Source: Fibrobacteraceae bacterium (lineage in GTDB: Bacteria > Fibrobacterota > Fibrobacteria > Fibrobacterales > Fibrobacteraceae). Taken from it: a stretch of 64,000 bases of DNA. Below the pieces are notes generated by a model. It worked only from the letters and a program-made list of their open reading frames with translations, did not search any database and was not told the DNA's origin. The position numbers and the translations under genes are program-made. The first letter of the stretch is position 1. Each line of letters opens with the position of its first letter. The stretch lies in NCBI GenBank assembly GCA_017625775.1, contig JAGAKE010000015.1:1-64000 (forward strand). Direction: 5' to 3'. Positions 1 to 64,000 of this stretch are shown one piece after another.

Positions 1-2
1 AG

Positions 3-209
3 GGTAACTGCTTAGATAACGCCATGATGGAGAACTTCTTCGGAATAATGAAATCTGAGTTGCTCTATCCAAATACATTCAACAATATGGACCACTTTAA
101 ACAGGAACTGAGGAAATATATTGAATATTACAACAATGACTGGATAAAACTGCGCCTAAAAGGAATGAGCCCGGTGGAGTACCGGACTCATAACTCAATT
201 TTATCCTAA
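3..209 (+). CDS. IS3-family transposase (OrfB), C-terminal part
   Basis: The frame is open from the window edge, so the gene begins before base 1. The first codons read [19 protein letters not shown], the segment of the IS3/IS150 rve integrase core that carries the last acidic residue (Glu) of the DDE triad. It is followed by the usual tail with YIEYYNNDW and a SPVEYR-like end. The protein would cut and join the element ends. A terminal-repeat-like sequence follows 7 bases after the stop. Whether the element is intact cannot be told from here. Confidence 0.88.
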
Positions 210-216
210 CTTTAAA

Positions 217-238
217 TTGTCCAACTTTTTGGGGTACA
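217..238. repeat. Putative right terminal inverted repeat of the IS3-family element
   Basis: The sequence ttgtccaactttttggggta lies just after the transposase stop. Read on the other strand it begins TGTACCCC and continues AAAAAGTTGGACAA, which matches my memory of IS150/IS3 subgroup ends. The other end of the element is outside the window, so the pairing cannot be shown. Confidence 0.65.
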
Positions 239-424
239 TCAGCCGGTGGGTCACTTTTTTGATTTTTAGGAATATAGACTATTCCGGAATTCAATAAGAA
301 CATAACCTAAACACACTGCATTTATTGCTCAACCTGAGAAATGAGATTGTCGCGAACATTTATCGCGAATACAGATATTCACAATGAAACTTGTTAAATG
401 AATAGAAAAGAACAAGTAAAAATT

Positions 425-1990
425 TTACAAATAAATAGTATGGTGTTTTGGATTTTTTTCCTGTTTAGGGTAATCTAAAATGTAATGTAAACCTCTTGAT
501 TCTTTTCTCATTAAAGCACTTTCAAGAATGAGTCGTGAAGTTTGAACGGCGTTTCTAAATTCAAGCAACGCTAAAGAAATTTCATTCTTATTTTTCATTG
601 CTTTTTGCATGTTTTTTTCTTCTTTACGAACAAGTTCAAGCCCTTTCTGTAAGCCACTTTCTGTTCGAACAATGCTACAGTGAGTCCACATCATTTTTTG
701 TAAATCAGAACGTTTCTTTTTCCATTCGTTTCCGCCTTTGATTGAAACGAATTCTTGTTTTATTTTTTGAATTTTTGGAGTTGTTTTTAAGCAACCACTT
801 TTTTCAATATTTTCAATAGCTCTGAGAGCAAAAACAACGCTTTCAAGTAACGAATTAGAAGCAAGTCGGTTTGCTCCATGAACGCCTGTCGCCGCCACTT
901 CACCACAAGCATAAAGATTTTTTATTTCTGAACGAGAATGAGTATCTACAAGTACGCCGCCGCACATATAGTGAGCCGCAGGCACTACAGGAATCCATTC
1001 TTTTGTCATGTCAACGCCAACTTCTAAACACTTTGCGTAAATGTTTGGAAAGTGAGATTTTATGTCTTTAGGAGTGTGTGCTGAAAGGTCTAAGAACATG
1101 CAAGGTTCGTTTTGCTTTTCCATTTCTCGTTGGATAGCCCGAGTCACAATGTCTCTTGGAGCTAAAGAACGCAATGGGTGAACTTTATCCATGAATTCTT
1201 CGCCTTTTTTATTTTTTAAAATAGCACCAAACCCACGAACTGCTTCTGAAATGAGGAAAGGCTTCTTTAATTTGGGAGCGTACAAAGAGGTTGGGTGAAA
1301 TTGCATAAATTCAAGATCTTGAAGGGCCGCGCCAGCTCTAGCTGCAATCGCAATACCATCGCCAGTACTATCTTGTGGGCAAACAGTGTATCTCCAAATT
1401 CTACCAGCTCCACCAGTAGCTAAAATGGTAGCTTTAGCAAAAATGGATTTTACCTCGCCGGTTTTTTGAAGTACAACTTTGGCTCCGATACATTCTTTTT
1501 TTGAATTACAAATTAAATCATAAACAAAGGCGTTTTCAAGGTAATCAATACCTTTTGTCTTTTTTAATCTAGCAAGCAAAGCTCGCATCATTTCTTTTCC
1601 AGTTAAATCGGCTGCATGTAATATACGCTTATGAGAATGTCCACCTTCAAGATGAAGATCAAATCGTAAGTTTTCATCGTTTTTTGCTGCAGGAGTAAAT
1701 TGAACGCCCCATTCGAGTAACTGGTTAATTGTAGAAGGTCCGCTTTTCGTTAAAATTTCTACTGGTTTCTTTTTGCAAAGCCCGGCTCCAGCCTCTGAAG
1801 TGTCTGCAATGTGCAAATCAAAAGAGTCTTTTTTTGAAGTAACGGCCGCGATTCCCCCTTGAGCATAGTTTGAAGAACCATCGGGTTTTGCGCCTTTCGT
1901 TAAAATTAAAACAGAATGACCATGTTCTGCGGCGTAGATTGCGGCAGAAAGACCGGAAATGCCGGCACCGAGAATAAGAATATCGTACAA
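425..1990 (-). CDS. nadB: L-aspartate oxidase
   Basis: Cytosolic FAD enzyme that oxidises L-aspartate to iminoaspartate, the first step of de novo NAD synthesis (NadA and NadC are not in this window). The 521 residues are normal for the family. The N-terminal dinucleotide-binding motif GAGISGLSAAIYAAEHG (residues 8-24) is followed by SSNYAQGGIAA, the HPTSLY segment, EAVRGFGAIL, HYMCGGV and GEVAATGVHGANRLASNSLLE. These are typical of the NadB/SdhA flavoprotein fold, and the short C-terminal helical domain fits NadB rather than succinate dehydrogenase. The start is TTG, chosen because GGAGG lies five bases upstream. The gene is divergent from the foldase gene and stands alone. Confidence 0.95.
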   Translation of the reverse strand: MYDILILGAGISGLSAAIYAAEHGHSVLILTKGAKPDGSSNYAQGGIAAVTSKKDSFDLHIADTSEAGAGLCKKKPVEILTKSGPSTINQLLEWGVQFTPAAKNDENLRFDLHLEGGHSHKRILHAADLTGKEMMRALLARLKKTKGIDYLENAFVYDLICNSKKECIGAKVVLQKTGEVKSIFAKATILATGGAGRIWRYTVCPQDSTGDGIAIAARAGAALQDLEFMQFHPTSLYAPKLKKPFLISEAVRGFGAILKNKKGEEFMDKVHPLRSLAPRDIVTRAIQREMEKQNEPCMFLDLSAHTPKDIKSHFPNIYAKCLEVGVDMTKEWIPVVPAAHYMCGGVLVDTHSRSEIKNLYACGEVAATGVHGANRLASNSLLESVVFALRAIENIEKSGCLKTTPKIQKIKQEFVSIKGGNEWKKKRSDLQKMMWTHCSIVRTESGLQKGLELVRKEEKNMQKAMKNKNEISLALLEFRNAVQTSRLILESALMRKESRGLHYILDYPKQEKNPKHHTIYL

Positions 1991-2033
1991 AAGAACCTCC
2001 AGAAGTGTCTGGAACTACATAAATAGAAAAAAA

Positions 2034-2043
2034 ATACTATATT
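2034..2043 (+). promoter_or_regulatory. -10-like element of the foldase gene
   Basis: The sequence actatatttg lies about 30 bases before the ATG at 2074 and contains TATATT, the hexamer that recurs before many genes here. A CGGAG ribosome-binding site follows at about 2059, so this transcript has a leader. No clear -35 was identified. Confidence 0.45.
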
Positions 2044-2073
2044 TGCCTCCAAATTTAACGGAGTATTTTCTAA

Positions 2074-3993
2074 ATGCTTACATGGATTAACGAAAAAGCA
2101 AAGTGGATTATCGCTATTTCAGCCGTCGGTATTGGTGTCGGACTTTTGGCGATGGACAATATCCCAGATCAAACTGTTCGCTTCCCATTAGGTGAGGTGA
2201 ATGGCCGTACAATCGCTCCAGAAGAATTTGATGCTAGAGTCAAGTCCATTACAGAAAATCAACGCGGGCAGACTTTTGAAGATGAACAATATGCGGCTTT
2301 ACGTGCAGATGTATTCCGTTCTTTTGTTCGTCAGTATGTGCTAGAAGAAAAGGTTCGTGAAAACGAACTTGGGGCTTCTGTAGCAGAAATGAAAGATGAA
2401 TTGCTCCGTAATATGAACGTGGTTCGTAATATTGTAGGCCAAGAAGCTCAACAACGCCTTTACATGATTCAATCTAACGCCGCTAGTGCAGAAGAAGCGA
2501 ATCAGAGAATGCAGTTGTTTATTGGCTCTTTACCAAAGTTTTTAGTAGATACAAACTTTACCCAAGCCGATTACGAACAATGGCTCAATTCTCCAGAAGC
2601 TTATGAATGGGCCGGAATGATGCGCTATGAACAGGAAATGAAAAATAGCACCATTCCAATGAAACAATTGCAAGCTTTCGTTGCAGCAGGAGTTCACCCA
2701 ACAACGCTTGATGCTCGTTTTTCCGCAGAACGTCGTTTGCGCGAACTAGACATGCAAGTAGCTCATGTTGCTTCTGCCGATTTTGCTGTGTCTCCTTCTT
2801 CTATAGATTCTTCGGCTGTCATTGAATATTTTAATGCAAACCCGGATAGTTTCTATGTAACAGAAGATATGATGCGTGTTGAATATGCTCAGATTGCTCT
2901 TCAGCCATCAACAAAAGACGACGAAAATATTCGCGATTACGCTATGACTCTTTACAATCAGTTGATGGATTCTTCTGCAACATTTGTTGATTTGGCACGT
3001 TTGTCTTCTGAAGATCCAGGTAGTGCAGAACAAGGCGGTATGCTTGGAGATTATACAAATCGTGGTGTTTGGGTAAAAGAATTTGAAGATGTTGCTTTTG
3101 CTCTTGATTCTGGCGCGATTTCACAACCTGTTCGTACTAAGTTTGGTTATCACATCATTCAATCTCATGGCAAGAAAGTTGATTCTACCAGAAATGAATC
3201 TGTGAAGGCAGCTCATATTTTGATTACGGTTACACCTTCTTCTCAAACAGAAGATAGTCTTTCTGGCTTGCTTGCTTCTATAAAGTCTGCTGCAGAAGCT
3301 GGTAAATCTTTTGCAGAAGCTGCAAAAGAAAAGAACATTGAAGTTAAGGAAAGTGCTTGGATTGCTCGTCAAGGAAATATTCAAGAACTTGGGTATTTGC
3401 AAGGATTTTCTTCGTTCTTATTCGCTAATGAAAATAGTCCAGAACCTCAAGGCGCTTACTCTTCTGTATTAAAGAACAAAAAATTCGCTGTTTTGGCATT
3501 CAAAAAGGATAGTCTTGTTGCGGGAAAACGTCAAATTGGTCCGTACTTCGAACAAATTCGCAATACTTTAGCAGCTAAAGCTTCTGCTGAAAAAGCAAAA
3601 GAATATTTAGCAACAGTTGCTTCTAATGTTCAAGCATGGAATGCTACAGATTCTGTTTTGCCTACTATTGAAAAAGTGAAATGTGAAAATGTCGTTTCTT
3701 CTGTAGATGGCTATGTGGCTGGAATTGGTTATGGTTCCTCGCTTCTTTCAAAAATTGTAAAGGAACAGAAAGTAGGTGAATGGGGTTCTCCTGTTGCTAC
3801 AGAAACAGGAGCTGTAATGGTTAAAATCAACGCTGTTCGCGAACCTTCTGAAGAAGCATTGAATACAGCAGTTAGCGAAGAATTGCAGAATGCTTACCGT
3901 TTCCAAGCATCTACAATTGTTTCTGATTATGTTCAAAACCTTGAAGCTTCAGCAGATGTAACGAATAACCTAGATTTATACTATAAAGATTAA
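2074..3993 (+). CDS. PpiD/SurA-type peptidylprolyl isomerase
   Basis: A membrane-anchored periplasmic foldase is expected, helping outer-membrane and secreted proteins fold. A single transmembrane helix lies at residues 11-27 (WIIAISAVGIGVGLLAM) after a short cytoplasmic tail, the PpiD layout. A SurA_N-like helical region follows (about 38-250). A parvulin (PPIC) domain lies at about 267-363, with DPGSAEQGGMLGDY and the FGYHIIQ end motif. A second, degenerate parvulin-like segment starts near residue 379 (AAHILITV). The length (639) is close to PpiD. It is transcribed alone, with tRNA-Glu just after it. The exact ortholog group is uncertain, so no symbol is given. Confidence 0.85.
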   Translation: MLTWINEKAKWIIAISAVGIGVGLLAMDNIPDQTVRFPLGEVNGRTIAPEEFDARVKSITENQRGQTFEDEQYAALRADVFRSFVRQYVLEEKVRENELGASVAEMKDELLRNMNVVRNIVGQEAQQRLYMIQSNAASAEEANQRMQLFIGSLPKFLVDTNFTQADYEQWLNSPEAYEWAGMMRYEQEMKNSTIPMKQLQAFVAAGVHPTTLDARFSAERRLRELDMQVAHVASADFAVSPSSIDSSAVIEYFNANPDSFYVTEDMMRVEYAQIALQPSTKDDENIRDYAMTLYNQLMDSSATFVDLARLSSEDPGSAEQGGMLGDYTNRGVWVKEFEDVAFALDSGAISQPVRTKFGYHIIQSHGKKVDSTRNESVKAAHILITVTPSSQTEDSLSGLLASIKSAAEAGKSFAEAAKEKNIEVKESAWIARQGNIQELGYLQGFSSFLFANENSPEPQGAYSSVLKNKKFAVLAFKKDSLVAGKRQIGPYFEQIRNTLAAKASAEKAKEYLATVASNVQAWNATDSVLPTIEKVKCENVVSSVDGYVAGIGYGSSLLSKIVKEQKVGEWGSPVATETGAVMVKINAVREPSEEALNTAVSEELQNAYRFQASTIVSDYVQNLEASADVTNNLDLYYKD

Positions 3994-4001
3994 AATATCG
4001 C

Positions 4002-4074
4002 GGCGCGTTCGTCTAGTGGTCTAGGACGCTGGCCTCTCACGCCGGTAACATGGGTTCGAGTCCCATACGCGCTA
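4002..4074 (+). tRNA. tRNA-Glu (anticodon CTC)
   Basis: A full cloverleaf can be drawn. The acceptor stem is ggcgcgt/acgcgct (7 bp, first pair G-U), the D stem gtc/gac, the anticodon stem ctggc/gccgg with loop ctctcac, and the T arm contains ggttcgagtcc. Anticodon CTC reads GAG. The discriminator base is A and CCA is not encoded. It starts 8 bases after the foldase stop and is followed at once by a terminator. Confidence 0.95.
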
Positions 4075-4076
4075 TG

Positions 4077-4108
4077 AAAATGTTCCGTAAAAAGGAACAT
4101 TTTTTTTT
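4077..4108 (+). terminator. Intrinsic terminator after tRNA-Glu
   Basis: Arms aaaatgttcc and ggaacatttt form a 10-bp stem with a short A-rich loop, followed by a run of T. This is a clear rho-independent terminator for the foldase/tRNA unit. Confidence 0.85.
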
Positions 4109-4170
4109 CAATAAATTAAATGAAAAACAACGGACTCAAAATTCTATAACAAAGAAAAACGATAAGTTGC

Positions 4171-4184
4171 TATATTTTGTATGA
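4171..4184 (+). promoter_or_regulatory. -10 element giving a probable leaderless der mRNA
   Basis: TATATT (4171-4176) is followed by 7 bases and then the second of two adjacent ATGs (4184). No Shine-Dalgarno sequence is present. Transcription would start at or next to the start codon. Confidence 0.5.
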
Positions 4185-5662
4185 TGAAATTACCAGTAGT
4201 ATGTATTGTTGGTCGCCCAAACGTAGGAAAATCCTCTCTTTTTAATAGGATTTTAAGCCGCCGTGCCGCAGTGGTTAGCGACCGAGAAGGTGTCACCAGA
4301 GATAGGCATTATCAAACTGCAAAACACAAAGATAGAGAATTTGTACTTGTAGATACTGGCGGTTTTTTACCAGATGATTCTATTGATGTTCTAGCAGAAA
4401 GTGTTCGTTCTCAAATTTTTGCTGCAGTTGAAGATGCAGATGTTGTTTTGTTTATGGTTGATATTCGTGTGGGTGTCACCGAACTAGATCTTCAATTTGC
4501 TAAAATGGTTAAGCGCCTTGAGAAACAAGTGATTTTGGTGGCTAATAAAGGTGAAGATATTGCACATCGCAACGAGGCTTGGGAATTTTTGTCTCTTGGG
4601 CTTGGCGCTCCGCGTTCAATTAGTGCTTTAACAGGTTATGCTTGTCTTTCTTTGCTAGATGAAGTAGTTGGCTTATTCCCAAAAGGCGGTGTCTCAACAA
4701 AACAAGAAGATCGCCCGATTCGTTTTGCTATTCTTGGTCGTCCAAATGCAGGAAAAAGCACTTTACTAAATCGCCTGCTAGGAGAAGATAGAGCTGTTGT
4801 TTCTGATATTCCTGGAACAACCCGTGATTCTATTGATTGTGAATTTAAAGTGAACGGCGTTCGATATGTAGTGACTGACACAGCAGGGCTTCGTAAAAAA
4901 GCAAAAGTTTCAGACGAAGTTGAATACTTTAGCAATATGCGAACGCTTGAAAGTGTGCGTCGTTCTGATTTATCCTTGTTAGTATTAGATGTAACTCGTG
5001 GTTTAGAAGTTCAAGATTTCCGTATTATTACCGAAATTCGCAAAGCAGGCAAGGGGTTGATTATCCTTTTGAATAAGTGGGATATTCTTCCAAATAAAAC
5101 GGAAAAATCTTTTGATCATATTGTGAAAGATATTCTTGAACGAGAACCACTTCTTGAATATGTGCCAATTCTTTCGATTAGCGCGAAAGAAGGTCAAAGG
5201 CTTCACCGTGTGATTCAAGAAATTCGTACTGTTTATGAAAATTGTCGTAGAGTTCTTGGTAGAGAAAGATTATCTGAAGTCTTTTCTAATTTAATGCAGC
5301 AAAATCCCCACCCTAGTCGCCAATCTCGTGCTGTGGTTTTGAAAAGAGCATGCCAAGTGATGGTGGAGCCGCCTGTAATTTCAATAGAAACAAGAACTCC
5401 AGAACTTGTTGATGAATCTTATAAACGATATTTGATGAAGCGTTTTTATGAAGAATTTCAGTTAGCTGGAGCGCCGCTTCGTTTGAATTTTGATCAAAAA
5501 TTAACCTTAAGAAAGGATGAAGATCTTGAACAGTTTGCTTTGTCTTCCAATAGCGTATCTTCTGGGCTCCATTCCGACAGCGGTATGGGTCGCAAAAATA
5601 ACACGCGGAATAGACATCCGTCATTACGGCAGCAAGAACGCCGGGCTCACAAACGTTTTTAG
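4181..5662 (+). CDS. der: Ribosome biogenesis GTPase Der (EngA)
   Basis: Double-domain GTPase needed for 50S subunit assembly. The first G domain has GRPNVGKSSLFN (about 11-22) and DTGG. The second has GRPNAGKSTLLN (about 186-197), DTAG and NKWD. The C-terminal KH-like domain ends around LRLNFDQKLTLRKD, near residue 447. The remaining ~45 residues lie inside plsY in another frame and look like read-through (basic, low similarity to Der). Two ATGs are possible. The second (4184) sits exactly 7 bases after TATATT and gives the family-typical start MKLPVVCIVGRPNVG. The 146-base overlap with plsY is odd. Confidence 0.95.
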   Translation: MMKLPVVCIVGRPNVGKSSLFNRILSRRAAVVSDREGVTRDRHYQTAKHKDREFVLVDTGGFLPDDSIDVLAESVRSQIFAAVEDADVVLFMVDIRVGVTELDLQFAKMVKRLEKQVILVANKGEDIAHRNEAWEFLSLGLGAPRSISALTGYACLSLLDEVVGLFPKGGVSTKQEDRPIRFAILGRPNAGKSTLLNRLLGEDRAVVSDIPGTTRDSIDCEFKVNGVRYVVTDTAGLRKKAKVSDEVEYFSNMRTLESVRRSDLSLLVLDVTRGLEVQDFRIITEIRKAGKGLIILLNKWDILPNKTEKSFDHIVKDILEREPLLEYVPILSISAKEGQRLHRVIQEIRTVYENCRRVLGRERLSEVFSNLMQQNPHPSRQSRAVVLKRACQVMVEPPVISIETRTPELVDESYKRYLMKRFYEEFQLAGAPLRLNFDQKLTLRKDEDLEQFALSSNSVSSGLHSDSGMGRKNNTRNRHPSLRQQERRAHKRF

Positions 5663-6218
5663 AGTTTTAGGTTTTAAGCCAGCTTTGCCGGTGGTCTTTG
5701 TGGATTTAAGCAAAGGCTTTTTGGCGCCTTTTATTGCAATGAAAATGGTTGCAGCGTTTGAGCCTTCGTATGATTGGCTTCCTTTGGTTGCTGGGCTTTT
5801 GGCTATTCTTGGTCATAGCTTTACTTGTTTTGCCGGTTTCCGCGGGGGAAAAGGCGTTTTAACGGCTTTAGGCGTTTTCCTAGCACTTTGTCCGATAACT
5901 GCTCTTGCAAGTTTTGGAGTTTGGATTCTTTTAATTGCTCTTACAAAATATGTTTCTGTAGGAAGTATTGGTGGGTGTTTAGCGCTTGCAACCTTTTCTA
6001 CGATGGGGTATTTTGAGCTTCCATTCCCTCCAGAAAAAATTAGTTTAGGACTTTTAATTACTACCATTCTTGTAGCAGTTTTTGTTATTTACAAGCATAA
6101 AGCAAATATCAAAAGATTGATGAATGGAACGGAAAATGGTTTTGGAAAAAAACGTAAAGTATCAAAAGAGTCTTTTGATGCTATGACTACAAAAGAAAAT
6201 GAATCAAGCGAAAAGTAA
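5517..6218 (+). CDS. plsY: Glycerol-3-phosphate acyltransferase PlsY
   Basis: Integral membrane enzyme that transfers acyl groups from acyl phosphate to glycerol-3-phosphate, the first step of phospholipid synthesis. The N-terminus AYLLGSIPTAVWVAK, then GSKNAGLTNVFRVLG, GHSFTCFAGFRGGKGV and a final VFVIYKHKANIKRL are classical PlsY motifs over about five membrane segments. The charged C-terminal tail of about 30 residues is longer than usual. The start is uncertain: the purine-rich aagaaagg abuts ATG 5517, while TTG 5526 would have a better spacing. It overlaps der out of frame and is followed 30 bases later by gpsA, whose product makes its substrate. Confidence 0.94.
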   Translation: MKILNSLLCLPIAYLLGSIPTAVWVAKITRGIDIRHYGSKNAGLTNVFRVLGFKPALPVVFVDLSKGFLAPFIAMKMVAAFEPSYDWLPLVAGLLAILGHSFTCFAGFRGGKGVLTALGVFLALCPITALASFGVWILLIALTKYVSVGSIGGCLALATFSTMGYFELPFPPEKISLGLLITTILVAVFVIYKHKANIKRLMNGTENGFGKKRKVSKESFDAMTTKENESSEK

Positions 6219-6248
6219 AACGTTGAATTTTAAAATGGAGATGCTCTT

Positions 6249-7253
6249 ATGAAAGTTGCTGTTTTGGGTACAGGTGGTTGGGGTTTAACTCTTGGCCAGG
6301 TGTTGCATGATAATGGTCACAATGTTGCTTTTTGGACTCATTCCCAAGAAGAAGTTGAAATATTGACTACGCAACATGAATATAAAGACAAACTTCCCGG
6401 AGTGATTTTTCCAGAATCATTTACATATTCTACAGATATGTCTTCTGTAGTAGCTGATGCAGATATTATTTTGCTTGTAGTGCCTTCGCAATTTATGCTT
6501 GGAGTTGCAAAAACTCTTGGCTCGTGTGTTGCTAAGGATTCTGCCATTGTTGTGAGTGCGACTAAAGGTATTTTAGAATCTACTTTGCAACGAATGAGTG
6601 AAGTTTTACTTTCTAATGTATCTTGGCTCACTCCAGAAAAAATGGTTGCATTAAGTGGTCCAACTCACGCAGAAGAAGTCTCTCGCCGTATTTATACGGC
6701 TATTGTGGCTGCTTGTCCTTGTGAAGTTTCCGCAAAAACGGTTCAACAAGTATTTAGTAATTCTTATATGCGTGTTTATACTTCCGACGATATTGTTGGA
6801 GTTGAAATATGTGGTTCTGTTAAGAATGTGATTGCCATTGCTAGTGGCGTTCTCTATGGTCTTGGAGCAGGGGATAATACTCGTGCCGCTCTTTTGACCC
6901 GCGGACAAGCAGAAATGTGTCGTTTGGGTATGGCCCTAGGCGCGAATCCTCATACTTTTGCAGGCCTCGCTGGAATGGGGGATTTGATTGTGACTTGCCT
7001 TTCTGAACATAGTAGAAATCGCTACGTGGGAGAACACATTGGTAAAGGTGAATCTCTAGAACAAATTTTAAAAGAAATGAAGATGATCGCAGAAGGCGTT
7101 CCAACTTGTCGTAGTGCTAAAGCACTTGCTGAAAAATCAGGAGTAGAAATGCCTTTGGTAAATGCGGTTTACGAATCTTTGTTTAATGGAAAATCGGCGC
7201 AAGATTCTATTCGAGAATTGATGGGTCGAGAACTTAAATCGGAAATTTGGTAG
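6249..7253 (+). CDS. gpsA: Glycerol-3-phosphate dehydrogenase [NAD(P)+]
   Basis: Cytosolic enzyme reducing dihydroxyacetone phosphate to sn-glycerol-3-phosphate for PlsY. The Rossmann motif GTGGWGLTLGQVL is at residues 7-19. The catalytic-domain signature GSVKNVIAIASGVLYGLGAGDNTRAALLTRG contains the conserved Lys and the dihydroxyacetone phosphate-binding segment. The 334 residues are normal. GGAG lies upstream of the ATG. With plsY it forms a short lipid operon ended by hairpins. Confidence 0.96.
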   Translation: MKVAVLGTGGWGLTLGQVLHDNGHNVAFWTHSQEEVEILTTQHEYKDKLPGVIFPESFTYSTDMSSVVADADIILLVVPSQFMLGVAKTLGSCVAKDSAIVVSATKGILESTLQRMSEVLLSNVSWLTPEKMVALSGPTHAEEVSRRIYTAIVAACPCEVSAKTVQQVFSNSYMRVYTSDDIVGVEICGSVKNVIAIASGVLYGLGAGDNTRAALLTRGQAEMCRLGMALGANPHTFAGLAGMGDLIVTCLSEHSRNRYVGEHIGKGESLEQILKEMKMIAEGVPTCRSAKALAEKSGVEMPLVNAVYESLFNGKSAQDSIRELMGRELKSEIW

Positions 7254-7270
7254 TCTCTATTTAATTTATA

Positions 7271-7300
7271 CAAATACTTTTTACGTTTTTAAAGTATTTG
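7271..7300 (+). terminator. Stem-loop after gpsA
   Basis: Arms caaatacttt and aaagtatttg pair perfectly around a T-rich loop, 17 bases after the gpsA stop. It has no T run directly after, so it may be a weak terminator or an RNA end protector ahead of the stronger hairpin that follows. Confidence 0.5.
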
Positions 7301-7327
7301 CTTGAATGAAAAAAAATACTGAATGAA

Positions 7328-7368
7328 AAAAATACTGGCGAACGCCTAAAGCGTTCGCCAGTATTTTT
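7328..7368. terminator. Bidirectional terminator between gpsA and murA
   Basis: An 18-bp perfect stem, with arms beginning aaaaatactggcgaacgc and ending gccagtattttt, encloses a 5-base loop. A runs on one side and T runs on the other make it work for both converging genes. Confidence 0.9.
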
Positions 7369-7381
7369 AGAGCAATGAAAA

Positions 7382-8656
7382 TTAATCAAATGCTTGCGGA
7401 CGAATTCTTTTAACGGTTGCTCCAAGAGCAGCCATTTTACTTTCAAAGTTTTCATATCCGCGATCTAAATGATAAATACGACTGATAGTTGTTTCACCTT
7501 CGGCAATCAAACCCGCAAGAACAAGAGCTGCGCTAGCTCGCAAATCGGAAGCCATAACATCTGCACCTTCTAGTGGTTTCCCGCCAAGAATAGTGGCCGT
7601 ATTTCCGTTCAGTTGAATATCTGCCCCAAGACGCTTTAATTCAGCGATGTGCGTGAATCTATCATGGTAAATGGTATCTTGAAGTAAGCTATTTCCTTCA
7701 ATAGAGGCAAGCGTTGCCATAAGAGGAGCTTGTAAGTCTGTAGGAAATCCTGGGTAAGGAAGTGTTACTGCGCTCACAGGTTTCAGTGTTTTGTTTCTTG
7801 CATCGACTTCAACCCAAGTATCGCCCGTTGTTACTTCACAGCCAATATCTCTAAAAAGATCAAGAACTGCACTAATGTGTTCAGGAATCATTTGTGTCAC
7901 TTTGACACGACCGCGAGTAATAACAGCTCCACAAAGGAATGTGCCGGCTTCAATTCTGTCTGCAATGGTGACGCCTTTTCCTGGTTGCAAAGATTCAACG
8001 CCTTGTATAACTAAAGTGCGAGTGCCACGACCTTGGATTTTAGCTCCCATGGAAATTAAATAATCAACAAGGTTATCAATTTCAGGTTCAATAGCAGCAT
8101 TTTGCAAAATACTTTCGCCTTCAGCTAAAGTAGCAGCAAGCAAAACATTAACTGTTGCACCTACGCTAGAAATTGGAAAATGAAAAGTTCCGCCTTTAAG
8201 TTTTCCTTCGCAAGTCGCTTCCACATAACCATGCGTGATATTAATTTTAGCTCCAAGTGCTTCTAATCCTTTTAGGTGTAAATCAATAGGGCGTGGACCC
8301 CAAGCACAACCTCCAGGTAAAGAAACTCGACAACGTCCGAATCTTGCAACAAGAGGACCGAGCACATAAAAACTAGCACGCATTGTTTTTACAAGTTCAT
8401 AAGGTGCTTCAAGATGATTCGCTCCTCGAGTATCAATACGTAACTGATGACTTTGTCCGTCTATTCTGCAACCAATCACTCTCAATACATCAGACATCGT
8501 TTTCATGTCTTTGAGATGCGGAACATTTGAAATTTCAGAAATACCATCAGCGAGAAGAGCAGCTGGCATAATTGCTAATACGGCGTTTTTTGCACCAGTG
8601 ATTGCAACTTCACCATCTAGCGGTTTCGTAACGGCCGGAACAAGAAATTGATCCAT
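7382..8656 (-). CDS. murA: UDP-N-acetylglucosamine 1-carboxyvinyltransferase
   Basis: Cytosolic enzyme that adds enolpyruvate from PEP to UDP-GlcNAc, the first committed step of peptidoglycan synthesis and the fosfomycin target. The N-terminal GAKNAVLAIMPAALLA motif and the loop SLPGGCAWGPRPIDLHL are present. The reactive Cys is residue 117, so the protein should be fosfomycin-sensitive at this position. The C-terminal half has FPTDLQAP and DRGYENFESKMAALGA. The 424 residues fit the family. GGAG precedes the ATG and the RDD gene ends three bases upstream, so the two are cotranscribed. Confidence 0.97.
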   Translation of the reverse strand: MDQFLVPAVTKPLDGEVAITGAKNAVLAIMPAALLADGISEISNVPHLKDMKTMSDVLRVIGCRIDGQSHQLRIDTRGANHLEAPYELVKTMRASFYVLGPLVARFGRCRVSLPGGCAWGPRPIDLHLKGLEALGAKINITHGYVEATCEGKLKGGTFHFPISSVGATVNVLLAATLAEGESILQNAAIEPEIDNLVDYLISMGAKIQGRGTRTLVIQGVESLQPGKGVTIADRIEAGTFLCGAVITRGRVKVTQMIPEHISAVLDLFRDIGCEVTTGDTWVEVDARNKTLKPVSAVTLPYPGFPTDLQAPLMATLASIEGNSLLQDTIYHDRFTHIAELKRLGADIQLNGNTATILGGKPLEGADVMASDLRASAALVLAGLIAEGETTISRIYHLDRGYENFESKMAALGATVKRIRPQAFD

Positions 8657-8658
8657 AA

Positions 8659-9420
8659 TTACTTCTCCGATTTTTTATTGGCTTTATAAACGACTCGAGT
8701 TTTTGCAACCCAATCGTGAAACGTGCGCTTTTCAGAATCAACAAGAGCAACAATGTAAGCCAAACCATACAAATAAATAAATGAGAAAGAAGAAAGCGTG
8801 GAACAAAAGAATCGAATTAAAGAACCTTTGGCTCCTAATCTTGTTCCGTCGGCTTTGATAATTTTAATCTTAAAAATTAATTTTCCTGGAGTAGCATCCA
8901 AGCGCCAGTTGAATAAGAAAAAATACAGAAATTGAATGGCTGAAGAAAGCCACAAGAAAAGTTTCATTCCGCGGATTTCAAAAATTTCCATTAGTTTGTT
9001 GCCATTTGCTAATTCTTCAGGAGGTAACGCCAGGAACGCATTTGCCGCTTCAGTATCTAACAAACCAGTGCTGCTTAGAATAATCATTGTAATAGAAGCG
9101 AGAACAGTTAAAATGCACATGTCTATTGTGTAAGCAAAGGCTCGAATCCAAAAGCCAGCATAATGCGGTTTTTCTACTTGAACTTGTTTTGCTCGAATGA
9201 GAGCTTCTAAAGTTTGCTGGATAATTTCATTTGCTTTTTCTTGGTCGAGTTCTTCACGGAACTTTTTCCAAGGTTCCCAATTTTCTCTGCCTGTGTGCCA
9301 AACGAGTGTTTCTGCGGTAATCATTCCGCGGTTTTCGCGTTCTATAATTTCTTCTTTGGAAAAAGGACCTTGTCGGCGGTCACCTGTAGTTACAGATTCA
9401 TCAATATAATACCAATTCAT
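8659..9420 (-). CDS. GYF_2 (DUF4339) plus RDD-family membrane protein
   Basis: The N-terminal 50 residues (WYYIDES, GPFSKEEI, LVWHTGRENWEPW) match the GYF_2/DUF4339 domain, a small fold thought to bind proline-rich or other protein partners. After a short helical linker comes an RDD-type membrane region with the hallmark FWIRAFAYTIDM, DATPGKLIFKIKI and a last segment ending FHDWVAKTRVV. RDD proteins are poorly understood; some may transport ions. It lies just upstream of murA, so a role in envelope biology is possible but not shown. No Shine-Dalgarno sequence is seen before the ATG. Confidence 0.85.
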   Translation of the reverse strand: MNWYYIDESVTTGDRRQGPFSKEEIIERENRGMITAETLVWHTGRENWEPWKKFREELDQEKANEIIQQTLEALIRAKQVQVEKPHYAGFWIRAFAYTIDMCILTVLASITMIILSSTGLLDTEAANAFLALPPEELANGNKLMEIFEIRGMKLFLWLSSAIQFLYFFLFNWRLDATPGKLIFKIKIIKADGTRLGAKGSLIRFFCSTLSSFSFIYLYGLAYIVALVDSEKRTFHDWVAKTRVVYKANKKSEK

Positions 9421-9508
9421 ATAATTTTAAATTTAGAAAGTTCTAAAAATAAGTGAGAGTAAAGAGAAAAAAGAAAGCCTATTTTGAAAGCATTTTCTTA
9501 TTTTCAAT

Positions 9509-9544
9509 TTGTCAAAAAATAGGAAAAAACTAAATTTGCTCCTA
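9509..9544 (+). promoter_or_regulatory. rapA promoter, probable leaderless start
   Basis: TTGTCA (9509-9514), 16 bases, then TAAATT (9531-9536), and the ATG 7 bases later. The region before the ATG has no Shine-Dalgarno sequence. Both hexamers are close to the sigma-70 consensus, so the transcript should begin at the start codon. Confidence 0.6.
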
Positions 9545-12498
9545 TGAAAAAGTTTGTAGTTGGCCAACGTTATTTCAGTGAGGCTGAATTAGATTTAGGA
9601 CTTGGCAAAGTCGCTTTAGTCGAGTTCAAAAACATCACTATTGAATTTCCTTCTGTAAAAGAACGAAGAATTTATCGTTCAGAGGCTGCGTTGCAACGCT
9701 ATCGTGCAGAAATCGGGGAAATGGTAAAAAACGAAAAAGGAAATATTTCTTTTCCTGTTGTTGAAATTAAAGAAGAAAATGGAATTCTCACTTATTATGG
9801 CCGAGGTGGGAAAAAACTAAAAGAAACAGAATTACAATCTGTTTTAAAATTTCGTCCATCAGATTATTTTAGAGCGTTATCTGATAGCAAAGTTTGTAAT
9901 ACGAAAGAATTTAAGTTACGGCAAAAAGCACAACAAATAGCGGCAGCTTGGCGTTCTTCTCCAGTTCGTGGAATGATTGGTCCTCGAATTGATATGTTGG
10001 CTCATCAATTATATCTTTGTTCTCGAGCCTGTTCTTCTTCAGAAATGCCGCGCTTAATGCTTTCAGATGAAGTAGGCTTAGGCAAAACAATTGAAGCTGG
10101 AATGATTTGGCATACGCTTCACACTAGAAATCGAGCTGATAGAACTTTAATTCTTGTTCCGGAAAGTTTGAAACACCAGTGGATGGTGGAAATGAAGAAT
10201 CGGTTCAATCAAGTCTTTACTTTAGTAGATAAAGACTATTTGAAATCGCTCAGCGAAGATTCTGGAAATATTTCCATGAGTGGTCAGTTTTCCGTTAGCA
10301 TGAAGGAAAACCCTTTTTTAGCCACAAATTATGCAATTTGTACAATTGAATTTTTGCTAGCTACGCCTGCGCTTTGCGAAGATTTATTTAAGGTTGCTTG
10401 GGATTTATTAATCGTTGATGAAGTTCATCACCTTTTATTTGAAGATGGGTTTGTTTGCAAAGAATTTAAACTTGTTCAAACGTTGGTTACTAAAGCGAAG
10501 GGAGTGCTTTTCCTTTCTGGAACTCCAATGCAGTTAGATCCGGAATCGCATTTTCATCGCTTGCAAATGCTAGATCCTGTTCGCTTTTATGATTATCAAA
10601 AATTTATAGAAGAACAGGATACTTATAAGAAAATCGCTTCTGATTTGTCAAAGTTGCCTTCAGATCCAAATGCGGTTTTAGATTGGGAAGAACTAGAAAA
10701 TATTCTACCCAAAAAATCTCCTATCAGAGAATGGCTTGCAAAGGAAACTGAAAAAACTCTTGAAGCTGGTGAATGGGTGCGCCGTATTGTAGATGCAATG
10801 GGAACTGGTTCTGTAATGTTCCGTAATACGCGCAAGGGATTAGGTCCTTTTTCAAAAAGGATTTTAAAAGAAGTTCCCCTTGAGCCAAATGAAAAATATC
10901 AAATGCTTTTGAACGCACAAAGGTTAAGCCCTGATTTTGCTGTCGATGAAGTTGATTATTGTTTAAACGCCTCTCTTGTTTTGCCTCAACCAAAGTTATG
11001 GCAGTTTGACGAAAGAATTGTTTGGTTAAAAAGTTTCCTCTCGTCTTCAAAAGAAAAGGTTTTGTTGATTACAGAAAATGAAATGGTGATGAAAGCTATT
11101 GCAACTGAATTAACAAGAGCTTTCCCTGAAAATATTTTCACATGTTTTTTTGAAGGAATGAGCATTGAAGATAGAGACAGAGCATCGGCAGATTTTTCAC
11201 GCCCAACAGGCGCTCAAATTCTCCTTTGTACTGAAACGGGATCAGAAGGTAGAAACTTCCAATTTGCTAATCGCATTATTATGTGGGACTTGCCATTAGA
11301 TGCTGCAATGGTAGAACAGCGAATTGGGCGTTTAGATAGAATTGGTCAGACTAGAGATGTAGAAATTTATGTTCCGTATGTTGTTGGTTCTAGTCAAGAA
11401 GTGATGTTTAGGTGGTACAGCGAAGGGTTAGAATCTTTTGAACGTCCTTTGATGAATGCTGGGCAATACATGATGCAGTACATGGAAAAAGTGTTAGAAA
11501 CTGTATTAGAGCCGAGTAGTAAACTTGAAACTTTTGTTAAGGATTTCTTGCCAGAACTTCGGAAAGAATGTGATGCTGAACGTAAACGTGCAGAAAAAGG
11601 TCGAGATCGTTTATTAGAATTCAATTCAAGAAATCCAAAGGCTGCCGCGGAGATTATAAAAGATATTCAAAAAGTGGATTCAGATACTTCGATTAGTGAA
11701 TTTGTATTCGACGCGTTAAGTTATCAGGGAATAGAAATAAAGAAGGGTGCAATTCCAGAAACTATTTTGTTAGAACAAAGTTCTGAAATAGAAGAAGGTT
11801 CTATTCCAGGCATGCCAAATGCAAATAGCAGAATTGCAATGACGGAAGAAAGCACAACCAAAAACAGTTATCTTACGGTAACGCTTTCAAGAGAGAAGGC
11901 AATGCTTCATCATGAAATAGATTTTCTAAGTGTGGAGCATCCGTTGGCACAAGGTGCAATTGATTATGCAACTATGGGGCATCAAGGTGCTATTTCTTGT
12001 GTACTTTGGGAAAATTCGGGAATGCCAGGAACTATGTGCATGGAATATGATTTTGTGCTAGATTTTCCGGTGGCTCCGACTTGGGGTATTTCTGAAGTAG
12101 CTGGCTCATTTTATTTGCGAGCATTAGTGAATGGTTCTGGAGAAGATTGTTCTCTGCTATTAAATTCTATTGACGAAGGAACTTTGCGAGACGTTCCTGT
12201 GCCGCAAGGAAAACCAGTGTTGCAAGCGAAGTTAGCTTACTTTTATTCTGATGGATTTTCTCTTGCTAAAGAAATTGTAGGAAAGCAAGTTGAAGAAATT
12301 ACAGAGAAAGTAATTGAACGCGTTACAGAACGTTTAGATTCTGAATACAAACGAACTCGTTATTTGACCACTATGCGTGGCGGTGCTGAAAACACCCCAG
12401 AATTACAAACGATGAAGAAAACATTCCAAGAACGCAAAAAAGCTGTTTCTCAAGGGAATCTTCGTTTAGATGGTATTCGTTTAGTGGTTTGCCGTTAA
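9544..12498 (+). CDS. rapA: RapA-like SNF2 ATPase, RNA polymerase recycling factor
   Basis: Swi2/Snf2 helicase-like ATPase of the RapA/HepA type, which remodels stalled RNA polymerase. The N-terminus VGQRYFSEAELDLGLGKVA resembles the RapA Tudor-like domains, which separates it from other SNF2 proteins. Walker A is DEVGLGKTIEAGM (about 175-187) and the DEAD-like box is VDEVHHL (about 289-295). SGTPMQ is motif III. The second RecA lobe ends with GRLDRIGQTRDVEIYVPY. The long C-terminal region (about 620-984) fits the RapA C-terminal domain. The length (984) matches E. coli RapA (968). proB follows after 9 bases. Confidence 0.92.
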   Translation: MKKFVVGQRYFSEAELDLGLGKVALVEFKNITIEFPSVKERRIYRSEAALQRYRAEIGEMVKNEKGNISFPVVEIKEENGILTYYGRGGKKLKETELQSVLKFRPSDYFRALSDSKVCNTKEFKLRQKAQQIAAAWRSSPVRGMIGPRIDMLAHQLYLCSRACSSSEMPRLMLSDEVGLGKTIEAGMIWHTLHTRNRADRTLILVPESLKHQWMVEMKNRFNQVFTLVDKDYLKSLSEDSGNISMSGQFSVSMKENPFLATNYAICTIEFLLATPALCEDLFKVAWDLLIVDEVHHLLFEDGFVCKEFKLVQTLVTKAKGVLFLSGTPMQLDPESHFHRLQMLDPVRFYDYQKFIEEQDTYKKIASDLSKLPSDPNAVLDWEELENILPKKSPIREWLAKETEKTLEAGEWVRRIVDAMGTGSVMFRNTRKGLGPFSKRILKEVPLEPNEKYQMLLNAQRLSPDFAVDEVDYCLNASLVLPQPKLWQFDERIVWLKSFLSSSKEKVLLITENEMVMKAIATELTRAFPENIFTCFFEGMSIEDRDRASADFSRPTGAQILLCTETGSEGRNFQFANRIIMWDLPLDAAMVEQRIGRLDRIGQTRDVEIYVPYVVGSSQEVMFRWYSEGLESFERPLMNAGQYMMQYMEKVLETVLEPSSKLETFVKDFLPELRKECDAERKRAEKGRDRLLEFNSRNPKAAAEIIKDIQKVDSDTSISEFVFDALSYQGIEIKKGAIPETILLEQSSEIEEGSIPGMPNANSRIAMTEESTTKNSYLTVTLSREKAMLHHEIDFLSVEHPLAQGAIDYATMGHQGAISCVLWENSGMPGTMCMEYDFVLDFPVAPTWGISEVAGSFYLRALVNGSGEDCSLLLNSIDEGTLRDVPVPQGKPVLQAKLAYFYSDGFSLAKEIVGKQVEEITEKVIERVTERLDSEYKRTRYLTTMRGGAENTPELQTMKKTFQERKKAVSQGNLRLDGIRLVVCR

Positions 12499-12507
12499 GA
12501 GGAATTT

Positions 12508-13647
12508 ATGAGTGAATTGCGATTAAAAATTTTAACAGAGGCAAAACGTATTGTTGTAAAAATCGGTTCAAGAATTCTTGTAGATTCTGAACATGGCGGC
12601 GTTAGAACTCGTTATATTCAAAAGCTAGCTGATTCTATTGCACGTTTAATGGAAACTGGTAAAGAAGTAGTAGTTGTTACAAGCGGTGCAGTTGGAACTG
12701 GAATGGCTGAATTAGGCTATCAGGAAAAACCAGCGGTTATGGCGGAAAAACAAGCGTGTGCAGCAGTTGGGCAAATTGACTTGATGTATGCTTATCGAGA
12801 AATGTTTCGATGGGTTCAACTTTCTTGCGGGCAAATTTTACTTTCTGCAGAAGATTTCAGAGATAGAACTCGATATAAAAATTTGCAAAATACTTTAAAA
12901 ACAATGCTTGCCAAAAAGATAGTCCCTATTATCAATGAAAATGATTCGTTAGCAGTAGCTGAAATTAAAGTAGGGGACAATGATAAACTTTCTAGTGACG
13001 TAGCTCTTTTTTTAGATGCTGATTTGCTGTTGATTTTTACTGACGAAGATGGGCTTTACGATGACAATCCTAAGAAAAATCCCAAAGCGCGTTTACTTCG
13101 TTTTGTTCCAGAAATCACGCCTTCCATACTTTCTCTTGCCGGAAAACCAGGAGAAACGGGTTCTGTTGTTAGCACGGGTGGAATGCGTTCTAAGCTAGAA
13201 GCAATTCGTGCAGTAGTCAATAGTGGAGCAAATGCATTCTTAGCGAATGGGCTTAAAGTGCTTCCTCATGAGGTGATTTTTGAAAATGCGTTAGGCACTT
13301 TGTTTGCTGGGAAAAAGCAAAAAATGAATAGTCGTCGTCGTTGGCTTTCTTTTGTAAGCACGCCTCGCGGAAGCGTGGTGGTAGATGCCGGTGGCGCAAA
13401 GGCTCTTCAAGAAAAACATTCTAGTTTACTTCCTGTAGGAGTAATTCGCATTAAAAAGCATTTTGATGTTGGCGATTTGATAGAAGTTTTAGACGAGTCT
13501 GGAAAATGTATTGCTCGCGGAATTTCTCAATACGATAGTGAAAATTTAAAATTGGTTCTTGGAAAGAAAACGGCACTTGTTCGTCAAATTCTTGGAACTG
13601 AAATTCCTGAAGAACTTATTCATAAAAATAACTTAGTCGTATTTTAA
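12508..13647 (+). CDS. proB: Glutamate 5-kinase
   Basis: Cytosolic kinase making gamma-glutamyl phosphate from glutamate and ATP, the first and feedback-inhibited step of proline synthesis. The amino-acid-kinase domain carries VVKIGSRIL, VVVVTSGAVGTGM, IINENDSLAV and GDNDKLSSDVALFLDADLL. A PUA domain occupies about residues 280-370. AGAGGA precedes the ATG and the spacing to rapA is only 9 bases, so they share a transcript. The next enzyme, ProA, is encoded at 60,737 instead of beside it. Confidence 0.96.
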   Translation: MSELRLKILTEAKRIVVKIGSRILVDSEHGGVRTRYIQKLADSIARLMETGKEVVVVTSGAVGTGMAELGYQEKPAVMAEKQACAAVGQIDLMYAYREMFRWVQLSCGQILLSAEDFRDRTRYKNLQNTLKTMLAKKIVPIINENDSLAVAEIKVGDNDKLSSDVALFLDADLLLIFTDEDGLYDDNPKKNPKARLLRFVPEITPSILSLAGKPGETGSVVSTGGMRSKLEAIRAVVNSGANAFLANGLKVLPHEVIFENALGTLFAGKKQKMNSRRRWLSFVSTPRGSVVVDAGGAKALQEKHSSLLPVGVIRIKKHFDVGDLIEVLDESGKCIARGISQYDSENLKLVLGKKTALVRQILGTEIPEELIHKNNLVVF

Positions 13648-13651
13648 TTCT

Positions 13652-14209
13652 TTAAAGTACGAAAGTATGCTCAAGTAGAATTTTTGTTCCTAATAAAATA
13701 AGGATGGTGCCCCCTAGGCGTTCAGCATTCTTTTTGCTGTGAGAACCTAATTTTGAGCCAAGAGAAACGCCCATAGCAGAAAGCACAAATGTTGTAATTC
13801 CAATAATTAAAATGCAAGAAAGAATTTTAGCCTGTAAAATTGCAAATGAAATTCCCACAACAAGCGCGTCAATACTTGTCGCTAAAGCAAGAGCAAGCAT
13901 TGGAATTAGTGAAAAGTCAGAGGAAATTTTTTCTTCTTTGCCAAAAGATTCTCGAATCATATTGATTCCAATAAAAACAAGCATGGCAAAAGCAATCCAA
14001 TGGTCGTAACTTTCAATAGCTTCTCGGAAATGAGAACCTAGGAAATATCCTATCAATGGCATCAGTGCTTGAAATCCGCCAAAATAAATTCCTGCTAAAC
14101 AGGCATGCTGAAATTTTATTTTGGGAAGTGACAATCCTTTAGCAATGGAAACGGCAACAGCATCCATTGAAAGACCAATAGCGATAAGGAAAATTTCCAA
14201 ACTACCCAT
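13652..14209 (-). CDS. mntP: Manganese efflux pump MntP
   Basis: Small inner-membrane Mn2+ exporter of the MntP/YebN (DUF204) family. The 185 residues form six hydrophobic segments in two homologous halves. Each half carries the acidic transport motif: AIGLSMDAVAVSIAKG (about 11-26) and ALATSIDALVVGISFA (about 106-121). The start overlaps the stop of the epimerase gene (TAATG), so translation is probably coupled. Some relatives are controlled by a Mn riboswitch, but none is apparent here. Confidence 0.92.
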   Translation of the reverse strand: MGSLEIFLIAIGLSMDAVAVSIAKGLSLPKIKFQHACLAGIYFGGFQALMPLIGYFLGSHFREAIESYDHWIAFAMLVFIGINMIRESFGKEEKISSDFSLIPMLALALATSIDALVVGISFAILQAKILSCILIIGITTFVLSAMGVSLGSKLGSHSKKNAERLGGTILILLGTKILLEHTFVL

Positions 14210-15111
14210 TATTTTTTGAGCATATCAAGATAATACTGAATATGCGGGCTAATGAATGGGCGACTATCAAATTGCAACCCTAAAACTTCAGAAAGTTTTC
14301 GTACGGAGAATGTCATCGGAGAATCGCTCCAACCAAGATCTTCTTCAATGATTTCTGATTTGCAGTTTGGAACAAGAGCGATAGCTTGTTCTGCAATTTC
14401 TTTCCAGCTAATCCAAGTTTGTCCAAGAGCAAGGAAAATTTCCTCGTTCAAATCTGATTCAAGTAAGCGACAAAAAACCTCGGCTTGTTGTGAAGCGTGA
14501 ATAAATTGAGTGCCGTCATTTTTAATAATGTGAATGGGTTCGTTTCGTAGGGCAGCTTCGGCGATTTTTTTGAAACGAGTGTCTGGTTGTGAACAACCAT
14601 CTAAAAAAGCAGGATTCCCAAAAGTGTAGCCAGGCCGAATAATATTGCGTTTTAAATTTTGTTGCCTAAAGCCAAGCACAAATGCTTCTCCGGCTGATTT
14701 AGTGGCTCCATATAAATCTACAGGAAGGTTTACACAAGTTTCAGCCATAGAAGGGCGCATTTGCCCCATGGCTGCAGTGCTTGATGTATAAATGAATTTT
14801 TTACAACCAGCTTGAGCGGCTAATTCTAAAAGAGTCGCTGTTGCTAAAGTATCATTTTTAAGCATGGTTGTTGGCGTTTCTCCCCAACCAAGCGCTATGT
14901 GAATACAGGCGTCACAATTTTGAATTGCTTGTTGGAGGATTTCTGTATCTGTGAGAGCGCCTTTAAAAAAGGTAACGTTTTTTTCTTTCGCAAGACTGGG
15001 AATTTTTTCCGGGTGTCTTGTAGAAATATGCAGTTCATGGTCGCGATTTAATAAAGCTTTGGCAACATAATGCCCAATAAATCCAGTGCCTCCGGTAAGA
15101 AAGACGCGCAT
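14209..15111 (-). CDS. NAD(P)-dependent nucleoside-diphosphate-sugar epimerase/dehydratase family protein
   Basis: Extended short-chain dehydrogenase with N-terminal GGTGFIGHYVAKALLNRGH-like motif (GGTGFIGHYVAKALL visible), an intermediate IYTSSTAAMGQ strand carrying the catalytic Ser, and YGATKSAGE with the catalytic Tyr and Lys (YxxxK). At 300 residues it is of normal size. The substrate cannot be predicted; relatives act on NDP-sugars or on small aldehydes and steroids. A TATATT -10 lies about 35 bases upstream and CGGAG precedes the ATG. It is cotranscribed with mntP by a one-base overlap. Confidence 0.82.
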   Translation of the reverse strand: MRVFLTGGTGFIGHYVAKALLNRDHELHISTRHPEKIPSLAKEKNVTFFKGALTDTEILQQAIQNCDACIHIALGWGETPTTMLKNDTLATATLLELAAQAGCKKFIYTSSTAAMGQMRPSMAETCVNLPVDLYGATKSAGEAFVLGFRQQNLKRNIIRPGYTFGNPAFLDGCSQPDTRFKKIAEAALRNEPIHIIKNDGTQFIHASQQAEVFCRLLESDLNEEIFLALGQTWISWKEIAEQAIALVPNCKSEIIEEDLGWSDSPMTFSVRKLSEVLGLQFDSRPFISPHIQYYLDMLKK

Positions 15112-15225
15112 AAGTACTCCGTGAAAAAAACAGTTCTATTCTAATATACTTTCCAAAATGACTTTTTTAATTAAACAATTAAATTTTTTCTACGATATTC
15201 CCCTTATTTTTTATACATTCATGGT

Positions 15226-16650
15226 ATGCGTTTTCTTACTATTCTCTTATTTGTCCTGTTTTGCCATATTCAAGCATTTTCAGCCTCTGGAGTTTGGATT
15301 TCGCTTTCTGGCGACGTAGAACCCGTGATGAATGATTTTGTAAGGCGTGCGATAGCTCAGGCCAAACAAGAAAATCCAGATTATATTTTATTTGAAATCA
15401 ATACATTTGGCGGGCGGTTAGATGCTGCTTTCGATATAGTAGATACAATTCTTGGAATTAAGGATATAAAAACTATAGCGGTTGTAAAAAGTAAAGCAAT
15501 TAGTGCCGGTTCTTTAATTGCTCTTGCCTCAAATGATCTTTATATGATGGAAGGAACAACTATTGGAGATTGTGCTCCAATTGTTCAAGGTGCGGGCGGA
15601 ACTCCAGAAATAGTTGGCGAAAAAGTTCAATCTCCGCTGCGTGCAAAATTCAGGAATTTAGCTCAGCGAAATGGTTACCCAGAACTTTTAAGTGCTGCCA
15701 TGGTTACACCAGAATTAGAAATTTACCAGTTAAAAAATAAAGATTCCGTTTTAACGATAGAATCAAAAAATTATGAGCATTTCTCTGAAAATGAAAAAAA
15801 AGTTTGGGGAACGCCAAAAGTGTTAGTTCGTGCTGGCGAACTCTTAACGATGACAGAAAAAGAAGCTCTTGAATTTGGATTTTCCAAAGGGACTGTTGCT
15901 TCAAGAAAAGCATTAGAAGAAAAATTATCCATAGAAAAAGTAAGTGAAGTTCAAGAACATTCTGGCGAAAAAGTTGCACGTTTTATTAGTGCTATTTCTG
16001 GGTTGTTGTTAATTCTTGGGTTTGGCGCTCTTTATATGGAATTTAAAACACCGGGTTTTGGCGTATTTGGAATCATTGGAATTGTGGCGATAGCTTTAGT
16101 TTTCTTTGGTTCGCAAGCAGGTCGCATTGAAAATTTTGTTCCGTTGATTTTGCTGATTGTGGGGGTTGTTCTTTTCGTGCTGGAAATTTTTGTTTTCCCA
16201 GGAACAATGATTTTTGGGGCTCTTGGGATTGTTAGTATGGTAATAGCGTTAGCTTTAGCATTTGACTTTACAACACTTCCTGCTTTTTTACCTTCGTTAA
16301 GTTCTGACATTTCTCCTATTTTACTGGCTTTATTTTATGTGCTTGCTTGTGCCGGAATCGCATTGATCATTCCATTAGTGTTTTCAAAATACATTGTGCC
16401 ACTTCTTCCTGAAGGTTATTCTCCAATGTTAAAAACTGATTTGGCTGATTCTCAATCTCCAACAGAAGAAGTTCAAGAATTGAGTGTAGGTACTGTAGGA
16501 GTTGCCAAAACATTTTTACGACCAGTCGGGCATGCTATTTTTGGAGGCAAAGTTATTGATGTTCAAACTTTAGATTCTGAAATAGAACCAGGGGATAAAG
16601 TAGAGGTTGTGAAAATTCAAGACGGACGAGTTTTCGTTCATAAAGTTTAA
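15226..16650 (+). CDS. NfeD-family membrane-bound serine protease (long form)
   Basis: Long NfeD protein: signal peptide ([19 protein letters not shown]), then a ClpP-like domain (about 24-230), four to five membrane helices (about 245-390) and a C-terminal OB-fold domain (about 410-474). The segment [18 protein letters not shown] carries the expected catalytic Ser of the family's Ser-Lys dyad. In known systems NfeD partners with SPFH/stomatin proteins to process or organise membrane proteins. The flotillin gene that follows 19 bases later is that partner. TATACA lies 8 bases before the ATG and no Shine-Dalgarno sequence is seen. Confidence 0.9.
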
Positions 16651-16669
16651 TTATAATCAAGGAGAAACC

Positions 16670-17659
16670 ATGAATTCAATTTTAGTTGTTGGAATTGTCA
16701 TTGCGGCCATAGTTGTTCTTGTGCTGCTAGCGTTTATCGCTAAATTCTTTAGTCTTTGGCTTCAAGCGCTTTTCTCTAAAGCGGGAGTTAGCATTTTTCA
16801 GTTGATTGGAATGCGTTTAAGAAAGGTTCCGCCTCAGACAATTGTTGAAGCAAGAATTTTGAGTTGCAAGGCAGGAATTCCTGTAGATACTAATTTGTTA
16901 GAAGCTCATTATATGTCTGGTGGTGCAGTATTGCGTGTAGTTCAGGCATTGATCGCAGCAAATAAGGCAAATATCGATTTGAATTTTAAACAAGCTGCAG
17001 CGATTGACCTTGCTGGCCGAAATGTTTTGGAAGCGGTGCAAATGTCTGTAAATCCAAAAGTGATTCAAACGCCTAAGGTGAGTGCTGTTGCTCTTGATGG
17101 TATTCAGCTTCATGCAGTAACTCGTATTACGGTTCGCGCTAGTATTCAAAAATTAGTTGGTGGTGCTGGCGAAGATACTGTTGTGGCTCGTGTTGGTGAA
17201 GGTATAGTTTCTTCAATTGGTAGTGCATTAAGCCATAAAGATGTTCTTGAAAATCCAAATATGATTTCTAAAAAAGTGTTGGCATCTGGACTTGATGCAG
17301 GCACCGCTTTTGAAATTCTTTCTATTGATATTGCCGATGTAGATGTTGGGCAAAATATTGGTGCTATTCTTGAAACTGACCGTGCAGAAGCCGATAAGAA
17401 AATAGCTCAAGCTAAGGCGGAAGAACGTAGAGCTATGGCTTTTGCCGCAGAACAAGAAATGAAAGCAAAAGTGATGGAAATGCGTGCTAAGTTAGTTGAA
17501 TCTGAAGCAGAAGTTCCTATGGCTATGGCGGTAGCGCTTCGCGAAGGTAAACTTGGCGTAATGGATTATTACAACTTAAAAAACATCGAAGCCGATACGC
17601 AAATGCGTAAAGATATAGGTGGTTTGCCAGAATCGCAGTCTCCTTCTGATGGAAATTAA
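16670..17659 (+). CDS. floA: Flotillin-like protein FloA
   Basis: SPFH-type lipid-raft scaffold of the FloA/YqfA (UPF0365) family. A hydrophobic hairpin at residues 5-28 anchors it in the membrane. SPFH-domain hallmarks include [17 protein letters not shown] and [20 protein letters not shown]. The C-terminal stretch with [20 protein letters not shown] and [20 protein letters not shown] is characteristic of FloA. The length (329) is normal. AGGAG precedes the ATG. It is the middle gene of an NfeD-FloA-acidic-protein operon. Confidence 0.94.
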
Positions 17660-17662
17660 AAG

Positions 17663-18187
17663 ATGGAAACCTTTCTTTTTCTGTTGTTGATTATAGGTGG
17701 TGAGGCGCTCTTTTCTTGGCTTAAGCAAAATAAGCAAAAGCCAAAATCTCCCACGTATTCTGAAACGGAAGAAAAATCTTCTGTAGAAGAAATGGAAGCG
17801 CCTTCTTCGCCTGCAGAACACTTGCGTGAACTTTTGCGCCGTTATGCTGAAGATCATCCAGAAGAAATAGAAACTAGCACTTCTGAACCTTATCTTCCAG
17901 ATGATGAATTCTTTGAAACGGAAGAACCAGTAGCTTCAGAAATGTTAGAAGATATTCCTGCTGAGCCTGTTGTAAAAGAAGAATCTATTTTTGCAAAATA
18001 CCAAGGTAAAGCATTTGAACGGCGCGTAGAAAAAGAAGAAGATTCTTCGTTTGATGTAGTGCCTTCTCGACAGAATAAAAATTTAAAGCCTTGTTTTTCT
18101 TTGAATGCGGCTCGCGCTGGATTCGTTTGGTCAAAAATTCTAGAGGAACCTCGTTTTAAAAGACGCTGGAATCCAATGAATCGTTAG
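17663..18187 (+). CDS. Small membrane-anchored acidic protein in the flotillin operon
   Basis: I do not recognise this 174-residue protein. The first 16-18 residues are a hydrophobic anchor (TFLFLLLIIGGEALFSWL). The rest is a Glu/Pro/Ser-rich, likely disordered cytoplasmic part up to about residue 140, then a short basic end with FSLNAARAGFVWSKIL and FKRRW. It begins 4 bases after floA, so it should be cotranslated and may act with FloA/NfeD. Its opposite charges at the two ends suggest a protein-interaction role, but this is inference only. Confidence 0.75.
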   Translation: METFLFLLLIIGGEALFSWLKQNKQKPKSPTYSETEEKSSVEEMEAPSSPAEHLRELLRRYAEDHPEEIETSTSEPYLPDDEFFETEEPVASEMLEDIPAEPVVKEESIFAKYQGKAFERRVEKEEDSSFDVVPSRQNKNLKPCFSLNAARAGFVWSKILEEPRFKRRWNPMNR

Positions 18188-18196
18188 GTTCTTGAC

Positions 18197-18234
18197 AAAA
18201 AAATCCTCCGCGAAATTTTCGCGGAGGATTTTTT
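18197..18234. terminator. Bidirectional terminator between the floA operon and gatA
   Basis: Arms aatcctccgcgaaa and tttcgcggaggatt form a 14-bp GC-rich stem with A runs before and T runs after, suitable for both converging units. Confidence 0.9.
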
Positions 18235-18246
18235 AATGCAGAAAAA

Positions 18247-19662
18247 TTAAACCAGTTTCTCTACAGCATTTGCAATAGAAAGTAAATTTGATTCTTCAAA
18301 AGGTTTGCCAATTAATTGAAGGCCAACAGGTAAGGAATCTACATAACCGCAAGGCAAGGAAATTCCAGGTAAACCTGCAAGATTCAAACTAACAGTATAA
18401 ATATCAGAAAGATACATTGCCATTGGGTCTGTTTCGCCAGTACCGCGTTTGAGTGGAAGTGAAGGCATTGTAGGGCTTGCAATCACATCGCAAGTTTCGT
18501 AAGCTTTTGAAAAATCTTCTGTAATCAAACGGCGAACTTTTTGTGCTTGCACATAATAAGCGTCGTAAAAACCAGAACTTAAAACATAAGAACCAAGCAA
18601 AATACGGCGCTGGACTTCTTTTCCAAAACCTTCGGAACGAGATTTCGCATAAAGATCAAATAAGTTAGTAGCTTCAGGGCTACGATAAGAATATCGAACG
18701 CCATCAAAACGACTTAAATTACTTGAAGCCTCGGCAGTGGCGATAATGTAATAGCTAGAAACTGCATACCCAATATTTGGAAGAGAAATTTCACGAAGAG
18801 TCGCACCTTCTTTTTCCATTTTAGCAAGCATATTTTCAATAGCTGTTTTACACTTTTCATCTAAACCAGAAGCAAAATATTCTTTAGGAACACCGACTAC
18901 TTTTCCAGAAAGTCCTTCATCTAATTTTGCTGTAAAATCTTCAGTTGGTCTGTTGCTAGTGGTGTTGTCGTGAATGTCTTGACCGCAAATGACAGAAAGA
19001 AGTTCTGCACAATCTTTAACGTTTGTACCAAATGGGCCAATTTGATCTAAACTAGATGCATAAGCAATTAGACCATAACGAGAAACACGACCATAAGTTG
19101 GCTTTAATCCTACAACTCCAGTACAAGCGGCAGGTTGTCGAATAGAACCACCAGTATCAGAACCAAGAGAAGCGGCTACACAACCAGAGGCTACAGCAAC
19201 TGCAGAACCGCCCGAAGAACCTCCAGGGATTCTGTCACTTGCAATGGGGTTTTCAACAGGGCCGAAGAATGAAGTCTCGTTAGAAGAACCCATGGCAAAT
19301 TCATCCATGTTTGTTTTTCCAACAATCACTGCACCAGAAGCTTCTAATTTTTCTATTGCGGTCGCTGAATAAGGCGCTTCAAAGTTAGCAAGCATTTTGG
19401 AACCAGCAGTTGTTTTAGTTCCATAAAGGCAAAGGTTGTCTTTAATCGCTACAGGAATACCATCTAATTTGCCAATCACTTTTCCTTCGGCACGACGTTT
19501 ATCCGCTTCTTCTGCTTTTTGCATGGCGCGTTCTGAAAGAACAGAAATAAAAGCATTTAAAGAAGAAGTTTCTTTAATTTTTTCTAAAGAAGCCTCCACT
19601 AATTTTTGGGAGGTGGTACTGCCATTTTCAAGCTGTTTTGCAAGAGTGTTTAAATCGTTCAT
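18247..19662 (-). CDS. gatA: Asp-tRNA(Asn)/Glu-tRNA(Gln) amidotransferase subunit A
   Basis: Amidase subunit of GatCAB, which releases ammonia from glutamine to amidate misacylated Glu-tRNA(Gln) or Asp-tRNA(Asn). The catalytic triad segments are visible: Lys in GIPVAIKDNLC, and the two Ser residues in GGSSGGSAVAVASG. GLKPTYGRVSRYG is the substrate loop. I place the start at ATG 19662 (MNDLNTLAKQL, 471 residues) because AGGAG lies 7 bases upstream and it overlaps the stop of the preceding gene by one base; an ATG six codons upstream has no support. gatB and gatC are not in this window. Confidence 0.95.
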   Translation of the reverse strand: MNDLNTLAKQLENGSTTSQKLVEASLEKIKETSSLNAFISVLSERAMQKAEEADKRRAEGKVIGKLDGIPVAIKDNLCLYGTKTTAGSKMLANFEAPYSATAIEKLEASGAVIVGKTNMDEFAMGSSNETSFFGPVENPIASDRIPGGSSGGSAVAVASGCVAASLGSDTGGSIRQPAACTGVVGLKPTYGRVSRYGLIAYASSLDQIGPFGTNVKDCAELLSVICGQDIHDNTTSNRPTEDFTAKLDEGLSGKVVGVPKEYFASGLDEKCKTAIENMLAKMEKEGATLREISLPNIGYAVSSYYIIATAEASSNLSRFDGVRYSYRSPEATNLFDLYAKSRSEGFGKEVQRRILLGSYVLSSGFYDAYYVQAQKVRRLITEDFSKAYETCDVIASPTMPSLPLKRGTGETDPMAMYLSDIYTVSLNLAGLPGISLPCGYVDSLPVGLQLIGKPFEESNLLSIANAVEKLV

Positions 19663-19976
19663 TAGCGGTCTCCTGACCATTTCATAATGTAGAGGGCGAT
19701 TACCATACCGATGATACTTACAAAATTAAGTTTTAGGCCAAAGCCCAATACAAATTTAACCATGTAAAGATCAATAACGATAGGTTTGTCAATTCCAATA
19801 TTCAAGTTAAAAGCTGCTATAAAGAAATTGCGGACAATATTGTTTTGCCCACCAGCGTTCATAAGTTCTCCAAGAGATCCGAATAAAAGCCCAAGACATT
19901 CTCCGAGAATGCCGCCTAAGAGCAATCCTAGAACAACAAAAAGTATAAGCCGACCCAAATTGGTTTTTCTTGTCAT
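19662..19976 (-). CDS. DUF4321 small membrane protein
   Basis: A 104-residue protein with two hydrophobic segments, LILFVVLGLLLGGILGECLGLL (shown in part: LILFVVLGLLLGG) and a C-terminal one ending IGMVIALYIMKW. This layout and the central IGIDKPIVIDLYMVKFVLGF match my memory of the uncharacterised DUF4321 family. It has TATATT about 30 bases upstream and AAAGGA before the ATG. Its stop overlaps the gatA start (TAATG), so it leads a two-gene operon. Function unknown. Confidence 0.75.
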   Translation of the reverse strand: MTRKTNLGRLILFVVLGLLLGGILGECLGLLFGSLGELMNAGGQNNIVRNFFIAAFNLNIGIDKPIVIDLYMVKFVLGFGLKLNFVSIIGMVIALYIMKWSGDR

Positions 19977-20014
19977 AGAAATCCTTTTACAATGATGAAG
20001 AAATATAGAAAGTC

Positions 20015-20695
20015 TTAAGGATTCCAGTCAATTTCAGGAATGTTTTTTGACCTTAAAAAGGTGTTTGTTTGACTGAAATGACGGCATCCGAAAAATCCTC
20101 GGTAAGCCGAAAGAGGGCTTGGGTGAGGCGCTTCAAGAATTAAATGCTCATTCGTTTTTGTAATTAAGTTTTTCTTTTTGATAGCGTAACTCCCCCAAAG
20201 CAAGAAAACTAGATTCTTCTTTTTCTGAGAAAGTCGTGCGATGATGGTATCTGTAAATTGCTGCCAGCCAATATCTGAATGGGAAGTAGGGGAGTTTGCT
20301 CGAACGGTTAAGGAGGCGTTTAAAAGCAGAACGCCTTGCTTTGCCCATTTTTCAAGATTTCCGTGTTTTGGTGTCGGAATTCCTAAATCAGATTCCAGTT
20401 CTTTGAATATATTCAATAGCGACGGCGGAGGCTGTATATTTTCAGGTACTGAAAAGGATAATCCATGCGCTTGTCCTGGATTATGATAAGGATCTTGCCC
20501 GATAATTACCACTTTAGTGTTTGAAACTGGACATAAGTCTAGTGCTGCAAAAATTTTATGACCGGGAGGGTAAATTACTTTTTTTTCAGCTTTTTCTTTT
20601 AAAAGAAAATCTTTGATTTTTTTAAAGTATGGTTGTTCAAATTGATCTGCTAATAATTCTAACCACGAAGATTCAAGTTTAACATTCATGAGCAT
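20015..20695 (-). CDS. ung: Uracil-DNA glycosylase (family 1)
   Basis: Base-excision enzyme removing uracil from DNA. The water-activating motif VVIIGQDPYHNPGQAHGLSFSV and the leucine-loop motif HPSPLSAYRGFFGCRHFSQTN are both complete. The 226 residues are typical. It overlaps the end of the upstream methyltransferase gene by 17 bases. ATG 20695 or 20689 may be used; both give the same enzyme core. Confidence 0.96.
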   Translation of the reverse strand: MLMNVKLESSWLELLADQFEQPYFKKIKDFLLKEKAEKKVIYPPGHKIFAALDLCPVSNTKVVIIGQDPYHNPGQAHGLSFSVPENIQPPPSLLNIFKELESDLGIPTPKHGNLEKWAKQGVLLLNASLTVRANSPTSHSDIGWQQFTDTIIARLSQKKKNLVFLLWGSYAIKKKNLITKTNEHLILEAPHPSPLSAYRGFFGCRHFSQTNTFLRSKNIPEIDWNP

Positions 20696-21878
20696 TACTC
20701 CCAGAAATTCTTTTGGTTAATAGAGCGGTTTTCTCTCCAGCAATTCGTGTGTAAAACAAAACGCCTTCGTTTTTGCCTTTAGGTTTCAAACGTTTAATTT
20801 CTTCTTCGGGAATGATTTCTACACCACGTTTTTTCAAAGTGAGTTTTCCGATGCCGTGTTTTTTTAGCATAGCCTTTACTGCCGACGTTCCTAGCGGAAC
20901 TGAATCTAAAATTTCAAAAGACGAAAATCCAATGTGGTGAATCGGTTCATCGCATGAAAGGTAGGCGATTCCTTTAGATAAAATTGTTGCATTCCGCTCT
21001 CGTGCAAATTGAGTGAAAATTCTACTGCGAACAAAGAGCGGGCAAGGTTCTGCAAGGTATTTTTTTAAAGTTCCTTCTTCTAAATTTTGTTCTTTTTCAA
21101 AATCAGGACGCTTTGAAGTGGAAATAAATTCGAAGGTGTCATTTTTTGTCAAAATAACGGTTCTGATTTTACCTGGATTTTGAACAAGTTCTCCAAGCAA
21201 AATCAAACATTCTCGACAATCTTGTTTTGAGCCTAGGTAAATAATTTCAGCATCTAGCGGAATTTCATCAATAGGGTAACCTGGAGGCAATTTTATCATT
21301 CCGCCACGATATTTTTTTGCGAGATTTAAGATTTCAGAAAGTGTGGGCGTTAAATTTTCAAATTGCCTTTGATTTTCCGATTCTGATTTTCGGCGAGCCG
21401 GGTCAATAGAAAAATAATCCGCTGTTATTCCAGAAAGATTTCTAACATCAGCTTGGAGTACATTAGCTCTTTTTTGAAACGCATTCATGTTGTAGGCGTA
21501 CATTTGAAGGCGCTCTTCGCTCATATCAATTCCTGTTAATTCTAATGAATTAGGAATGAAAAAAGAATCTCCGCCCATGCCACAACATAAATCGTGAACG
21601 CACCCAGATGAAGGCCACAATTTTGCTTTCCATTTGCTGATATCGTATGCAGTTGATTGTTCTAAAGCGAGTTTATCACATAAAAGAAATTCTTGAAAAT
21701 CAAATTTTTCTCGGAATTTTTTTACGAGAGGAATGTAGTCCATAATGGCTCGGCGTTCTTCTTCTGAAAAAGATTTCCCAAGAGCAGCCGAAATTTTTAA
21801 AGAATCCCATTTTTCTTTAAAAACTTTTGTGATAAAAGCTTGAATTTCTTTTGATGTCAAAAGAGAAACATATAGCAT
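20679..21878 (-). CDS. Class I SAM methyltransferase with THUMP-like C-terminal domain
   Basis: The SAM-binding motif VHDLCCGMGGDSFF lies near residues 92-105 and is followed by a Rossmann-like domain with IDPARRKSE, which plays the role of motif IV. The C-terminal part (KKHGIGKLTLKKRGVEI and GVLFYTRIAG) matches the THUMP-like domain found in a widespread but little-studied methyltransferase family. An RNA substrate is likely from the domain make-up, but the target is unknown. It lies between a FISUMP lipoprotein gene (11 bases) and ung (overlap). Confidence 0.8.
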   Translation of the reverse strand: MLYVSLLTSKEIQAFITKVFKEKWDSLKISAALGKSFSEEERRAIMDYIPLVKKFREKFDFQEFLLCDKLALEQSTAYDISKWKAKLWPSSGCVHDLCCGMGGDSFFIPNSLELTGIDMSEERLQMYAYNMNAFQKRANVLQADVRNLSGITADYFSIDPARRKSESENQRQFENLTPTLSEILNLAKKYRGGMIKLPPGYPIDEIPLDAEIIYLGSKQDCRECLILLGELVQNPGKIRTVILTKNDTFEFISTSKRPDFEKEQNLEEGTLKKYLAEPCPLFVRSRIFTQFARERNATILSKGIAYLSCDEPIHHIGFSSFEILDSVPLGTSAVKAMLKKHGIGKLTLKKRGVEIIPEEEIKRLKPKGKNEGVLFYTRIAGEKTALLTKRISGSNAHEC

Positions 21879-21889
21879 AGTTCAGAAAA

Positions 21890-22813
21890 TTATTTAAGAA
21901 TGCAACGAACGCTTGCCCCATGTTCTGGGTTGAATTTTTCAATTGTCATAACGGGCTTGTCGTAATGAAAAACGGCGACGGTTCCTTCGGTTGTCCAGAA
22001 ATAAGCTTTCTTTCCAGCGTCATCAAATTTGCGTTTTGACATTTCTACATCGCTAGCGGCAAAGTGAGCACCGCCTGCTTTAGCTCCAAATCCAAAATCA
22101 TCTTTTCCGTTTCCAAAATCAGCAGTTCCTTTCAAAGGATCCCAACCATAACCCGCTTTTAGTTTTGTACCTTCATCTTTACCTACAAAGGAAATTAAAT
22201 TTTTCCAATCTTGTTCGCTAGGAAGTTTGAAACTTTCAGGGCAAGCTATTTCAGCATTTTTTTTGTTGTAAAGTCTTCCCCAATTGTTGCACTGCATGCA
22301 AACAGAACCACTTGCAGAGGCATAATTCATATTTTCTGCAATCCAAATTTGCTCACCAATTTTTATCCATTCATAAGCAATTCCGTCGCGAGGATCTTTG
22401 TAGCTTCCGCTAGTAGTTGCTTCGCCATTTGCTTCTAAGTGTTTTCCAAAAGCAATTTGTTTATTTTGTGAAAATGGTAATTCGGTAGCGAGATTTCCGT
22501 TAGAATGATATTCTTTGACAAAGCCCTCGATATACCCATTTTCATAAGGCGTTTCTTTTTTTAAAGTTCCGTTTTCGTAGTATTCTTTAACGATTCCCTG
22601 CCTTCTGTCTTTTTCATAAGGCGTTTCTCGTTTTAGATTTCCATCTTGGTAAAATTCTTTTTGAACGCCATGTTTTAAGTTTTCAACATACGGAGTTTCT
22701 ATTCGAATATTTCCGTTTGGATACGCTTCTGTGCGAATGTCATCGCAAGCAGAACATAATAAAGCAATTCCAATGCTTAAAGAAATAAAATGGATTTTTT
22801 TTGCTTGAAACAA
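21890..22813 (-). CDS. Lipoprotein with MORN_2 repeats and a FISUMP domain
   Basis: The signal ends in a lipobox (LLCSAC), so the protein should be lipid-anchored and exported. Residues about 30-125 hold four MORN_2/YwqK-type repeats (YPNGNIRIETPY, YQDGNLKRETPY, YENGTLKKETPY, YHSNGNLATELPF). Then comes one FISUMP domain (about 137-307) with WIAENMNYAS, WGRLYNKK, CPESFKLPS, FGFGAKAGG, YFWTTE and the closing SVRCILK. FISUMP domains have a C-type-lectin/FGE-like fold and probably bind surface or secreted ligands. The combination with MORN repeats is unusual to me. The start is TTG, chosen for the strong GGAGG seven bases upstream. Confidence 0.88.
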   Translation of the reverse strand: MFQAKKIHFISLSIGIALLCSACDDIRTEAYPNGNIRIETPYVENLKHGVQKEFYQDGNLKRETPYEKDRRQGIVKEYYENGTLKKETPYENGYIEGFVKEYHSNGNLATELPFSQNKQIAFGKHLEANGEATTSGSYKDPRDGIAYEWIKIGEQIWIAENMNYASASGSVCMQCNNWGRLYNKKNAEIACPESFKLPSEQDWKNLISFVGKDEGTKLKAGYGWDPLKGTADFGNGKDDFGFGAKAGGAHFAASDVEMSKRKFDDAGKKAYFWTTEGTVAVFHYDKPVMTIEKFNPEHGASVRCILK

Positions 22814-22829
22814 AATGCGCCTCCTTCAA

Positions 22830-23936
22830 TTAAAGGTTTATCCAAGAAAATTTTCCAGAACATGCTAGAAGAGCTATCATATAGAGCATGCCGTCGTAAT
22901 AGCGCCAAGTGCCTGTAGGAGCCTCTGTATTCCAAAGGTCTTCTGCAAAGATTTTTATGTATGGGTGATTTTCAGGAAGTGTTAATGTTCCTGTGGCGTT
23001 CATTGCGATATGGCCGGTTGTTGCCGTTCTTGCATTTTTACCTGCTTTGCTTCCATCTACTTCGTAATCAGAAAAATAAGGTCTTTGACTTTCAAAGAAT
23101 GAAAGCATTTTTAGAACAGATTCGCCTTCCCATGCGTCATGAGAAAAAGCCTCGTAATCTAAAGAAATGTTCCAAATTACTCGCCAAGCATCACCAGAAA
23201 AACAATGGCTTAAAGAATGCCAAGAAGTCTTTTTGGGAGAACCATCAAATTCAGAATAGTCGGCCGGCAAACCTGTAACTGGGTGTAAAGCTTTTTTTAA
23301 ATAGTCTAAGCTTTTTTTGTAAGCATTTTCCCAAAAAGAATCACCAGATTCTTTTGCAAATAAGCGATAAAATGCAAGAGTGTGGTAACTTGGGTCAGTA
23401 AAATCATTTCCTTCCGCTGGCGAAAAACGCACAAGTCCTGTATTTTTGTCCATCATGGTATGGACAATCCCTTCTGGTTTTTTATAAGCCATGGCGTTTA
23501 AAATTTGAAGACCTTCTTCTTTGTATTTTTCGTCATTAAAAATTTTAGACGCAAGTAAAAGAGCTGCCGCAAAATATTCTTCGCCATCGGGAGCGGCTCC
23601 TTTGTCGATCATACTAAAATCATGAGTTGATACTTGCCAAGAAAAGTAACCTTTCCACTCGCCTTCGTGATTTAGTAAATAACGTTTTGAAAAGTTCCAA
23701 AGTTTATCAAAGAATTCTTTTTTTTGCATTAAAGCAGTAATAAGCATTCCATAACTCATTCCTTCTGAGCGAATGTCGTTATGCCCAATATCTACAATAT
23801 AAGCAAGCCCATCATTTGTTTCAAAATACACGCGCTCGTTTTCATTATTGCCTTCAAAAAGAGAATGAAAACTTTTTTCAAGTTTAAGTTTAATTTCTTC
23901 AGGAGAATGATTTAATTCAAGGAAAATATTACGCAT
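22830..23936 (-). CDS. Glycoside hydrolase family 8, reducing-end xylose-releasing exo-oligoxylanase-like
   Basis: An (alpha/alpha)6 GH8 enzyme, closest by motifs to Rex, which removes xylose from the reducing end of xylo-oligosaccharides. DIGHNDIRSEGMSYGM contains the general-acid Glu, and GAAPDGEEYFAAALLLA is the typical central helix pair with a conserved Asp. WHSLSHCFSGDAWRV lies in the last third. The 368 residues match Rex. There is no signal peptide, so it should act in the cytosol on imported oligosaccharides, consistent with a plant-fibre-degrading host. No Shine-Dalgarno sequence; TATTAT lies 9 bases before the ATG. Confidence 0.88.
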   Translation of the reverse strand: MRNIFLELNHSPEEIKLKLEKSFHSLFEGNNENERVYFETNDGLAYIVDIGHNDIRSEGMSYGMLITALMQKKEFFDKLWNFSKRYLLNHEGEWKGYFSWQVSTHDFSMIDKGAAPDGEEYFAAALLLASKIFNDEKYKEEGLQILNAMAYKKPEGIVHTMMDKNTGLVRFSPAEGNDFTDPSYHTLAFYRLFAKESGDSFWENAYKKSLDYLKKALHPVTGLPADYSEFDGSPKKTSWHSLSHCFSGDAWRVIWNISLDYEAFSHDAWEGESVLKMLSFFESQRPYFSDYEVDGSKAGKNARTATTGHIAMNATGTLTLPENHPYIKIFAEDLWNTEAPTGTWRYYDGMLYMIALLACSGKFSWINL

Positions 23937-24203
23937 AACTTTAAAATAATAAAGAATAAAAAAAATGAAATCGAAAAAAATAGATTTGGTATGGGATTTT
24001 ATCTCAAAAAATCTTTAGAATTTTAAAGTCGGATTTTATAACTGTAAGAAAATCGATGCACTGAGGCAAAAACGTATGATTCCGCGAGAATTGCAAGAGA
24101 ATAATCCGGTTGCATCCAGACAGAATTATTCTAGATGAAACGTAGCAGGTTCCTGGGTTGTTTTCGTATTTGCAGATTCACACCGACGAGGTCGGGCTGA
24201 CAG

Positions 24204-24812
24204 GAATGTAGGAAACTGAAATTATTCGTAAAATTCTTGAAGTTGTGTGCCGGAAGAATTGGGCAACTGTTAAACGAGTCTTCGCTTGCAAACGAGTGCG
24301 GCGTTTCTACACCAACGATAAATTCATGGCTTTCGGTGCTAGAGGCTAGTTTCATACTTTATCGCCTAAGACCTGATTTCCGTAACTTCAACAAGCGGGT
24401 TGTAAAGACGCTCAAGCTTTATTTCTACGACACCGGTCTTGCGTGTTCGCTGCTTGAAATTGATAGTGCGAGCCAACTAAAATCGCACTTTGCCCGGGGG
24501 AGTCTTTTCGAGAATCTGGTCATCAATGAATTTATGAAAAGTTCATTAAATCAGGGTAAAGAACCAAGGCTTTCTTTTTGGAGAGATAACGTCGGCCATG
24601 AGGTGGACTTGATTCAGGACCGGGATGGGAAACCCTACGCTTACGAAATCAAGTCGGCGGAAACATTCAACTGGGAGTTCCTCGACAACCTGAATTTCTG
24701 GGGAAAAATTTCTGGATATCCCCACGAGCAAAAGGCAGTTTTATATGCGGGGGCAAAGGAAATATCGCTGACAGAAGCAAATGTCATCCCTTGGAAAAAA
24801 CTAGCGATTTGA
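24204..24812 (+). pseudogene. C-terminal remnant of an AAA_14/DUF4143 ATPase
   Basis: The readable part (from about 24,204) carries FLKLCAGRIGQLLNESSLAN, LYFYDTGLACSLLEI, GSLFENLVINEFMKS and WRDNVGHEVDLIQDRDG, which are the DUF4143 half of COG1373-type ATPases. The whole P-loop half is missing. Just upstream, the family's ERxVR-like segment is split over two frames (aggaatgta then ggaaactg), consistent with a lost base. About 130 bases further upstream give no clear match. No good start codon is present. The gene is therefore decayed; an intact relative lies 1.4 kb downstream. Confidence 0.85.
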
Positions 24813-24838
24813 CAAAGTCTTGTCAAATCGTGGCCCAG

Positions 24839-24886
24839 AACGAACGCGACAAGGCCCAGAAAGAAGCCGACAAGTGGGTGAAGTAG
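24839..24886 (+). pseudogene. Short coding remnant
   Basis: One frame reads AQNERDKAQKEADKWVK and a stop, without a start. The charged Ala/Lys/Glu pattern suggests the tail of a lost helical protein. Too short to assign. Confidence 0.3.
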
Positions 24887-24913
24887 GCTGAGTGAATTGT
24901 TGCTTGTATAGAA

Positions 24914-25525
24914 TTATTCTTCTATACACCTTATTCGCAAAAAGACCTGCCAACCACCTTCGGGACAGTTTGAGAATACGCCTTGTCCATTTATCTCAGC
25001 GCATTCAAAAACAGTTTCTCCAACCTTAGGATTTTGACCACCGGATACGGCTTCATAATATACAGAGCTTACATTGTCAAAAAAGCAAGAAGCATTAAAG
25101 CCAACAGAATTTTTACCATCTTTACAAGAAGTTGAGCGAAGTCGACTTCCTAATTCCTGGTGCATTTTTCTAATCTGTTTTTCGGTTGCGTCTTTAGCAC
25201 TTGGAATATCCGAAAGTACAAAACCGATCAAATCCACCCAATCTTTAACAGTGGGCAACCTCCATCCCGTAGGGCATACTTTATTTCCCGATTGAACTGT
25301 TGCAAGAAAATCGTACACCCTAATGCAATCATCGGGGTCCGCACCTCCTCGATAATCTGCACATTTAGAAAATTTCGTTTCAAACCTATAGTCTTCCGCC
25401 ATCCATACTTGCTTGCCTATTTTTACAGTTTTGTACTTGTACCCATCTTTATCGGTTACAGTACCTGCCAAAGCAACGGAAAATACGCCTAGTAAGGCAA
25501 TTAATATTTTCTTTTTCATTGTCAT
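24914..25525 (-). CDS. Secreted FISUMP-domain protein
   Basis: A signal peptide (KKKILIALLGVFSVALA) is followed almost at once by a single FISUMP domain: DGYKYKTVKIGKQVWMAEDY, CPTGWRLPTVKDWVDLIGF, a GFNASCFF core and a final cysteine pair ending FLRIRCIEE. The usual YGRLY and FWS elements are diverged. The exported product probably binds a ligand at or outside the cell surface; no catalytic residues are known for the domain. I use the ATG at 25525 because AAAGGA lies five bases upstream; ATG 25531 and 25519 are alternatives. A PD-(D/E)XK-like gene lies just upstream. Confidence 0.85.
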   Translation of the reverse strand: MTMKKKILIALLGVFSVALAGTVTDKDGYKYKTVKIGKQVWMAEDYRFETKFSKCADYRGGADPDDCIRVYDFLATVQSGNKVCPTGWRLPTVKDWVDLIGFVLSDIPSAKDATEKQIRKMHQELGSRLRSTSCKDGKNSVGFNASCFFDNVSSVYYEAVSGGQNPKVGETVFECAEINGQGVFSNCPEGGWQVFLRIRCIEE

Positions 25526-25545
25526 TCTCATCCTTTCTTGTTTTT

Positions 25546-25956
25546 TTAATGTGTAAGCTTTCTAGTGATTCCTTCGTCATCTATTTCTATAACTATGATT
25601 TTAGAATCTGGAAGAAATTTGGATGTTCGTACAAAGTATTCTGCAAGGGATTCCTTTTTTAAAGGGTGGACAGAACGCTTCAAGCATAAGATTTTTTGAG
25701 TGGCTGAGGCTACTTTTGTTAGCCAGCTCACGGCTTCATTTAAGTTGTTTATTTTCCCATTGGGCACATTTCCTGAAACAGTCCATTCCAGACACTTGCA
25801 TTCAACAATGATGGATTTGTCTGGAGTAGCCAAATCGAATTTGTGCCCATCTATCGGTTCGGGGTGTTCCAGCGTTTGATCCAGGTAAGCTTCCAAACTT
25901 CTTTTGGCGAACTCTTCAAATGCATCACCTTTGGCTTTGTTGCTCGTTTCTTCCAT
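25546..25956 (-). CDS. Small PD-(D/E)XK nuclease-like protein
   Basis: The pattern HKFDLATPDKSIIVECKCLEW gives a Asp followed by ExK on the next strand, the active-site layout of restriction-endonuclease-like folds (seen as FDLATPDKSIIVECKC). An N-terminal helix with GDAFEEFAKRSLEAYL precedes it, as in many such nucleases. About 136 residues if the ATG at 25956 is used; the open frame continues to a TTG at 26028, but that stretch overlaps a promoter-like TTGACA. It could be a stand-alone nuclease or a decayed defence gene. Its partner, if any, is unclear. Confidence 0.65.
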   Translation of the reverse strand: MEETSNKAKGDAFEEFAKRSLEAYLDQTLEHPEPIDGHKFDLATPDKSIIVECKCLEWTVSGNVPNGKINNLNEAVSWLTKVASATQKILCLKRSVHPLKKESLAEYFVRTSKFLPDSKIIVIEIDDEGITRKLTH

Positions 25957-26132
25957 GCAAGGTCTCTTCTTTTTGATTACCAAACCTAAATGTAAACAAA
26001 AAAAAACATTGTCAAGTATTTTCTTCAAAAACGCGCATTTGTAAGTAAGATTTTACAATTTGAATTTCCAAACAAAGAAAAAAAACGACTATTGTCGCTA
26101 TTTTTTTTCATTGGAAAAAGGTGACAAAGTTT

Positions 26133-26188
26133 TTTTGCTTAATGTATTAAGCAAAATTCGTAAAAAATGCTTGTCTGATTAAGCAAAA
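26133..26188. promoter_or_regulatory. Palindromic operator-like site with repeated half-site before the ATPase gene
   Basis: Perfect 11-bp arms (ttttgcttaat and attaagcaaaa) with a 2-base spacer lie at 26133-26156. The right arm attaagcaaaa occurs again at 26178-26188. Possible -10 hexamers follow at about 26189-26197. This resembles a dimer binding site plus a half-site over a promoter. Confidence 0.5.
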
Positions 26189-26230
26189 TAGTATAAATTT
26201 ATGCAAAACTCATAACTGGAGGTCTGGTTT

Positions 26231-27427
26231 TTGGAACAGTTGCAGGCTCAACATTTACGTATGCTTTCTCGGCTTGATACGCCCAACCAGCGAAGTTTGA
26301 TGCAGAAAATCAACTGGGATTCGCGTCTGATTGCCATACGCGGGGCACGCGGTGTCGGCAAGACCACCCTGCTCCTGCAGCATATCAAGAGCGAATACGG
26401 AATTGCACCTGAGGTCTGCCTTTACGCAAGCCTGGATCACATCTATTTTGCTCGTCACTCGCTTCTTGATTTAGCAGAACAATTCTACAATCGGGGTGGG
26501 AAATGCTTGTGCTTGGATGAGGTCCATAAGTACGATGGCTGGAGCCGTGAAATAAAGAACATCTATGATGGCTTTCCCGATTTGAAAGTCGTGTTCACAG
26601 GTTCTTCTCTTTTGAATATTTTGAACGCCGAGGCAGACCTTTCTCGCCGCTGTGTGAGCTACGACATGCAGGGACTATCGTTCCGTGAATACCTGCTTTT
26701 CAAGGAGGGAATCTCGCTGCCGGCTATTCCGCTAGAAGAAATCCTACAACATCCGCTTGATGCTTCTACTGCAGTTGTCCGCGCCTGCAAGCCGCTCAAG
26801 TATTTCAAGCCATACCTAAAGGAGGGGTACTATCCCTTCTTTCTGGAGAAGAATATTGACTATCTGGTGCAGGTACAGAAAGTGGTGAACTTGATTTTAG
26901 AAATCGAGTTGCCTCAGTTGAGTGGTGTCGATATTGCAAATGTGCGGAAACTTCAGAGTTTGCTTGCAGTTGTGAGTTCTGGAGCCCCATTTGTCGTTGA
27001 CATCAGTAAGATGGCGCAGACAGCGGAATTAAACCGCAACACTATTGTGAATTACCTTTCTTACCTTGGCAGAGCGAAGTTACTTAATCTGCTGTACAGC
27101 GATACACAGAATATCAAGCGGATGCAAAAGCCTGATAAGATTTACATGGAAAATTGCAACCTGTTACATGCGCTATCGCTTATGCGAGTCGAAGTCGGAA
27201 TGGAACGCGAGACTTTCTTTGTCAACCAGCTCACATACCAACATACGCTGGAATACGCCAAGCGGGGAGACTTTTGCATCGATCGCAAATGGATTGTTGA
27301 GGTGGGCGGGCAAAGCAAGGACGGAAAACAGATTGCTGGACTCGTGAACGGATTTATCGCTTCGGACGATATTGAGTACTCCATGGGCAACAAAATTCCA
27401 CTCTGGCTTTTCGGTTTTCTGTATTAG
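26231..27427 (+). CDS. AAA_14/DUF4143 ATPase (COG1373 type)
   Basis: P-loop ATPase with Walker A GARGVGKTTLLLQH near residue 36, Walker B CLCLDEVHKYDGW, and a sensor-like VVFTGSSLL. The C-terminal DUF4143 half has MAQTAELNRNTIVNYLSYL and a nuclease-like end (KWIVEVGGQSKDGKQ). The 398 residues are full length. The cellular role of these ATPases is not established. The start is TTG, supported by GGAGG nine bases upstream. Codon use is more GC-rich than the neighbours, suggesting transfer. A palindromic site lies upstream. Confidence 0.88.
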   Translation: MEQLQAQHLRMLSRLDTPNQRSLMQKINWDSRLIAIRGARGVGKTTLLLQHIKSEYGIAPEVCLYASLDHIYFARHSLLDLAEQFYNRGGKCLCLDEVHKYDGWSREIKNIYDGFPDLKVVFTGSSLLNILNAEADLSRRCVSYDMQGLSFREYLLFKEGISLPAIPLEEILQHPLDASTAVVRACKPLKYFKPYLKEGYYPFFLEKNIDYLVQVQKVVNLILEIELPQLSGVDIANVRKLQSLLAVVSSGAPFVVDISKMAQTAELNRNTIVNYLSYLGRAKLLNLLYSDTQNIKRMQKPDKIYMENCNLLHALSLMRVEVGMERETFFVNQLTYQHTLEYAKRGDFCIDRKWIVEVGGQSKDGKQIAGLVNGFIASDDIEYSMGNKIPLWLFGFLY

Positions 27428-27785
27428 TTCTTTCTAATTTGCTTGGGTTTGGAGTCGTAAGTGGTTCCATAATTACAGGTGATTGGTGTGAAGGAGATTC
27501 TAGACCTAGCCTCAAAAAAATCTAACATAAAAACTGACTGCAAACAAAAATTTACGCACTTGTTTCTATGATACACTTTATGATACGAAGTTCTTTAAAT
27601 AAATAAAATTTCAATAAATTACATACAAATTAACGCATAAAATCGGCAAAAAAATTCCCTAAAAAAAGTCTTGCAAACATGGTTTTGCGCACAAAAATGA
27701 GCAAAAATCCTTGTAAATTTCAAATTTACTTGACTTTGTTTTTTTTTACATTCAAAAAATGTAAGAAATAGAACAGGAAAGGAAT
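27428..27785. other. Gene-free AT-rich stretch with promoter-like palindromes
   Basis: No gene is supported in these 358 bases. Near the right end a perfect palindrome (8-bp arms gtaaattt/aaatttac, 27713-27729) abuts a TTGACT hexamer (27730-27735). A second inverted repeat, ttacatt/aatgtaa, lies at 27746-27764. AGGAAAGGA follows as a ribosome-binding site for the next gene. Confidence 0.5.
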
Positions 27786-29294
27786 ATGAAGATGCCATCA
27801 TTTAAGATTGAAAATTTTGTGAACTACTTTCGTTCAGATATGGTGTGTAATTCAAGTTTAGGTAGTAAAGAATTATTCCACAGCAATATGCTAGGAATGT
27901 TTTTAATGCTAGAAAACACCACAGAGGAAAAACTTCAAAAAAAATTATCAATAGAATTAGCCAAATTGTTTTTGCCAAAAACTAAGTCTAATAAAACATA
28001 TCAAGTGGTTTCAGTTTTTAGAGAGTGGAATAAATTCGATTTGTTTATTGCTTTTTTAGAGAAGGAAACATACGAAGAACTAAAAAAAGATGAAGAAGGA
28101 AAATATTTGCTAGATAGTCTTTACGAAGCAAAAGAAAGTCTTTCTTTTAAAGAATTATCAAAAGCGGTTGAGACGGAATTTGACGAAACAACCCTAAAAG
28201 ATAAAATAAAAAAATTTGGAGAACATTGTCGTTTTGTAGTTGTTGAAAATAAATTTAAATCTATTCCGAATCAAGAGCAGTTAGAGGAGTATTCTGGAAA
28301 AGTAGCAAAAGCAAAAGGAATAGATTTTATTACTGGCGTAGGTAAGAAAGAATGGAATGTTACCGTAAGTAAAGATAACACCACTTTTTATTTGTTAGCT
28401 CCAGAATATTCAATTGATGTTTTTAAAGAATCACAAAAAATAAATAAACCAAAGAAGCCCGAAAATATTAAGTGGAATACGATTAGTTATGAAAAGATAT
28501 GTGAAGAATTAGAACAAATTTTAACTGAAAATAAAACAGAAAACGAATTTGCTTATCAATATGTTGAACGGTATAAAAATCTAATTGAACAATTGTCCGG
28601 GTTGATTGAAAATGAAATTAAAGACCCTATAGAAGCAGATGAAGTTTTCCCCAAAAAAGAAGTAAAAAATAAACTAGCAAGTATTCGCTTACAAGATTTG
28701 TATGAAAAAATATGGTATAACGCGCTTGTAACAAAGTTAAGAAAACCTTGTGTGGAAAATAATAAATTGAAAAACACACGAGAAGTTATTAGTGAAAGTG
28801 GTTATGGCCATCAATCAGGTTTAATGGGTTATAAATGTTATTTAAAAGATAATGTTGCAGAAAATGTTGTATATGGAATTCAAATACAAAGCGGACAATT
28901 TCGTTTTTATGTAGAACCAAATCCCAAGAAAAAAGATAATAAAACAGAATATAAGTGGAAAAATTTTGATAAAAATGAATTTTTAAAAATTTTATGTAGT
29001 GTTAGAAATGATACATTACAAGATTCAGCTCTGCCAAAAGCTCTTCGGGATAAAATCCTTGCAGAAAATTGTAATGAGTGTAGTAAAAAAGAAAAGCCTG
29101 TTAGTTGTGTTAAAAACGAATGTGGCTTTTTGAATTCTACTAATCAAAAATTGAACAAATTTGGTGATTTCAAATATGTGTCAATTAAATTACCTGAAGA
29201 TATTAAAAAAGGTCAATTAATTAAGCTTATAGAAATAGCATTAAAGAACCTTGAGTCAGCAGTTGAAAAAATAAAGGTCTTTTTAAAGTTGTAG
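27786..29294 (+). CDS. PD-(D/E)XK nuclease superfamily protein (PDDEXK_4-like)
   Basis: The N-terminal third carries FDLFIAFLEKETYEEL and, further on, CRFVVVENKFKSIPNQEQL, where VENK gives the ExK of a restriction-endonuclease-like fold and the Gln-rich helix after it is usual in PDDEXK_4 proteins. The 502-residue length is also typical. Near residues 425-445 there is a Cys cluster (ENCNECSKK and SCVKNECGF) that could bind zinc. Such proteins are often stand-alone and are suspected of nucleic-acid defence, but no role is proven. It is extremely AT-rich and Lys-rich compared with the core genes, suggesting transfer. Confidence 0.75.
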   Translation: MKMPSFKIENFVNYFRSDMVCNSSLGSKELFHSNMLGMFLMLENTTEEKLQKKLSIELAKLFLPKTKSNKTYQVVSVFREWNKFDLFIAFLEKETYEELKKDEEGKYLLDSLYEAKESLSFKELSKAVETEFDETTLKDKIKKFGEHCRFVVVENKFKSIPNQEQLEEYSGKVAKAKGIDFITGVGKKEWNVTVSKDNTTFYLLAPEYSIDVFKESQKINKPKKPENIKWNTISYEKICEELEQILTENKTENEFAYQYVERYKNLIEQLSGLIENEIKDPIEADEVFPKKEVKNKLASIRLQDLYEKIWYNALVTKLRKPCVENNKLKNTREVISESGYGHQSGLMGYKCYLKDNVAENVVYGIQIQSGQFRFYVEPNPKKKDNKTEYKWKNFDKNEFLKILCSVRNDTLQDSALPKALRDKILAENCNECSKKEKPVSCVKNECGFLNSTNQKLNKFGDFKYVSIKLPEDIKKGQLIKLIEIALKNLESAVEKIKVFLKL

Positions 29295-29387
29295 AAAAAA
29301 GATAGGCAATAAGAAGGAATATATGCATGGTAATTATTTGCCAAAACTAACCAAATAAAATTTTATTAAACCACAAGGAGAAACCTT

Positions 29388-30017
29388 ATGAAAACAAAAC
29401 TACTCACAATAATTTCGATGTCATTGCTATTCACTGGAATGTCTTTTGCAGGGCAGCAAAAAGGCACAATGAAAGACTCTCGTGATGGTCAAACCTATAA
29501 AACAGTAAAGATTGGTAAACAGGTTTGGATGGCGGAGAATATGAACTATGATATTAAACATAGTTATTGCTATGATGATGACCTTGCAAATTGCGAAAAG
29601 TATGGTCGTTTATACACTTGGGCTGCAGCAAATTATGTTTGCCCAGAGGGCTGGCATTTACCAACTAAAGAAGAATTTGAAACTTTGATGTCAAATGTTG
29701 GTGGATTCGGTGGAACATCGGGCAAAATGTTAAAATCAAAACAAGGGTGGGAACCATACGAACATGAATTTGAGCACGCTTTGCAAGATGGTAATGGAAT
29801 AGATAAATATGGTTTTAATGTTCTCCCAGCGGGCAGTCGCTACTTCACTGGTGATTTCTACAGCGTGGGCGTGTACGCGTTTTTCTGGAGTGCTTCAGAG
29901 ACCAATAGGAACCTCGTTTACGACTTGTACTTGAAGAACCTCAACGAGTCTGCGTACCTGGACTTCAGCAATAAGGGCGACGCGCACTCGGTTCGTTGCC
30001 TCCGGGGCTCCAATTAA
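29388..30017 (+). CDS. Secreted FISUMP-domain protein with a GC-rich, DGR-like variable C-terminus
   Basis: A signal peptide (LLTIISMSLLFTGMSFA) precedes one complete FISUMP domain: DGQTYKTVKIGKQVWMAENM, KYGRLYTWAAA, CPEGWHLPTKEEFETLM, YGFNVLPAGSRYFTGDF, AFFWSASETNRN and HSVRCLRGSN. The first ~145 codons are AT-rich. From codon 147 (29826) on, the third positions are mostly C or G (about 25 NNC codons in 62), and the GC-rich DNA continues past the stop. The C-terminal part has the layout of C-type-lectin variable regions diversified by retroelements. AAGGAG precedes the ATG. Ligand unknown. Confidence 0.88.
   Translation: MKTKLLTIISMSLLFTGMSFAGQQKGTMKDSRDGQTYKTVKIGKQVWMAENMNYDIKHSYCYDDDLANCEKYGRLYTWAAANYVCPEGWHLPTKEEFETLMSNVGGFGGTSGKMLKSKQGWEPYEHEFEHALQDGNGIDKYGFNVLPAGSRYFTGDFYSVGVYAFFWSASETNRNLVYDLYLKNLNESAYLDFSNKGDAHSVRCLRGSN
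29826..30005 (+). other. Candidate diversity-generating-retroelement variable region
   Basis: These bases code for the last 60 residues of the FISUMP domain and differ sharply in composition from the rest of the gene. Many surface-loop codons are NNC (tac, ttc, agc, ggc, gac, aac), as expected if AAC codons of a template were mutated at adenines. The end (cggttcgttgcctccggggc) is GC-rich, as in a mutagenic-homing start site. Template and reverse transcriptase are not in the window. Confidence 0.4.
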
Positions 30018-30018
30018 T

Positions 30019-30042
30019 CCCTGGGAGCGTAGCTCCCGTGGG
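30019..30042. repeat. GC-rich hairpin directly after the FISUMP stop codon
   Basis: GGGAGC/GCTCCC with a 3-base loop, flanked by CCC/GGG that can extend the stem. It begins one base after the stop. There is no T run, so it is not a standard terminator. Two more stem-loops follow: gctgcc/ggcagc (30045-30066) and atttcctctgc/gcagaggaaat (30071-30118). Confidence 0.6.
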
Positions 30043-30116
30043 CCGCTGCCAAGCGAAGCAGGCAGCCAACATTTCCTCTGCCAAGGCCGGGTACACGCCC
30101 CGCCCAAGCAGAGGAA

Positions 30117-30298
30117 ATTGTCATCGCGAACGTAGTGAAGTAATCCAAAAAAAACAACCAATAACACGGCATTCTGCCGTGTTATTATCTTTTATAATCT
30201 CAAAGTAAATGGTTTATTTTTTAGTGACTAGGTTTTTGAACAAGCACAGTATTTGCAATGAGATTGCTTTTATCACTACGTTTCCTCGTAATGACAAA
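30117..30298. repeat. Inverted pair of interspersed repeats and a terminator-like hairpin
   Basis: attgtcatcgcgaacgtagt followed by gaagtaatcc (30117-30146) and, in the opposite sense, the reverse of gtcattacgaggaaacgtag with tgataaaagcaatctc (30260-30298) resemble a family of interspersed repeats I remember from many bacterial genomes. Between them ataacacggc/gccgtgttat (30161-30185) with flanking A and T runs can act as a terminator. No gene is supported here. Confidence 0.55.
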
Positions 30299-30351
30299 CC
30301 GCAGGCAAAAAGAAAAATCCCTCGCAAAATAATATCATCAAAAAAACAAAA

Positions 30352-30453
30352 CTCACTTAAAATTAAAACACAAGAGCGTCGGCCAAGGAAGGGGAGGCAT
30401 GGAGGGGACCGTGCGGCCTTCGCAATTCCGAGCTGGGTTCCCTCCAAAGAAAA
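30352..30453. repeat. ~100-bp direct repeat, copy 1 (possible structured RNA)
   Basis: It matches 31936-32036 over its length with about eight differences. Both copies keep an outer helix (AGC-G-TCGG with CCGAGCT, one bulged G) and an inner hairpin; here the inner stem is GCATGG/CCGTGC with one G-U pair. The orientation of any transcript is unknown. Confidence 0.6.
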
Positions 30454-30475
30454 AATTTGCAAAAGAAATCAAAAA

Positions 30476-30505
30476 AAATCTCCCGCTAAAACTAGTAGGA
30501 GATTT
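30476..30505 (-). terminator. Terminator of the Rpn gene
   Basis: Arms aaatctcc and ggagattt with an inner cta/tag pair form a stem; on the minus strand it is followed by a run of T. It lies 14 bases beyond the Rpn stop. Confidence 0.75.
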
Positions 30506-30518
30506 ATGAAGTTAAAAG

Positions 30519-31598
30519 TTATAACTTTAGAATTACCTCTTCCGATAATCCAGAAATAATTTTGATTTTATCAATAGGAATACCTTCCATAAGCATCGCT
30601 TTTGCCATTTCACATTTAGCATCAGTAATGCCTTTTATCTCCCCTTCAGAAAAGCCCTTGGCTTTACCATCAAGAAAACCTTCAGCCTTACCTTCAGAGA
30701 ATCCTGTAGAGAACCCTTTCTCTTCTCCCTTAGAAAAACCTGTAGAGAATCCTTTTTCCTCGCCGGCGGAGAATCCACGATTATAGTCAGCATCGGCTAT
30801 TGAGACATAGCCTTTATTTTGAATAACTTCGAGCGAATCCATAATCATCTCCTTTTCTTCCTCGGGGAGCATCCCTCTTAAATATACCAAAATTTCTTCG
30901 ACGATACTACGGAAGTTTTGTTTTGATTTTAAAAGCCTTCGAAGTGCTGTTTTAAAATATTTTTCAGCACCGTAAGCATCAAAAACCATCCGCATAGCAG
31001 CAATCGCTAAGGCCAAAAGCGGGTCCAAGTTCGAAAAATCAACTTGTTCGCGGCCTAAATCGATAAATTCCACTCGGAAAGGCAAACCGACTTTCTGGAA
31101 GAATTCGGGATAACCTAGATGAGGCTTAATTTTTAGCGGATTCCACTTATCGCGTCCATTGTAAACGATAATCGCAACTGCCGGAATGTTTCCTGCTTTT
31201 TGGTGCATCACTTCAAAGTAATATTTCAAAAGCTGATTCCTTATTTTTGAATCGCGGTAGGATTTGTGTTCAAGAATCAAACCGACAAGCAATTGGTCCG
31301 AGTGGTCACTTTCTGAATTAGAACCTTTTTCGTTTCCTGCGAGAGAATGATTTCGGCGTTTATTCTTTGCAGAATTTTTGATTTCCACTTTGAAAGTTAG
31401 ATCGCCTGACCCGCTCGCGCCCTCTCGTGTTGCCGCTCCTGAAATTTCCTGAAGCGTTTCAAGGTTAATTAAGCTGAGGAGTTCTTTTAGATTCGGGTTG
31501 TTTTTCGCGGCCAATGAAATCAAGTTGGCTGTGTTTTTGGGGTCCGCAAAAATCGTGCGAAAGAAGTTATCGTGGTTTCTTTTTTGTGAGTTTGTCAT
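30519..31598 (-). CDS. Rpn-family recombination-promoting nuclease / putative transposase
   Basis: Member of the PD-(D/E)XK Rpn (Transposase_31, PF04754-like) family, whose E. coli members cut DNA and promote RecA-independent recombination; recent work links some to phage defence. The active-site elements are GDLTFKVEIKN and LLVGLILEHKSYRDSKIRNQLLKYY (D then EHK). AGNIPAVAIIVYNGRDKWNP is a family hallmark. The C-terminal ~90 residues hold repeated GFSxGEEKGFSTGFS-type units (about 283-330) and a final helical part. The 359 residues are full length. It is bracketed by the ~100-bp direct repeats. Confidence 0.88.
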   Translation of the reverse strand: MTNSQKRNHDNFFRTIFADPKNTANLISLAAKNNPNLKELLSLINLETLQEISGAATREGASGSGDLTFKVEIKNSAKNKRRNHSLAGNEKGSNSESDHSDQLLVGLILEHKSYRDSKIRNQLLKYYFEVMHQKAGNIPAVAIIVYNGRDKWNPLKIKPHLGYPEFFQKVGLPFRVEFIDLGREQVDFSNLDPLLALAIAAMRMVFDAYGAEKYFKTALRRLLKSKQNFRSIVEEILVYLRGMLPEEEKEMIMDSLEVIQNKGYVSIADADYNRGFSAGEEKGFSTGFSKGEEKGFSTGFSEGKAEGFLDGKAKGFSEGEIKGITDAKCEMAKAMLMEGIPIDKIKIISGLSEEVILKL

Positions 31599-31935
31599 AA
31601 ACCTTCTTAAGTTTGTGGTTGATGTATAAACGGATTAAAGCTTTGCTTAAACAGAGCAATGCCTCTACTTCTATAAAACGCTTGAGAAAGGAAATTCGAA
31701 CAAAAATTTTTGAAAAAAGAATTTTTACATAAGTGCGGCGGGAATTGCGAAGAGGATTGCTTCCACCACGCCACACTCAAAACAAGTGTGGCTCGTGGCT
31801 GGCTCACATTTAGGCCTCGCAAAAAAATCTTTTCACTCCATCGCGGGTGACAAGAACTGCGAGCAAGTTCCTTCTCGAGTATCAACACTCGTTCACAAGA
31901 AATCAAAAAATAAAATCCCTCGCAAAAAATATTTC

Positions 31936-32036
31936 CTCACTTAAAATTAAAGCACAAGAGCGTCGGCCAAGGAAGGGGAGGCATGGAGTGAACCATGCGG
32001 CCTTCGCAACTCCGAGCTAGGTCCCCTCCAAAGAAA
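31936..32036. repeat. ~100-bp direct repeat, copy 2 (possible structured RNA)
   Basis: Second copy of the element at 30352-30453. The inner hairpin is GCATGG/CCATGC (31981-31998), fully paired, and the outer helix pairs 31959-31966 with 32012-32018. An additional AGGGGA/TCCCCT pairing is possible here and as a G-U variant in copy 1. Confidence 0.6.
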
Positions 32037-32154
32037 AGAATTACAAAAGAAAAAATAAGTCCTCGCGAGAGACAAAACCCGCGAATGACAAGGTTCTCTA
32101 GCAAGTGCATCAATAAAGAGCTTCATACATGTCCACCCATACATACTTCTGTAG

Positions 32155-32387
32155 GGCTCTGTCGGGCTAGACCGTACTTTTGGGTCAAAACTGCGAAAAC
32201 GCTGCAAAAAAGGCCCTTTGGCTCTGTCCAGTCATTCTGTACGGCTACGGAAACGCTGCGAAGTCGGAACCAGCCGAAATAGCCTAAAAACATCGGTCAT
32301 GCAGCCGAAAAACAGTTTTGGAAGGGCTTACGGATTGAGGATTTTTTGCTAGCTGGGCACAAGTGTACAGTTTAGCCCGACAGAGCC
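32155..32387. mobile_element. MITE-like unit with 23-bp imperfect terminal inverted repeats
   Basis: ggctctgtcgggcta at 32155 is repeated in inverse form at 32373-32387, and the arms extend to 23 bp with two mismatches (gtac at the inner ends). Inner caaaactg/cagttttg pairing continues the fold. A further ggctctgtc...gtac 23-mer lies inside at 32220-32242. No clear target-site duplication was found, so this may also be a structured or decayed element. Confidence 0.4.
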
Positions 32388-32406
32388 AGTGTAAGGAGGC
32401 TTTGCA

Positions 32407-32532
32407 ATGAAATTAGAAGACGTTGGAATTTTTGCGATATCCACTTTCAATACGGATTATATCCTTGTGAAAGCCGAAAATTTCGAGAAAGCGCTGAAAG
32501 TCTTGTCTGATGCGGGATATGACGTGGTGTGA
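32407..32532 (+). pseudogene. C-terminal fragment of an ACT-domain protein
   Basis: The 41 codons (MKLEDVGIFAISTFNTDYIL, then VKAENFEKALKVLSDAGYDV) match the last strand-helix part of ACT_7-type proteins, normally about 125-135 residues long. The rest of the gene is missing; its left side is replaced by the inverted-repeat unit ending 19 bases upstream. AAGGAGG lies seven bases before the ATG, so a short peptide could still be made. Most likely a relic. Confidence 0.6.
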
Positions 32533-32642
32533 TAAAGCCTCAAAGAAAGGATTATAATCGGATGAACACTATTAATTGTAACTATATACTCTAAGAAAAC
32601 ATAATTTTTATATTTTCCAATAGTTTAGGAGGTATTCTTATA

Positions 32643-34160
32643 ATGAAAAAACTTTTCATCGGATTTGCACTTGCCGCATTTTTTGTTGCCTGCGGAGACG
32701 ATCCCAGCAGTGCCAAAGACTCCCCGATTTCTTCCAGCGAAGAAACATCTTTAAGTTCTAACGAGGAAAAATCCTCCAGTTCCAATATTAACTCAGAATC
32801 CTCTTCTAGCAATAAAACTTTAGAAAGTTCAAGTTCCACGCCTGCAGCGAACTCCAGTTCTTCATCAACGGAGAGTTTCAGTAGCGGAAAGCAGGAAAGT
32901 TCTTCCAGTGAGGTCGAAAGCTATTTCAACCCTGCTATTTCTTATGGTGAATTTCTAGACACCCGTGACCAGCAAAGCTACAAAACCGTAAAAATCGGAA
33001 CCCAAACCTGGATGGCACAGAACAACAACTATGTTGTAAAAGGATACGATAATTCCTGTGCTTACACTTACCTAGATTCTGATTTGGTGACGACACGGGA
33101 CTCTTGTGGAAAATATGGAAGAGTATACAACATTAATTCCGCCGAGAAATCCTGCCCGGAAGGATGGCACCTCCCAAGCCACGCCGACGTAGAAACATTA
33201 ATCAGCTATATAACTCCGCTTTCCAAAGGCAAGACGGCGCAAGCTTTGAAGTCCATAATCGGTTGGAACGAAGGCGAGGGAACGGACCTGGTGGGATTTA
33301 GCGCCATTCCCGAAAATTTGAACGCTCGAAATTTTTTCTTCACTTATGATACGATTCCATTTGTAGAGTTCTGGACGAATTCATCAGTTGCCGCCGGGGC
33401 AAATATATGCTTCCGCCTGTTTGCAGGCGTAGACACGGTGGAAATCAGTGCCATGGACAACATCTTAGGCAAATCTGTCCGATGCATTATGGATGAACCC
33501 GCCGCTCCTATCAAATCCAAGGATGATTTGCTAAATCCGGATATTACCTATGGTACAGTAACGGACTTGCGAGACCATCAATCCTACAAGACCATTACCA
33601 TCGGCGACCAGACATGGATGGCGGAGAACCTGAACTACGCAGACAGTGTTACTACGCCCAGCCTTCTTGGCCGCAGCAACTGCTACGGGGACTCGCTTAA
33701 AAATTGCGAAATCTACGGCAGACTCTACAGCTGGACCGCCGCCATTGATTCCGTGGAGCTTTCAAAACAAGGACTGAATTGCGGTGATCACGCCCTCTGC
33801 GAAATGCCTGAAAACGTTCAAGGCATCTGCCCCGAAGGATGGCAGCTACCCAAATTGAAGGATTTTCAAACACTAATTCAACACATCGGGACGAAATTTA
33901 CAGACTACCCTGGACTAAAGCTTAAATCAAAAGTCAGCTGGAAAGCCGGTGGTAACGGTACAGATGTTTATGGGTTCTCTCTAGCCTCTGCCGACCACAA
34001 AGACGCCCCTCTCTGGATTGCAGAAAGCAAGGCATCTAACTCTGGCGACGGTTACGTCTATGCCCATTACTTTAACTTGAGCTACAACAGCGATAGTCAG
34101 GGATTCAGCATTCAAGGAACCTCCCACAAATATTCCGTGCGTTGTCTGAAATCAAAATAG
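32643..34160 (+). CDS. Lipoprotein with Ser-rich linker and two FISUMP domains
   Basis: The lipobox FFVACGDD gives a lipid-anchored surface or periplasmic protein. Residues about 22-98 are a Ser/Glu-rich linker, as is common in Fibrobacter secreted proteins. Two FISUMP domains follow: about 105-285 (QQSYKTVKIGTQTWMAQNNN, CPEGWHLPS, SVRCIMD) and about 300-505 (HQSYKTITIGDQTWMAENLN, CPEGWQLPK, SVRCLKSK). Codon use is more GC-rich than nearby core genes. AGGAGG lies upstream of the ATG and TATATT about 30 bases upstream. Probably a ligand-binding surface protein. Confidence 0.9.
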   Translation: MKKLFIGFALAAFFVACGDDPSSAKDSPISSSEETSLSSNEEKSSSSNINSESSSSNKTLESSSSTPAANSSSSSTESFSSGKQESSSSEVESYFNPAISYGEFLDTRDQQSYKTVKIGTQTWMAQNNNYVVKGYDNSCAYTYLDSDLVTTRDSCGKYGRVYNINSAEKSCPEGWHLPSHADVETLISYITPLSKGKTAQALKSIIGWNEGEGTDLVGFSAIPENLNARNFFFTYDTIPFVEFWTNSSVAAGANICFRLFAGVDTVEISAMDNILGKSVRCIMDEPAAPIKSKDDLLNPDITYGTVTDLRDHQSYKTITIGDQTWMAENLNYADSVTTPSLLGRSNCYGDSLKNCEIYGRLYSWTAAIDSVELSKQGLNCGDHALCEMPENVQGICPEGWQLPKLKDFQTLIQHIGTKFTDYPGLKLKSKVSWKAGGNGTDVYGFSLASADHKDAPLWIAESKASNSGDGYVYAHYFNLSYNSDSQGFSIQGTSHKYSVRCLKSK

Positions 34161-34416
34161 AATCGCTCCATACGGATTGAAAAAGTATTTGCAAACTTTT
34201 TTCTGTATGGAAAGGCTTGACAGAGCCTTCTGTAGCACTACTCGTTTGAGCAGTAATTTCTTCTGTTTTCTCATACAAATGCTACGATTTTATTTTAGAA
34301 ATGAGTTTTTGAGCCGAACTTTAAAAACGCCCCTTAATCTTTGCAAAATTTTTTAAATAATGCGCATATTTGCATTTAGTAAGCAAAAGAAAAGCGATTT
34401 TTTTTAGCAGGGTTGC

Positions 34417-34450
34417 TATATTTCGCATGGATATTTGTGAGGTACCTATG
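34417..34450 (+). promoter_or_regulatory. -10 element and ribosome-binding site of nuoB
   Basis: TATATT at 34417-34422 lies four bases before ATG 34427. A GAGG at 34439-34442 lies five bases before ATG 34448, which I prefer as the start. No good -35 is seen. It would drive the whole nuo operon. Confidence 0.45.
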
Positions 34451-35083
34451 ACTGCTTTGGCGGAAAAAGCCAACATCATTACTTCGTCCCTTGACTTTAT
34501 TGTCAATTGGGGGCGTAAGAATTCATTATGGCCATTCCCTTATGGAACGGCTTGTTGTGCTATCGAATTTATGAGTACGGAAACGGCTCGTTACGACCTT
34601 TCTCGAATTGGTTCTGAATATGTGCGTTTTACACCGCGTCAGTCCGATGTGTTGCTTGTGGCCGGGACAATTACTTATAAGCAAGCTCCGATTCTGAAAA
34701 GAATTTATGAACAGATGGCTGAACCTCGTTGGGTGATTGCTATGGGCGCTTGTGCTAGTTCCGGTGGTTTTTACGATGCTTACTGCACAGTCCCTGGAAT
34801 TGACCATATCATTCCAGTAGATGTCTATATTGGTGGTTGCCCTCCACGCCCAGAATCATTTTTTGATGCCATGTTCCAATTGCAAGAAAAAATTCAAGAT
34901 GAATCTTACATGAAAGCTCGTGCTGAACGTGTAAAGGAACAACTTGAAATGATTAAGGCAAAAACCGCTGAATGTAAGGAAAACGCAGAAAAGGCTGTGA
35001 AAAATGCCGTTTCTTGTGGAGTTCAAACGATTAAAGAAGGGAGAGACAATCTTATGAAAAAGGTTGCTTTCTGGAAGGAGTAG
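34448..35083 (+). CDS. nuoB: NADH-quinone oxidoreductase subunit B
   Basis: Complex I subunit carrying the N2 4Fe-4S cluster next to the quinone site. The ligands are visible: the adjacent Cys pair in PYGTACCAIEFMS, the Cys in GACASSGG, and the Cys in YIGGCPPRPE. After the conserved core (about 150 residues) there is a charged tail of about 65 residues (EKIQDESYMKARAERVKEQL onwards) that looks coiled-coil. I chose ATG 34448 for its GAGG; the open frame reaches back to 34370. First gene of the nuo operon; nuoA is missing upstream. Confidence 0.95.
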   Translation: MTALAEKANIITSSLDFIVNWGRKNSLWPFPYGTACCAIEFMSTETARYDLSRIGSEYVRFTPRQSDVLLVAGTITYKQAPILKRIYEQMAEPRWVIAMGACASSGGFYDAYCTVPGIDHIIPVDVYIGGCPPRPESFFDAMFQLQEKIQDESYMKARAERVKEQLEMIKAKTAECKENAEKAVKNAVSCGVQTIKEGRDNLMKKVAFWKE

Positions 35084-35086
35084 GCG

Positions 35087-35692
35087 ATGGCAGATTGTGA
35101 AAAGCTTTTGGCTATCCTTGAAGAAAAGTTTGGCGCAAAGCGTGATTTAGCTGATAAGTGGGGTTTTACTGTTTTAGTAGAACGTGAAAATCTTCACGCT
35201 TTAATGCTTTTTTTACGCGATGACCAGAGTGCTAAGTTCGATGTTCTTTTAGACATAGTCGGTGTAGATTATTTGGGCTTTAAAGATTATGAAGGTCCTC
35301 GTTTTGCAGTAGAATATGTGCTAAAAACAATGAAAGCTCCAGTTCGCCGTATGCGAGTAAAGGTGCTTGTTTCAGAAACAGATTGTAAAGTGCCTTCTAT
35401 TGCAGATTTATACGCCATTGCCAACTGGCAAGAACGGGAAGTATTTGACCAATATGGTGTGGTATTTGAAGGGCATCCAGACCTCCGCCGCTTGTTGAAT
35501 CACGCTGAATTTGAAGGTCATCCGCTTCGTAAAGATTACCCAGCTCACAAAAGACAATGGCTTTCCACGAACGATTATTTATTGCCAGAATTAGAAGCTC
35601 GTCTTGAATCTAAAGGCTATAAAATTGTAGCTCGTTCTAAGGAAGTAATGCCAAATGATGACGAATATCTTGAAGGGAGCCGCAAAGTATGA
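35087..35692 (+). CDS. nuoC: NADH-quinone oxidoreductase subunit C
   Basis: 30-kDa-type subunit of the peripheral arm of complex I, which holds NuoB and NuoD together. The signature YAIANWQEREVFDQYGVVFEGHP and LRKDYP are present. The 201 residues match a stand-alone NuoC (not fused to NuoD). GGAG lies inside the end of nuoB and the gap is three bases. Confidence 0.96.
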   Translation: MADCEKLLAILEEKFGAKRDLADKWGFTVLVERENLHALMLFLRDDQSAKFDVLLDIVGVDYLGFKDYEGPRFAVEYVLKTMKAPVRRMRVKVLVSETDCKVPSIADLYAIANWQEREVFDQYGVVFEGHPDLRRLLNHAEFEGHPLRKDYPAHKRQWLSTNDYLLPELEARLESKGYKIVARSKEVMPNDDEYLEGSRKV

Positions 35693-36882
35693 TAGTAATA
35701 AATCCTAATGGAGAACAACAAGCTTTAATGCCTTTGAACGTTGGGCCTTCTCACCCAGCGACTCACGGTTGCTTGCGCTATATGGCTGCTATGGATGGCG
35801 AAACCATTGTGGCTTGCGAAACCGAAATAGGTTACTTGCATCGCGGTTTTGAAAAAATGGCAGAACGCGGAACTTGGCAACAAGTTTTGCCTTATACAGA
35901 CCGTTTGAATTACTGTTCTGCGATTATGAATAACATCGCTTATTGCCGTGCAGTCGAAGAAATGCTTGGCGTTGAAATTCCTGAACGCACTAAGGTTATT
36001 CGCGTTATCGTTAATGAACTTTCTCGTATGGCAGATCACTGTATCTGTGTAGCTGCTGCTGCTCAGGATTTAGGTTCTACCACAGGGTTCTTCTATTTGT
36101 TTGATAGCCGTGAAAAAACGATGGTTATTTGGGAAAAGCTTACAGGCGCTCGTTTAACAAATAGTTATTCAAGAATCGGTGGCCTTTATAGAGATCTTTA
36201 TAATGGCTTTGAAGAAGATGTTCTTGACGTTTGTAATACAGCAGAACGCAATTTAAAAGATGTTCATGCTTGCTTTGACCGCAACAGAATTTTCTTGGAT
36301 AGAACCACAAACGTTGGCGTGATTTCTCCAGAACGCGCTATTTCTTATGGCTGGACTGGTCCATGTCTTAGAGCTACAGGTGTTGCAAGCGACTTGCGTA
36401 AAGACGAACCTTACTACGATTACGAAACTTATGATTGGAACGTAGTCGTTGGCACAAAAGGTGACGTTTATGATCGATTAATGGTTCGCTTAGCAGAAAT
36501 TGAAGAATCAATTAAAATAGTGCGCCAAGCTTTGAAACGCTTAAAACCAGGTCCAATCGATATTGTTGACCCTCGCATACGTGTGCCTGCTCACGCTCTA
36601 GCTTATCAAGATATGGAAGCTTTGATTGGTCGCTTTAGGAGTGTTTATGAAGGAATTCGTGTTCCAAAAGGTGAACATTATTGCGGCTCTGAAACTGCAA
36701 ATGGTGAATTAGGTTTCACTTTGATTTCTGATGGCTCTGGAAAACCATGGCGCATAAAAGTTCGTCCACCTTGCTTAACGCAATTTGCTGCTTATCAAGA
36801 ATTAGTGGAAGGCTCAATGCTTGCTGATTCAATGGCCACGCTTTCGAGTATTAACATTATTGCAGGAGAATTGGATCGATGA
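35689..36882 (+). CDS. nuoD: NADH-quinone oxidoreductase subunit D
   Basis: 49-kDa subunit forming the quinone pocket with NuoB. The N-terminus NVGPSHPATHGCLRY contains the conserved quinone-site His, followed by GYLHRGFEKMAE, YSRIGG and a final PPCLTQFAAYQELVEGSMLAD. The 397 residues are standard. The ATG overlaps the nuoC stop (ATGA). Confidence 0.97.
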   Translation: MIVINPNGEQQALMPLNVGPSHPATHGCLRYMAAMDGETIVACETEIGYLHRGFEKMAERGTWQQVLPYTDRLNYCSAIMNNIAYCRAVEEMLGVEIPERTKVIRVIVNELSRMADHCICVAAAAQDLGSTTGFFYLFDSREKTMVIWEKLTGARLTNSYSRIGGLYRDLYNGFEEDVLDVCNTAERNLKDVHACFDRNRIFLDRTTNVGVISPERAISYGWTGPCLRATGVASDLRKDEPYYDYETYDWNVVVGTKGDVYDRLMVRLAEIEESIKIVRQALKRLKPGPIDIVDPRIRVPAHALAYQDMEALIGRFRSVYEGIRVPKGEHYCGSETANGELGFTLISDGSGKPWRIKVRPPCLTQFAAYQELVEGSMLADSMATLSSINIIAGELDR

Positions 36883-37937
36883 ACCATAAACAAGGCGCTA
36901 TCCATTTCGTAGCGAACAATAATTTGAAATTTGAAGATGGACCAAAACCTCTGTTTGTGCGTCCGTCATCTGCGGCTCCGGTCCAAAAGAAAAACGAAGA
37001 ACAAAAGCAACCTTCTCGTGAAGAAGTTCGTGCTTTGCTAGACGTTCCTGAAATTAAAGATCGTTGTGCAGATTTGCTTTCCCGTTATCCAGAACCACAA
37101 GGCGCTCTTCTTGAAGTATTATGGCTCGTACAAGGCGTTCTCGGTTGGGTTCCAACAGAAGGTATCCGCTGGGCAGCCGAAGTTTGTAGCTGTGCTCCAG
37201 CTCATGCACTTGGTGTCGCTACATTCTACACCATGTATAATCACGCTCCAAAAGGCAAGTTCCTTTTGCAATTCTGTAGAAATATCAGTTGTGCAATCAA
37301 AGGCGCTCAACCTTTAATCAAGTACATTGAAAATAAGCTTGGTATTAAGTCGGGCGAAACCACTCCAGATGGTCTCTTTACCATTCTTCAAGTAGAATGT
37401 CTTGGAAGTTGCGGCAACGGTCCGATGATGCTTGTGAACGACGATTTTGCAACAGATGTTGTAGATGGTCAGTTAAAAATGAAACGCGGCACAACCCTTA
37501 CTGAAGAAAGCATCGATAGAATTGTTGAATGGTGTAAAGCTCATGCCAATAACGTTCCGAAACGCGATGTCTTGGGCGGAATTGTAAAAGGTCACATGGG
37601 TCACCCAGGCGTTCCTGGTGCAATCGCCAAGCCACAAGTTGCTGATTACGCTCCACCAAGTCCTGTTTTGAATGTAAAGGCCGAAGCCGATGAAACAGGT
37701 GCTTCATTAACTTGGAAAGGTGCTCCTGAATTTACAAAACTAGTCGTTGAAAAGAAAAATGGCTCTAATTGGGAAGTGGTCGGCGAACCAAGCGTAAAAG
37801 ACAAATGCTTTGTAGATGCTGCTGGTAAAGTCGGCGATACTTATCGCATGATAGCAACCTCTGGTGAACGTGTCGCAAAACCTTCTTTAGAAGCCGTTGC
37901 AACACAGAAACCTGTTCCTGAAGAAAAGGCGGTTTAG
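36879..37937 (+). CDS. nuoE: NADH-quinone oxidoreductase subunit E with extra C-terminal domain
   Basis: Thioredoxin-like 24-kDa subunit with the N1a 2Fe-2S cluster. The four Cys ligands are in FCRNISCA (CxxxxC) and VECLGSCGN (CxxxC), around residues 130-175. The core spans about 45-225. A tail of about 125 residues follows: a linker with GHPGVPGAIAKP, then a strand-rich segment with VLNVKAEADETGASLTWKGA that looks like a fibronectin-III or Ig-like fold. NuoE is usually about 160-200 residues, so 352 is long. It overlaps nuoD by 4 bases. Confidence 0.93.
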   Translation: MNHKQGAIHFVANNNLKFEDGPKPLFVRPSSAAPVQKKNEEQKQPSREEVRALLDVPEIKDRCADLLSRYPEPQGALLEVLWLVQGVLGWVPTEGIRWAAEVCSCAPAHALGVATFYTMYNHAPKGKFLLQFCRNISCAIKGAQPLIKYIENKLGIKSGETTPDGLFTILQVECLGSCGNGPMMLVNDDFATDVVDGQLKMKRGTTLTEESIDRIVEWCKAHANNVPKRDVLGGIVKGHMGHPGVPGAIAKPQVADYAPPSPVLNVKAEADETGASLTWKGAPEFTKLVVEKKNGSNWEVVGEPSVKDKCFVDAAGKVGDTYRMIATSGERVAKPSLEAVATQKPVPEEKAV

Positions 37938-37940
37938 TTT

Positions 37941-39248
37941 ATGGCAGAGTGTGTAAAAGTTTGTACTGAAAACTTTGGCAAAGGCGCTCAGGATATTGAA
38001 GTTTACAAGAAATTGGGTGGCTATGAAAACATTTCAGAACGCCTGTTCAATATGAGCCAATTTGAAGTCATTGATCATGTGCAACGTTCGAATTTGCGAG
38101 GTCGTGGCGGTGCTGGTTTCCCAACAGGTATGAAATGGAGTTTTGTACCTCGCAATTCAGGAAAGCCTGTTTATATTGTAGTGAATGCAGACGAAGGTGA
38201 AGGCGGTACTTTTAAAGATCATTATTTGATGATGGAAGATCCGCATCGTTTAATTGAAGGTCTGATTATTGCTGGTTGGGCACTTGGTAGTCGTTCTGCT
38301 TACATTTATGTTCGTGGTGAATTTTTGCCTTGCATTGAATCTTTGAACAAGGCGTTGAACCAAGCTTATGCAGCAGGGTATCTCGGCGAAAATATTTGCG
38401 GCACCAAGTTCAGTTTTGATATTTTTGTTCATCGCGGCGCAGGTGCTTATATTTGCGGTGAAGAAACAGCTCTTATTAACTCACTTGAAGGTCAAAAAGG
38501 CCAACCTCGCTTGAAACCTCCATTCCCAGCGGTGAGCGGAGCATGGAAAAGTCCAACTTGCGTAAATAACGTAGAAACGATTATGGCATTGCCTTGGATT
38601 TTCAAGCATGAACCAGAAGAATATGCAAAGCTTGGAACACCACGTGCTGGCGGAACTAAAGTATTCTGTATTTCAGGTGATGTAAAAAATCCTGGAGTCT
38701 ATGAAGCACCTTTAGGAACACCAATGATGACCATGATTAATGATTACGCTGGTGGCGTTGTAGGTGGAAATTTAAAGGCTGTACTTCCTGGTGGTTCTTC
38801 TTGCGCCCCATTAGATGCTGGTGAATGTGCTGTTGCGACTATGGATTACGAATGCCTAGCTTCAATGAAAACCATGTTTGGCTCTGGTGCTATGATTGTC
38901 ATTAACGATACTCATAACATGGCTGAATTGTTGAATGTTCTTGGAAATTTCTATAGCCATGAATCATGTGGACAATGCACGCCTTGTCGTGAAGGTACAG
39001 GGCTCATTCATAGAATTTTAAATCAAATTGTCGAAGGCAAAGGTCATGATGGCGATGTTGAATTTATGCAAAGCCTTTCAAACGGATTTGGTGGAGTAAC
39101 CATTTGCCCACTTTCCGTTTCTCTTGGAGGTCCTGTAAGCTCTTACACTACAAAGTTCCGCAGTGACTTCGATGAATTGATTGCAAAGAACCCTGATCGT
39201 GCAAAACCGCGCGTTCAAGAAACAAGCCGTCCTGGAATTTTCTGGTAA
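37941..39248 (+). CDS. nuoF: NADH-quinone oxidoreductase subunit F
   Basis: 51-kDa NADH-oxidising subunit. RGRGGAGFPTGMKWSF is the NADH-binding glycine loop and VNADEGEGGTFKDHYLM is an FMN-site motif. The N3 4Fe-4S ligands are SCGQCTPCREG plus the later Cys in VTICPLS. The 435 residues are normal. It begins three bases after nuoE. Confidence 0.97.
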   Translation: MAECVKVCTENFGKGAQDIEVYKKLGGYENISERLFNMSQFEVIDHVQRSNLRGRGGAGFPTGMKWSFVPRNSGKPVYIVVNADEGEGGTFKDHYLMMEDPHRLIEGLIIAGWALGSRSAYIYVRGEFLPCIESLNKALNQAYAAGYLGENICGTKFSFDIFVHRGAGAYICGEETALINSLEGQKGQPRLKPPFPAVSGAWKSPTCVNNVETIMALPWIFKHEPEEYAKLGTPRAGGTKVFCISGDVKNPGVYEAPLGTPMMTMINDYAGGVVGGNLKAVLPGGSSCAPLDAGECAVATMDYECLASMKTMFGSGAMIVINDTHNMAELLNVLGNFYSHESCGQCTPCREGTGLIHRILNQIVEGKGHDGDVEFMQSLSNGFGGVTICPLSVSLGGPVSSYTTKFRSDFDELIAKNPDRAKPRVQETSRPGIFW

Positions 39249-39252
39249 TAAT

Positions 39253-40857
39253 ATGAGTAACTATTACAATATGCCAAAACTCCCGACCGAAAACAGCCCG
39301 AAGGTGGAAATCTTCGTGGACGATAAGGCTGTAATGGTTCCGGGCGATACCAATCTTCTCGAAGCTTTAAAAGCTGTCGGGATTGAAACTCCTCATGTTT
39401 GCTATCACCCTTATCTTCCGGTTTCTGGAAACTGCCGCCAATGTTTGGTGGAACAAGAAGGCCCTCGTGGTCGCATGTTGGTGATTGCTTGCTATACGCC
39501 GGTTTCTCCTAGCATGAAAATTTATACGCCAGCTTCTAGCGAACGTGTAAAGAATGCTCGTAAAGCAACTCAAGAATTTATGCTTGTAAATCACCCGCTA
39601 GATTGCCCAATTTGTGATAAAGCAGGTGAATGTACTTTGCAAGAAAATTACATGGAAGCAGGGCAGAATGAATCTCGCATGCGTCCAGAATATGGCAAAA
39701 ATTATCACGGCAATCCAGCTCATCAATTTATTGATTCAAAAGGTCAGGTTCGTGGTGGAAAGCATGTAGATATTGGTCCACGAATTGTTCTTGATGAAGA
39801 ACGCTGTGTACAATGTGATCGCTGTGTACGCTTTATGAGAAGCATTGCTGGCGATGAACAACTTCAACTAGCTTCTCGTGCTGATCATACTTACATTACC
39901 ACATTCCCTGGTGAAAAGCTTGATCATGAATACGATTTGTGTGTTACAGATATTTGCCCAACAGGAGCAATGACTGCTAAGCATTTCCGTTTCCAAAAGA
40001 GAGTTTGGTTGCTTTCTCGTACACCAAGTATTTCTATGGATGATTCCCTAGGTGCAAACATTTGGATTGACCATGCTGAAGGTAAAGTATGGCGCCTGAT
40101 GCCGCGTTGCAACCCAGAAGTAAACCGTAGTTGGCTTTCAAATACGAGCCGTTTGGCTTACCAAAATTTCCAAAAGAATCGTCTTCCTGCCGGTGATATT
40201 GATTCTTTGAAATCAGTTTTAGCTAAAGAAGGTAAAGTTGCTTTAGTCGCTGGCGGTTCTTGCACAATCGAAGATTTGACTGCATTGAAATTACTTGCAG
40301 AAAAATTGGGAGAAAGAGCTGAAATTTTCACAGGTTCTTTTGCTCCAGTTCTTCCTGCAGATGGCATTGCAAAAAGCGGAGATCCTGTTGCAAACCGTGC
40401 AGGTATGAAGCTTCTTGGTTTGCCAACTGGTAATTTAGAAGAATTATTGAAGCGAGCTGGTGAGTTCTCTATTTTGCTTTCTGTTCATTGCGATTTATTT
40501 GAAAATGCAGAAGCGGCAAAAACTTTGGAAACTATTCCAGAAAAAATTGCTCTTTCTGCTTTCGATGATGCAACAGCTAAAGCAGCAACAATACCATTTG
40601 GCGTTAATCATTGGAGTGAAGTAAAGGGAACTATGGTAAACTGCAATGGAATGTTGCAGAAATTATCAGCAGCACCAACTTCTCCAGATTCTAATTTACG
40701 CCCAGCGTTTAGCGTTTTAGCTGAACTTGCTGGAATTTCGCTTTCTTGTGCCTGCGAAGCTTTTGCTATGGCGGGGAAAAATGCAGAAGTCCTTTCTGGT
40801 TACACTTATGAAACCATCCGCAGCACGGGTGTTATGCTCGATGGAGTGCAGTTATGA
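39253..40857 (+). CDS. nuoG: NADH-quinone oxidoreductase subunit G (short form)
   Basis: 75-kDa-type iron-sulfur subunit. The 2Fe-2S ligands lie in TPHVCYHPYLPVSGNCRQCLVE. The His-Cys cluster lies in VNHPLDCPICDKAGECTLQ, and the next 4Fe-4S in ERCVQCDRCVRF with a later DICPTGAM. The molybdopterin-enzyme-like C-terminal part is short: 534 residues in total, against about 680-900 in many bacteria. I start at ATG 39253, four bases after nuoF; the frame is open into nuoF but without a sensible start. Confidence 0.94.
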   Translation: MSNYYNMPKLPTENSPKVEIFVDDKAVMVPGDTNLLEALKAVGIETPHVCYHPYLPVSGNCRQCLVEQEGPRGRMLVIACYTPVSPSMKIYTPASSERVKNARKATQEFMLVNHPLDCPICDKAGECTLQENYMEAGQNESRMRPEYGKNYHGNPAHQFIDSKGQVRGGKHVDIGPRIVLDEERCVQCDRCVRFMRSIAGDEQLQLASRADHTYITTFPGEKLDHEYDLCVTDICPTGAMTAKHFRFQKRVWLLSRTPSISMDDSLGANIWIDHAEGKVWRLMPRCNPEVNRSWLSNTSRLAYQNFQKNRLPAGDIDSLKSVLAKEGKVALVAGGSCTIEDLTALKLLAEKLGERAEIFTGSFAPVLPADGIAKSGDPVANRAGMKLLGLPTGNLEELLKRAGEFSILLSVHCDLFENAEAAKTLETIPEKIALSAFDDATAKAATIPFGVNHWSEVKGTMVNCNGMLQKLSAAPTSPDSNLRPAFSVLAELAGISLSCACEAFAMAGKNAEVLSGYTYETIRSTGVMLDGVQL

Positions 40858-42212
40858 TGGAAATTATTGAATCAAAACATTGGATTGAATGGATTATTAC
40901 GATAGCGAAATTTGCTTTTGCTTTCGTGCCAATTCTTTTCATTTTGTTGCTAATCCCGATGGAACGTCGTGGAGCAGGTTTTATCCAAGACCGTCAAGGC
41001 CCAAACCGTTCTTATATCAAAATTCCATATTTTGGTCGCATCCGCCTTTTCGGTTGGGTGCAGAACGCTTGTGATGGAACGAAACTTTTCTTCAAAGAAA
41101 TGTTTGCTCCAGCTGGTGTAAACAAATGGATTTACATGTTAGCTCCAGCGATTCCTTTTGCAATCGTGCTGATTTCTCCTTGTGTTATTCCTTGGTTTGC
41201 CCCGATGGTATTTGAATTCGGTGGCCAGGTTATTAAAATTCCTGGAATGACAGTTGATACAGAAGTTGGCATTCTTTTGCTTTTTGGTCTTTCTTCTTTG
41301 TCTGCTTACGGTGCTGTTCTTGCAGGTTGGGCTTCTAAGTCAAAATTCTCTTTGCTTGGCGGCCTTCGTACAAGCGCCATGACTATCAGTTATGAAGTTT
41401 GCTTAGGCCTTTGCTTAATGGGAATGCTTTTGCTTGCAGGCACATTCCGCATTGATGAAATTATCGCCTGGCAAGATGCTAATGTGTGGGGTATTGTTGC
41501 TCAGCCAGTAGCATTCTTCTGCTTCTTAATTGCCATGATTGCAGAAACCGGCCGTGCTCCATTTGACGTTGCTGAAGGCGAACCAGAACTTGTTGCAGGT
41601 TTCCATACAGAATATGGTGCTATGCAGTTTGGTCTTTTCTACATGGGTGAATACAGCCATATCGGAATTAATAGTATTTTAGTAGCATGCCTTTTCCTTG
41701 GCGGTTATTCCATTCCGTTTGTATCAATGGAAACAGTCCAAAGCAATTTGGGTATTTCTTTAGGCGTTCTTTGTGGAGTCTGTGCTGTAGCTGTTCTTGC
41801 ATTCCTCCATTTGCTTTACCGCTACGCTCGCTGGTACAAAACATGTAAGGCTTCAAACAAAGAAGTTATTTTGCGTGAATACTCATTGTATAAGATTCTT
41901 GGCTGGTGCGCTGTTGTGGTCTTTGCTGTGCTAGGCGTTCTTTCTGCGGTATTTATTCACCCAGAAGTTCAAATGGTTAATGGTGAAGCCGTTTATGGAA
42001 TTGGTGTTGCGCTTGGTACTGCCTTAATCCAAATTCTCGTATTGCTTGTAAAAGCAGTATTCTTCTGCTGGGTATGGATTTGGGTTCGTTGGACATTACC
42101 ACGTTTCCGTTACGATCATGTAATGCACCTTGGTTGGAAGATTCTTTTAAATATTGCCATTTTGAACCTTGTCGTCACAGCTATTGCGGCTAAACTTCTG
42201 GGAGGCAACTAA
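40854..42212 (+). CDS. nuoH: NADH-quinone oxidoreductase subunit H
   Basis: Membrane subunit that joins the hydrophilic and membrane arms and completes the quinone chamber. MERRGAGFIQDRQGPNRSY and the AETGRAPFDVAEGEPELVAGFHTEYG signature, with the conserved acidic residues, identify it. The 452 residues exceed the usual ~330; the extra length lies after the signature, with a charged loop (RYARWYKTCKASNKEV) and further helices. The start overlaps the nuoG stop; ATG 40854 and 40857 are adjacent. Confidence 0.95.
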   Translation: MMEIIESKHWIEWIITIAKFAFAFVPILFILLLIPMERRGAGFIQDRQGPNRSYIKIPYFGRIRLFGWVQNACDGTKLFFKEMFAPAGVNKWIYMLAPAIPFAIVLISPCVIPWFAPMVFEFGGQVIKIPGMTVDTEVGILLLFGLSSLSAYGAVLAGWASKSKFSLLGGLRTSAMTISYEVCLGLCLMGMLLLAGTFRIDEIIAWQDANVWGIVAQPVAFFCFLIAMIAETGRAPFDVAEGEPELVAGFHTEYGAMQFGLFYMGEYSHIGINSILVACLFLGGYSIPFVSMETVQSNLGISLGVLCGVCAVAVLAFLHLLYRYARWYKTCKASNKEVILREYSLYKILGWCAVVVFAVLGVLSAVFIHPEVQMVNGEAVYGIGVALGTALIQILVLLVKAVFFCWVWIWVRWTLPRFRYDHVMHLGWKILLNIAILNLVVTAIAAKLLGGN

Positions 42213-42784
42213 TGGTTCGTCAAGTTAAGCAAAAACCGATGAACTGGGTGGAACGTCTTTACGTTTTTGAAGCCCTTCGCGGTCTTTTTACCACATTAAA
42301 ACATGCACTTCGTGGATTGCTCCGTTATGAAACATTGCCTACGGTTCCTTATCCGGAAATGAAGCCTGAAATTCCTAGGAATTATCGTGCAAGGCATCGC
42401 TTGATGCTTCGTCCAGACGGAACGCCTCGTTGCGTGGCTTGCGGTATGTGTGCCGCCGCTTGCCCAGCACATTGTATTTATATTGAAGCGGCAGAAACTG
42501 AAGATCCGCGTATCGAAAAGGCTCCGGCTCGTTTTGATATAGATCACTTGGTTTGCGTTTTCTGTGGGTTATGCGTAGAAGCTTGCCCTGTAGATGCCCT
42601 TCGTATGGATACTTGCGAAACGAGTTATGTGCATCCAAAACGTGATGATTTTGTGGCTCCGATGTTTGATTTAATGACTTGGGATCCGAAAACTTATCCG
42701 CAAAATGATTCTCAGAGTCAAATGGCTCCAGGGGGTACTTTAAATCAACAGGCTCTCGATGCCTGGGGGATGAAGGTAAACTAA
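42212..42784 (+). CDS. nuoI: NADH-quinone oxidoreductase subunit I
   Basis: Ferredoxin-like subunit with two 4Fe-4S clusters (N6a, N6b): CVACGMCAAACPAHCIYIE and CVFCGLCVEACPVDALRMD. The 190 residues are normal. It starts on the last base of the nuoH stop codon. Confidence 0.96.
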   Translation: MVRQVKQKPMNWVERLYVFEALRGLFTTLKHALRGLLRYETLPTVPYPEMKPEIPRNYRARHRLMLRPDGTPRCVACGMCAAACPAHCIYIEAAETEDPRIEKAPARFDIDHLVCVFCGLCVEACPVDALRMDTCETSYVHPKRDDFVAPMFDLMTWDPKTYPQNDSQSQMAPGGTLNQQALDAWGMKVN

Positions 42785-43323
42785 TGCTAGCGTTGATTTA
42801 TTTTATCATATTAGCTGTTATAGCTGTTGGTGGCGCGCTTTGCGTGCTGTTTGCTCGGCATCCGCTATATGGGGCTTTGTCTCTTGTGGTATCGATGCTT
42901 TCTTTAGCCGGTATTTATGGCTTGCTTGGTTCACCTTTTGTTGGGGTAGTTCAAGTGATGGTTTATGCTGGCGCTATCATGATGCTTCTAACTTTCGTTA
43001 TCATGGTTTTGAATGGCGCTCGCGATTCAAGAACGCCTCGATTCGATAAAGTATCTTTGTTTGTTTTCCCAGCGGTAATTGTTCTTGGTGGTTTGCTTGG
43101 AGTGGCTCTTGTTTCAACTCCATTTGCTTTTGATGCCGGAACTTTACGTGGCTCTGTTGCCTTAACTTCTGCAACGTTGTTTGATACAGAAGCTTCTGGA
43201 CATGGATATTTTATTTTATTCGAAGCGGTTGGTTTGCTTTTGCTTTCTGCAATGGTGGCCGCTGTTTTAATGGCGAAACGTCGCTTAGGAACTACAGATG
43301 AAACAGAAGGAGGTGAAAACTAA
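42784..43323 (+). CDS. nuoJ: NADH-quinone oxidoreductase subunit J
   Basis: Membrane subunit with five hydrophobic helices. The third contains the conserved FVGVVQVMVYAGAIMMLLTF segment. The 179 residues and the position between nuoI and nuoK agree. It overlaps the nuoI stop by one base. Confidence 0.95.
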   Translation: MLALIYFIILAVIAVGGALCVLFARHPLYGALSLVVSMLSLAGIYGLLGSPFVGVVQVMVYAGAIMMLLTFVIMVLNGARDSRTPRFDKVSLFVFPAVIVLGGLLGVALVSTPFAFDAGTLRGSVALTSATLFDTEASGHGYFILFEAVGLLLLSAMVAAVLMAKRRLGTTDETEGGEN

Positions 43324-43637
43324 TGGAACTCCAAGCTGTATATGTTCAAATTTTAGCTTTGATTCTTTTTGTGATTGGTTTGTTAACAGCCATTTCTCGC
43401 CGTAACGTATTTTTCGTTTTGATGGGTGTAGAACTTGCGTTGAACGCCGTTAATTTAAGCTTAATCGGGTTTTCAAAAACATTGCCTGGTGATTTAAGTG
43501 TCGCAGGCCAGATCGTTCCTTTGTTTACTATTGCGGTAGCGGCTGCAGAAGCTTGCGTTGGTCTTGCAATGGTAATTCTGATTTTCCGTAATCAGGAAAG
43601 TGTCGATTCTGATAACTATTCTGGAATGAAGGGGTAA
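43323..43637 (+). CDS. nuoK: NADH-quinone oxidoreductase subunit K
   Basis: Small three-helix membrane subunit (104 residues). The proton-path Glu residues lie in FVLMGVELALNAVNLSLI and in AVAAAEACVGLAMVI, both conserved. It overlaps the nuoJ stop by one base. Confidence 0.96.
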   Translation: MELQAVYVQILALILFVIGLLTAISRRNVFFVLMGVELALNAVNLSLIGFSKTLPGDLSVAGQIVPLFTIAVAAAEACVGLAMVILIFRNQESVDSDNYSGMKG

Positions 43638-43640
43638 TCT

Positions 43641-45584
43641 ATGACAAATCTTCCTCTTTGGCTCATTCCTCTGTTTCCGTTGATTGGAACAGTTGTTCTT
43701 GCCGCAATTTCTTTAGCATCCACTGGTTCTAAAAAAGGTGCTTCTGAAGGCATCGTTGGTGGGCTTGCTGTTTTATTCCCGTTGCTTGCTTTTGTTTCAA
43801 CGGTTGTAATTGGCTGGAACATGCCTACTCAAGGCGTTCAAGAAACTCTTGGAACTTGGATTGATATCGGTTCTTTTAAAGCAAGTTTCGGTTTCCTCTT
43901 CGATTCTCTTTCCCGTATCATGCTTCTCTTTGTTACAGGAATTGGTACATTGATAACCTTGTATTCTACAGGTTACATGCACGGCGACAGAGGTTTTGCT
44001 CGTTTCTTTGCTTATATCAACTTGTTCCTTTTTAGCATGATTGTTCTCGTGCTTTCTGATTCCTTACTTCTTACATTTCTTGGTTGGGAAGGCGTTGGTC
44101 TCTGTTCTTACTTATTGATTGGCTTTTGGAATGCCGATGTTTCTAATTGTAAGGCAGCAAACAAGGCGTTTATCGTAAACCGGGTGGGTGATTTAGGATT
44201 CATTTTAGGAATGATTACGCTTGCAATGGTTTCTAGCGATTTACTTTCTTATCGTGAACTTTCTGCTTTCTTGCGCGATGCCGCTAATGTTGAACTAGTG
44301 AATATTTTGTTGCCAATTTTTGCAATGGCTGGGCTTTTGTTCTTTATCGGTTGCACTGGAAAGTCAGCTCAAATTCCGCTCTTAACTTGGCTTCCAGATG
44401 CTATGGCTGGTCCAACACCAGTTTCTGCATTGATTCACGCTGCAACTATGGTGACTTCTGGCGTTTATTTGCTCGCTCGCCTTTCTGACTTGTATGTATT
44501 ATTACCAGGCGTTATGACTGTCGTTGTTTTAATAGGTTTATTAACTGCTTTCTGGGCGGCCGTTGCAGGTTTATTCCAAAACGACATCAAGAAAGTTCTT
44601 GCCTATTCTACAATTTCCCAGTTAGGTTATATGTTTATGGCTGCTGGTGTGGCGGCGTTTGACGTTTCTATTTTCCACGTATTCACTCATGCTTTCTTTA
44701 AAGCCGCTCTCTTCCTTGGAGCTGGTGCTGTAATTCATGCGCTTGCTGGCGAACAAGATATGCGTAAAATGGGTGGAATGCTTAAGAAAACACCTGTTAC
44801 CGCCTGTGTTATGATTTTTGCTTTCTTAGCAATTATCGGGTTCCCTGGTTTTGCTGGATTCTGGTCTAAAGATTTGATTCTTGAACGTCTTTATGTTTCT
44901 GGCCCCATGGGACCATTCCTTTATATGATGGCACTCTTAACTGCGGTTATTACAGCTATTTATATGGGACGTTTGATGGTTCTTACATTCTTTGGTAAGT
45001 ATCGCGGTGGGGAAGAATCAGAAAAGCATATTCATGAAGCTCCTGCTTCTATGCTTATTCCAATGGTTATTCTTTCTTTGGGTTCCATTTTTGCCGGTTT
45101 CCTCTGGGCAGGCTTAATTCCTGGAGCTAATCTCTTTGAACAAACCTTGGCTCCTGTTGTTGGGCAGGCTCAAGCTGCATTTGGTCATGCTTCAGTTCAT
45201 GTTTCACCATGGTTATTTGCTGTTCTTGGAACTATTGCTGCTGTGGTTGGCATGGCTGTTGCTTGGAAGTTATTTGCAAATCGTCGAATCCCGCTTCCAA
45301 AAGGTTCTTCTGCTCCGGAAGGCTTTGGGGCAACTTGGACATTCTGCTTTGATAAAATTCATGGCATTGTGATTTCTGCATTCCGCGTTTTAGCTTGGGT
45401 GGCTGAAAATGTGGTAAATCGTTTTGTAATGATGCTTCAATGGCTAGTTGGTGGTTTAGGCGAATTACTTGGTGATTTCGCTAGTGGTTTGCAGGTTGCT
45501 AAAGTGCGCTTGCAAATGGCTCTTAGTCTTGTTGGCGTCATTGCACTTGTTTTGATTGTCTTAGTTTACGGAGGGCTTCTCTAA
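43641..45584 (+). CDS. nuoL: NADH-quinone oxidoreductase subunit L
   Basis: Antiporter-like proton-pumping subunit with a long C-terminal part that should form the lateral helix. SFLGWEGVGLCSYLLIGFW, LTWLPDAMAGPTPVSALIHAATMVTSG and the key Lys in NDIKKVLAYSTISQLGYM are present. The 647 residues are typical. Confidence 0.97.
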   Translation: MTNLPLWLIPLFPLIGTVVLAAISLASTGSKKGASEGIVGGLAVLFPLLAFVSTVVIGWNMPTQGVQETLGTWIDIGSFKASFGFLFDSLSRIMLLFVTGIGTLITLYSTGYMHGDRGFARFFAYINLFLFSMIVLVLSDSLLLTFLGWEGVGLCSYLLIGFWNADVSNCKAANKAFIVNRVGDLGFILGMITLAMVSSDLLSYRELSAFLRDAANVELVNILLPIFAMAGLLFFIGCTGKSAQIPLLTWLPDAMAGPTPVSALIHAATMVTSGVYLLARLSDLYVLLPGVMTVVVLIGLLTAFWAAVAGLFQNDIKKVLAYSTISQLGYMFMAAGVAAFDVSIFHVFTHAFFKAALFLGAGAVIHALAGEQDMRKMGGMLKKTPVTACVMIFAFLAIIGFPGFAGFWSKDLILERLYVSGPMGPFLYMMALLTAVITAIYMGRLMVLTFFGKYRGGEESEKHIHEAPASMLIPMVILSLGSIFAGFLWAGLIPGANLFEQTLAPVVGQAQAAFGHASVHVSPWLFAVLGTIAAVVGMAVAWKLFANRRIPLPKGSSAPEGFGATWTFCFDKIHGIVISAFRVLAWVAENVVNRFVMMLQWLVGGLGELLGDFASGLQVAKVRLQMALSLVGVIALVLIVLVYGGLL

Positions 45585-47173
45585 TGTTATTGCATGTTTT
45601 AGTACTCGCTCCGTTTGTGGCGGCCCTATTAGTTGCTCTTGTCGGAGGTCGTGGCACTTCTGCTTATCGTCTTTCGCTCTTTTCAGCGGCCGTGCTTACA
45701 GTTGCATCTGTAGCTTTGATTGCGGGCGGTGATGCGACAACAACGGCTATTGATTGGTTTAAGTTGCCTGGTAGTGATGCTTCTGTGAAGTATTTGCTTG
45801 GTTCTTATACTATTAATGCTTGGCTTGTGTTCCTTTCTTGTGTGCTTTCCTTGGCTGCTTTAGTCTTTGGAAAGTCTGCAACACCAGAAGGTGAATTCAA
45901 AAATTTCTCTGTCGGAATTTTAGCACTTCTTGGTACAATGAACGGCGCATTCCTTGCTCTCGACGCTGTTTTATTTTTCTTCTTCTTTGAAGCGATGGTA
46001 ATTCCAGCAGCACTTTTGATGGCTGCTTATGGCGGAAAAGAACGGAAGTCTGCAGCGATGAACTTTGCCATTTATACTTTGGTCGGTTCTGCTCCAATGG
46101 CAATCGCTCTTTGGTACATGGTGGCAAAAAGTGGCGTTACGACTGCCGAAGGGTTGTTTGCATTCTTGCAAGGACAATCTATTGAAACACAAACTGTGTT
46201 AGCAATTTCTTTCCTTATCGCGTTCCTTGTAAAAACACCTATTTTCCCTTTCCATGGTTGGCAAGCTGCTGCATACGCAGAATCCCCAGCTCCATTGTCC
46301 GCAATTTTAACAGGTGCTATGTCAAAGGTTGGTGTTTATGGAATTTTGATTTGGGTGCTTTCATTGTTCTCATTAAATGAAACATTCTTTACCACAATGC
46401 TTTGGCTTGGCCTTGCAACTGCTGTTTATGGCGGTTTAATGGCTTGGCGTGGTACTGATGTCAAGAAGATTTTGGCATTTAGTTCTATGGGACATTTAGG
46501 TTTGGCTGTTGCTGCAATATTTACACTTAGCCCAAAAATGTTCCCTGCCGTTTTGGTTCTTCTTGTAGGTCACGGGCTTTCTGCTGGTTCGCTCTTCTTG
46601 CTTTCCGGAGTTGCAGAACGAATGACAGGAACTCGCGAACTATCTAAAATGGGTGGACTTGTAAAATCAAAACCTGTATTTGGTTTCTTATTCGGTGCTG
46701 CAGGAATTATTGCTTTAGCAGTTCCAGGTACAGCGGGCTTTATTGGTGAATTCCTTGTAATGCTTTCTCTCTGGGATGTAGGCCCTTTACCGACATTGGT
46801 TGGGGCAATTTGCCTTGTTCTTTCTGCAGCTTATATGCTCCGTTTGATTCAAGGAGTAATTTTTGGAAAAGCAAATCAGTGTGAAGAAAATCCAGTGCAT
46901 CTTGGTGTATTAGAAGGTTCTGTCATTGGGGCATTCCTTTTCCTTTTACTTCTCTTTGGATTACGTCCAGGAATTATTTACGAAAATCGAACACCAGAAA
47001 ATCCTGAAACAAGTGTTCCTGCCGCAGAAGTGGTTCCTGCAGATTCACTTGCAGTAGATTCTTTAGCTCTCGTTAATGAATCTATGAATACGACAGAGAC
47101 AACTGTACAAACTACAGATTCTTTGGCTAAAGATTCTGTAAAAGCTAATGCGGAGGTTACAGCAAATGACTAA
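45584..47173 (+). CDS. nuoM: NADH-quinone oxidoreductase subunit M with Ser/Thr/Asp-rich tail
   Basis: Second antiporter-like subunit. FFFEAMVIPAALLMA, TPIFPFHGWQAAAYAESPAP and DVKKILAFSSMGHLGL carry the conserved Glu, the pump motif and the Lys. After the last membrane helix (ending near GLRPGIIYENR) there is a tail of about 65 residues rich in Ser, Thr, Asp and Glu, which most NuoM proteins lack. The end overlaps nuoN by 8 bases. Confidence 0.95.
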   Translation: MLLHVLVLAPFVAALLVALVGGRGTSAYRLSLFSAAVLTVASVALIAGGDATTTAIDWFKLPGSDASVKYLLGSYTINAWLVFLSCVLSLAALVFGKSATPEGEFKNFSVGILALLGTMNGAFLALDAVLFFFFFEAMVIPAALLMAAYGGKERKSAAMNFAIYTLVGSAPMAIALWYMVAKSGVTTAEGLFAFLQGQSIETQTVLAISFLIAFLVKTPIFPFHGWQAAAYAESPAPLSAILTGAMSKVGVYGILIWVLSLFSLNETFFTTMLWLGLATAVYGGLMAWRGTDVKKILAFSSMGHLGLAVAAIFTLSPKMFPAVLVLLVGHGLSAGSLFLLSGVAERMTGTRELSKMGGLVKSKPVFGFLFGAAGIIALAVPGTAGFIGEFLVMLSLWDVGPLPTLVGAICLVLSAAYMLRLIQGVIFGKANQCEENPVHLGVLEGSVIGAFLFLLLLFGLRPGIIYENRTPENPETSVPAAEVVPADSLAVDSLALVNESMNTTETTVQTTDSLAKDSVKANAEVTAND

Positions 47174-48581
47174 TTCGCTTTTAATTTTGTTGCCGGTTCT
47201 TGTTACCGTTTTAGGCGCGCTTGTCGTTATTGCCGCAGAACCATTTCTTCAAAATGAAAACAAGCATTCTGTTTTGCCTTGGGTTGCTATTGTTTTCACG
47301 GTTCTTGCAGCAGCCTCTTTAATTGTTTCTCCAGATGGTTCTTATTATCAAGTTTACCTAATGGATTCCATGCGTCGTTTGTTTACTTTAACGATTCTCT
47401 TTTGTCTTTTCTTGGGAATCGGTGGGGTGCAATGGACTCTTGCTCGTGAAAAGTTTCAGGGTGGTGAAGCTTACGGCTTATTGCTTTTAGCTTCTGCAGG
47501 TGCTATTTTAATGGCACTTTCCACAAACTTCCTTTCTCTTTTCCTTGGCATGGAACTTGCGGCATTCCCTGTTTATGCTCTTGTAGGCATTCGTCGTAAA
47601 GACATGAATGGAAACGAAGGAGTGTTCAAGTATTTTGTGACCGGCGCTATTTTCAGTGCTATTTTCCTTTATGGTGTTTCTTTGCTCTATGGTGCTACTG
47701 GTTCTACACAATTTGCTTCAGAAATTTTAGGCGGTCGCTTACCTTTATTTAGAGTTGGAATGTTCTTGGTCTTGATTGGACTCTTTTTCAAGGCTGGTGC
47801 GGCTCCTGCTCATTTCTGGGTGGCCGATGTTTATACGGGCGCTCCGGTGGCGGTTACTGCTTTTATGGCTGCGGTCGTTAAGGTTGGTGCTTTAGCTGCT
47901 ATTGCTTCACTTTGGGTGAATATTTCTTCTGATCAAACGATAAAGCTTGTTGTTGCTATAGTGGCTTTAGCTTCTATGCTCATCGGTGCTTTCTCAGGTC
48001 TTGCTCAAAAGTCTGTTCGTCGTATTTTGGCATTTTCTGCTGTAATGAATGCAGGCTTTATGCTTTGTGCCTTGTTCCTTCATAAAGAAGGTTCAAATGA
48101 ATTCTTTGGCGGAGCATTACAGTTCTTCCTTGTGACTTATGCAGTGGCTTCTGCTGGTGCTTTGACAGGCATTGCTTATCTTTCTGGCAAAAATGACAAA
48201 CGCGAAACACTTTGTGGTTTGCGTGGTCGCGCTCGTAAATCTCCTGCAGTAGGTGTTTCTATTGCTGTTTGCTTGGCATCCTTAGCTGGCTTACCACCTG
48301 CAGCAGGTTTTTTAGCAAAGTTCTCTCTCTTTACCGGAATGTTCAAAGAAGGTTATGGGGCACTTGCTTCTGCAGCCTTTGTACTTTCTCTTGTAGCAGC
48401 TGTTTATTATTTGCGAATCGCTTATGTGCTTTTTGCTCCAGCTTGCTCAAAGAGCGAATGTTGCTGTTGTTGTAAAGAAAAACCTCCAGTTTCTGCTTCT
48501 TGGATTTTAAAAGCAGGCATTGCTATTGCAGCTATCGCTATGCTTGTATTATCCGTTAAGCCAGATTGGGTTTGTTTTTAA
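47166..48581 (+). CDS. nuoN: NADH-quinone oxidoreductase subunit N
   Basis: Third antiporter-like subunit and last gene of the operon. FLGMELAAFPVYALVGIRRKD and KAGAAPAHFWVADVYTGAPV are typical, with the Lys in QKSVRRILAFSAVMNAGFM diverged to Arg-Arg surroundings. The start is the ATG at 47166 inside the nuoM end (MTNSLLILLPVL, 471 residues). A Cys-rich loop (KSECCCCCKE) near the C-terminus is unusual. A terminator follows. Confidence 0.94.
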   Translation: MTNSLLILLPVLVTVLGALVVIAAEPFLQNENKHSVLPWVAIVFTVLAAASLIVSPDGSYYQVYLMDSMRRLFTLTILFCLFLGIGGVQWTLAREKFQGGEAYGLLLLASAGAILMALSTNFLSLFLGMELAAFPVYALVGIRRKDMNGNEGVFKYFVTGAIFSAIFLYGVSLLYGATGSTQFASEILGGRLPLFRVGMFLVLIGLFFKAGAAPAHFWVADVYTGAPVAVTAFMAAVVKVGALAAIASLWVNISSDQTIKLVVAIVALASMLIGAFSGLAQKSVRRILAFSAVMNAGFMLCALFLHKEGSNEFFGGALQFFLVTYAVASAGALTGIAYLSGKNDKRETLCGLRGRARKSPAVGVSIAVCLASLAGLPPAAGFLAKFSLFTGMFKEGYGALASAAFVLSLVAAVYYLRIAYVLFAPACSKSECCCCCKEKPPVSASWILKAGIAIAAIAMLVLSVKPDWVCF

Positions 48582-48601
48582 ATTTGAGTGAGTAAAATTT
48601 T

Positions 48602-48636
48602 AATCCTGAGAAGTAATTCTTCTCGGGATTTTTTTG
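48602..48636 (+). terminator. Terminator of the nuo operon
   Basis: Arms aatcctgagaag and cttctcgggatt pair over 12 bp with one G-U, followed by a run of T. It lies 20 bases after the nuoN stop. Confidence 0.85.
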
Positions 48637-48694
48637 TACTGAATGAACGGATTTTCTATTTTAAATTCAGAAAGTGATTCAAAAGGAAAAATTT

Positions 48695-49183
48695 ATGGAA
48701 AAAATGTACAGATCAGGGATTGGTTTTGATGTTCATAAACTTGTCGAAGGGCGTAAATGTATCATTGGCGGTGTAGATATTCCGTATGAAAAAGGGCTTT
48801 TAGGCCATAGTGACGCAGATGTTCTTTTACATGCGATTTCAGATGCTTTGCTTGGAGCCGCTGGGCTAGGCGATATTGGTTCGTTTTTCCCAGATACAGA
48901 CCCGGCTTATAAAGGAGCAGACAGTTTAGTTTTGCTTGCTGAAGTAGGAAAAAAAATCAAAGAAGCTGGTTTTCAGATAGTGAATATTGATAGCATTGTG
49001 ATGTGTGAACGCCCAAAGGTGAACCCTCATCGTGAAGAAATGAAAAAGAATATTGCAAAAGCTTTAGATATAGATGTCTCTCAAATTGGCGTTAAAGGTA
49101 CTACAACAGAAAAGCTTGGTTTTACTGGTCGCGGGGAGGGTATCGCTTCGCAAGCGGTGGCGATGGTTTGCAGGGAAATGTAA
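48695..49183 (+). CDS. ispF: 2-C-methyl-D-erythritol 2,4-cyclodiphosphate synthase
   Basis: Cytosolic zinc enzyme of the MEP isoprenoid pathway. GIGFDVHKL gives the metal-binding Asp and His, [22 protein letters not shown] gives the third His and the substrate loop, and [15 protein letters not shown] is the C-terminal signature. The start is the ATG at 48695 (162 residues), with AAAGGA upstream. The restriction-modification cassette begins almost directly after its stop, so this gene marks the left edge of that insertion. Confidence 0.96.
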
Positions 49184-49215
49184 TTTTTTTATTGTGTAAA
49201 AAATTTGGAGTGAAG

Positions 49216-50259
49216 TTGAAAACTGTACCAGTTCAAAAATGGTTTCCTCAAAATGAACGAATAAAATCTATAGATTTATTCGCAGGAATCGGTGGTATCA
49301 GGCTCGGATTTGACAGGGCTTTCGGTGATGATATTGATACGGTGTTTGTATGCGAATGGGATGAAAACGCTCAGAAAACATATAAGGCAAACTTTAATGA
49401 TGCTTTTGCAATCGCAGGTGATATAACCCAAATTGACGAGAAGGATGTTCCCGAGTTTGACATATGCCTTGCCGGATTCCCGTGTCAGGCATTTAGTCTT
49501 GCCGGACAGCGCATGGGCTTTGAGGATAACTACAAAGGCATGTGCAGAGGAACGCTCTTTATGGATGTTGCTCGCATTTGCGAGTATCATAAGCCGAAGG
49601 TTATTTTCTGCGAGAATGTAAAAGGACTCGTTATTCACGATAAAGGAAGAACGTTCAAAATTATTTGCAAGACCTTTGAAGATCTCGGATACAAGGTGTT
49701 CTTCAAGGTGCTCAACAGTAAGAACTTTGGTGTGCCTCAGAACAGAGAAAGAATTTATGTGGTGGCATTCAGAAACGATATAGCTCCCGAAAAATTCGAG
49801 TTTCCGGAGATGACGGACGATACAAAGCGTTTGTGGGATATACGTGAAGAAACGCCTGTTCCTGCTAAGTATTATTTAAGTGAAGTATATCTTGAAACAT
49901 TAAGACAACACAAGGCTCGTCATGAGTCCAAAGGCAACGGATTCGGTTACGAGATTCGTGATTGGAGCGATGTTGCAGGTGCTATTGTTTGTGGTGGCAT
50001 GGGCAGAGAGAGAAATCTCGTGATTGATAAGCGTCAAAAGAATCTTACACCTACCACGCATATCAAAGGCAAGATTAACAAAGAAGGTGTGCGCAAGATG
50101 ACTCCTCGCGAGTGGGCTCGTTTGCAAGGCTTCCCAGACTCTTTTGTTCTTCCTCTTGCGGATACACATCTTTATAAGCAGTTCGGAAACAGCGTTACCG
50201 TAAATGTAATTGCAGCTATTGCAGAAAAGATTAAGGAGGTTCTTGATAATGTCGATTAA
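49216..50259 (+). CDS. DNA cytosine-5 methyltransferase 1 of the R-M cassette
   Basis: C5-type DNA methyltransferase with motif I IDLFAGIGGIRLGF, motif IV CLAGFPCQAFSLAGQ (catalytic Cys after Pro), motif VI ENVKGL, motif VIII QNRERIYVV, the variable target-recognition region, then motif IX WARLQGFPDSF and motif X QFGNSVTVNVI. The start is uncertain: TTG 49216 has GGAG five bases upstream; GTG 49210 or TTG 49168 (inside ispF) are possible. It should protect the host against the endonuclease that follows, which overlaps it by 11 bases. Codon use differs from the core genes. Confidence 0.95.
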   Translation: MKTVPVQKWFPQNERIKSIDLFAGIGGIRLGFDRAFGDDIDTVFVCEWDENAQKTYKANFNDAFAIAGDITQIDEKDVPEFDICLAGFPCQAFSLAGQRMGFEDNYKGMCRGTLFMDVARICEYHKPKVIFCENVKGLVIHDKGRTFKIICKTFEDLGYKVFFKVLNSKNFGVPQNRERIYVVAFRNDIAPEKFEFPEMTDDTKRLWDIREETPVPAKYYLSEVYLETLRQHKARHESKGNGFGYEIRDWSDVAGAIVCGGMGRERNLVIDKRQKNLTPTTHIKGKINKEGVRKMTPREWARLQGFPDSFVLPLADTHLYKQFGNSVTVNVIAAIAEKIKEVLDNVD

Positions 50260-51373
50260 AGCAAACAAAGGCGAATGGGGCGAACCTTATGTAGCCATTC
50301 GCGTATTGGGTGAGAGAAAACTCTATATCGCCGATGCTGACGGTAACAAGAATCCTCATGAGTGGATGGACATCGTAGAACTTATTCGTCACGAAACCAT
50401 GGAACGAATCGTTACATACAGATGCAAGGAAGAAGATTTTTTAATCGATATCGATGTAAACGGAAAGCTTATTTTATCGGTATCCGCTTCCGAGTTCCTT
50501 GCAATGGCAGATAAGCTTGCCGCAGAAATCAAATTGGCAAAAGGCAGCTCATTCAATGTTTCCGAGGATATCACCAACTTCTTAACAAAGATCGAATTGA
50601 AGCATATCAAGGCAAAGAGCATTGATAAGAGCGATGTTTTTCTTTCAGTTCGTGATCCGAGAGCTTCCATCACGAGAAAGCATATAGGATTTTCTATTAA
50701 ATCGGAATTCGGACAGAATCCTACGCTTTTCAATACAGCGAAAGCTTCTGCCGTTGTGTACAAGGTGACCGGTATGACGGACGAGTTGATGGATAAAGTT
50801 AACTCGCTTGTCGACGAAAAAGGACATGCCGCCGTATCCGAACGTTGCGATACAATGGTTGCCAATGGATGTTCTTTCGAATTTGTTGGTTTCCCGATTG
50901 CATCAAGAGCAGGTGTAGCTGCATTTGAGGAAAATCTTGATATGATTGATTCAAGATTGCCGAAGGTGATTGAGTGCATGCTTTGGGATTATTTCTTCAA
51001 CCATGAATCTCGTGTGGATTTGGATGTTGTTACGAAGAAGGTAGCAGAGAAGAATCCTTGCGGTATCACTCGTCCCGAAGTAAAATACGAATATATGATG
51101 AAGTCCTTCATATACGCATCGTACTGCGGAATGACAGCATCCACATTGTGGGATGGAAACAGTCAGGTTAACGGCGGTTTTATCAAAGTCAATGCAAACG
51201 GAGAAGTAGTGGCTCATTACGCACTTGAATCCGATGCATTCAAGTCGTATCTGTTCAAGAATTGCTATCTTGAGTTCCCGTCCACCGATGAAAAGCACGG
51301 TCATTACGCTAAGGTGTATAAGGAAGGTGGCAATTTCTATTATCGTTTGAACTTCCAAATTAGATACAGATGA
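50249..51373 (+). CDS. HpaII-family type II restriction endonuclease
   Basis: The N-terminus NKGEWGEPYVAIRVLGERKL, the middle KKHIGFSIKSEFG-like segment (RKHIGFSIKSEFGQNPTLFN) and the end FYYRLNFQIRYR match my memory of the HpaII endonuclease family, whose type member cuts CCGG. The 374 residues are close to HpaII (about 360). The start ATG 50249 has a perfect AAGGAGG. It lies between two C5-cytosine methyltransferase genes, overlapping one by 11 and the other by 4 bases, which supports the endonuclease call by itself. The recognition site here is not known. Confidence 0.8.
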   Translation: MSIKANKGEWGEPYVAIRVLGERKLYIADADGNKNPHEWMDIVELIRHETMERIVTYRCKEEDFLIDIDVNGKLILSVSASEFLAMADKLAAEIKLAKGSSFNVSEDITNFLTKIELKHIKAKSIDKSDVFLSVRDPRASITRKHIGFSIKSEFGQNPTLFNTAKASAVVYKVTGMTDELMDKVNSLVDEKGHAAVSERCDTMVANGCSFEFVGFPIASRAGVAAFEENLDMIDSRLPKVIECMLWDYFFNHESRVDLDVVTKKVAEKNPCGITRPEVKYEYMMKSFIYASYCGMTASTLWDGNSQVNGGFIKVNANGEVVAHYALESDAFKSYLFKNCYLEFPSTDEKHGHYAKVYKEGGNFYYRLNFQIRYR

Positions 51374-52308
51374 TAAAAGTAGGAAGCTTATTTTCGGGGA
51401 TTGGTGGTATTGACCTTGGCTTTGAACAGGCTGGTTTTGAAATCGCCTGGGCCAACGATATAGATGTCTCTGCTTGTAAAACCTACCGCCACAATTTTCC
51501 AAACACACACCTTATAGAAGGTGATGTACGAGACATCGATCCATGCTCGCTCCTTGATATAGATGTACTTGTGGCTGGATTTCCGTGTCAGCCGTTCTCG
51601 ATTATGGGATATCAAAGAGGATTCAATGATCCACGAGGAAATTTATTTTTTGAAATAACTCGTGTGATTGAGATTAAGCGACCAAGAATAGTATTCTTAG
51701 AAAATGTAAAGAATCTTATTAATCATAATAATGGCAAAACGTTCTTTGTTATTTACAACACTTTGGTGCGACTTGGGTATATTGTCAAGTATAAAGTAAT
51801 TAATGCAACCGATGTCAACATTCCGCAGAATCGCGCACGGATTTTTATTGTGGCTTTTCTCAACATCGAGGATTGTGAACGCTTTGCATTCCCCACGGCT
51901 ATGCCCCTTGAAACATCGATTGAGGATATTATTGACCGTAGTATAAAGTACGATGATATTTATTATTACGACTCAAGTTGCCGATATTTCAAGGAGCTTG
52001 ATGCGAAAATTGTCAATAAAACGGGTATTTACAGAATTGATGACAGCGGCATTGCAATGCGCAAGTGGGAGATTTGTCCTACGCTGAAAGCCAACATGGG
52101 AACGTATCCCGACCGAGTACCGATTATCCGTGATAATTTCGGTATTCGCAAGCTCACTCCTATGGAATGCCTTGCATTGCAAGGGTATCCCACAATCTAT
52201 ACTTTCAAGGGGATCTCTCTTGAAAACGCATATAAGCAATGCGGTAATACTGTTTGTGTGCCTGTTATTAAAAGTATAGCAGATAATCTTTTTGCCATCT
52301 ACAATTGA
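51370..52308 (+). CDS. DNA cytosine-5 methyltransferase 2 of the R-M cassette
   Basis: Second C5 methyltransferase: motif I GSLFSGIGGIDLGFEQAG, motif IV VAGFPCQPFSIMGYQRGF with the catalytic Cys, motif VI ENVKNL, motif VIII IPQNRARIFIVAF, motif IX CLALQGYP and motif X QCGNTVCVPVI. At 312 residues it is compact but complete. Its sequence differs clearly from methyltransferase 1, including the target-recognition region, so it is not a recent duplicate. It starts with an ATGA overlap on the endonuclease stop. Confidence 0.95.
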   Translation: MIKVGSLFSGIGGIDLGFEQAGFEIAWANDIDVSACKTYRHNFPNTHLIEGDVRDIDPCSLLDIDVLVAGFPCQPFSIMGYQRGFNDPRGNLFFEITRVIEIKRPRIVFLENVKNLINHNNGKTFFVIYNTLVRLGYIVKYKVINATDVNIPQNRARIFIVAFLNIEDCERFAFPTAMPLETSIEDIIDRSIKYDDIYYYDSSCRYFKELDAKIVNKTGIYRIDDSGIAMRKWEICPTLKANMGTYPDRVPIIRDNFGIRKLTPMECLALQGYPTIYTFKGISLENAYKQCGNTVCVPVIKSIADNLFAIYN

Positions 52309-52391
52309 ATATTTTAAATGAATATTTGTTTTTTATTAAGGTATTCATTCATTGAGTATGGTAATTGCAAAATTTACTTGCCAGTTTTTTC

Positions 52392-52544
52392 CTATTGTTC
52401 ATTTGGCTTATTCGATTCGTCAGAAGTTTCCCCAGAAAGAGAACTTTCTTTTTTTTCTTCCATTTGGTTTAATTTTAAAAACCAATAATCTTCGTTATTG
52501 ATGGAACTTTCTTTGCAAAAATCTTCTATATCAAAATCAGTCAT
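52392..52544 (-). CDS. Small acidic protein (50 aa) after the LysM transglycosylase gene
   Basis: An open frame of 50 codons, MTDFDIEDFCKESSINNEDY followed by WFLKLNQ and a Glu/Ser/Asn-rich tail, starts 7 bases after the LysM gene stop and has AGG about eight bases upstream. There is no signal or membrane segment, and I know no family. The clean spacing and codon use argue for a real gene. Confidence 0.5.
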   Translation of the reverse strand: MTDFDIEDFCKESSINNEDYWFLKLNQMEEKKESSLSGETSDESNKPNEQ

Positions 52545-52551
52545 AAATTGC

Positions 52552-54885
52552 CTAAAATTGAGGTTCTACATAAAGTTCCTGGCCCGCTTTAATTCGGGTT
52601 CCATCTAATTTATTCCAGTTGACAATATCATCGATGGAAACTTTATATTTCTTAGAAATGTCCCAAAGAGATTCGCCTTTTTGCACAATATGAATTCTTG
52701 AAATTTTGCCTTTGCTTTTTTTCTTTGTTTCTTTTTGTTTTTGAACCACTTTATTTTCAGATTTTTGATTATTCCCTTCGAGTTTTAATTTTTGCCCTGG
52801 ATAAATAGTTTCTGATTTTCCCATATCATTCCATTTTTTTAGGTTTTCTACGCTTACACCTGTTTTTTGCGAAATGAAAGAGAGATTATCACCACTTTTT
52901 ACCGTATACGTTGCTTTGCTTGCATTATTTTTAGAAGATTTTTTGCCTGAAGAAGCTTTTGTTGAAGATTCTTTTGTTTGATTTTTTTTCAAAGTTTTCT
53001 TTTCAACTTTTTTTTCTGGTGGTGGAATCACCAACATTTGCCCGACTCGTAAACGCGCTCTGTTTCCGCCATTTTTTTCGATTAGAGCGATTGGGGAAAC
53101 TTTAAAAGTTTCAGCAATGTTCAAATAAGTATCTCCAGAACGCACTCTATATTTTCCATTTTCTAAAGTAGGTTTTTGTGGCGGAGTAGCATTTTCTTCT
53201 GTTGGTTCAGAAACAAAAAGTATTTGCCCTTCTTCTAGTGAAGAATCGCCTGAAAGTTTATTCCATTTTTGAAGGTTTGTTAAAGAAATTCCATATCGCC
53301 TGGCCACAGCGGCTTGGTTTTCTCCTTGTTTTACTGTGTAAGTTCTAACTTTTTTTGAGGAGGCTTTTTGCTTATAAGGGCCACCTTTATTTCCTTTTTC
53401 AGCAGGTAAAGGAATTAGTAATTTTTGCCCTGCTCTTAAGCGAGTAGAACGCATGTGATTTGCGTCTTGAATGTCTTTGACAGAAACTCCATAGCGTTTT
53501 GAAATGCTGCCTAAATATTCTCCGCGTTTTACGCTGTGATAATGCCAACGAGGAAATTGATTTTTATCCATTTTTTCGTATGCGGAAAGAAATAAGGCTC
53601 GTTTGCCAACAGGAACTCGCAATACATACGCTGGAATATCTGGCGGAGTGCTCCATTTAATCAATTCCATGTTTAGTGAACGAACAGAATCTTCAGTAAT
53701 GGAAAGAGCCTTGGCTATTTCTGAAATTGGTAAACAATCAGTAACAGTTACGGTATCGTATTTTGGTAATTCTTGTTTTTTAATTTCTATTTGGTAATGT
53801 TCTGGGAAATGCCCAATAATCATGGCGGCTAAAATTCTTGGCACGTAGTGCATGGTTTCTTTTGGCAAATCTAATTCCCAATAAGAAATCGCTTTAGTGC
53901 TATCTCTAGTAGAATCCGCTTTCATTTCTTTGATTAAACGGCGGACTCTCCCTTCGCCGCAGTTATAAGCGGCCATTGCTAAAAGCCAATCGTCAAATTC
54001 TCGATACAAATAACTTAAATAAGCTGCTGCCGCTCTAGTTGATTTTTCTGGGTGTCTGCGCATATCAACCCAAAAACTAGAAGTTAATCCGAAACGTTCG
54101 CCGGTGGCTGGAATAAACTGCCAAAGTCCGGAAGCTTTTGCGCGACTGTATGCTTTAACTTTAAAACCAGATTCCACAAGGGAAAGATAAATTAAATCTT
54201 CCGGCATTTCATATTCTTTAAGAACGCTGTAGATTAATGAATCATAGGCTGTTTTTCGAGAAAGAGAAGATTTGATAAAACTAGGGACGCGTTCTGTAAA
54301 GTAATGAATTTCTTGAAGCACTCGTTCGTTCAATTCAACTGGCAAAGAAAATTGAGAAAGATCTAATGTGTCTAGGAAATTTTCAATGATTTGCAAAGAA
54401 GCACTGTCAGCAGTTTCTCCATCGTCTTCAAGACCTTCTAATGAAATTTCATACGGGCTCCAAGTATCTGCATTTTCACCGAGTTCTGAAAGTTGTGGAT
54501 AAATTTCATCCGAGGCGCTCAATAATCTTGCCAGGAATGTTGCATTGTATATAGAATCCGCTGGTGAACGAAGAGTGGAATCTTTTCTTTCTTCTACAAG
54601 TTTTTTGAGTGCTAAATCAAGGTAGTGAGCCGAAAGTAACCATTCCCCATTATCCATAGCTTCAAGCGCGTAACGATAATGAATCCAAGATTCTCTTGAA
54701 GATAGTGGTTCTGGTAGCGTGTCTGTTAAAGCTTTAGACGCGAATGTTTCTGGAATTGCTTCTTCTGCGGTGTGAGGAATAAGAACGGTTTCCTGGTGCG
54801 AAGATGCGCATGCCAAGAACAAAGAAGTAACAAACCCAACCAGTAAAATTTGAGGTATGGGAAAATATTTTTTGAATTTTCGCAT
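52552..54885 (-). CDS. MltD-like lytic transglycosylase with five LysM domains
   Basis: Lipoprotein (lipobox LFLACASS) that cleaves peptidoglycan. A helical region (about 30-200) precedes the SLT domain, whose catalytic Glu is in YLSLVESGFKVKAYSRAKASG and whose GLWQFIPATGERFGL and AYNCGEGRV motifs are intact. Five LysM domains follow in the C-terminal half (starts HSVKRGEYL, YTVKQGENQ, YRVRSGDTY, YTVKSGDNL, HIVQKGESL), separated by Lys/Ser-rich linkers. Usual MltD has fewer LysM domains, and 777 residues is long. It is the third gene of a four-gene operon with tiny proteins. Confidence 0.93.
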   Translation of the reverse strand: MRKFKKYFPIPQILLVGFVTSLFLACASSHQETVLIPHTAEEAIPETFASKALTDTLPEPLSSRESWIHYRYALEAMDNGEWLLSAHYLDLALKKLVEERKDSTLRSPADSIYNATFLARLLSASDEIYPQLSELGENADTWSPYEISLEGLEDDGETADSASLQIIENFLDTLDLSQFSLPVELNERVLQEIHYFTERVPSFIKSSLSRKTAYDSLIYSVLKEYEMPEDLIYLSLVESGFKVKAYSRAKASGLWQFIPATGERFGLTSSFWVDMRRHPEKSTRAAAAYLSYLYREFDDWLLAMAAYNCGEGRVRRLIKEMKADSTRDSTKAISYWELDLPKETMHYVPRILAAMIIGHFPEHYQIEIKKQELPKYDTVTVTDCLPISEIAKALSITEDSVRSLNMELIKWSTPPDIPAYVLRVPVGKRALFLSAYEKMDKNQFPRWHYHSVKRGEYLGSISKRYGVSVKDIQDANHMRSTRLRAGQKLLIPLPAEKGNKGGPYKQKASSKKVRTYTVKQGENQAAVARRYGISLTNLQKWNKLSGDSSLEEGQILFVSEPTEENATPPQKPTLENGKYRVRSGDTYLNIAETFKVSPIALIEKNGGNRARLRVGQMLVIPPPEKKVEKKTLKKNQTKESSTKASSGKKSSKNNASKATYTVKSGDNLSFISQKTGVSVENLKKWNDMGKSETIYPGQKLKLEGNNQKSENKVVQKQKETKKKSKGKISRIHIVQKGESLWDISKKYKVSIDDIVNWNKLDGTRIKAGQELYVEPQF

Positions 54886-54891
54886 TAAATA

Positions 54892-55110
54892 TTACTGGTC
54901 GTAGTCTAGATCTTCGGCGTAATCCGTCCAAATTTCTTCGCGACCACTACCGAAAGAAGAATTGTCAAAATCTACTTCTTCCTCTTCTTCCTCTTCTTCT
55001 AGAAGTTCTTCTTCCATTTCATCTTCTGGAAATGGTGTAGGGTCATCGAAGTCGTCGCTTTTTGGACGCCTTGCAGACAGAACTTCACGAAAATAATTGA
55101 ACTTTCCCAT
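54892..55110 (-). CDS. Very acidic 72-residue protein
   Basis: I do not recognise a family. After a basic start (MGKFNYFREVLSARRPKSDD) most residues are Glu or Asp, including a run of 8-9 Glu near the middle, and the end is DYAEDLDYDQ. There is no signal or membrane helix. A perfect AAGGAGA lies upstream of the ATG, six bases separate it from the LysM gene, and both share the promoter at 55,287-55,314. Confidence 0.7.
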   Translation of the reverse strand: MGKFNYFREVLSARRPKSDDFDDPTPFPEDEMEEELLEEEEEEEEVDFDNSSFGSGREEIWTDYAEDLDYDQ

Positions 55111-55121
55111 ATTGCTTCTCC

Positions 55122-55277
55122 TTAGTGAATTACTCGTTCAACTCCAAGCCAAATAACGCAACCTAACACGATTGCGGCAATCATTTGCAAAAACATAAGC
55201 ATTCGGTTGAAGCGTTTTGCTTTTCCGATAGGCCTTTTGCCATGTCTTGCAGAAATTTTTGAATGTCTATAATTCAT
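55122..55277 (-). CDS. Small single-span membrane protein (51 aa)
   Basis: The 51 codons give a strongly basic N-terminus (MNYRHSKISARHGKRPIGKA) and one membrane helix (MLMFLQMIAAIVLGCVIWLG) with a short outer end. Function unknown. It starts only 9 bases after the -10 of a good promoter, so it would be read from a nearly leaderless transcript. Twelve bases separate it from the acidic gene. Confidence 0.55.
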   Translation of the reverse strand: MNYRHSKISARHGKRPIGKAKRFNRMLMFLQMIAAIVLGCVIWLGVERVIH

Positions 55278-55286
55278 TACTTCGCA

Positions 55287-55320
55287 AACATACACTTCTA
55301 AACCTATTTGTCAATAGGTT
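55287..55320 (-). promoter_or_regulatory. Promoter with palindrome over the -35 box
   Basis: On the minus strand TTGACA (55314-55309), 16 bases, then TATGTT (55292-55287). A perfect palindrome with 8-bp arms aacctatt/aataggtt (55301-55320) covers the -35, so a repressor could block it. Confidence 0.65.
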
Positions 55321-55337
55321 AATTTGAAAAAAATGAA

Positions 55338-55365
55338 AAAAATCTCCGTTTTTTCGGAGATTTTT
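55338..55365 (-). terminator. Terminator of the Wza-like gene
   Basis: Stem aaaaatctccg/cggagattttt around a T-rich loop, followed by a T run on the minus strand; it separates the export gene from the LysM operon. Confidence 0.85.
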
Positions 55366-55391
55366 AAAAATTAGAGAATTTTAATGATTTA

Positions 55392-56531
55392 TTACCAATT
55401 TTTTATGTCGTCTTTAGCCACTTTTGCATTATGAATGGAAAGTGCTGTGTAGTAGAAGGTTTGTGCTGTTGGAAGAATTTGGTTGATAACGCGGTTCCAG
55501 CGAGCAAGACCTGTAGCATCTACAAAGACTACATCATGTGGTTTAAGTTCAAATTTTTCTCCAAATACAAGTGCTAAAGGATTTTTTGCATTTAAATGAT
55601 AAACATTGATTTTATTAATTCCGCCGCGAATCACATAAATGCCCTTACTCTCGGCAGAAAGTGTTTGTAATCCACCAACTTCAGCAAGCGCTTGAGCCAA
55701 AGACAAGCGACCATTTTCAATGGTTAAAGCTTGTTGACGATTGACTTCGCCAAGAACGTAAACCTGAGATTCAGTAAGATTAGCTACGCGAATCACATCA
55801 CCATCTTTCAGTAAAATATCAGAAGGACCTTTGCCAGCAGGGTATGCTGCTTGAAGATTTATGGCATAGGCATTTCCGTCTCGAACAAGTTCTACTTGAG
55901 TTGGGTCTCCAGTACGAGGATCTACGCCGCCGCAGAGATTGATTGCTTCAAGAAGAGTCGTTGGAATGTTTGTAAGAGGAATGACTCCTGCTTTCATAAC
56001 GCCGCCCTGAACGTAGATTTTCTTGCTTTGACTGCGGAGTAAGCGAACATCTAGTTGAGGCTTATTTAAAACAGAAGATAACCCTTGAACAATCATTTCT
56101 CGAAGTTCGGTAATCGTTTTGCCTTCAACTTTTAATTGCCCGGCGTAAGGGTAAAACATTTCTCCGTTTTCATCGACCATTTGCCCAACAGAATTGTCGT
56201 TACGATATGGACCTAGCGGTAATGAAAGTTCTTGGTGTTCCCAAACAGTAACTTGAACTAAATCAAATTTGCCTAATTTGTAAAGTTCAGGCTGATAGGT
56301 GAGTAGTTCTTCTGGAATAGCATTAGCGGCACTTTCTTCTTTTTGTGCATCTACTAATGCTTTTGGAGTAATGCTTTGAAGGTGGACTTCTGCTCCCTGA
56401 AATGTTGCTAAAGTATCGACGCTGCCCTCTTCATTGGCACGTTCCCCTAAGTGCATTCCTGGAGCCCAAAAACAGGCGGTAAAAGAAAAAATTAAAGGTA
56501 GGCAAAAAGCCAAATGTAAAAATCGTTTCAT
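55392..56531 (-). CDS. Wza-type polysaccharide export lipoprotein
   Basis: Outer-membrane export channel component for capsule or exopolysaccharide. The signal ends in a lipobox (FSFTACF). The polysaccharide-export domain has YKLGKFDLVQVTVWEHQEL and GEMFYPYAGQLKVEG, followed by SLBB-type domains (KIYVQGGVMKAGVIPLT, QVYVLGEVNRQQAL). The ATG at 56531 (379 residues) fits the signal peptide; the open frame extends 20 codons further upstream. It stands alone near a glycosyltransferase and a Wzi-like gene, without a Wzc-like kinase in the window. Confidence 0.9.
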   Translation of the reverse strand: MKRFLHLAFCLPLIFSFTACFWAPGMHLGERANEEGSVDTLATFQGAEVHLQSITPKALVDAQKEESAANAIPEELLTYQPELYKLGKFDLVQVTVWEHQELSLPLGPYRNDNSVGQMVDENGEMFYPYAGQLKVEGKTITELREMIVQGLSSVLNKPQLDVRLLRSQSKKIYVQGGVMKAGVIPLTNIPTTLLEAINLCGGVDPRTGDPTQVELVRDGNAYAINLQAAYPAGKGPSDILLKDGDVIRVANLTESQVYVLGEVNRQQALTIENGRLSLAQALAEVGGLQTLSAESKGIYVIRGGINKINVYHLNAKNPLALVFGEKFELKPHDVVFVDATGLARWNRVINQILPTAQTFYYTALSIHNAKVAKDDIKNW

Positions 56532-56712
56532 TGCAATCTCTACTTTGTAAACACTTTTACATAAAGTTAAAAAAAACTCACTTTTTTGCAATTAAAATTA
56601 GTGATTTTCCCTTGGATTTTTGTTTTTTCAAAGAAATAAACAAAAATCCCCTTTCCTTTGTCGAGGAATTTTGAGCCTTGATTTTAGAGAATTTGGTTAC
56701 GAGTTCAGAATT

Positions 56713-57852
56713 TTAGTTTTTGATGCAGCGAACTGAATAAGCGTAGGTTTTGTTGTTTACGTAAGTTCCAATAAATTTGTCGTTTTCTGCATAAAGATTC
56801 CAGAAAGGAGCTTTGTCTTTGGCAGCTTCTTCTGCAATCCAGAAAGATAAATCGTTGCCAAGAAAATTAAAACTTCCGTTTGGAGCTCGGTAACCAGCTG
56901 GTAAGCCTGCAAAGCCAAATTTATCAGTGCCTATTGGGGCTTCGTCGTTTTCTTCCCACCATTCGCCTTTTTTTAAACTAGTGCCGATTCCTTCATCGCC
57001 GTTTTTTTGTTCTACGTAATCAGCAAGGGTAGAAAAATCTTGTGCAGATGGAATGTGAAATCCTTCAGGACAAACCCCTTGTAGGGGAGTTGTTAATAAT
57101 TCGCCAACAATTTCTTGGTTGAATTTTTCGTCAAGTGCTAGAGCAGTTGCCCAATGGTAGAGGCGTCCGTAACGAGAACAATTTGCCGCATTATTTTCGT
57201 AGCAGAAACTATTCGGAGCGTTGAAATTCAAATTTTTAGCAAACCATGTTTGGGAACCGATTTTAACAAGCGGATAAAGCGTTCCGTCTCTTTTATCGCA
57301 CGTCATTCCTGCAGGAATTTCTGCACAAAGCGTATCAGCTAAGGAATCCTTCGGTAGAGAATCTAGCGTTGCAGAAGAATCTGAAAGAAGAGAATCTTTT
57401 GCAAGAGTGTCGGTTACAGAAGAATCAATACTTGTAAAAGAAGACGAACTTACAGAAGAACTAGAAATGGTTAAGCTTGAGCTTGAGGAAATGATAGAAC
57501 TTGAAGAACTTGCTTCTGAAGAAGATAAAGAATCCATAGCACTTTCTTGCGTTTTGGCCAGAGAATCTTCAAGGTAAGCTGAAATTTTTTCAATAGAAAG
57601 CGTTTCTTTTGGAGTAACGGAACTAGATGAAATGCTTTGCAAAATCCAATTTCCTTGCGTGCAGCGATATTCTTCTTTTTTATCTAAAACAAGCCAGGTT
57701 TCGCCTTCGCGTTTAGAATCGCAAGAGATTAAGTCTTTTTTGGATGGAGCTGTGTGATTATCTTTTTTTTCTGTAGAACAGGATGTGCAAATAATAGAAA
57801 GCCAAAAGAGCACGGCCGTAAGGAGTAGGGGCTTGCGAATATTTTTTATCAT
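56713..57852 (-). CDS. FISUMP lipoprotein with Ser-rich linker
   Basis: Lipobox ICTSC, then a small domain with an ISCDSKREGETWLVLDKKEEY segment (seen as REGETWLVLDKKEEYRC) like the short repeats in other Fibrobacter surface proteins. A Ser/Asp-rich linker (about 75-170) leads to one FISUMP domain (about 180-379): LYPLVKIGSQTWFAKNLNF, YGRLYHWATA, CPEGFHIPS, FGFAGLPAGYR, SVRCIKN. TATATT lies exactly seven bases before the ATG without a Shine-Dalgarno sequence, suggesting a leaderless mRNA. Confidence 0.9.
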   Translation of the reverse strand: MIKNIRKPLLLTAVLFWLSIICTSCSTEKKDNHTAPSKKDLISCDSKREGETWLVLDKKEEYRCTQGNWILQSISSSSVTPKETLSIEKISAYLEDSLAKTQESAMDSLSSSEASSSSSIISSSSSLTISSSSVSSSSFTSIDSSVTDTLAKDSLLSDSSATLDSLPKDSLADTLCAEIPAGMTCDKRDGTLYPLVKIGSQTWFAKNLNFNAPNSFCYENNAANCSRYGRLYHWATALALDEKFNQEIVGELLTTPLQGVCPEGFHIPSAQDFSTLADYVEQKNGDEGIGTSLKKGEWWEENDEAPIGTDKFGFAGLPAGYRAPNGSFNFLGNDLSFWIAEEAAKDKAPFWNLYAENDKFIGTYVNNKTYAYSVRCIKN

Positions 57853-57859
57853 CGGGTGA

Positions 57860-57865
57860 AATATA
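57860..57865 (-). promoter_or_regulatory. -10 element 7 bases before the FISUMP lipoprotein ATG
   Basis: TATATT on the minus strand, followed by tcacccg and the ATG at 57852. No Shine-Dalgarno sequence is present. Confidence 0.5.
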
Positions 57866-58006
57866 AACTTCTGTTTTAAAAAAAGCTCAGTTTTCGTTTT
57901 TTTTATTTTTCTTACAATGAAAAAAATGAGGTTTTAACAGAAATTTTTGGTTTTAGAACGTTTTTTTGACTTGTTATGGGCAAAATTCTAAAAATTTCCC
58001 TTGATT

Positions 58007-59119
58007 TTATGCTATTTCTTCTAAAAAAATTGAAAGAGTCTTTGCGAAAGTTGCTGGGGAAAATTTTTGCAGCAGATTTTGAACTTTTTCTTTAGAAACG
58101 ATTAGTTCTTGGTTTAGAATTTTATCAAGTTGCTCTTCGTATTCTTTAAGGTTGTCTGGTGGAGAAACTAAAGGAACAATGCCTTCTAAATTTTCTTTCA
58201 ATGCGCTTGTGCTAGCGGCAATAACAGGAGTGTTGCAGGCTAAAGCTTCAAGTGGTGGCAGACCGAAACCTTCTAAAAAAGAAGGGTAAATAAATACGGA
58301 AGCATGACGGTAAAAATCTACGAGTGTGTTGAAATCTAAGGAATGAAAGTGAAATAGATTTTTTAAACCAAGCGATTGTAAATGTTCTTTAGTTTGTTTT
58401 CGTAAGCGTCCGACTCGAATAAAGGCTGTGTTTGGACGATTTTGTGCTAGTTTAAAAAATGTCTGTAGGTTTTTTCTAGGTTCGTCGAGACTTACATTTA
58501 AACAGAAACTTTGAAATCCATTAATACCTTGTCGTGCCCAAAATTTTTGACGTTCTTCGTTTGAAATTATTGCGTGTTCTTTTAAAAATCCAGAAGAAAC
58601 GGGACAACCCACCACTTTCCCAGGAAGGCGAGGCTTGCCAAAATAAGAATTAGATTCGTTTTCGGTGTAGTGAGAATTAAAAATAAAGGTGTCTGCTTTC
58701 GTGGTTTTGTTAATAAAGAATTTATTGATGATTTTAAACTTTAAACTATTGGGGTAAAGCGTTTCTGCAAAGGTGTCATGTACCATCACGATGCTTTTGC
58801 AGGCGGGGTTTAACTTTTTAGGAATAGGAGCTAGAAAACCTAATTCGGGCCTTATAAATAAAACAATATCTGGAGAATTTTGCTTTAAGTATTTGGAAAA
58901 AGGGCGCTTGTAGCTAAAAAAACCTGTTTCTAATGAGCGAGCTTCTAAAAAATCGCCAATTTGCGGAGCTCCTTCTGGAAAGTATTTTGGCGTCACTAAC
59001 CATAAAAGTTGCGGTAAAAAGGAATTGGAAAGCGCTGTAAAAATATCTAAAGAAAGCCGCCCAAAACTAGTGCAAGGGTTTTTGTCGCATACGATAAGGA
59101 CTTTCTTTTTGTTTTTCAT
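58007..59119 (-). CDS. GT4/GT1-type glycosyltransferase
   Basis: GT-B glycosyltransferase of the family-1 domain type. The C-terminal nucleotide-sugar site is clear: VFIYPSFLEGFGLPPLEALACNTPVI with the ExFGLPxxE signature and Glu ligand, preceded by SLDEPRKNL. The N-terminal half has SIVMVHDTF. At 370 residues it is complete and soluble or peripheral. The sugar transferred cannot be predicted. The neighbouring Wza-like and Wzi-like genes suggest capsule or exopolysaccharide assembly. TATATT lies seven bases before the ATG, without a Shine-Dalgarno sequence. Confidence 0.88.
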   Translation of the reverse strand: MKNKKKVLIVCDKNPCTSFGRLSLDIFTALSNSFLPQLLWLVTPKYFPEGAPQIGDFLEARSLETGFFSYKRPFSKYLKQNSPDIVLFIRPELGFLAPIPKKLNPACKSIVMVHDTFAETLYPNSLKFKIINKFFINKTTKADTFIFNSHYTENESNSYFGKPRLPGKVVGCPVSSGFLKEHAIISNEERQKFWARQGINGFQSFCLNVSLDEPRKNLQTFFKLAQNRPNTAFIRVGRLRKQTKEHLQSLGLKNLFHFHSLDFNTLVDFYRHASVFIYPSFLEGFGLPPLEALACNTPVIAASTSALKENLEGIVPLVSPPDNLKEYEEQLDKILNQELIVSKEKVQNLLQKFSPATFAKTLSIFLEEIA

Positions 59120-59126
59120 TGGTAAG

Positions 59127-59132
59127 AATATA
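59127..59132 (-). promoter_or_regulatory. -10 element 7 bases before the glycosyltransferase ATG
   Basis: TATATT on the minus strand, followed by cttacca and the ATG at 59119. A second TATATT (about 59219) faces the opposite gene. Confidence 0.5.
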
Positions 59133-59276
59133 GTTTTAAAATTGAAAAAAGCTTTTGTTTTATGATTTTTGATGGATTTTTTTTAAAGAATCGTTTTTCT
59201 AAATTAGACTCATTACCTATATTTTGCTTATCTTACACTTGTTTTTAAAATCAGGCTGCCTAAATTTTTTGAGGAA

Positions 59277-60710
59277 ATGATTAATTCTTTGAAAACCTTT
59301 TTGATTTTATGGATTGTATTTCTCTTTACGGGAAACGCTTTTGCATTAGTTCATCCAGAACGCGAACAAGGACATTTTCGGATTGCTGATTCAAGTGGCT
59401 CGAATTTCATTCATTTTAGAGTGACTGCGTATGATTCTGTTTCGGTGACTTCTTTTGAAAATGCAGATACGCATGTGGATAATGAATTTGTGGGGCGTTT
59501 GCGTTATCTTGGAAAACTTGGTTCGGATTTTACTTTTAACGGTTTGATTCAAGTAGCGAACGATAAAACGAATCGAGATATTCCGCCGCATTTTTATGAC
59601 CCTTATGACGGGTTTCCTTACAATAGACAATCTGGTTCAAATAGAACTTGGGATATTTTCCGCTTGTCAATGAAATATGATTTGCCGTTTGTGTCTTTAA
59701 TGGCAGGTATTGATTATTTGCAGGTGGGAGTGGCTAAAAGGAATCATGTGATTTTGCGTGGCGATGAGTCGCGTTTCAGACCTTGGCAAGATTCTAGTTT
59801 TCGTTTGCAGATTCCGGCACCAACACCTTATTTTGGTTATGAATTTAAAATAGGCCCTTTGAGTTATAGCCAGTATGCGGCAAAACTTTATCACGAAAAA
59901 GATTTAGGCAAGTATATGCATACGCATAGGCTTGAATTTGATTTGCCTTTTGATATTCAATTCGGACTTTCTGAAGTTATTTTGTATGGTTCTACTACAG
60001 AACCGGCTGGTTCAAACCTAAATCATGATGGTGATAGTACCGGGCGCGAGTTTGAATGGAGTTATGTAATTCCTTTTATCCCGTATGCGTTTGAAGAACA
60101 TTTTCATGGAGATAAAGATAATAACGCTTTGGCGTTTGACTTAAGCGTTAAAACTTTAAGAAATTGGGAATTTTATGGTGAACTTCTTTGGGATGATATG
60201 AAGTCGCCAACGGATATGTTTGATGATTCTTGGTGGGGGAATAAGTGGGCTGCTAGTGTTGGGGTTTTGACAAAGCAACGACTTGGGAATTTTTTTCTTA
60301 CTTGGAATTTAGAATATACTCGTATTGAACCTTGGGTTTATTCTCACCATAAAGGGAGTGGTTATAATTACACAAGCTATGGAGAAGGTTTAGGAAGCGA
60401 TCTTGGACCAAATGCTAGAGAAATATATTCTTCGCTTTTGTTAGAATGGAAAATTCTCGCACTTAAACTTCATGCTTCTAGTGTGGCTAAAGATTCCGCT
60501 TTTGGTTCTTCTTTCTTTGATATTCACATGCCGGATTCTCCTATTGATAAGGAATTTTTAAATGATTTAACGACAAAAAAATACTTAGAACTAGGGTTTG
60601 AATTGTCTGTTTTCCCAACGAGTTTTCTTTGGGCTAGAATGGCTGCAATGTTATATCGCGAAGATTATGAAGGCTATCGTTTAGAAGGAAGTGCTGGATT
60701 GTCTTGGTAA
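59277..60710 (+). CDS. Wzi-like outer-membrane beta-barrel (capsule assembly)
   Basis: The signal peptide (FLILWIVFLFTGNAFA) and a chain of alternating amphipathic strands to the final aromatic LEGSAGLSW indicate an outer-membrane barrel. MAGIDYLQVGVAKRNHVIL, NWEFYGELLWDDMKSP and the overall 477-residue length resemble the capsule-assembly Wzi family, which binds group-type capsules at the surface. I place it there with moderate confidence. GAGG precedes the ATG; the stop overlaps sequence just before proA. Confidence 0.65.
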   Translation: MINSLKTFLILWIVFLFTGNAFALVHPEREQGHFRIADSSGSNFIHFRVTAYDSVSVTSFENADTHVDNEFVGRLRYLGKLGSDFTFNGLIQVANDKTNRDIPPHFYDPYDGFPYNRQSGSNRTWDIFRLSMKYDLPFVSLMAGIDYLQVGVAKRNHVILRGDESRFRPWQDSSFRLQIPAPTPYFGYEFKIGPLSYSQYAAKLYHEKDLGKYMHTHRLEFDLPFDIQFGLSEVILYGSTTEPAGSNLNHDGDSTGREFEWSYVIPFIPYAFEEHFHGDKDNNALAFDLSVKTLRNWEFYGELLWDDMKSPTDMFDDSWWGNKWAASVGVLTKQRLGNFFLTWNLEYTRIEPWVYSHHKGSGYNYTSYGEGLGSDLGPNAREIYSSLLLEWKILALKLHASSVAKDSAFGSSFFDIHMPDSPIDKEFLNDLTTKKYLELGFELSVFPTSFLWARMAAMLYREDYEGYRLEGSAGLSW

Positions 60711-60736
60711 AAATTGAAATTTTAAAAGGAACTTTT

Positions 60737-61996
60737 ATGGATTCATTACAGAATTTAGCGGATGTTTTGGCTAGTCAGGCAAGGAGTGCTTCCGGGAATT
60801 TGCGGACTTTGTCTGAAAATTCTAGAAAGGCTGTTCTTCTTCGAACCGCAGAACTTTTGCGTGAAAAGAAATCTGAAATTTTTGAAAAGAATCGCTTGGA
60901 TTTAGAAAATAACAAAGGGAAAATTTCAGATGCTATGCTAGATCGCCTGACTTTGAATGAAGCAAGGTTAGAAGCAATGGCTCGTGGAGTAGAGGAGATT
61001 GCGGAGTTTCCTACTCCAATTGGTAAGGTGCTTGAAAAAAGAACTCTTGCCAATGGAATTGAAATTTCTCGTGTGGCGGTGCCAATAGGTTCTGTATTTT
61101 TTATTTATGAAAGTCGCCCGAACGTGACGATTGATGGAGCGGCTCTTTGCTTTAAGGCTGGAAATGCTGTTATTTTGCGAGGCGGTAAAGAATCTATTTA
61201 TTCCTCTGGAATTTTAGCCGATATTTTTAGAATGGCTCTTCGTGAAAATGGTGTTGATGAAAATGCAGTTCAGTTAGTTGAAAATCCAGACCATGCTTTA
61301 GTTTCGCTTTTACTTCAAAAAAATGAAGAAATTGATTTGGTGATTCCGCGTGGAGGAGAACGCTTGATTCGGGCAGTTGTTGAACAGAGTAAAATTCCTG
61401 TAATCAAACATTTTAATGGGATTTGTCATGTTTATGTCGATAAGTCTGCCGATATGGAAAAGGCTCTTGCGATTGTAATGAATGCTAAAACCCAGAGAAC
61501 AGGTGTTTGTAATGCAATGGAATGTCTTTTGTTGCATAAGGAACTTTCTGATGAAAATGTAAATCGCATTGTAAAATCTCTTCAAGAAAAAGGTGTTGAA
61601 CTTTTTGGTGATGCTTATGCATGTGCACGCGTGCCAGACGTTCTTGATATTGGTGAAGAATCGAATTATCGGACAGAATATTTAGCGTTAAAAGCGAGCG
61701 TTCGTTTTGTAGATTCCGTAGAGCAGGCTTGCGAACATATTGAAAAGTATTCAAGTCGCCATACAGAAGCGGTTGTCGCTGAAGATGTTTCTGTTCAAGA
61801 TTATTTTGTTCAAAATGTAGATTCCTCTAGTGTGATGGTGAACGCCAGTACGCGTTTTGCCGATGGAGGAGAATATGGTCTTGGCGCAGAAGTCGGGATT
61901 TCAACGGATAAACTTCATGCCCGTGGCCCAATGGGTGTTGAAAGTCTTTGCACCTACAAGTGGATTTTACGTGGAAATGGTCAGGTGAGAGGCTGA
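60737..61996 (+). CDS. proA: Glutamate-5-semialdehyde dehydrogenase (gamma-glutamyl phosphate reductase)
   Basis: Second enzyme of proline synthesis, reducing gamma-glutamyl phosphate with NADPH. Family motifs: RVAVPIGSVFFIYESRPNVT, KAGNAVILRGGKES, VIPRGGERLI, and the catalytic Cys in NAKTQRTGVCNAMECLL. The end GLGAEVGISTDKLHARGPMG is intact. The ATG at 60737 (419 residues) has AAAAGGA six bases upstream. hisI follows after two bases. ProB is encoded far away at 12.5 kb. Confidence 0.96.
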   Translation: MDSLQNLADVLASQARSASGNLRTLSENSRKAVLLRTAELLREKKSEIFEKNRLDLENNKGKISDAMLDRLTLNEARLEAMARGVEEIAEFPTPIGKVLEKRTLANGIEISRVAVPIGSVFFIYESRPNVTIDGAALCFKAGNAVILRGGKESIYSSGILADIFRMALRENGVDENAVQLVENPDHALVSLLLQKNEEIDLVIPRGGERLIRAVVEQSKIPVIKHFNGICHVYVDKSADMEKALAIVMNAKTQRTGVCNAMECLLLHKELSDENVNRIVKSLQEKGVELFGDAYACARVPDVLDIGEESNYRTEYLALKASVRFVDSVEQACEHIEKYSSRHTEAVVAEDVSVQDYFVQNVDSSSVMVNASTRFADGGEYGLGAEVGISTDKLHARGPMGVESLCTYKWILRGNGQVRG

Positions 61997-61998
61997 TT

Positions 61999-62346
61999 AT
62001 GATTTTTGAAGAGCTAATTAAAGAAATTAAGTTTGATGTAGAATTTGATGGCGTAAAACTAGCGCCTGCGATTGTTCAGGATGCCGAAAAAGGCGATGTG
62101 CTGATGATGGCATGGATGGATAAAGAGGCTTTGCGCCGCACTCACGAATGTGGTGAAATGGTGTTTTGGAGTAGAAGCCGCAAAGAATATTGGCATAAAG
62201 GCGATACGAGCGGCAATGTAATGACTGTTGTGGAATGGGCTACTGATTGTGATAGCGACGCCTTATTATTTAAGGTAAAAATGCAAGGAACGCAGGTGGC
62301 TTGCCACACAGGAGCTAGAAGTTGCTTTTTTAAAAAGCCAGAATAG
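61999..62346 (+). CDS. hisI: Phosphoribosyl-AMP cyclohydrolase
   Basis: Third step of histidine synthesis: zinc/magnesium enzyme that opens the adenine ring of PR-AMP. DVLMMAWMDKEALRRTHECG, FWSRSRKEYWHKGDTSGN and the metal-binding DCDSDALLFKV with CHTGARSCFF are complete. It is the single-domain form (115 residues), without fused PR-ATP pyrophosphatase. The ATG at 61999 has GAGAGG upstream. It is cotranscribed with proA. Confidence 0.96.
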   Translation: MIFEELIKEIKFDVEFDGVKLAPAIVQDAEKGDVLMMAWMDKEALRRTHECGEMVFWSRSRKEYWHKGDTSGNVMTVVEWATDCDSDALLFKVKMQGTQVACHTGARSCFFKKPE

Positions 62347-62410
62347 TTGATTTTAAAGGTTTTTTATAGAAAAGAATGTTTTCTCTTTTTTTTGAAAATT
62401 CAATCTTTTC

Positions 62411-62416
62411 TATATT
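62411..62416 (+). promoter_or_regulatory. -10 element of aspS
   Basis: TATATT about 34 bases before the ATG; a GAGG at about 62437 serves as ribosome-binding site. No clear -35 was found. Confidence 0.45.
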
Positions 62417-62449
62417 TCGGACGCAAATTTTATTTTGAGGTTTTCTGTT

Positions 62450-64000
62450 ATGAAGAAACGTACGCACAATTGTGGCGCTTTGCGCTTAGAAAATGTGGGT
62501 GAAAAAGTTACTCTTTCAGGTTGGGTTGACCGTCGTCGTGATTTAGGTGGCGTTATTTTTGTCGATTTGCGTGATAAGTATGGCAAAACTCAAGTGGTGT
62601 TTGACCCAGAACGTAATGCTGAAGTTCATAAAATTGCAGATCAGCTTCGCAATGAGTATGTGATTACCGTTTGTGGTGAAGTTCAAAAACGCCCGGAAGG
62701 CATGACAAACGATAAGCTTGCTACAGGTCAGATTGATGTAAAAATTGACGAAATCGAAATTTTGAATGCGTCAGAAAATCCTCCACTTGCGATTAATGAC
62801 CCGAAGGAAGAATGTAAAGAAAACGATGATTTGCGTTTGCGTTATCGTTATTTGGATCTTCGTCGCCCATGGATTCAGAAGAATTTGATTTTGAAAAGCA
62901 AGTTCTTGAAAGAAGTTTATGCGTTCTTCTATAATAATGAATTTGAAAACATTGAAACACCGGTTCTTTGTAAAAGTACTCCGGAGGGCGCTCGCGATTA
63001 CTTGGTCCCAAGCCGTGTGAATGCCGGTAAGTTCTATGCTTTGCCTCAAAGCCCGCAACAGTACAAGCAGCTTTTGATGATTGCCGGTATGGACCGTTAT
63101 TTCCAAGTGGCAAAGTGTTTCCGCGATGAAGATTTGCGTGCAGACCGCCAACCGGAATTTACTCAAATTGACGTTGAAATGTCTTTTGTAGAACAAGACG
63201 ATGTAATGGGACTTTTCGATAAGTTTGTTACAGAAGTTCTTGGTAAGGTTTGGAACTTTGAACCACCTAAAAACATTCGTCGCATGCAGTATGCTGAAGC
63301 CATGCTAAAGTATGGTTCCGATAAACCAGACTTACGTTTTGATTTGGAAATTCATGATGTTTCTGAAATTGGCGCTCAAAGTGAATTTGGCGTTTTCAAA
63401 AATGTGGTGAATGCTGGTGGTAAAATTCGCGGTATTGCTGCTAAAGGTTGCTTAGATTTTACTCGCAAGCAAATTGATGATTTGACTAATTATGTTGGTC
63501 GTTATGGCGCTAAAGGCCTTGTCTGGATGCGCGTTAAAGAAAATAATGAGGTTGAAACTCAGGTTGGAAAATTCTTTACGACAGAACAGCTCAACGCTTT
63601 ACGTGATGCCGTTCATGCTGAAAATGGCGACATGATGTTCTTCATTGCTGGTCCAGAAAAAATTGCAGCAACAGCAATGGGACAACTTCGTTTAGAAATT
63701 GCTCGCATTAAAGGTTTGTTAGATCCAAACCGTCGTGAATTTGTATGGATTACTGAATTCCCTATGTTTGAATACAGTGAAACCGAGGGTCGCTACATGG
63801 CAATGCACCATCCATTTACAAGCCCTATGCCAGAACATTTAGATATGATGCTTTCTGGTAATTTAAAGGATTGTAAAGCTCAGGCTTATGACCTTGTTTT
63901 AAATGGTGTTGAAATCGGTGGCGGTTCTATCCGTATTCACAATCCAGAAGTTCAAGAAAAAGTATTCCGCTTGCTTGGCTTAACAGAAGAACAAGTTCAA
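62450..64000 (+). CDS. aspS: Aspartate-tRNA ligase (partial, 3' end outside the window)
   Basis: Class II tRNA synthetase. The bacterial N-terminal OB-fold begins RTHNCGALRLENVGE and has SGWVDRRRDLGGVIFVDLRD. Motif 2 is FRDEDLRADRQPEFTQIDVE. The bacterial GAD insertion follows (YGSDKPDLRFDLEIHDV), and near the window end GGGSIRIHNPEVQEK leads to motif 3, which is cut off. 517 codons are present of about 590. No stop occurs in the visible part. Confidence 0.97.
   Translation, partial: MKKRTHNCGALRLENVGEKVTLSGWVDRRRDLGGVIFVDLRDKYGKTQVVFDPERNAEVHKIADQLRNEYVITVCGEVQKRPEGMTNDKLATGQIDVKIDEIEILNASENPPLAINDPKEECKENDDLRLRYRYLDLRRPWIQKNLILKSKFLKEVYAFFYNNEFENIETPVLCKSTPEGARDYLVPSRVNAGKFYALPQSPQQYKQLLMIAGMDRYFQVAKCFRDEDLRADRQPEFTQIDVEMSFVEQDDVMGLFDKFVTEVLGKVWNFEPPKNIRRMQYAEAMLKYGSDKPDLRFDLEIHDVSEIGAQSEFGVFKNVVNAGGKIRGIAAKGCLDFTRKQIDDLTNYVGRYGAKGLVWMRVKENNEVETQVGKFFTTEQLNALRDAVHAENGDMMFFIAGPEKIAATAMGQLRLEIARIKGLLDPNRREFVWITEFPMFEYSETEGRYMAMHHPFTSPMPEHLDMMLSGNLKDCKAQAYDLVLNGVEIGGGSIRIHNPEVQEKVFRLLGLTEEQVQ

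Follow-up and report, generated by a model that had tools for sequence, protein, structure and literature searches.

The target gene and its 3' end

The window (the whole 64-kb stretch of DNA analysed) belongs to contig C13 of a 1.98-Mb draft assembly that consists of 55 contigs and is 71% complete. It contains a gene of the FISUMP (Fib_succ_major) family, and its assignment to this family lies above both curated cut-offs (TIGR02145, E=3e-58, 197.3 bits against a cut-off of 41.65; PF09603, E=1e-30, 107.6 bits against 33.9). Among the closest named relatives of the gene the majority are Fibrobacter MAGs, and its N-terminus is signal-peptide-like by eye. To our knowledge, the FISUMP family, which is abundant in Fibrobacter, has no established function. 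A sequence search of the PDB and a PADLOC search for defence systems returned no match for the target protein, and a search of Rfam over 29000-31000 found nothing.

The original prediction proposed that the end of this gene is a variable region (VR) of a diversity-generating retroelement (DGR) supplied from outside the window. The GC-rich, NNC-rich character of the segment is borne out: GC content rises from 37% in the gene portion ending at 29818 to 55% over 29819-30011 and 68% immediately past the stop codon, and 30 of 63 codons end in C (about 25 of 62 had been counted). The proposed bounds needed a small shift at the start, as the homology begins at 29819 rather than 29826 (29823 in the most divergent copy). 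The window contains neither a template repeat (TR) nor a reverse transcriptase (RT), as had been predicted, since a 17-nt motif of the VR end occurs a single time in the 64 kb and a tblastn search with RT across the window found no match. The other two FISUMP genes checked within the window (24914-25531 and 32643-34160) therefore lack a VR end.

Table 1. Features of the target locus and of the associated Avd gene
Feature	Position	Strand	Basis or remark
33-nt remnant, 85% similar to the RT gene tail upstream of the cis target	29314..29346	+	blastn E=2e-5 (pairwise)
FISUMP (Fib_succ_major) target gene, 209 aa	29388..30017	+	TIGR02145 and PF09603 matches
DGR variable region (VR)	29819..30011	+	homologous to TR at C32:62678-62870
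IMH-like 3' VR end (TCGGTTCGTTGCCTCCGGG)	29988..30006	+	alignment, codon table
GC hairpin GGGAGC-GTA-GCTCCC, candidate target-recognition hairpin/cruciform	30023..30037	+	6 nt past stop
Two further stem-loops	30040..30120	+	alignment; conserved 3' of most other VR genes
Copy of ~115-nt dispersed repeat	30330..30460	+	33 matches in 2-Mb genome
Avd-fusion ORF, 249 aa	C32:61819-62568		upstream of TR; C-terminal half Avd

The template repeat and adenine bias

A DNA search of the same genome with the VR segment recovered several related places, of which the adenine-rich one (C32:62678-62870) is the TR. It lies outside any FISUMP gene, contains 15 AAC and 7 AAT codons, and is on a separate contig from the window gene at a distance of at least 92 kb. 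An adenine-biased template elsewhere in the genome, which the original prediction had called for, is thus present on contig C32, where it is accompanied by an Avd homologue and an RT remnant. Of the 65 adenines in the template, 34 are changed in the window VR, as against 12 of the 128 positions with another base (Fisher p=1.2e-10). Similar proportions of adenines are changed in the other four VRs (31/65 in C32:63760, 32/65 in C32:7568, 31/65 in C48 and 31/63 in C54), and for the five VRs pooled the mismatches are 159/323 at template A and 45/635 elsewhere, with p<5e-9 for each VR. All five VRs of the genome sit in FISUMP genes, and all five reading frames are open. In the codon table, AAY codons of the template become NNY codons in the VRs while TGG, GAG, TTC and GCG codons are unchanged, and the VRs are GC-rich because of this conversion.

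Comparison of the window gene with the cis gene (C32:63332-63958), which lies beside the TR, shows the same concentration of change: the scaffold is 9.1% divergent, VR positions that are not template adenines 10.2%, template-A positions 58.5%, and the region just downstream 6.4%. The gene carrying the C54 VR can be compared with its orthologue in a sister species (G001), from which it differs by 5.3% in the main scaffold and by 12% in the last 210 nt; within the VR, the divergence is 17% at non-A and 49% at template-A positions. VR variation is therefore concentrated at TR adenines both between paralogues and between orthologues of two species.

The abrupt switch from AT-rich to GC-rich sequence could also have arisen by plain recombination, or a domain swap, with a GC-rich FISUMP homologue and with no retroelement involved. 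Recombination of this kind does not predict that in each of the five VRs the differences should concentrate where a single copy, the TR, has adenine. The contrast between A and non-A positions collapses when any of four VRs is taken as template instead of the TR, and the GC-richness itself is explained by the conversion of AAY to NNY. Recombination or a foreign GC-rich domain swap was therefore rejected and is regarded as extremely improbable.

Elements downstream of the variable region

The 3' end of the VR (29988-30006) contains no adenine in the TR and is nearly invariant across the TR and all five VRs; by analogy with the DGR of BPP-1 (PMC3240598), it is a putative IMH. A search of IMG/VR with this 19-nt end, directed at a phage origin of the window copy, gave no match. 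The A-free end is followed, past the stop codon, by the 6-bp GC hairpin that the original prediction had placed there. The folding energy of the hairpin by itself is unexceptional (z=-1.4). The VR end GGTTCGTTGCCTCCGGG followed by an identical GC hairpin is found at three of the five VRs (window, cis and C54), and the alignment of TR and VR loci shows no such hairpin after the TR, so that at the level of sequence an IMH-like end and a hairpin lie 3' of the VR and no hairpin lies at the TR. Most VRs in relatives also have a hairpin just past the stop codon, with differing sequence, resembling the requirement of BPP-1 for a stem structure rather than a particular sequence (PMC3240598). Phage DGR hairpins have stems of 7-10 bp and 4-nt GRNA loops (PMC3240598), whereas the hairpin described here has 6 bp and a GTA loop. 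Roux et al. argued that C-terminal VRs are favored because the IMH and hairpin elements can then be intergenic. The two additional stem-loops predicted after the hairpin were likewise recovered; they are kept at most other VR loci and are perhaps a terminator.

Two VRs (C32:7568, also called C32a, and C48:17014) have a common insertion of ~75 nt between the VR end and the hairpin position, and their stop codon is shifted into the VR end. The hairpin position past the insertion is degenerate in C32a. A block at C10:67989-68069 consists of the hairpin and stem-loops (85% match to the region downstream of the VRs) and has no VR or FISUMP gene. It adjoins the dispersed repeat and an Rpn gene and is perhaps the remnant of a target gene.

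The Avd fusion and the reverse transcriptase remnant

The order of the DGR locus in this genome is Avd, TR, RT remnant and VR. The accessory protein Avd of DGRs is present beside the TR, encoded by an open reading frame that matches phrog_3206 ('Avd protein of DGR') at 7.6e-6. NF033474 is found in 16 of 17 homologues of the Avd fusion, where the copy described here scores 22.5 bits, below the curated cut-off of 80, and PF22296 (bAvd) is found in eight of the homologues. MutS domain I (PF01624) is matched weakly (E=0.006) by one of the 17 homologues and not by this copy; on the sequence of the family, the N-terminal half of the fusion may be MutS-domain-I-like. MSL, which has been attributed to the MutS domain I Pfam, is a known DGR accessory protein (PMC10053308). 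The Avd-fusion gene is carried by 23 of 200 relatives, and genes 26-27% identical to it occur on IMG/VR viral contigs too. A distinct DGR type, which may be prophage-borne, is found in one group of family relatives.

The RT gene directly downstream of the TR is a remnant with three lesions (two deletions and a 1-base frameshift), in which motif A and IGNLTSQ have been deleted. Compared with the full-length RTs of relatives, about residues 152-169, 228-248 and 250-354 are left, in differing frames. The full-length RT used as query, from one of these relatives (G018), matches PDB entry 8ub7 ('Reverse transcriptase', 328 aa, E=9e-37), which we take to be the BPP-1 DGR enzyme. A search of the assembled 2 Mb with PF00078 and this RT for a second or intact RT found the remnant alone. 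The RT that the original prediction expected elsewhere in the genome therefore exists beside the TR as a remnant and not as an intact enzyme, and no functional DGR-type RT adjoins the TR in this genome. Judged from these sequences, the element is a DGR by descent and not a complete functional DGR in the present assembly.

Intact systems and remote targets in relatives

In relatives, RTs with intact IGNLTSQ and YVDD motifs adjoin the TRs, and mismatches between TR and VR in cis are almost purely at A (30/30, 28/28, 22/22 and 20/20). Most relatives have the order VR, Avd, TR, RT; one locus (in relative G043) has the order VR, RT, Avd, TR. Some family relatives possess several DGR loci. The 99% complete genome G011 possesses one DGR with an intact RT, and FISUMP-like genes spread over seven of its contigs hold about ten VRs. 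These VRs span a range of ages, with a near-fresh one on contig C116 (29 A against 1 non-A mismatch) at one end and an old one (38 against 30) at the other. The C116 copy is out of frame past the VR start in the draft, and the gene may therefore be damaged. In G022, a VR with 34 A and 4 non-A mismatches lies on a separate 372-kb contig. Remote VRs are therefore a feature of the family and are not peculiar to the genome of the window.

The sister species G001 (98% complete) has kept VR genes without a detectable RT or Avd, and neither RT nor Avd was detected in a second sister species, G002 (94%). An empty RT search is by itself weak proof, although the same RT query does detect the remnant in the genome of the window.

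Past diversification and present activity

At several sites expected to be invariant, the TR departs from most or all of the VRs. At template position 14 the TR has T and all VRs have G, position 99 is T in the TR and C in four of the five VRs, and codon 161 is AAA in the TR and ends in C in all VRs. At TR codons 17 (TAC) and 146 (AGC), the VRs vary as though the writing template had AAC. These disagreements indicate that the TR went on to change after the VRs had been written. The window VR has a higher proportion of non-A mismatches (9%) than the VRs of intact systems, which means that it was not written from exactly the present TR. Additionally, the window and C48 VRs have in common a non-template CAA at template positions 85-87, which points to a second version of the template that has been lost or is unassembled.

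Since the assembly is 71% complete, it may lack an intact RT or a second TR that the organism has. The same DGR might thus still be active, with an intact RT, along with a second TR of slightly different sequence, located in the missing ~29% of the genome and the window gene being rewritten in trans. The common CAA, which looks as if it came from another version of the TR, the five open VR frames and the several DGR loci of some family relatives would fit such activity. It is nevertheless unlikely, given that no further RT is found in the assembled 2 Mb, that both sister species show neither RT nor Avd, and that the non-A divergence of the VR is about that of the scaffold, which leaves no visible recent overwriting from a common template. 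Mis-binning or an assembly error at the RT is also possible. Under an assembly artefact, the DGR on C32 would be intact and active; the genome is a draft of many contigs, and strain mixtures can give collapsed joins in draft assemblies. The TR itself, however, has drifted from the VR consensus, and three separate lesions in the RT are more readily explained by stepwise decay than by a single faulty join, so that an artefact is less likely still.

Diversification in trans, as originally proposed, is upheld by the template and the adenine bias; present-day activity is unsupported, given an RT pseudogene in this assembly and a drifted TR. Past diversification of the gene took place in trans, whereas today it is probably frozen, resembling a single member of an antibody-like repertoire that no longer changes. 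We are highly confident that a chromosomal DGR, acting partly in trans, had 29819-30011 as one of its VRs and that its repertoire has since most likely been frozen.

The target proteins

An AF2 model of the window protein has a pLDDT of 91.5. Many of its top PDB matches by Foldseek are C-type lectins, none of them significant (best E=0.1). Besides the signal-peptide-like N-terminus of the window protein, some other VR targets have lipoprotein-like N-termini by eye, and one FISUMP protein was detected among cell-envelope proteins of F. succinogenes (PMC4619616), which together suggest that the targets are displayed at the surface. The variable codons, mostly AAC or AAT in the template, fall in the C-terminal strands of the predicted surface protein. 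By DGR precedent, the targets are therefore likely binding proteins that differ from one another in the face presented to the ligand.

Possible spread of the target cassette

The 33-nt match upstream of the window gene to the tail of the RT gene suggests that a unit composed of the RT end and the target was duplicated. Copies of the ~115-nt dispersed repeat lie 250-400 nt downstream of four of the five VRs in the same orientation, and this repeat may have moved the VR cassette. The repeat carries a strong GGAGGGGACC/GGTCCCCTCC stem, and the window contains a second copy of it at 31936-32042. An Rpn-like (Transposase_31, PF04754) gene is located at 30519-31598 on the minus strand of the window, and PF04754 occurs at seven places in the genome. 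Four of the seven genes lie between two copies of the repeat (C13:30939, C54:34025, C10:68822 and C10:273738), and a single copy is found close to another two, an arrangement that looks like a mobile unit of the form repeat-gene-repeat.

Proposed mechanism

By analogy with BPP-1, the VRs would have been written by retrohoming. An error-prone RT, assisted by an Avd-type protein, would have made cDNA from a transcript of the TR, with template adenines randomized in the process, and this cDNA would have replaced the 3' ends of those FISUMP genes that have the homologous segment followed by a hairpin. The FISUMP genes written in this way number at least five: the neighbour of the RT, a second gene at a distance of 55 kb on C32, and three carried by other contigs, the window gene among them. 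In this genome the RT then fell into decay and drift of the template set in, and the repertoire is now most likely frozen.

Comparison with known systems

The BPP-1 DGR (PMC3240598) likewise has a TR and VR, mutagenesis of adenines, Avd, RT and IMH, as well as a hairpin that closely follows the VR. The BPP-1 system differs in being a phage element that acts in cis with an intact RT, and the Avd described here has an additional, possibly MutS-I-like N-terminal half. The DGR of Treponema denticola (PMC4891356) is similar in having one TR and RT and several remote VRs in paralogous targets, with up to seven scattered target genes, and T. denticola strains exist that have targets without RT or TR. 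Its targets are of the FGE-sulfatase type, whereas those described here are FISUMP proteins, and the present locus still shows both the RT remnant and the drifting TR. Thiohalocapsa PB-PSB1 (PMC10907252) likewise has several loci, some pseudogenized RTs, remote targets in trans and MITE-like repeats near the loci. It differs in that intact RTs remain and activity is seen in metagenomes, and its targets are linked to conflict systems rather than being FISUMP surface-type proteins. Ye (2014, PMC4159848) reported the Fib_succ_major domain among DGR targets in human microbiomes (nine proteins); in the parts of that study consulted, the target domain is the same and no trans repertoire or decayed Fibrobacter system was found. 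No paper describing trans FISUMP repertoires in Fibrobacter was found in the literature searched, which lay mostly outside subscription papers. FISUMP-domain targets and remote VRs have each been published before, and the present case is a well-resolved further member in a decayed state.

The case illustrates the gap in surveys with respect to Roux et al. It also offers a concrete origin for some of the variability at the C-termini of FISUMP proteins. If the reading given here is true, a frozen repertoire can still be read against its decaying template. Since the DGR targets have outlived the enzyme, selection on a repertoire after loss of its mutator can be asked about. For the Fibrobacteraceae as a whole, we lean towards the view that part of the FISUMP family consists of surface binders diversified in trans, with one DGR, whose Avd is fused to a MutS-I-like domain, rewriting many scattered FISUMP genes (about ten in G011), and that the genus of the window lost the writer and kept the frozen repertoire.
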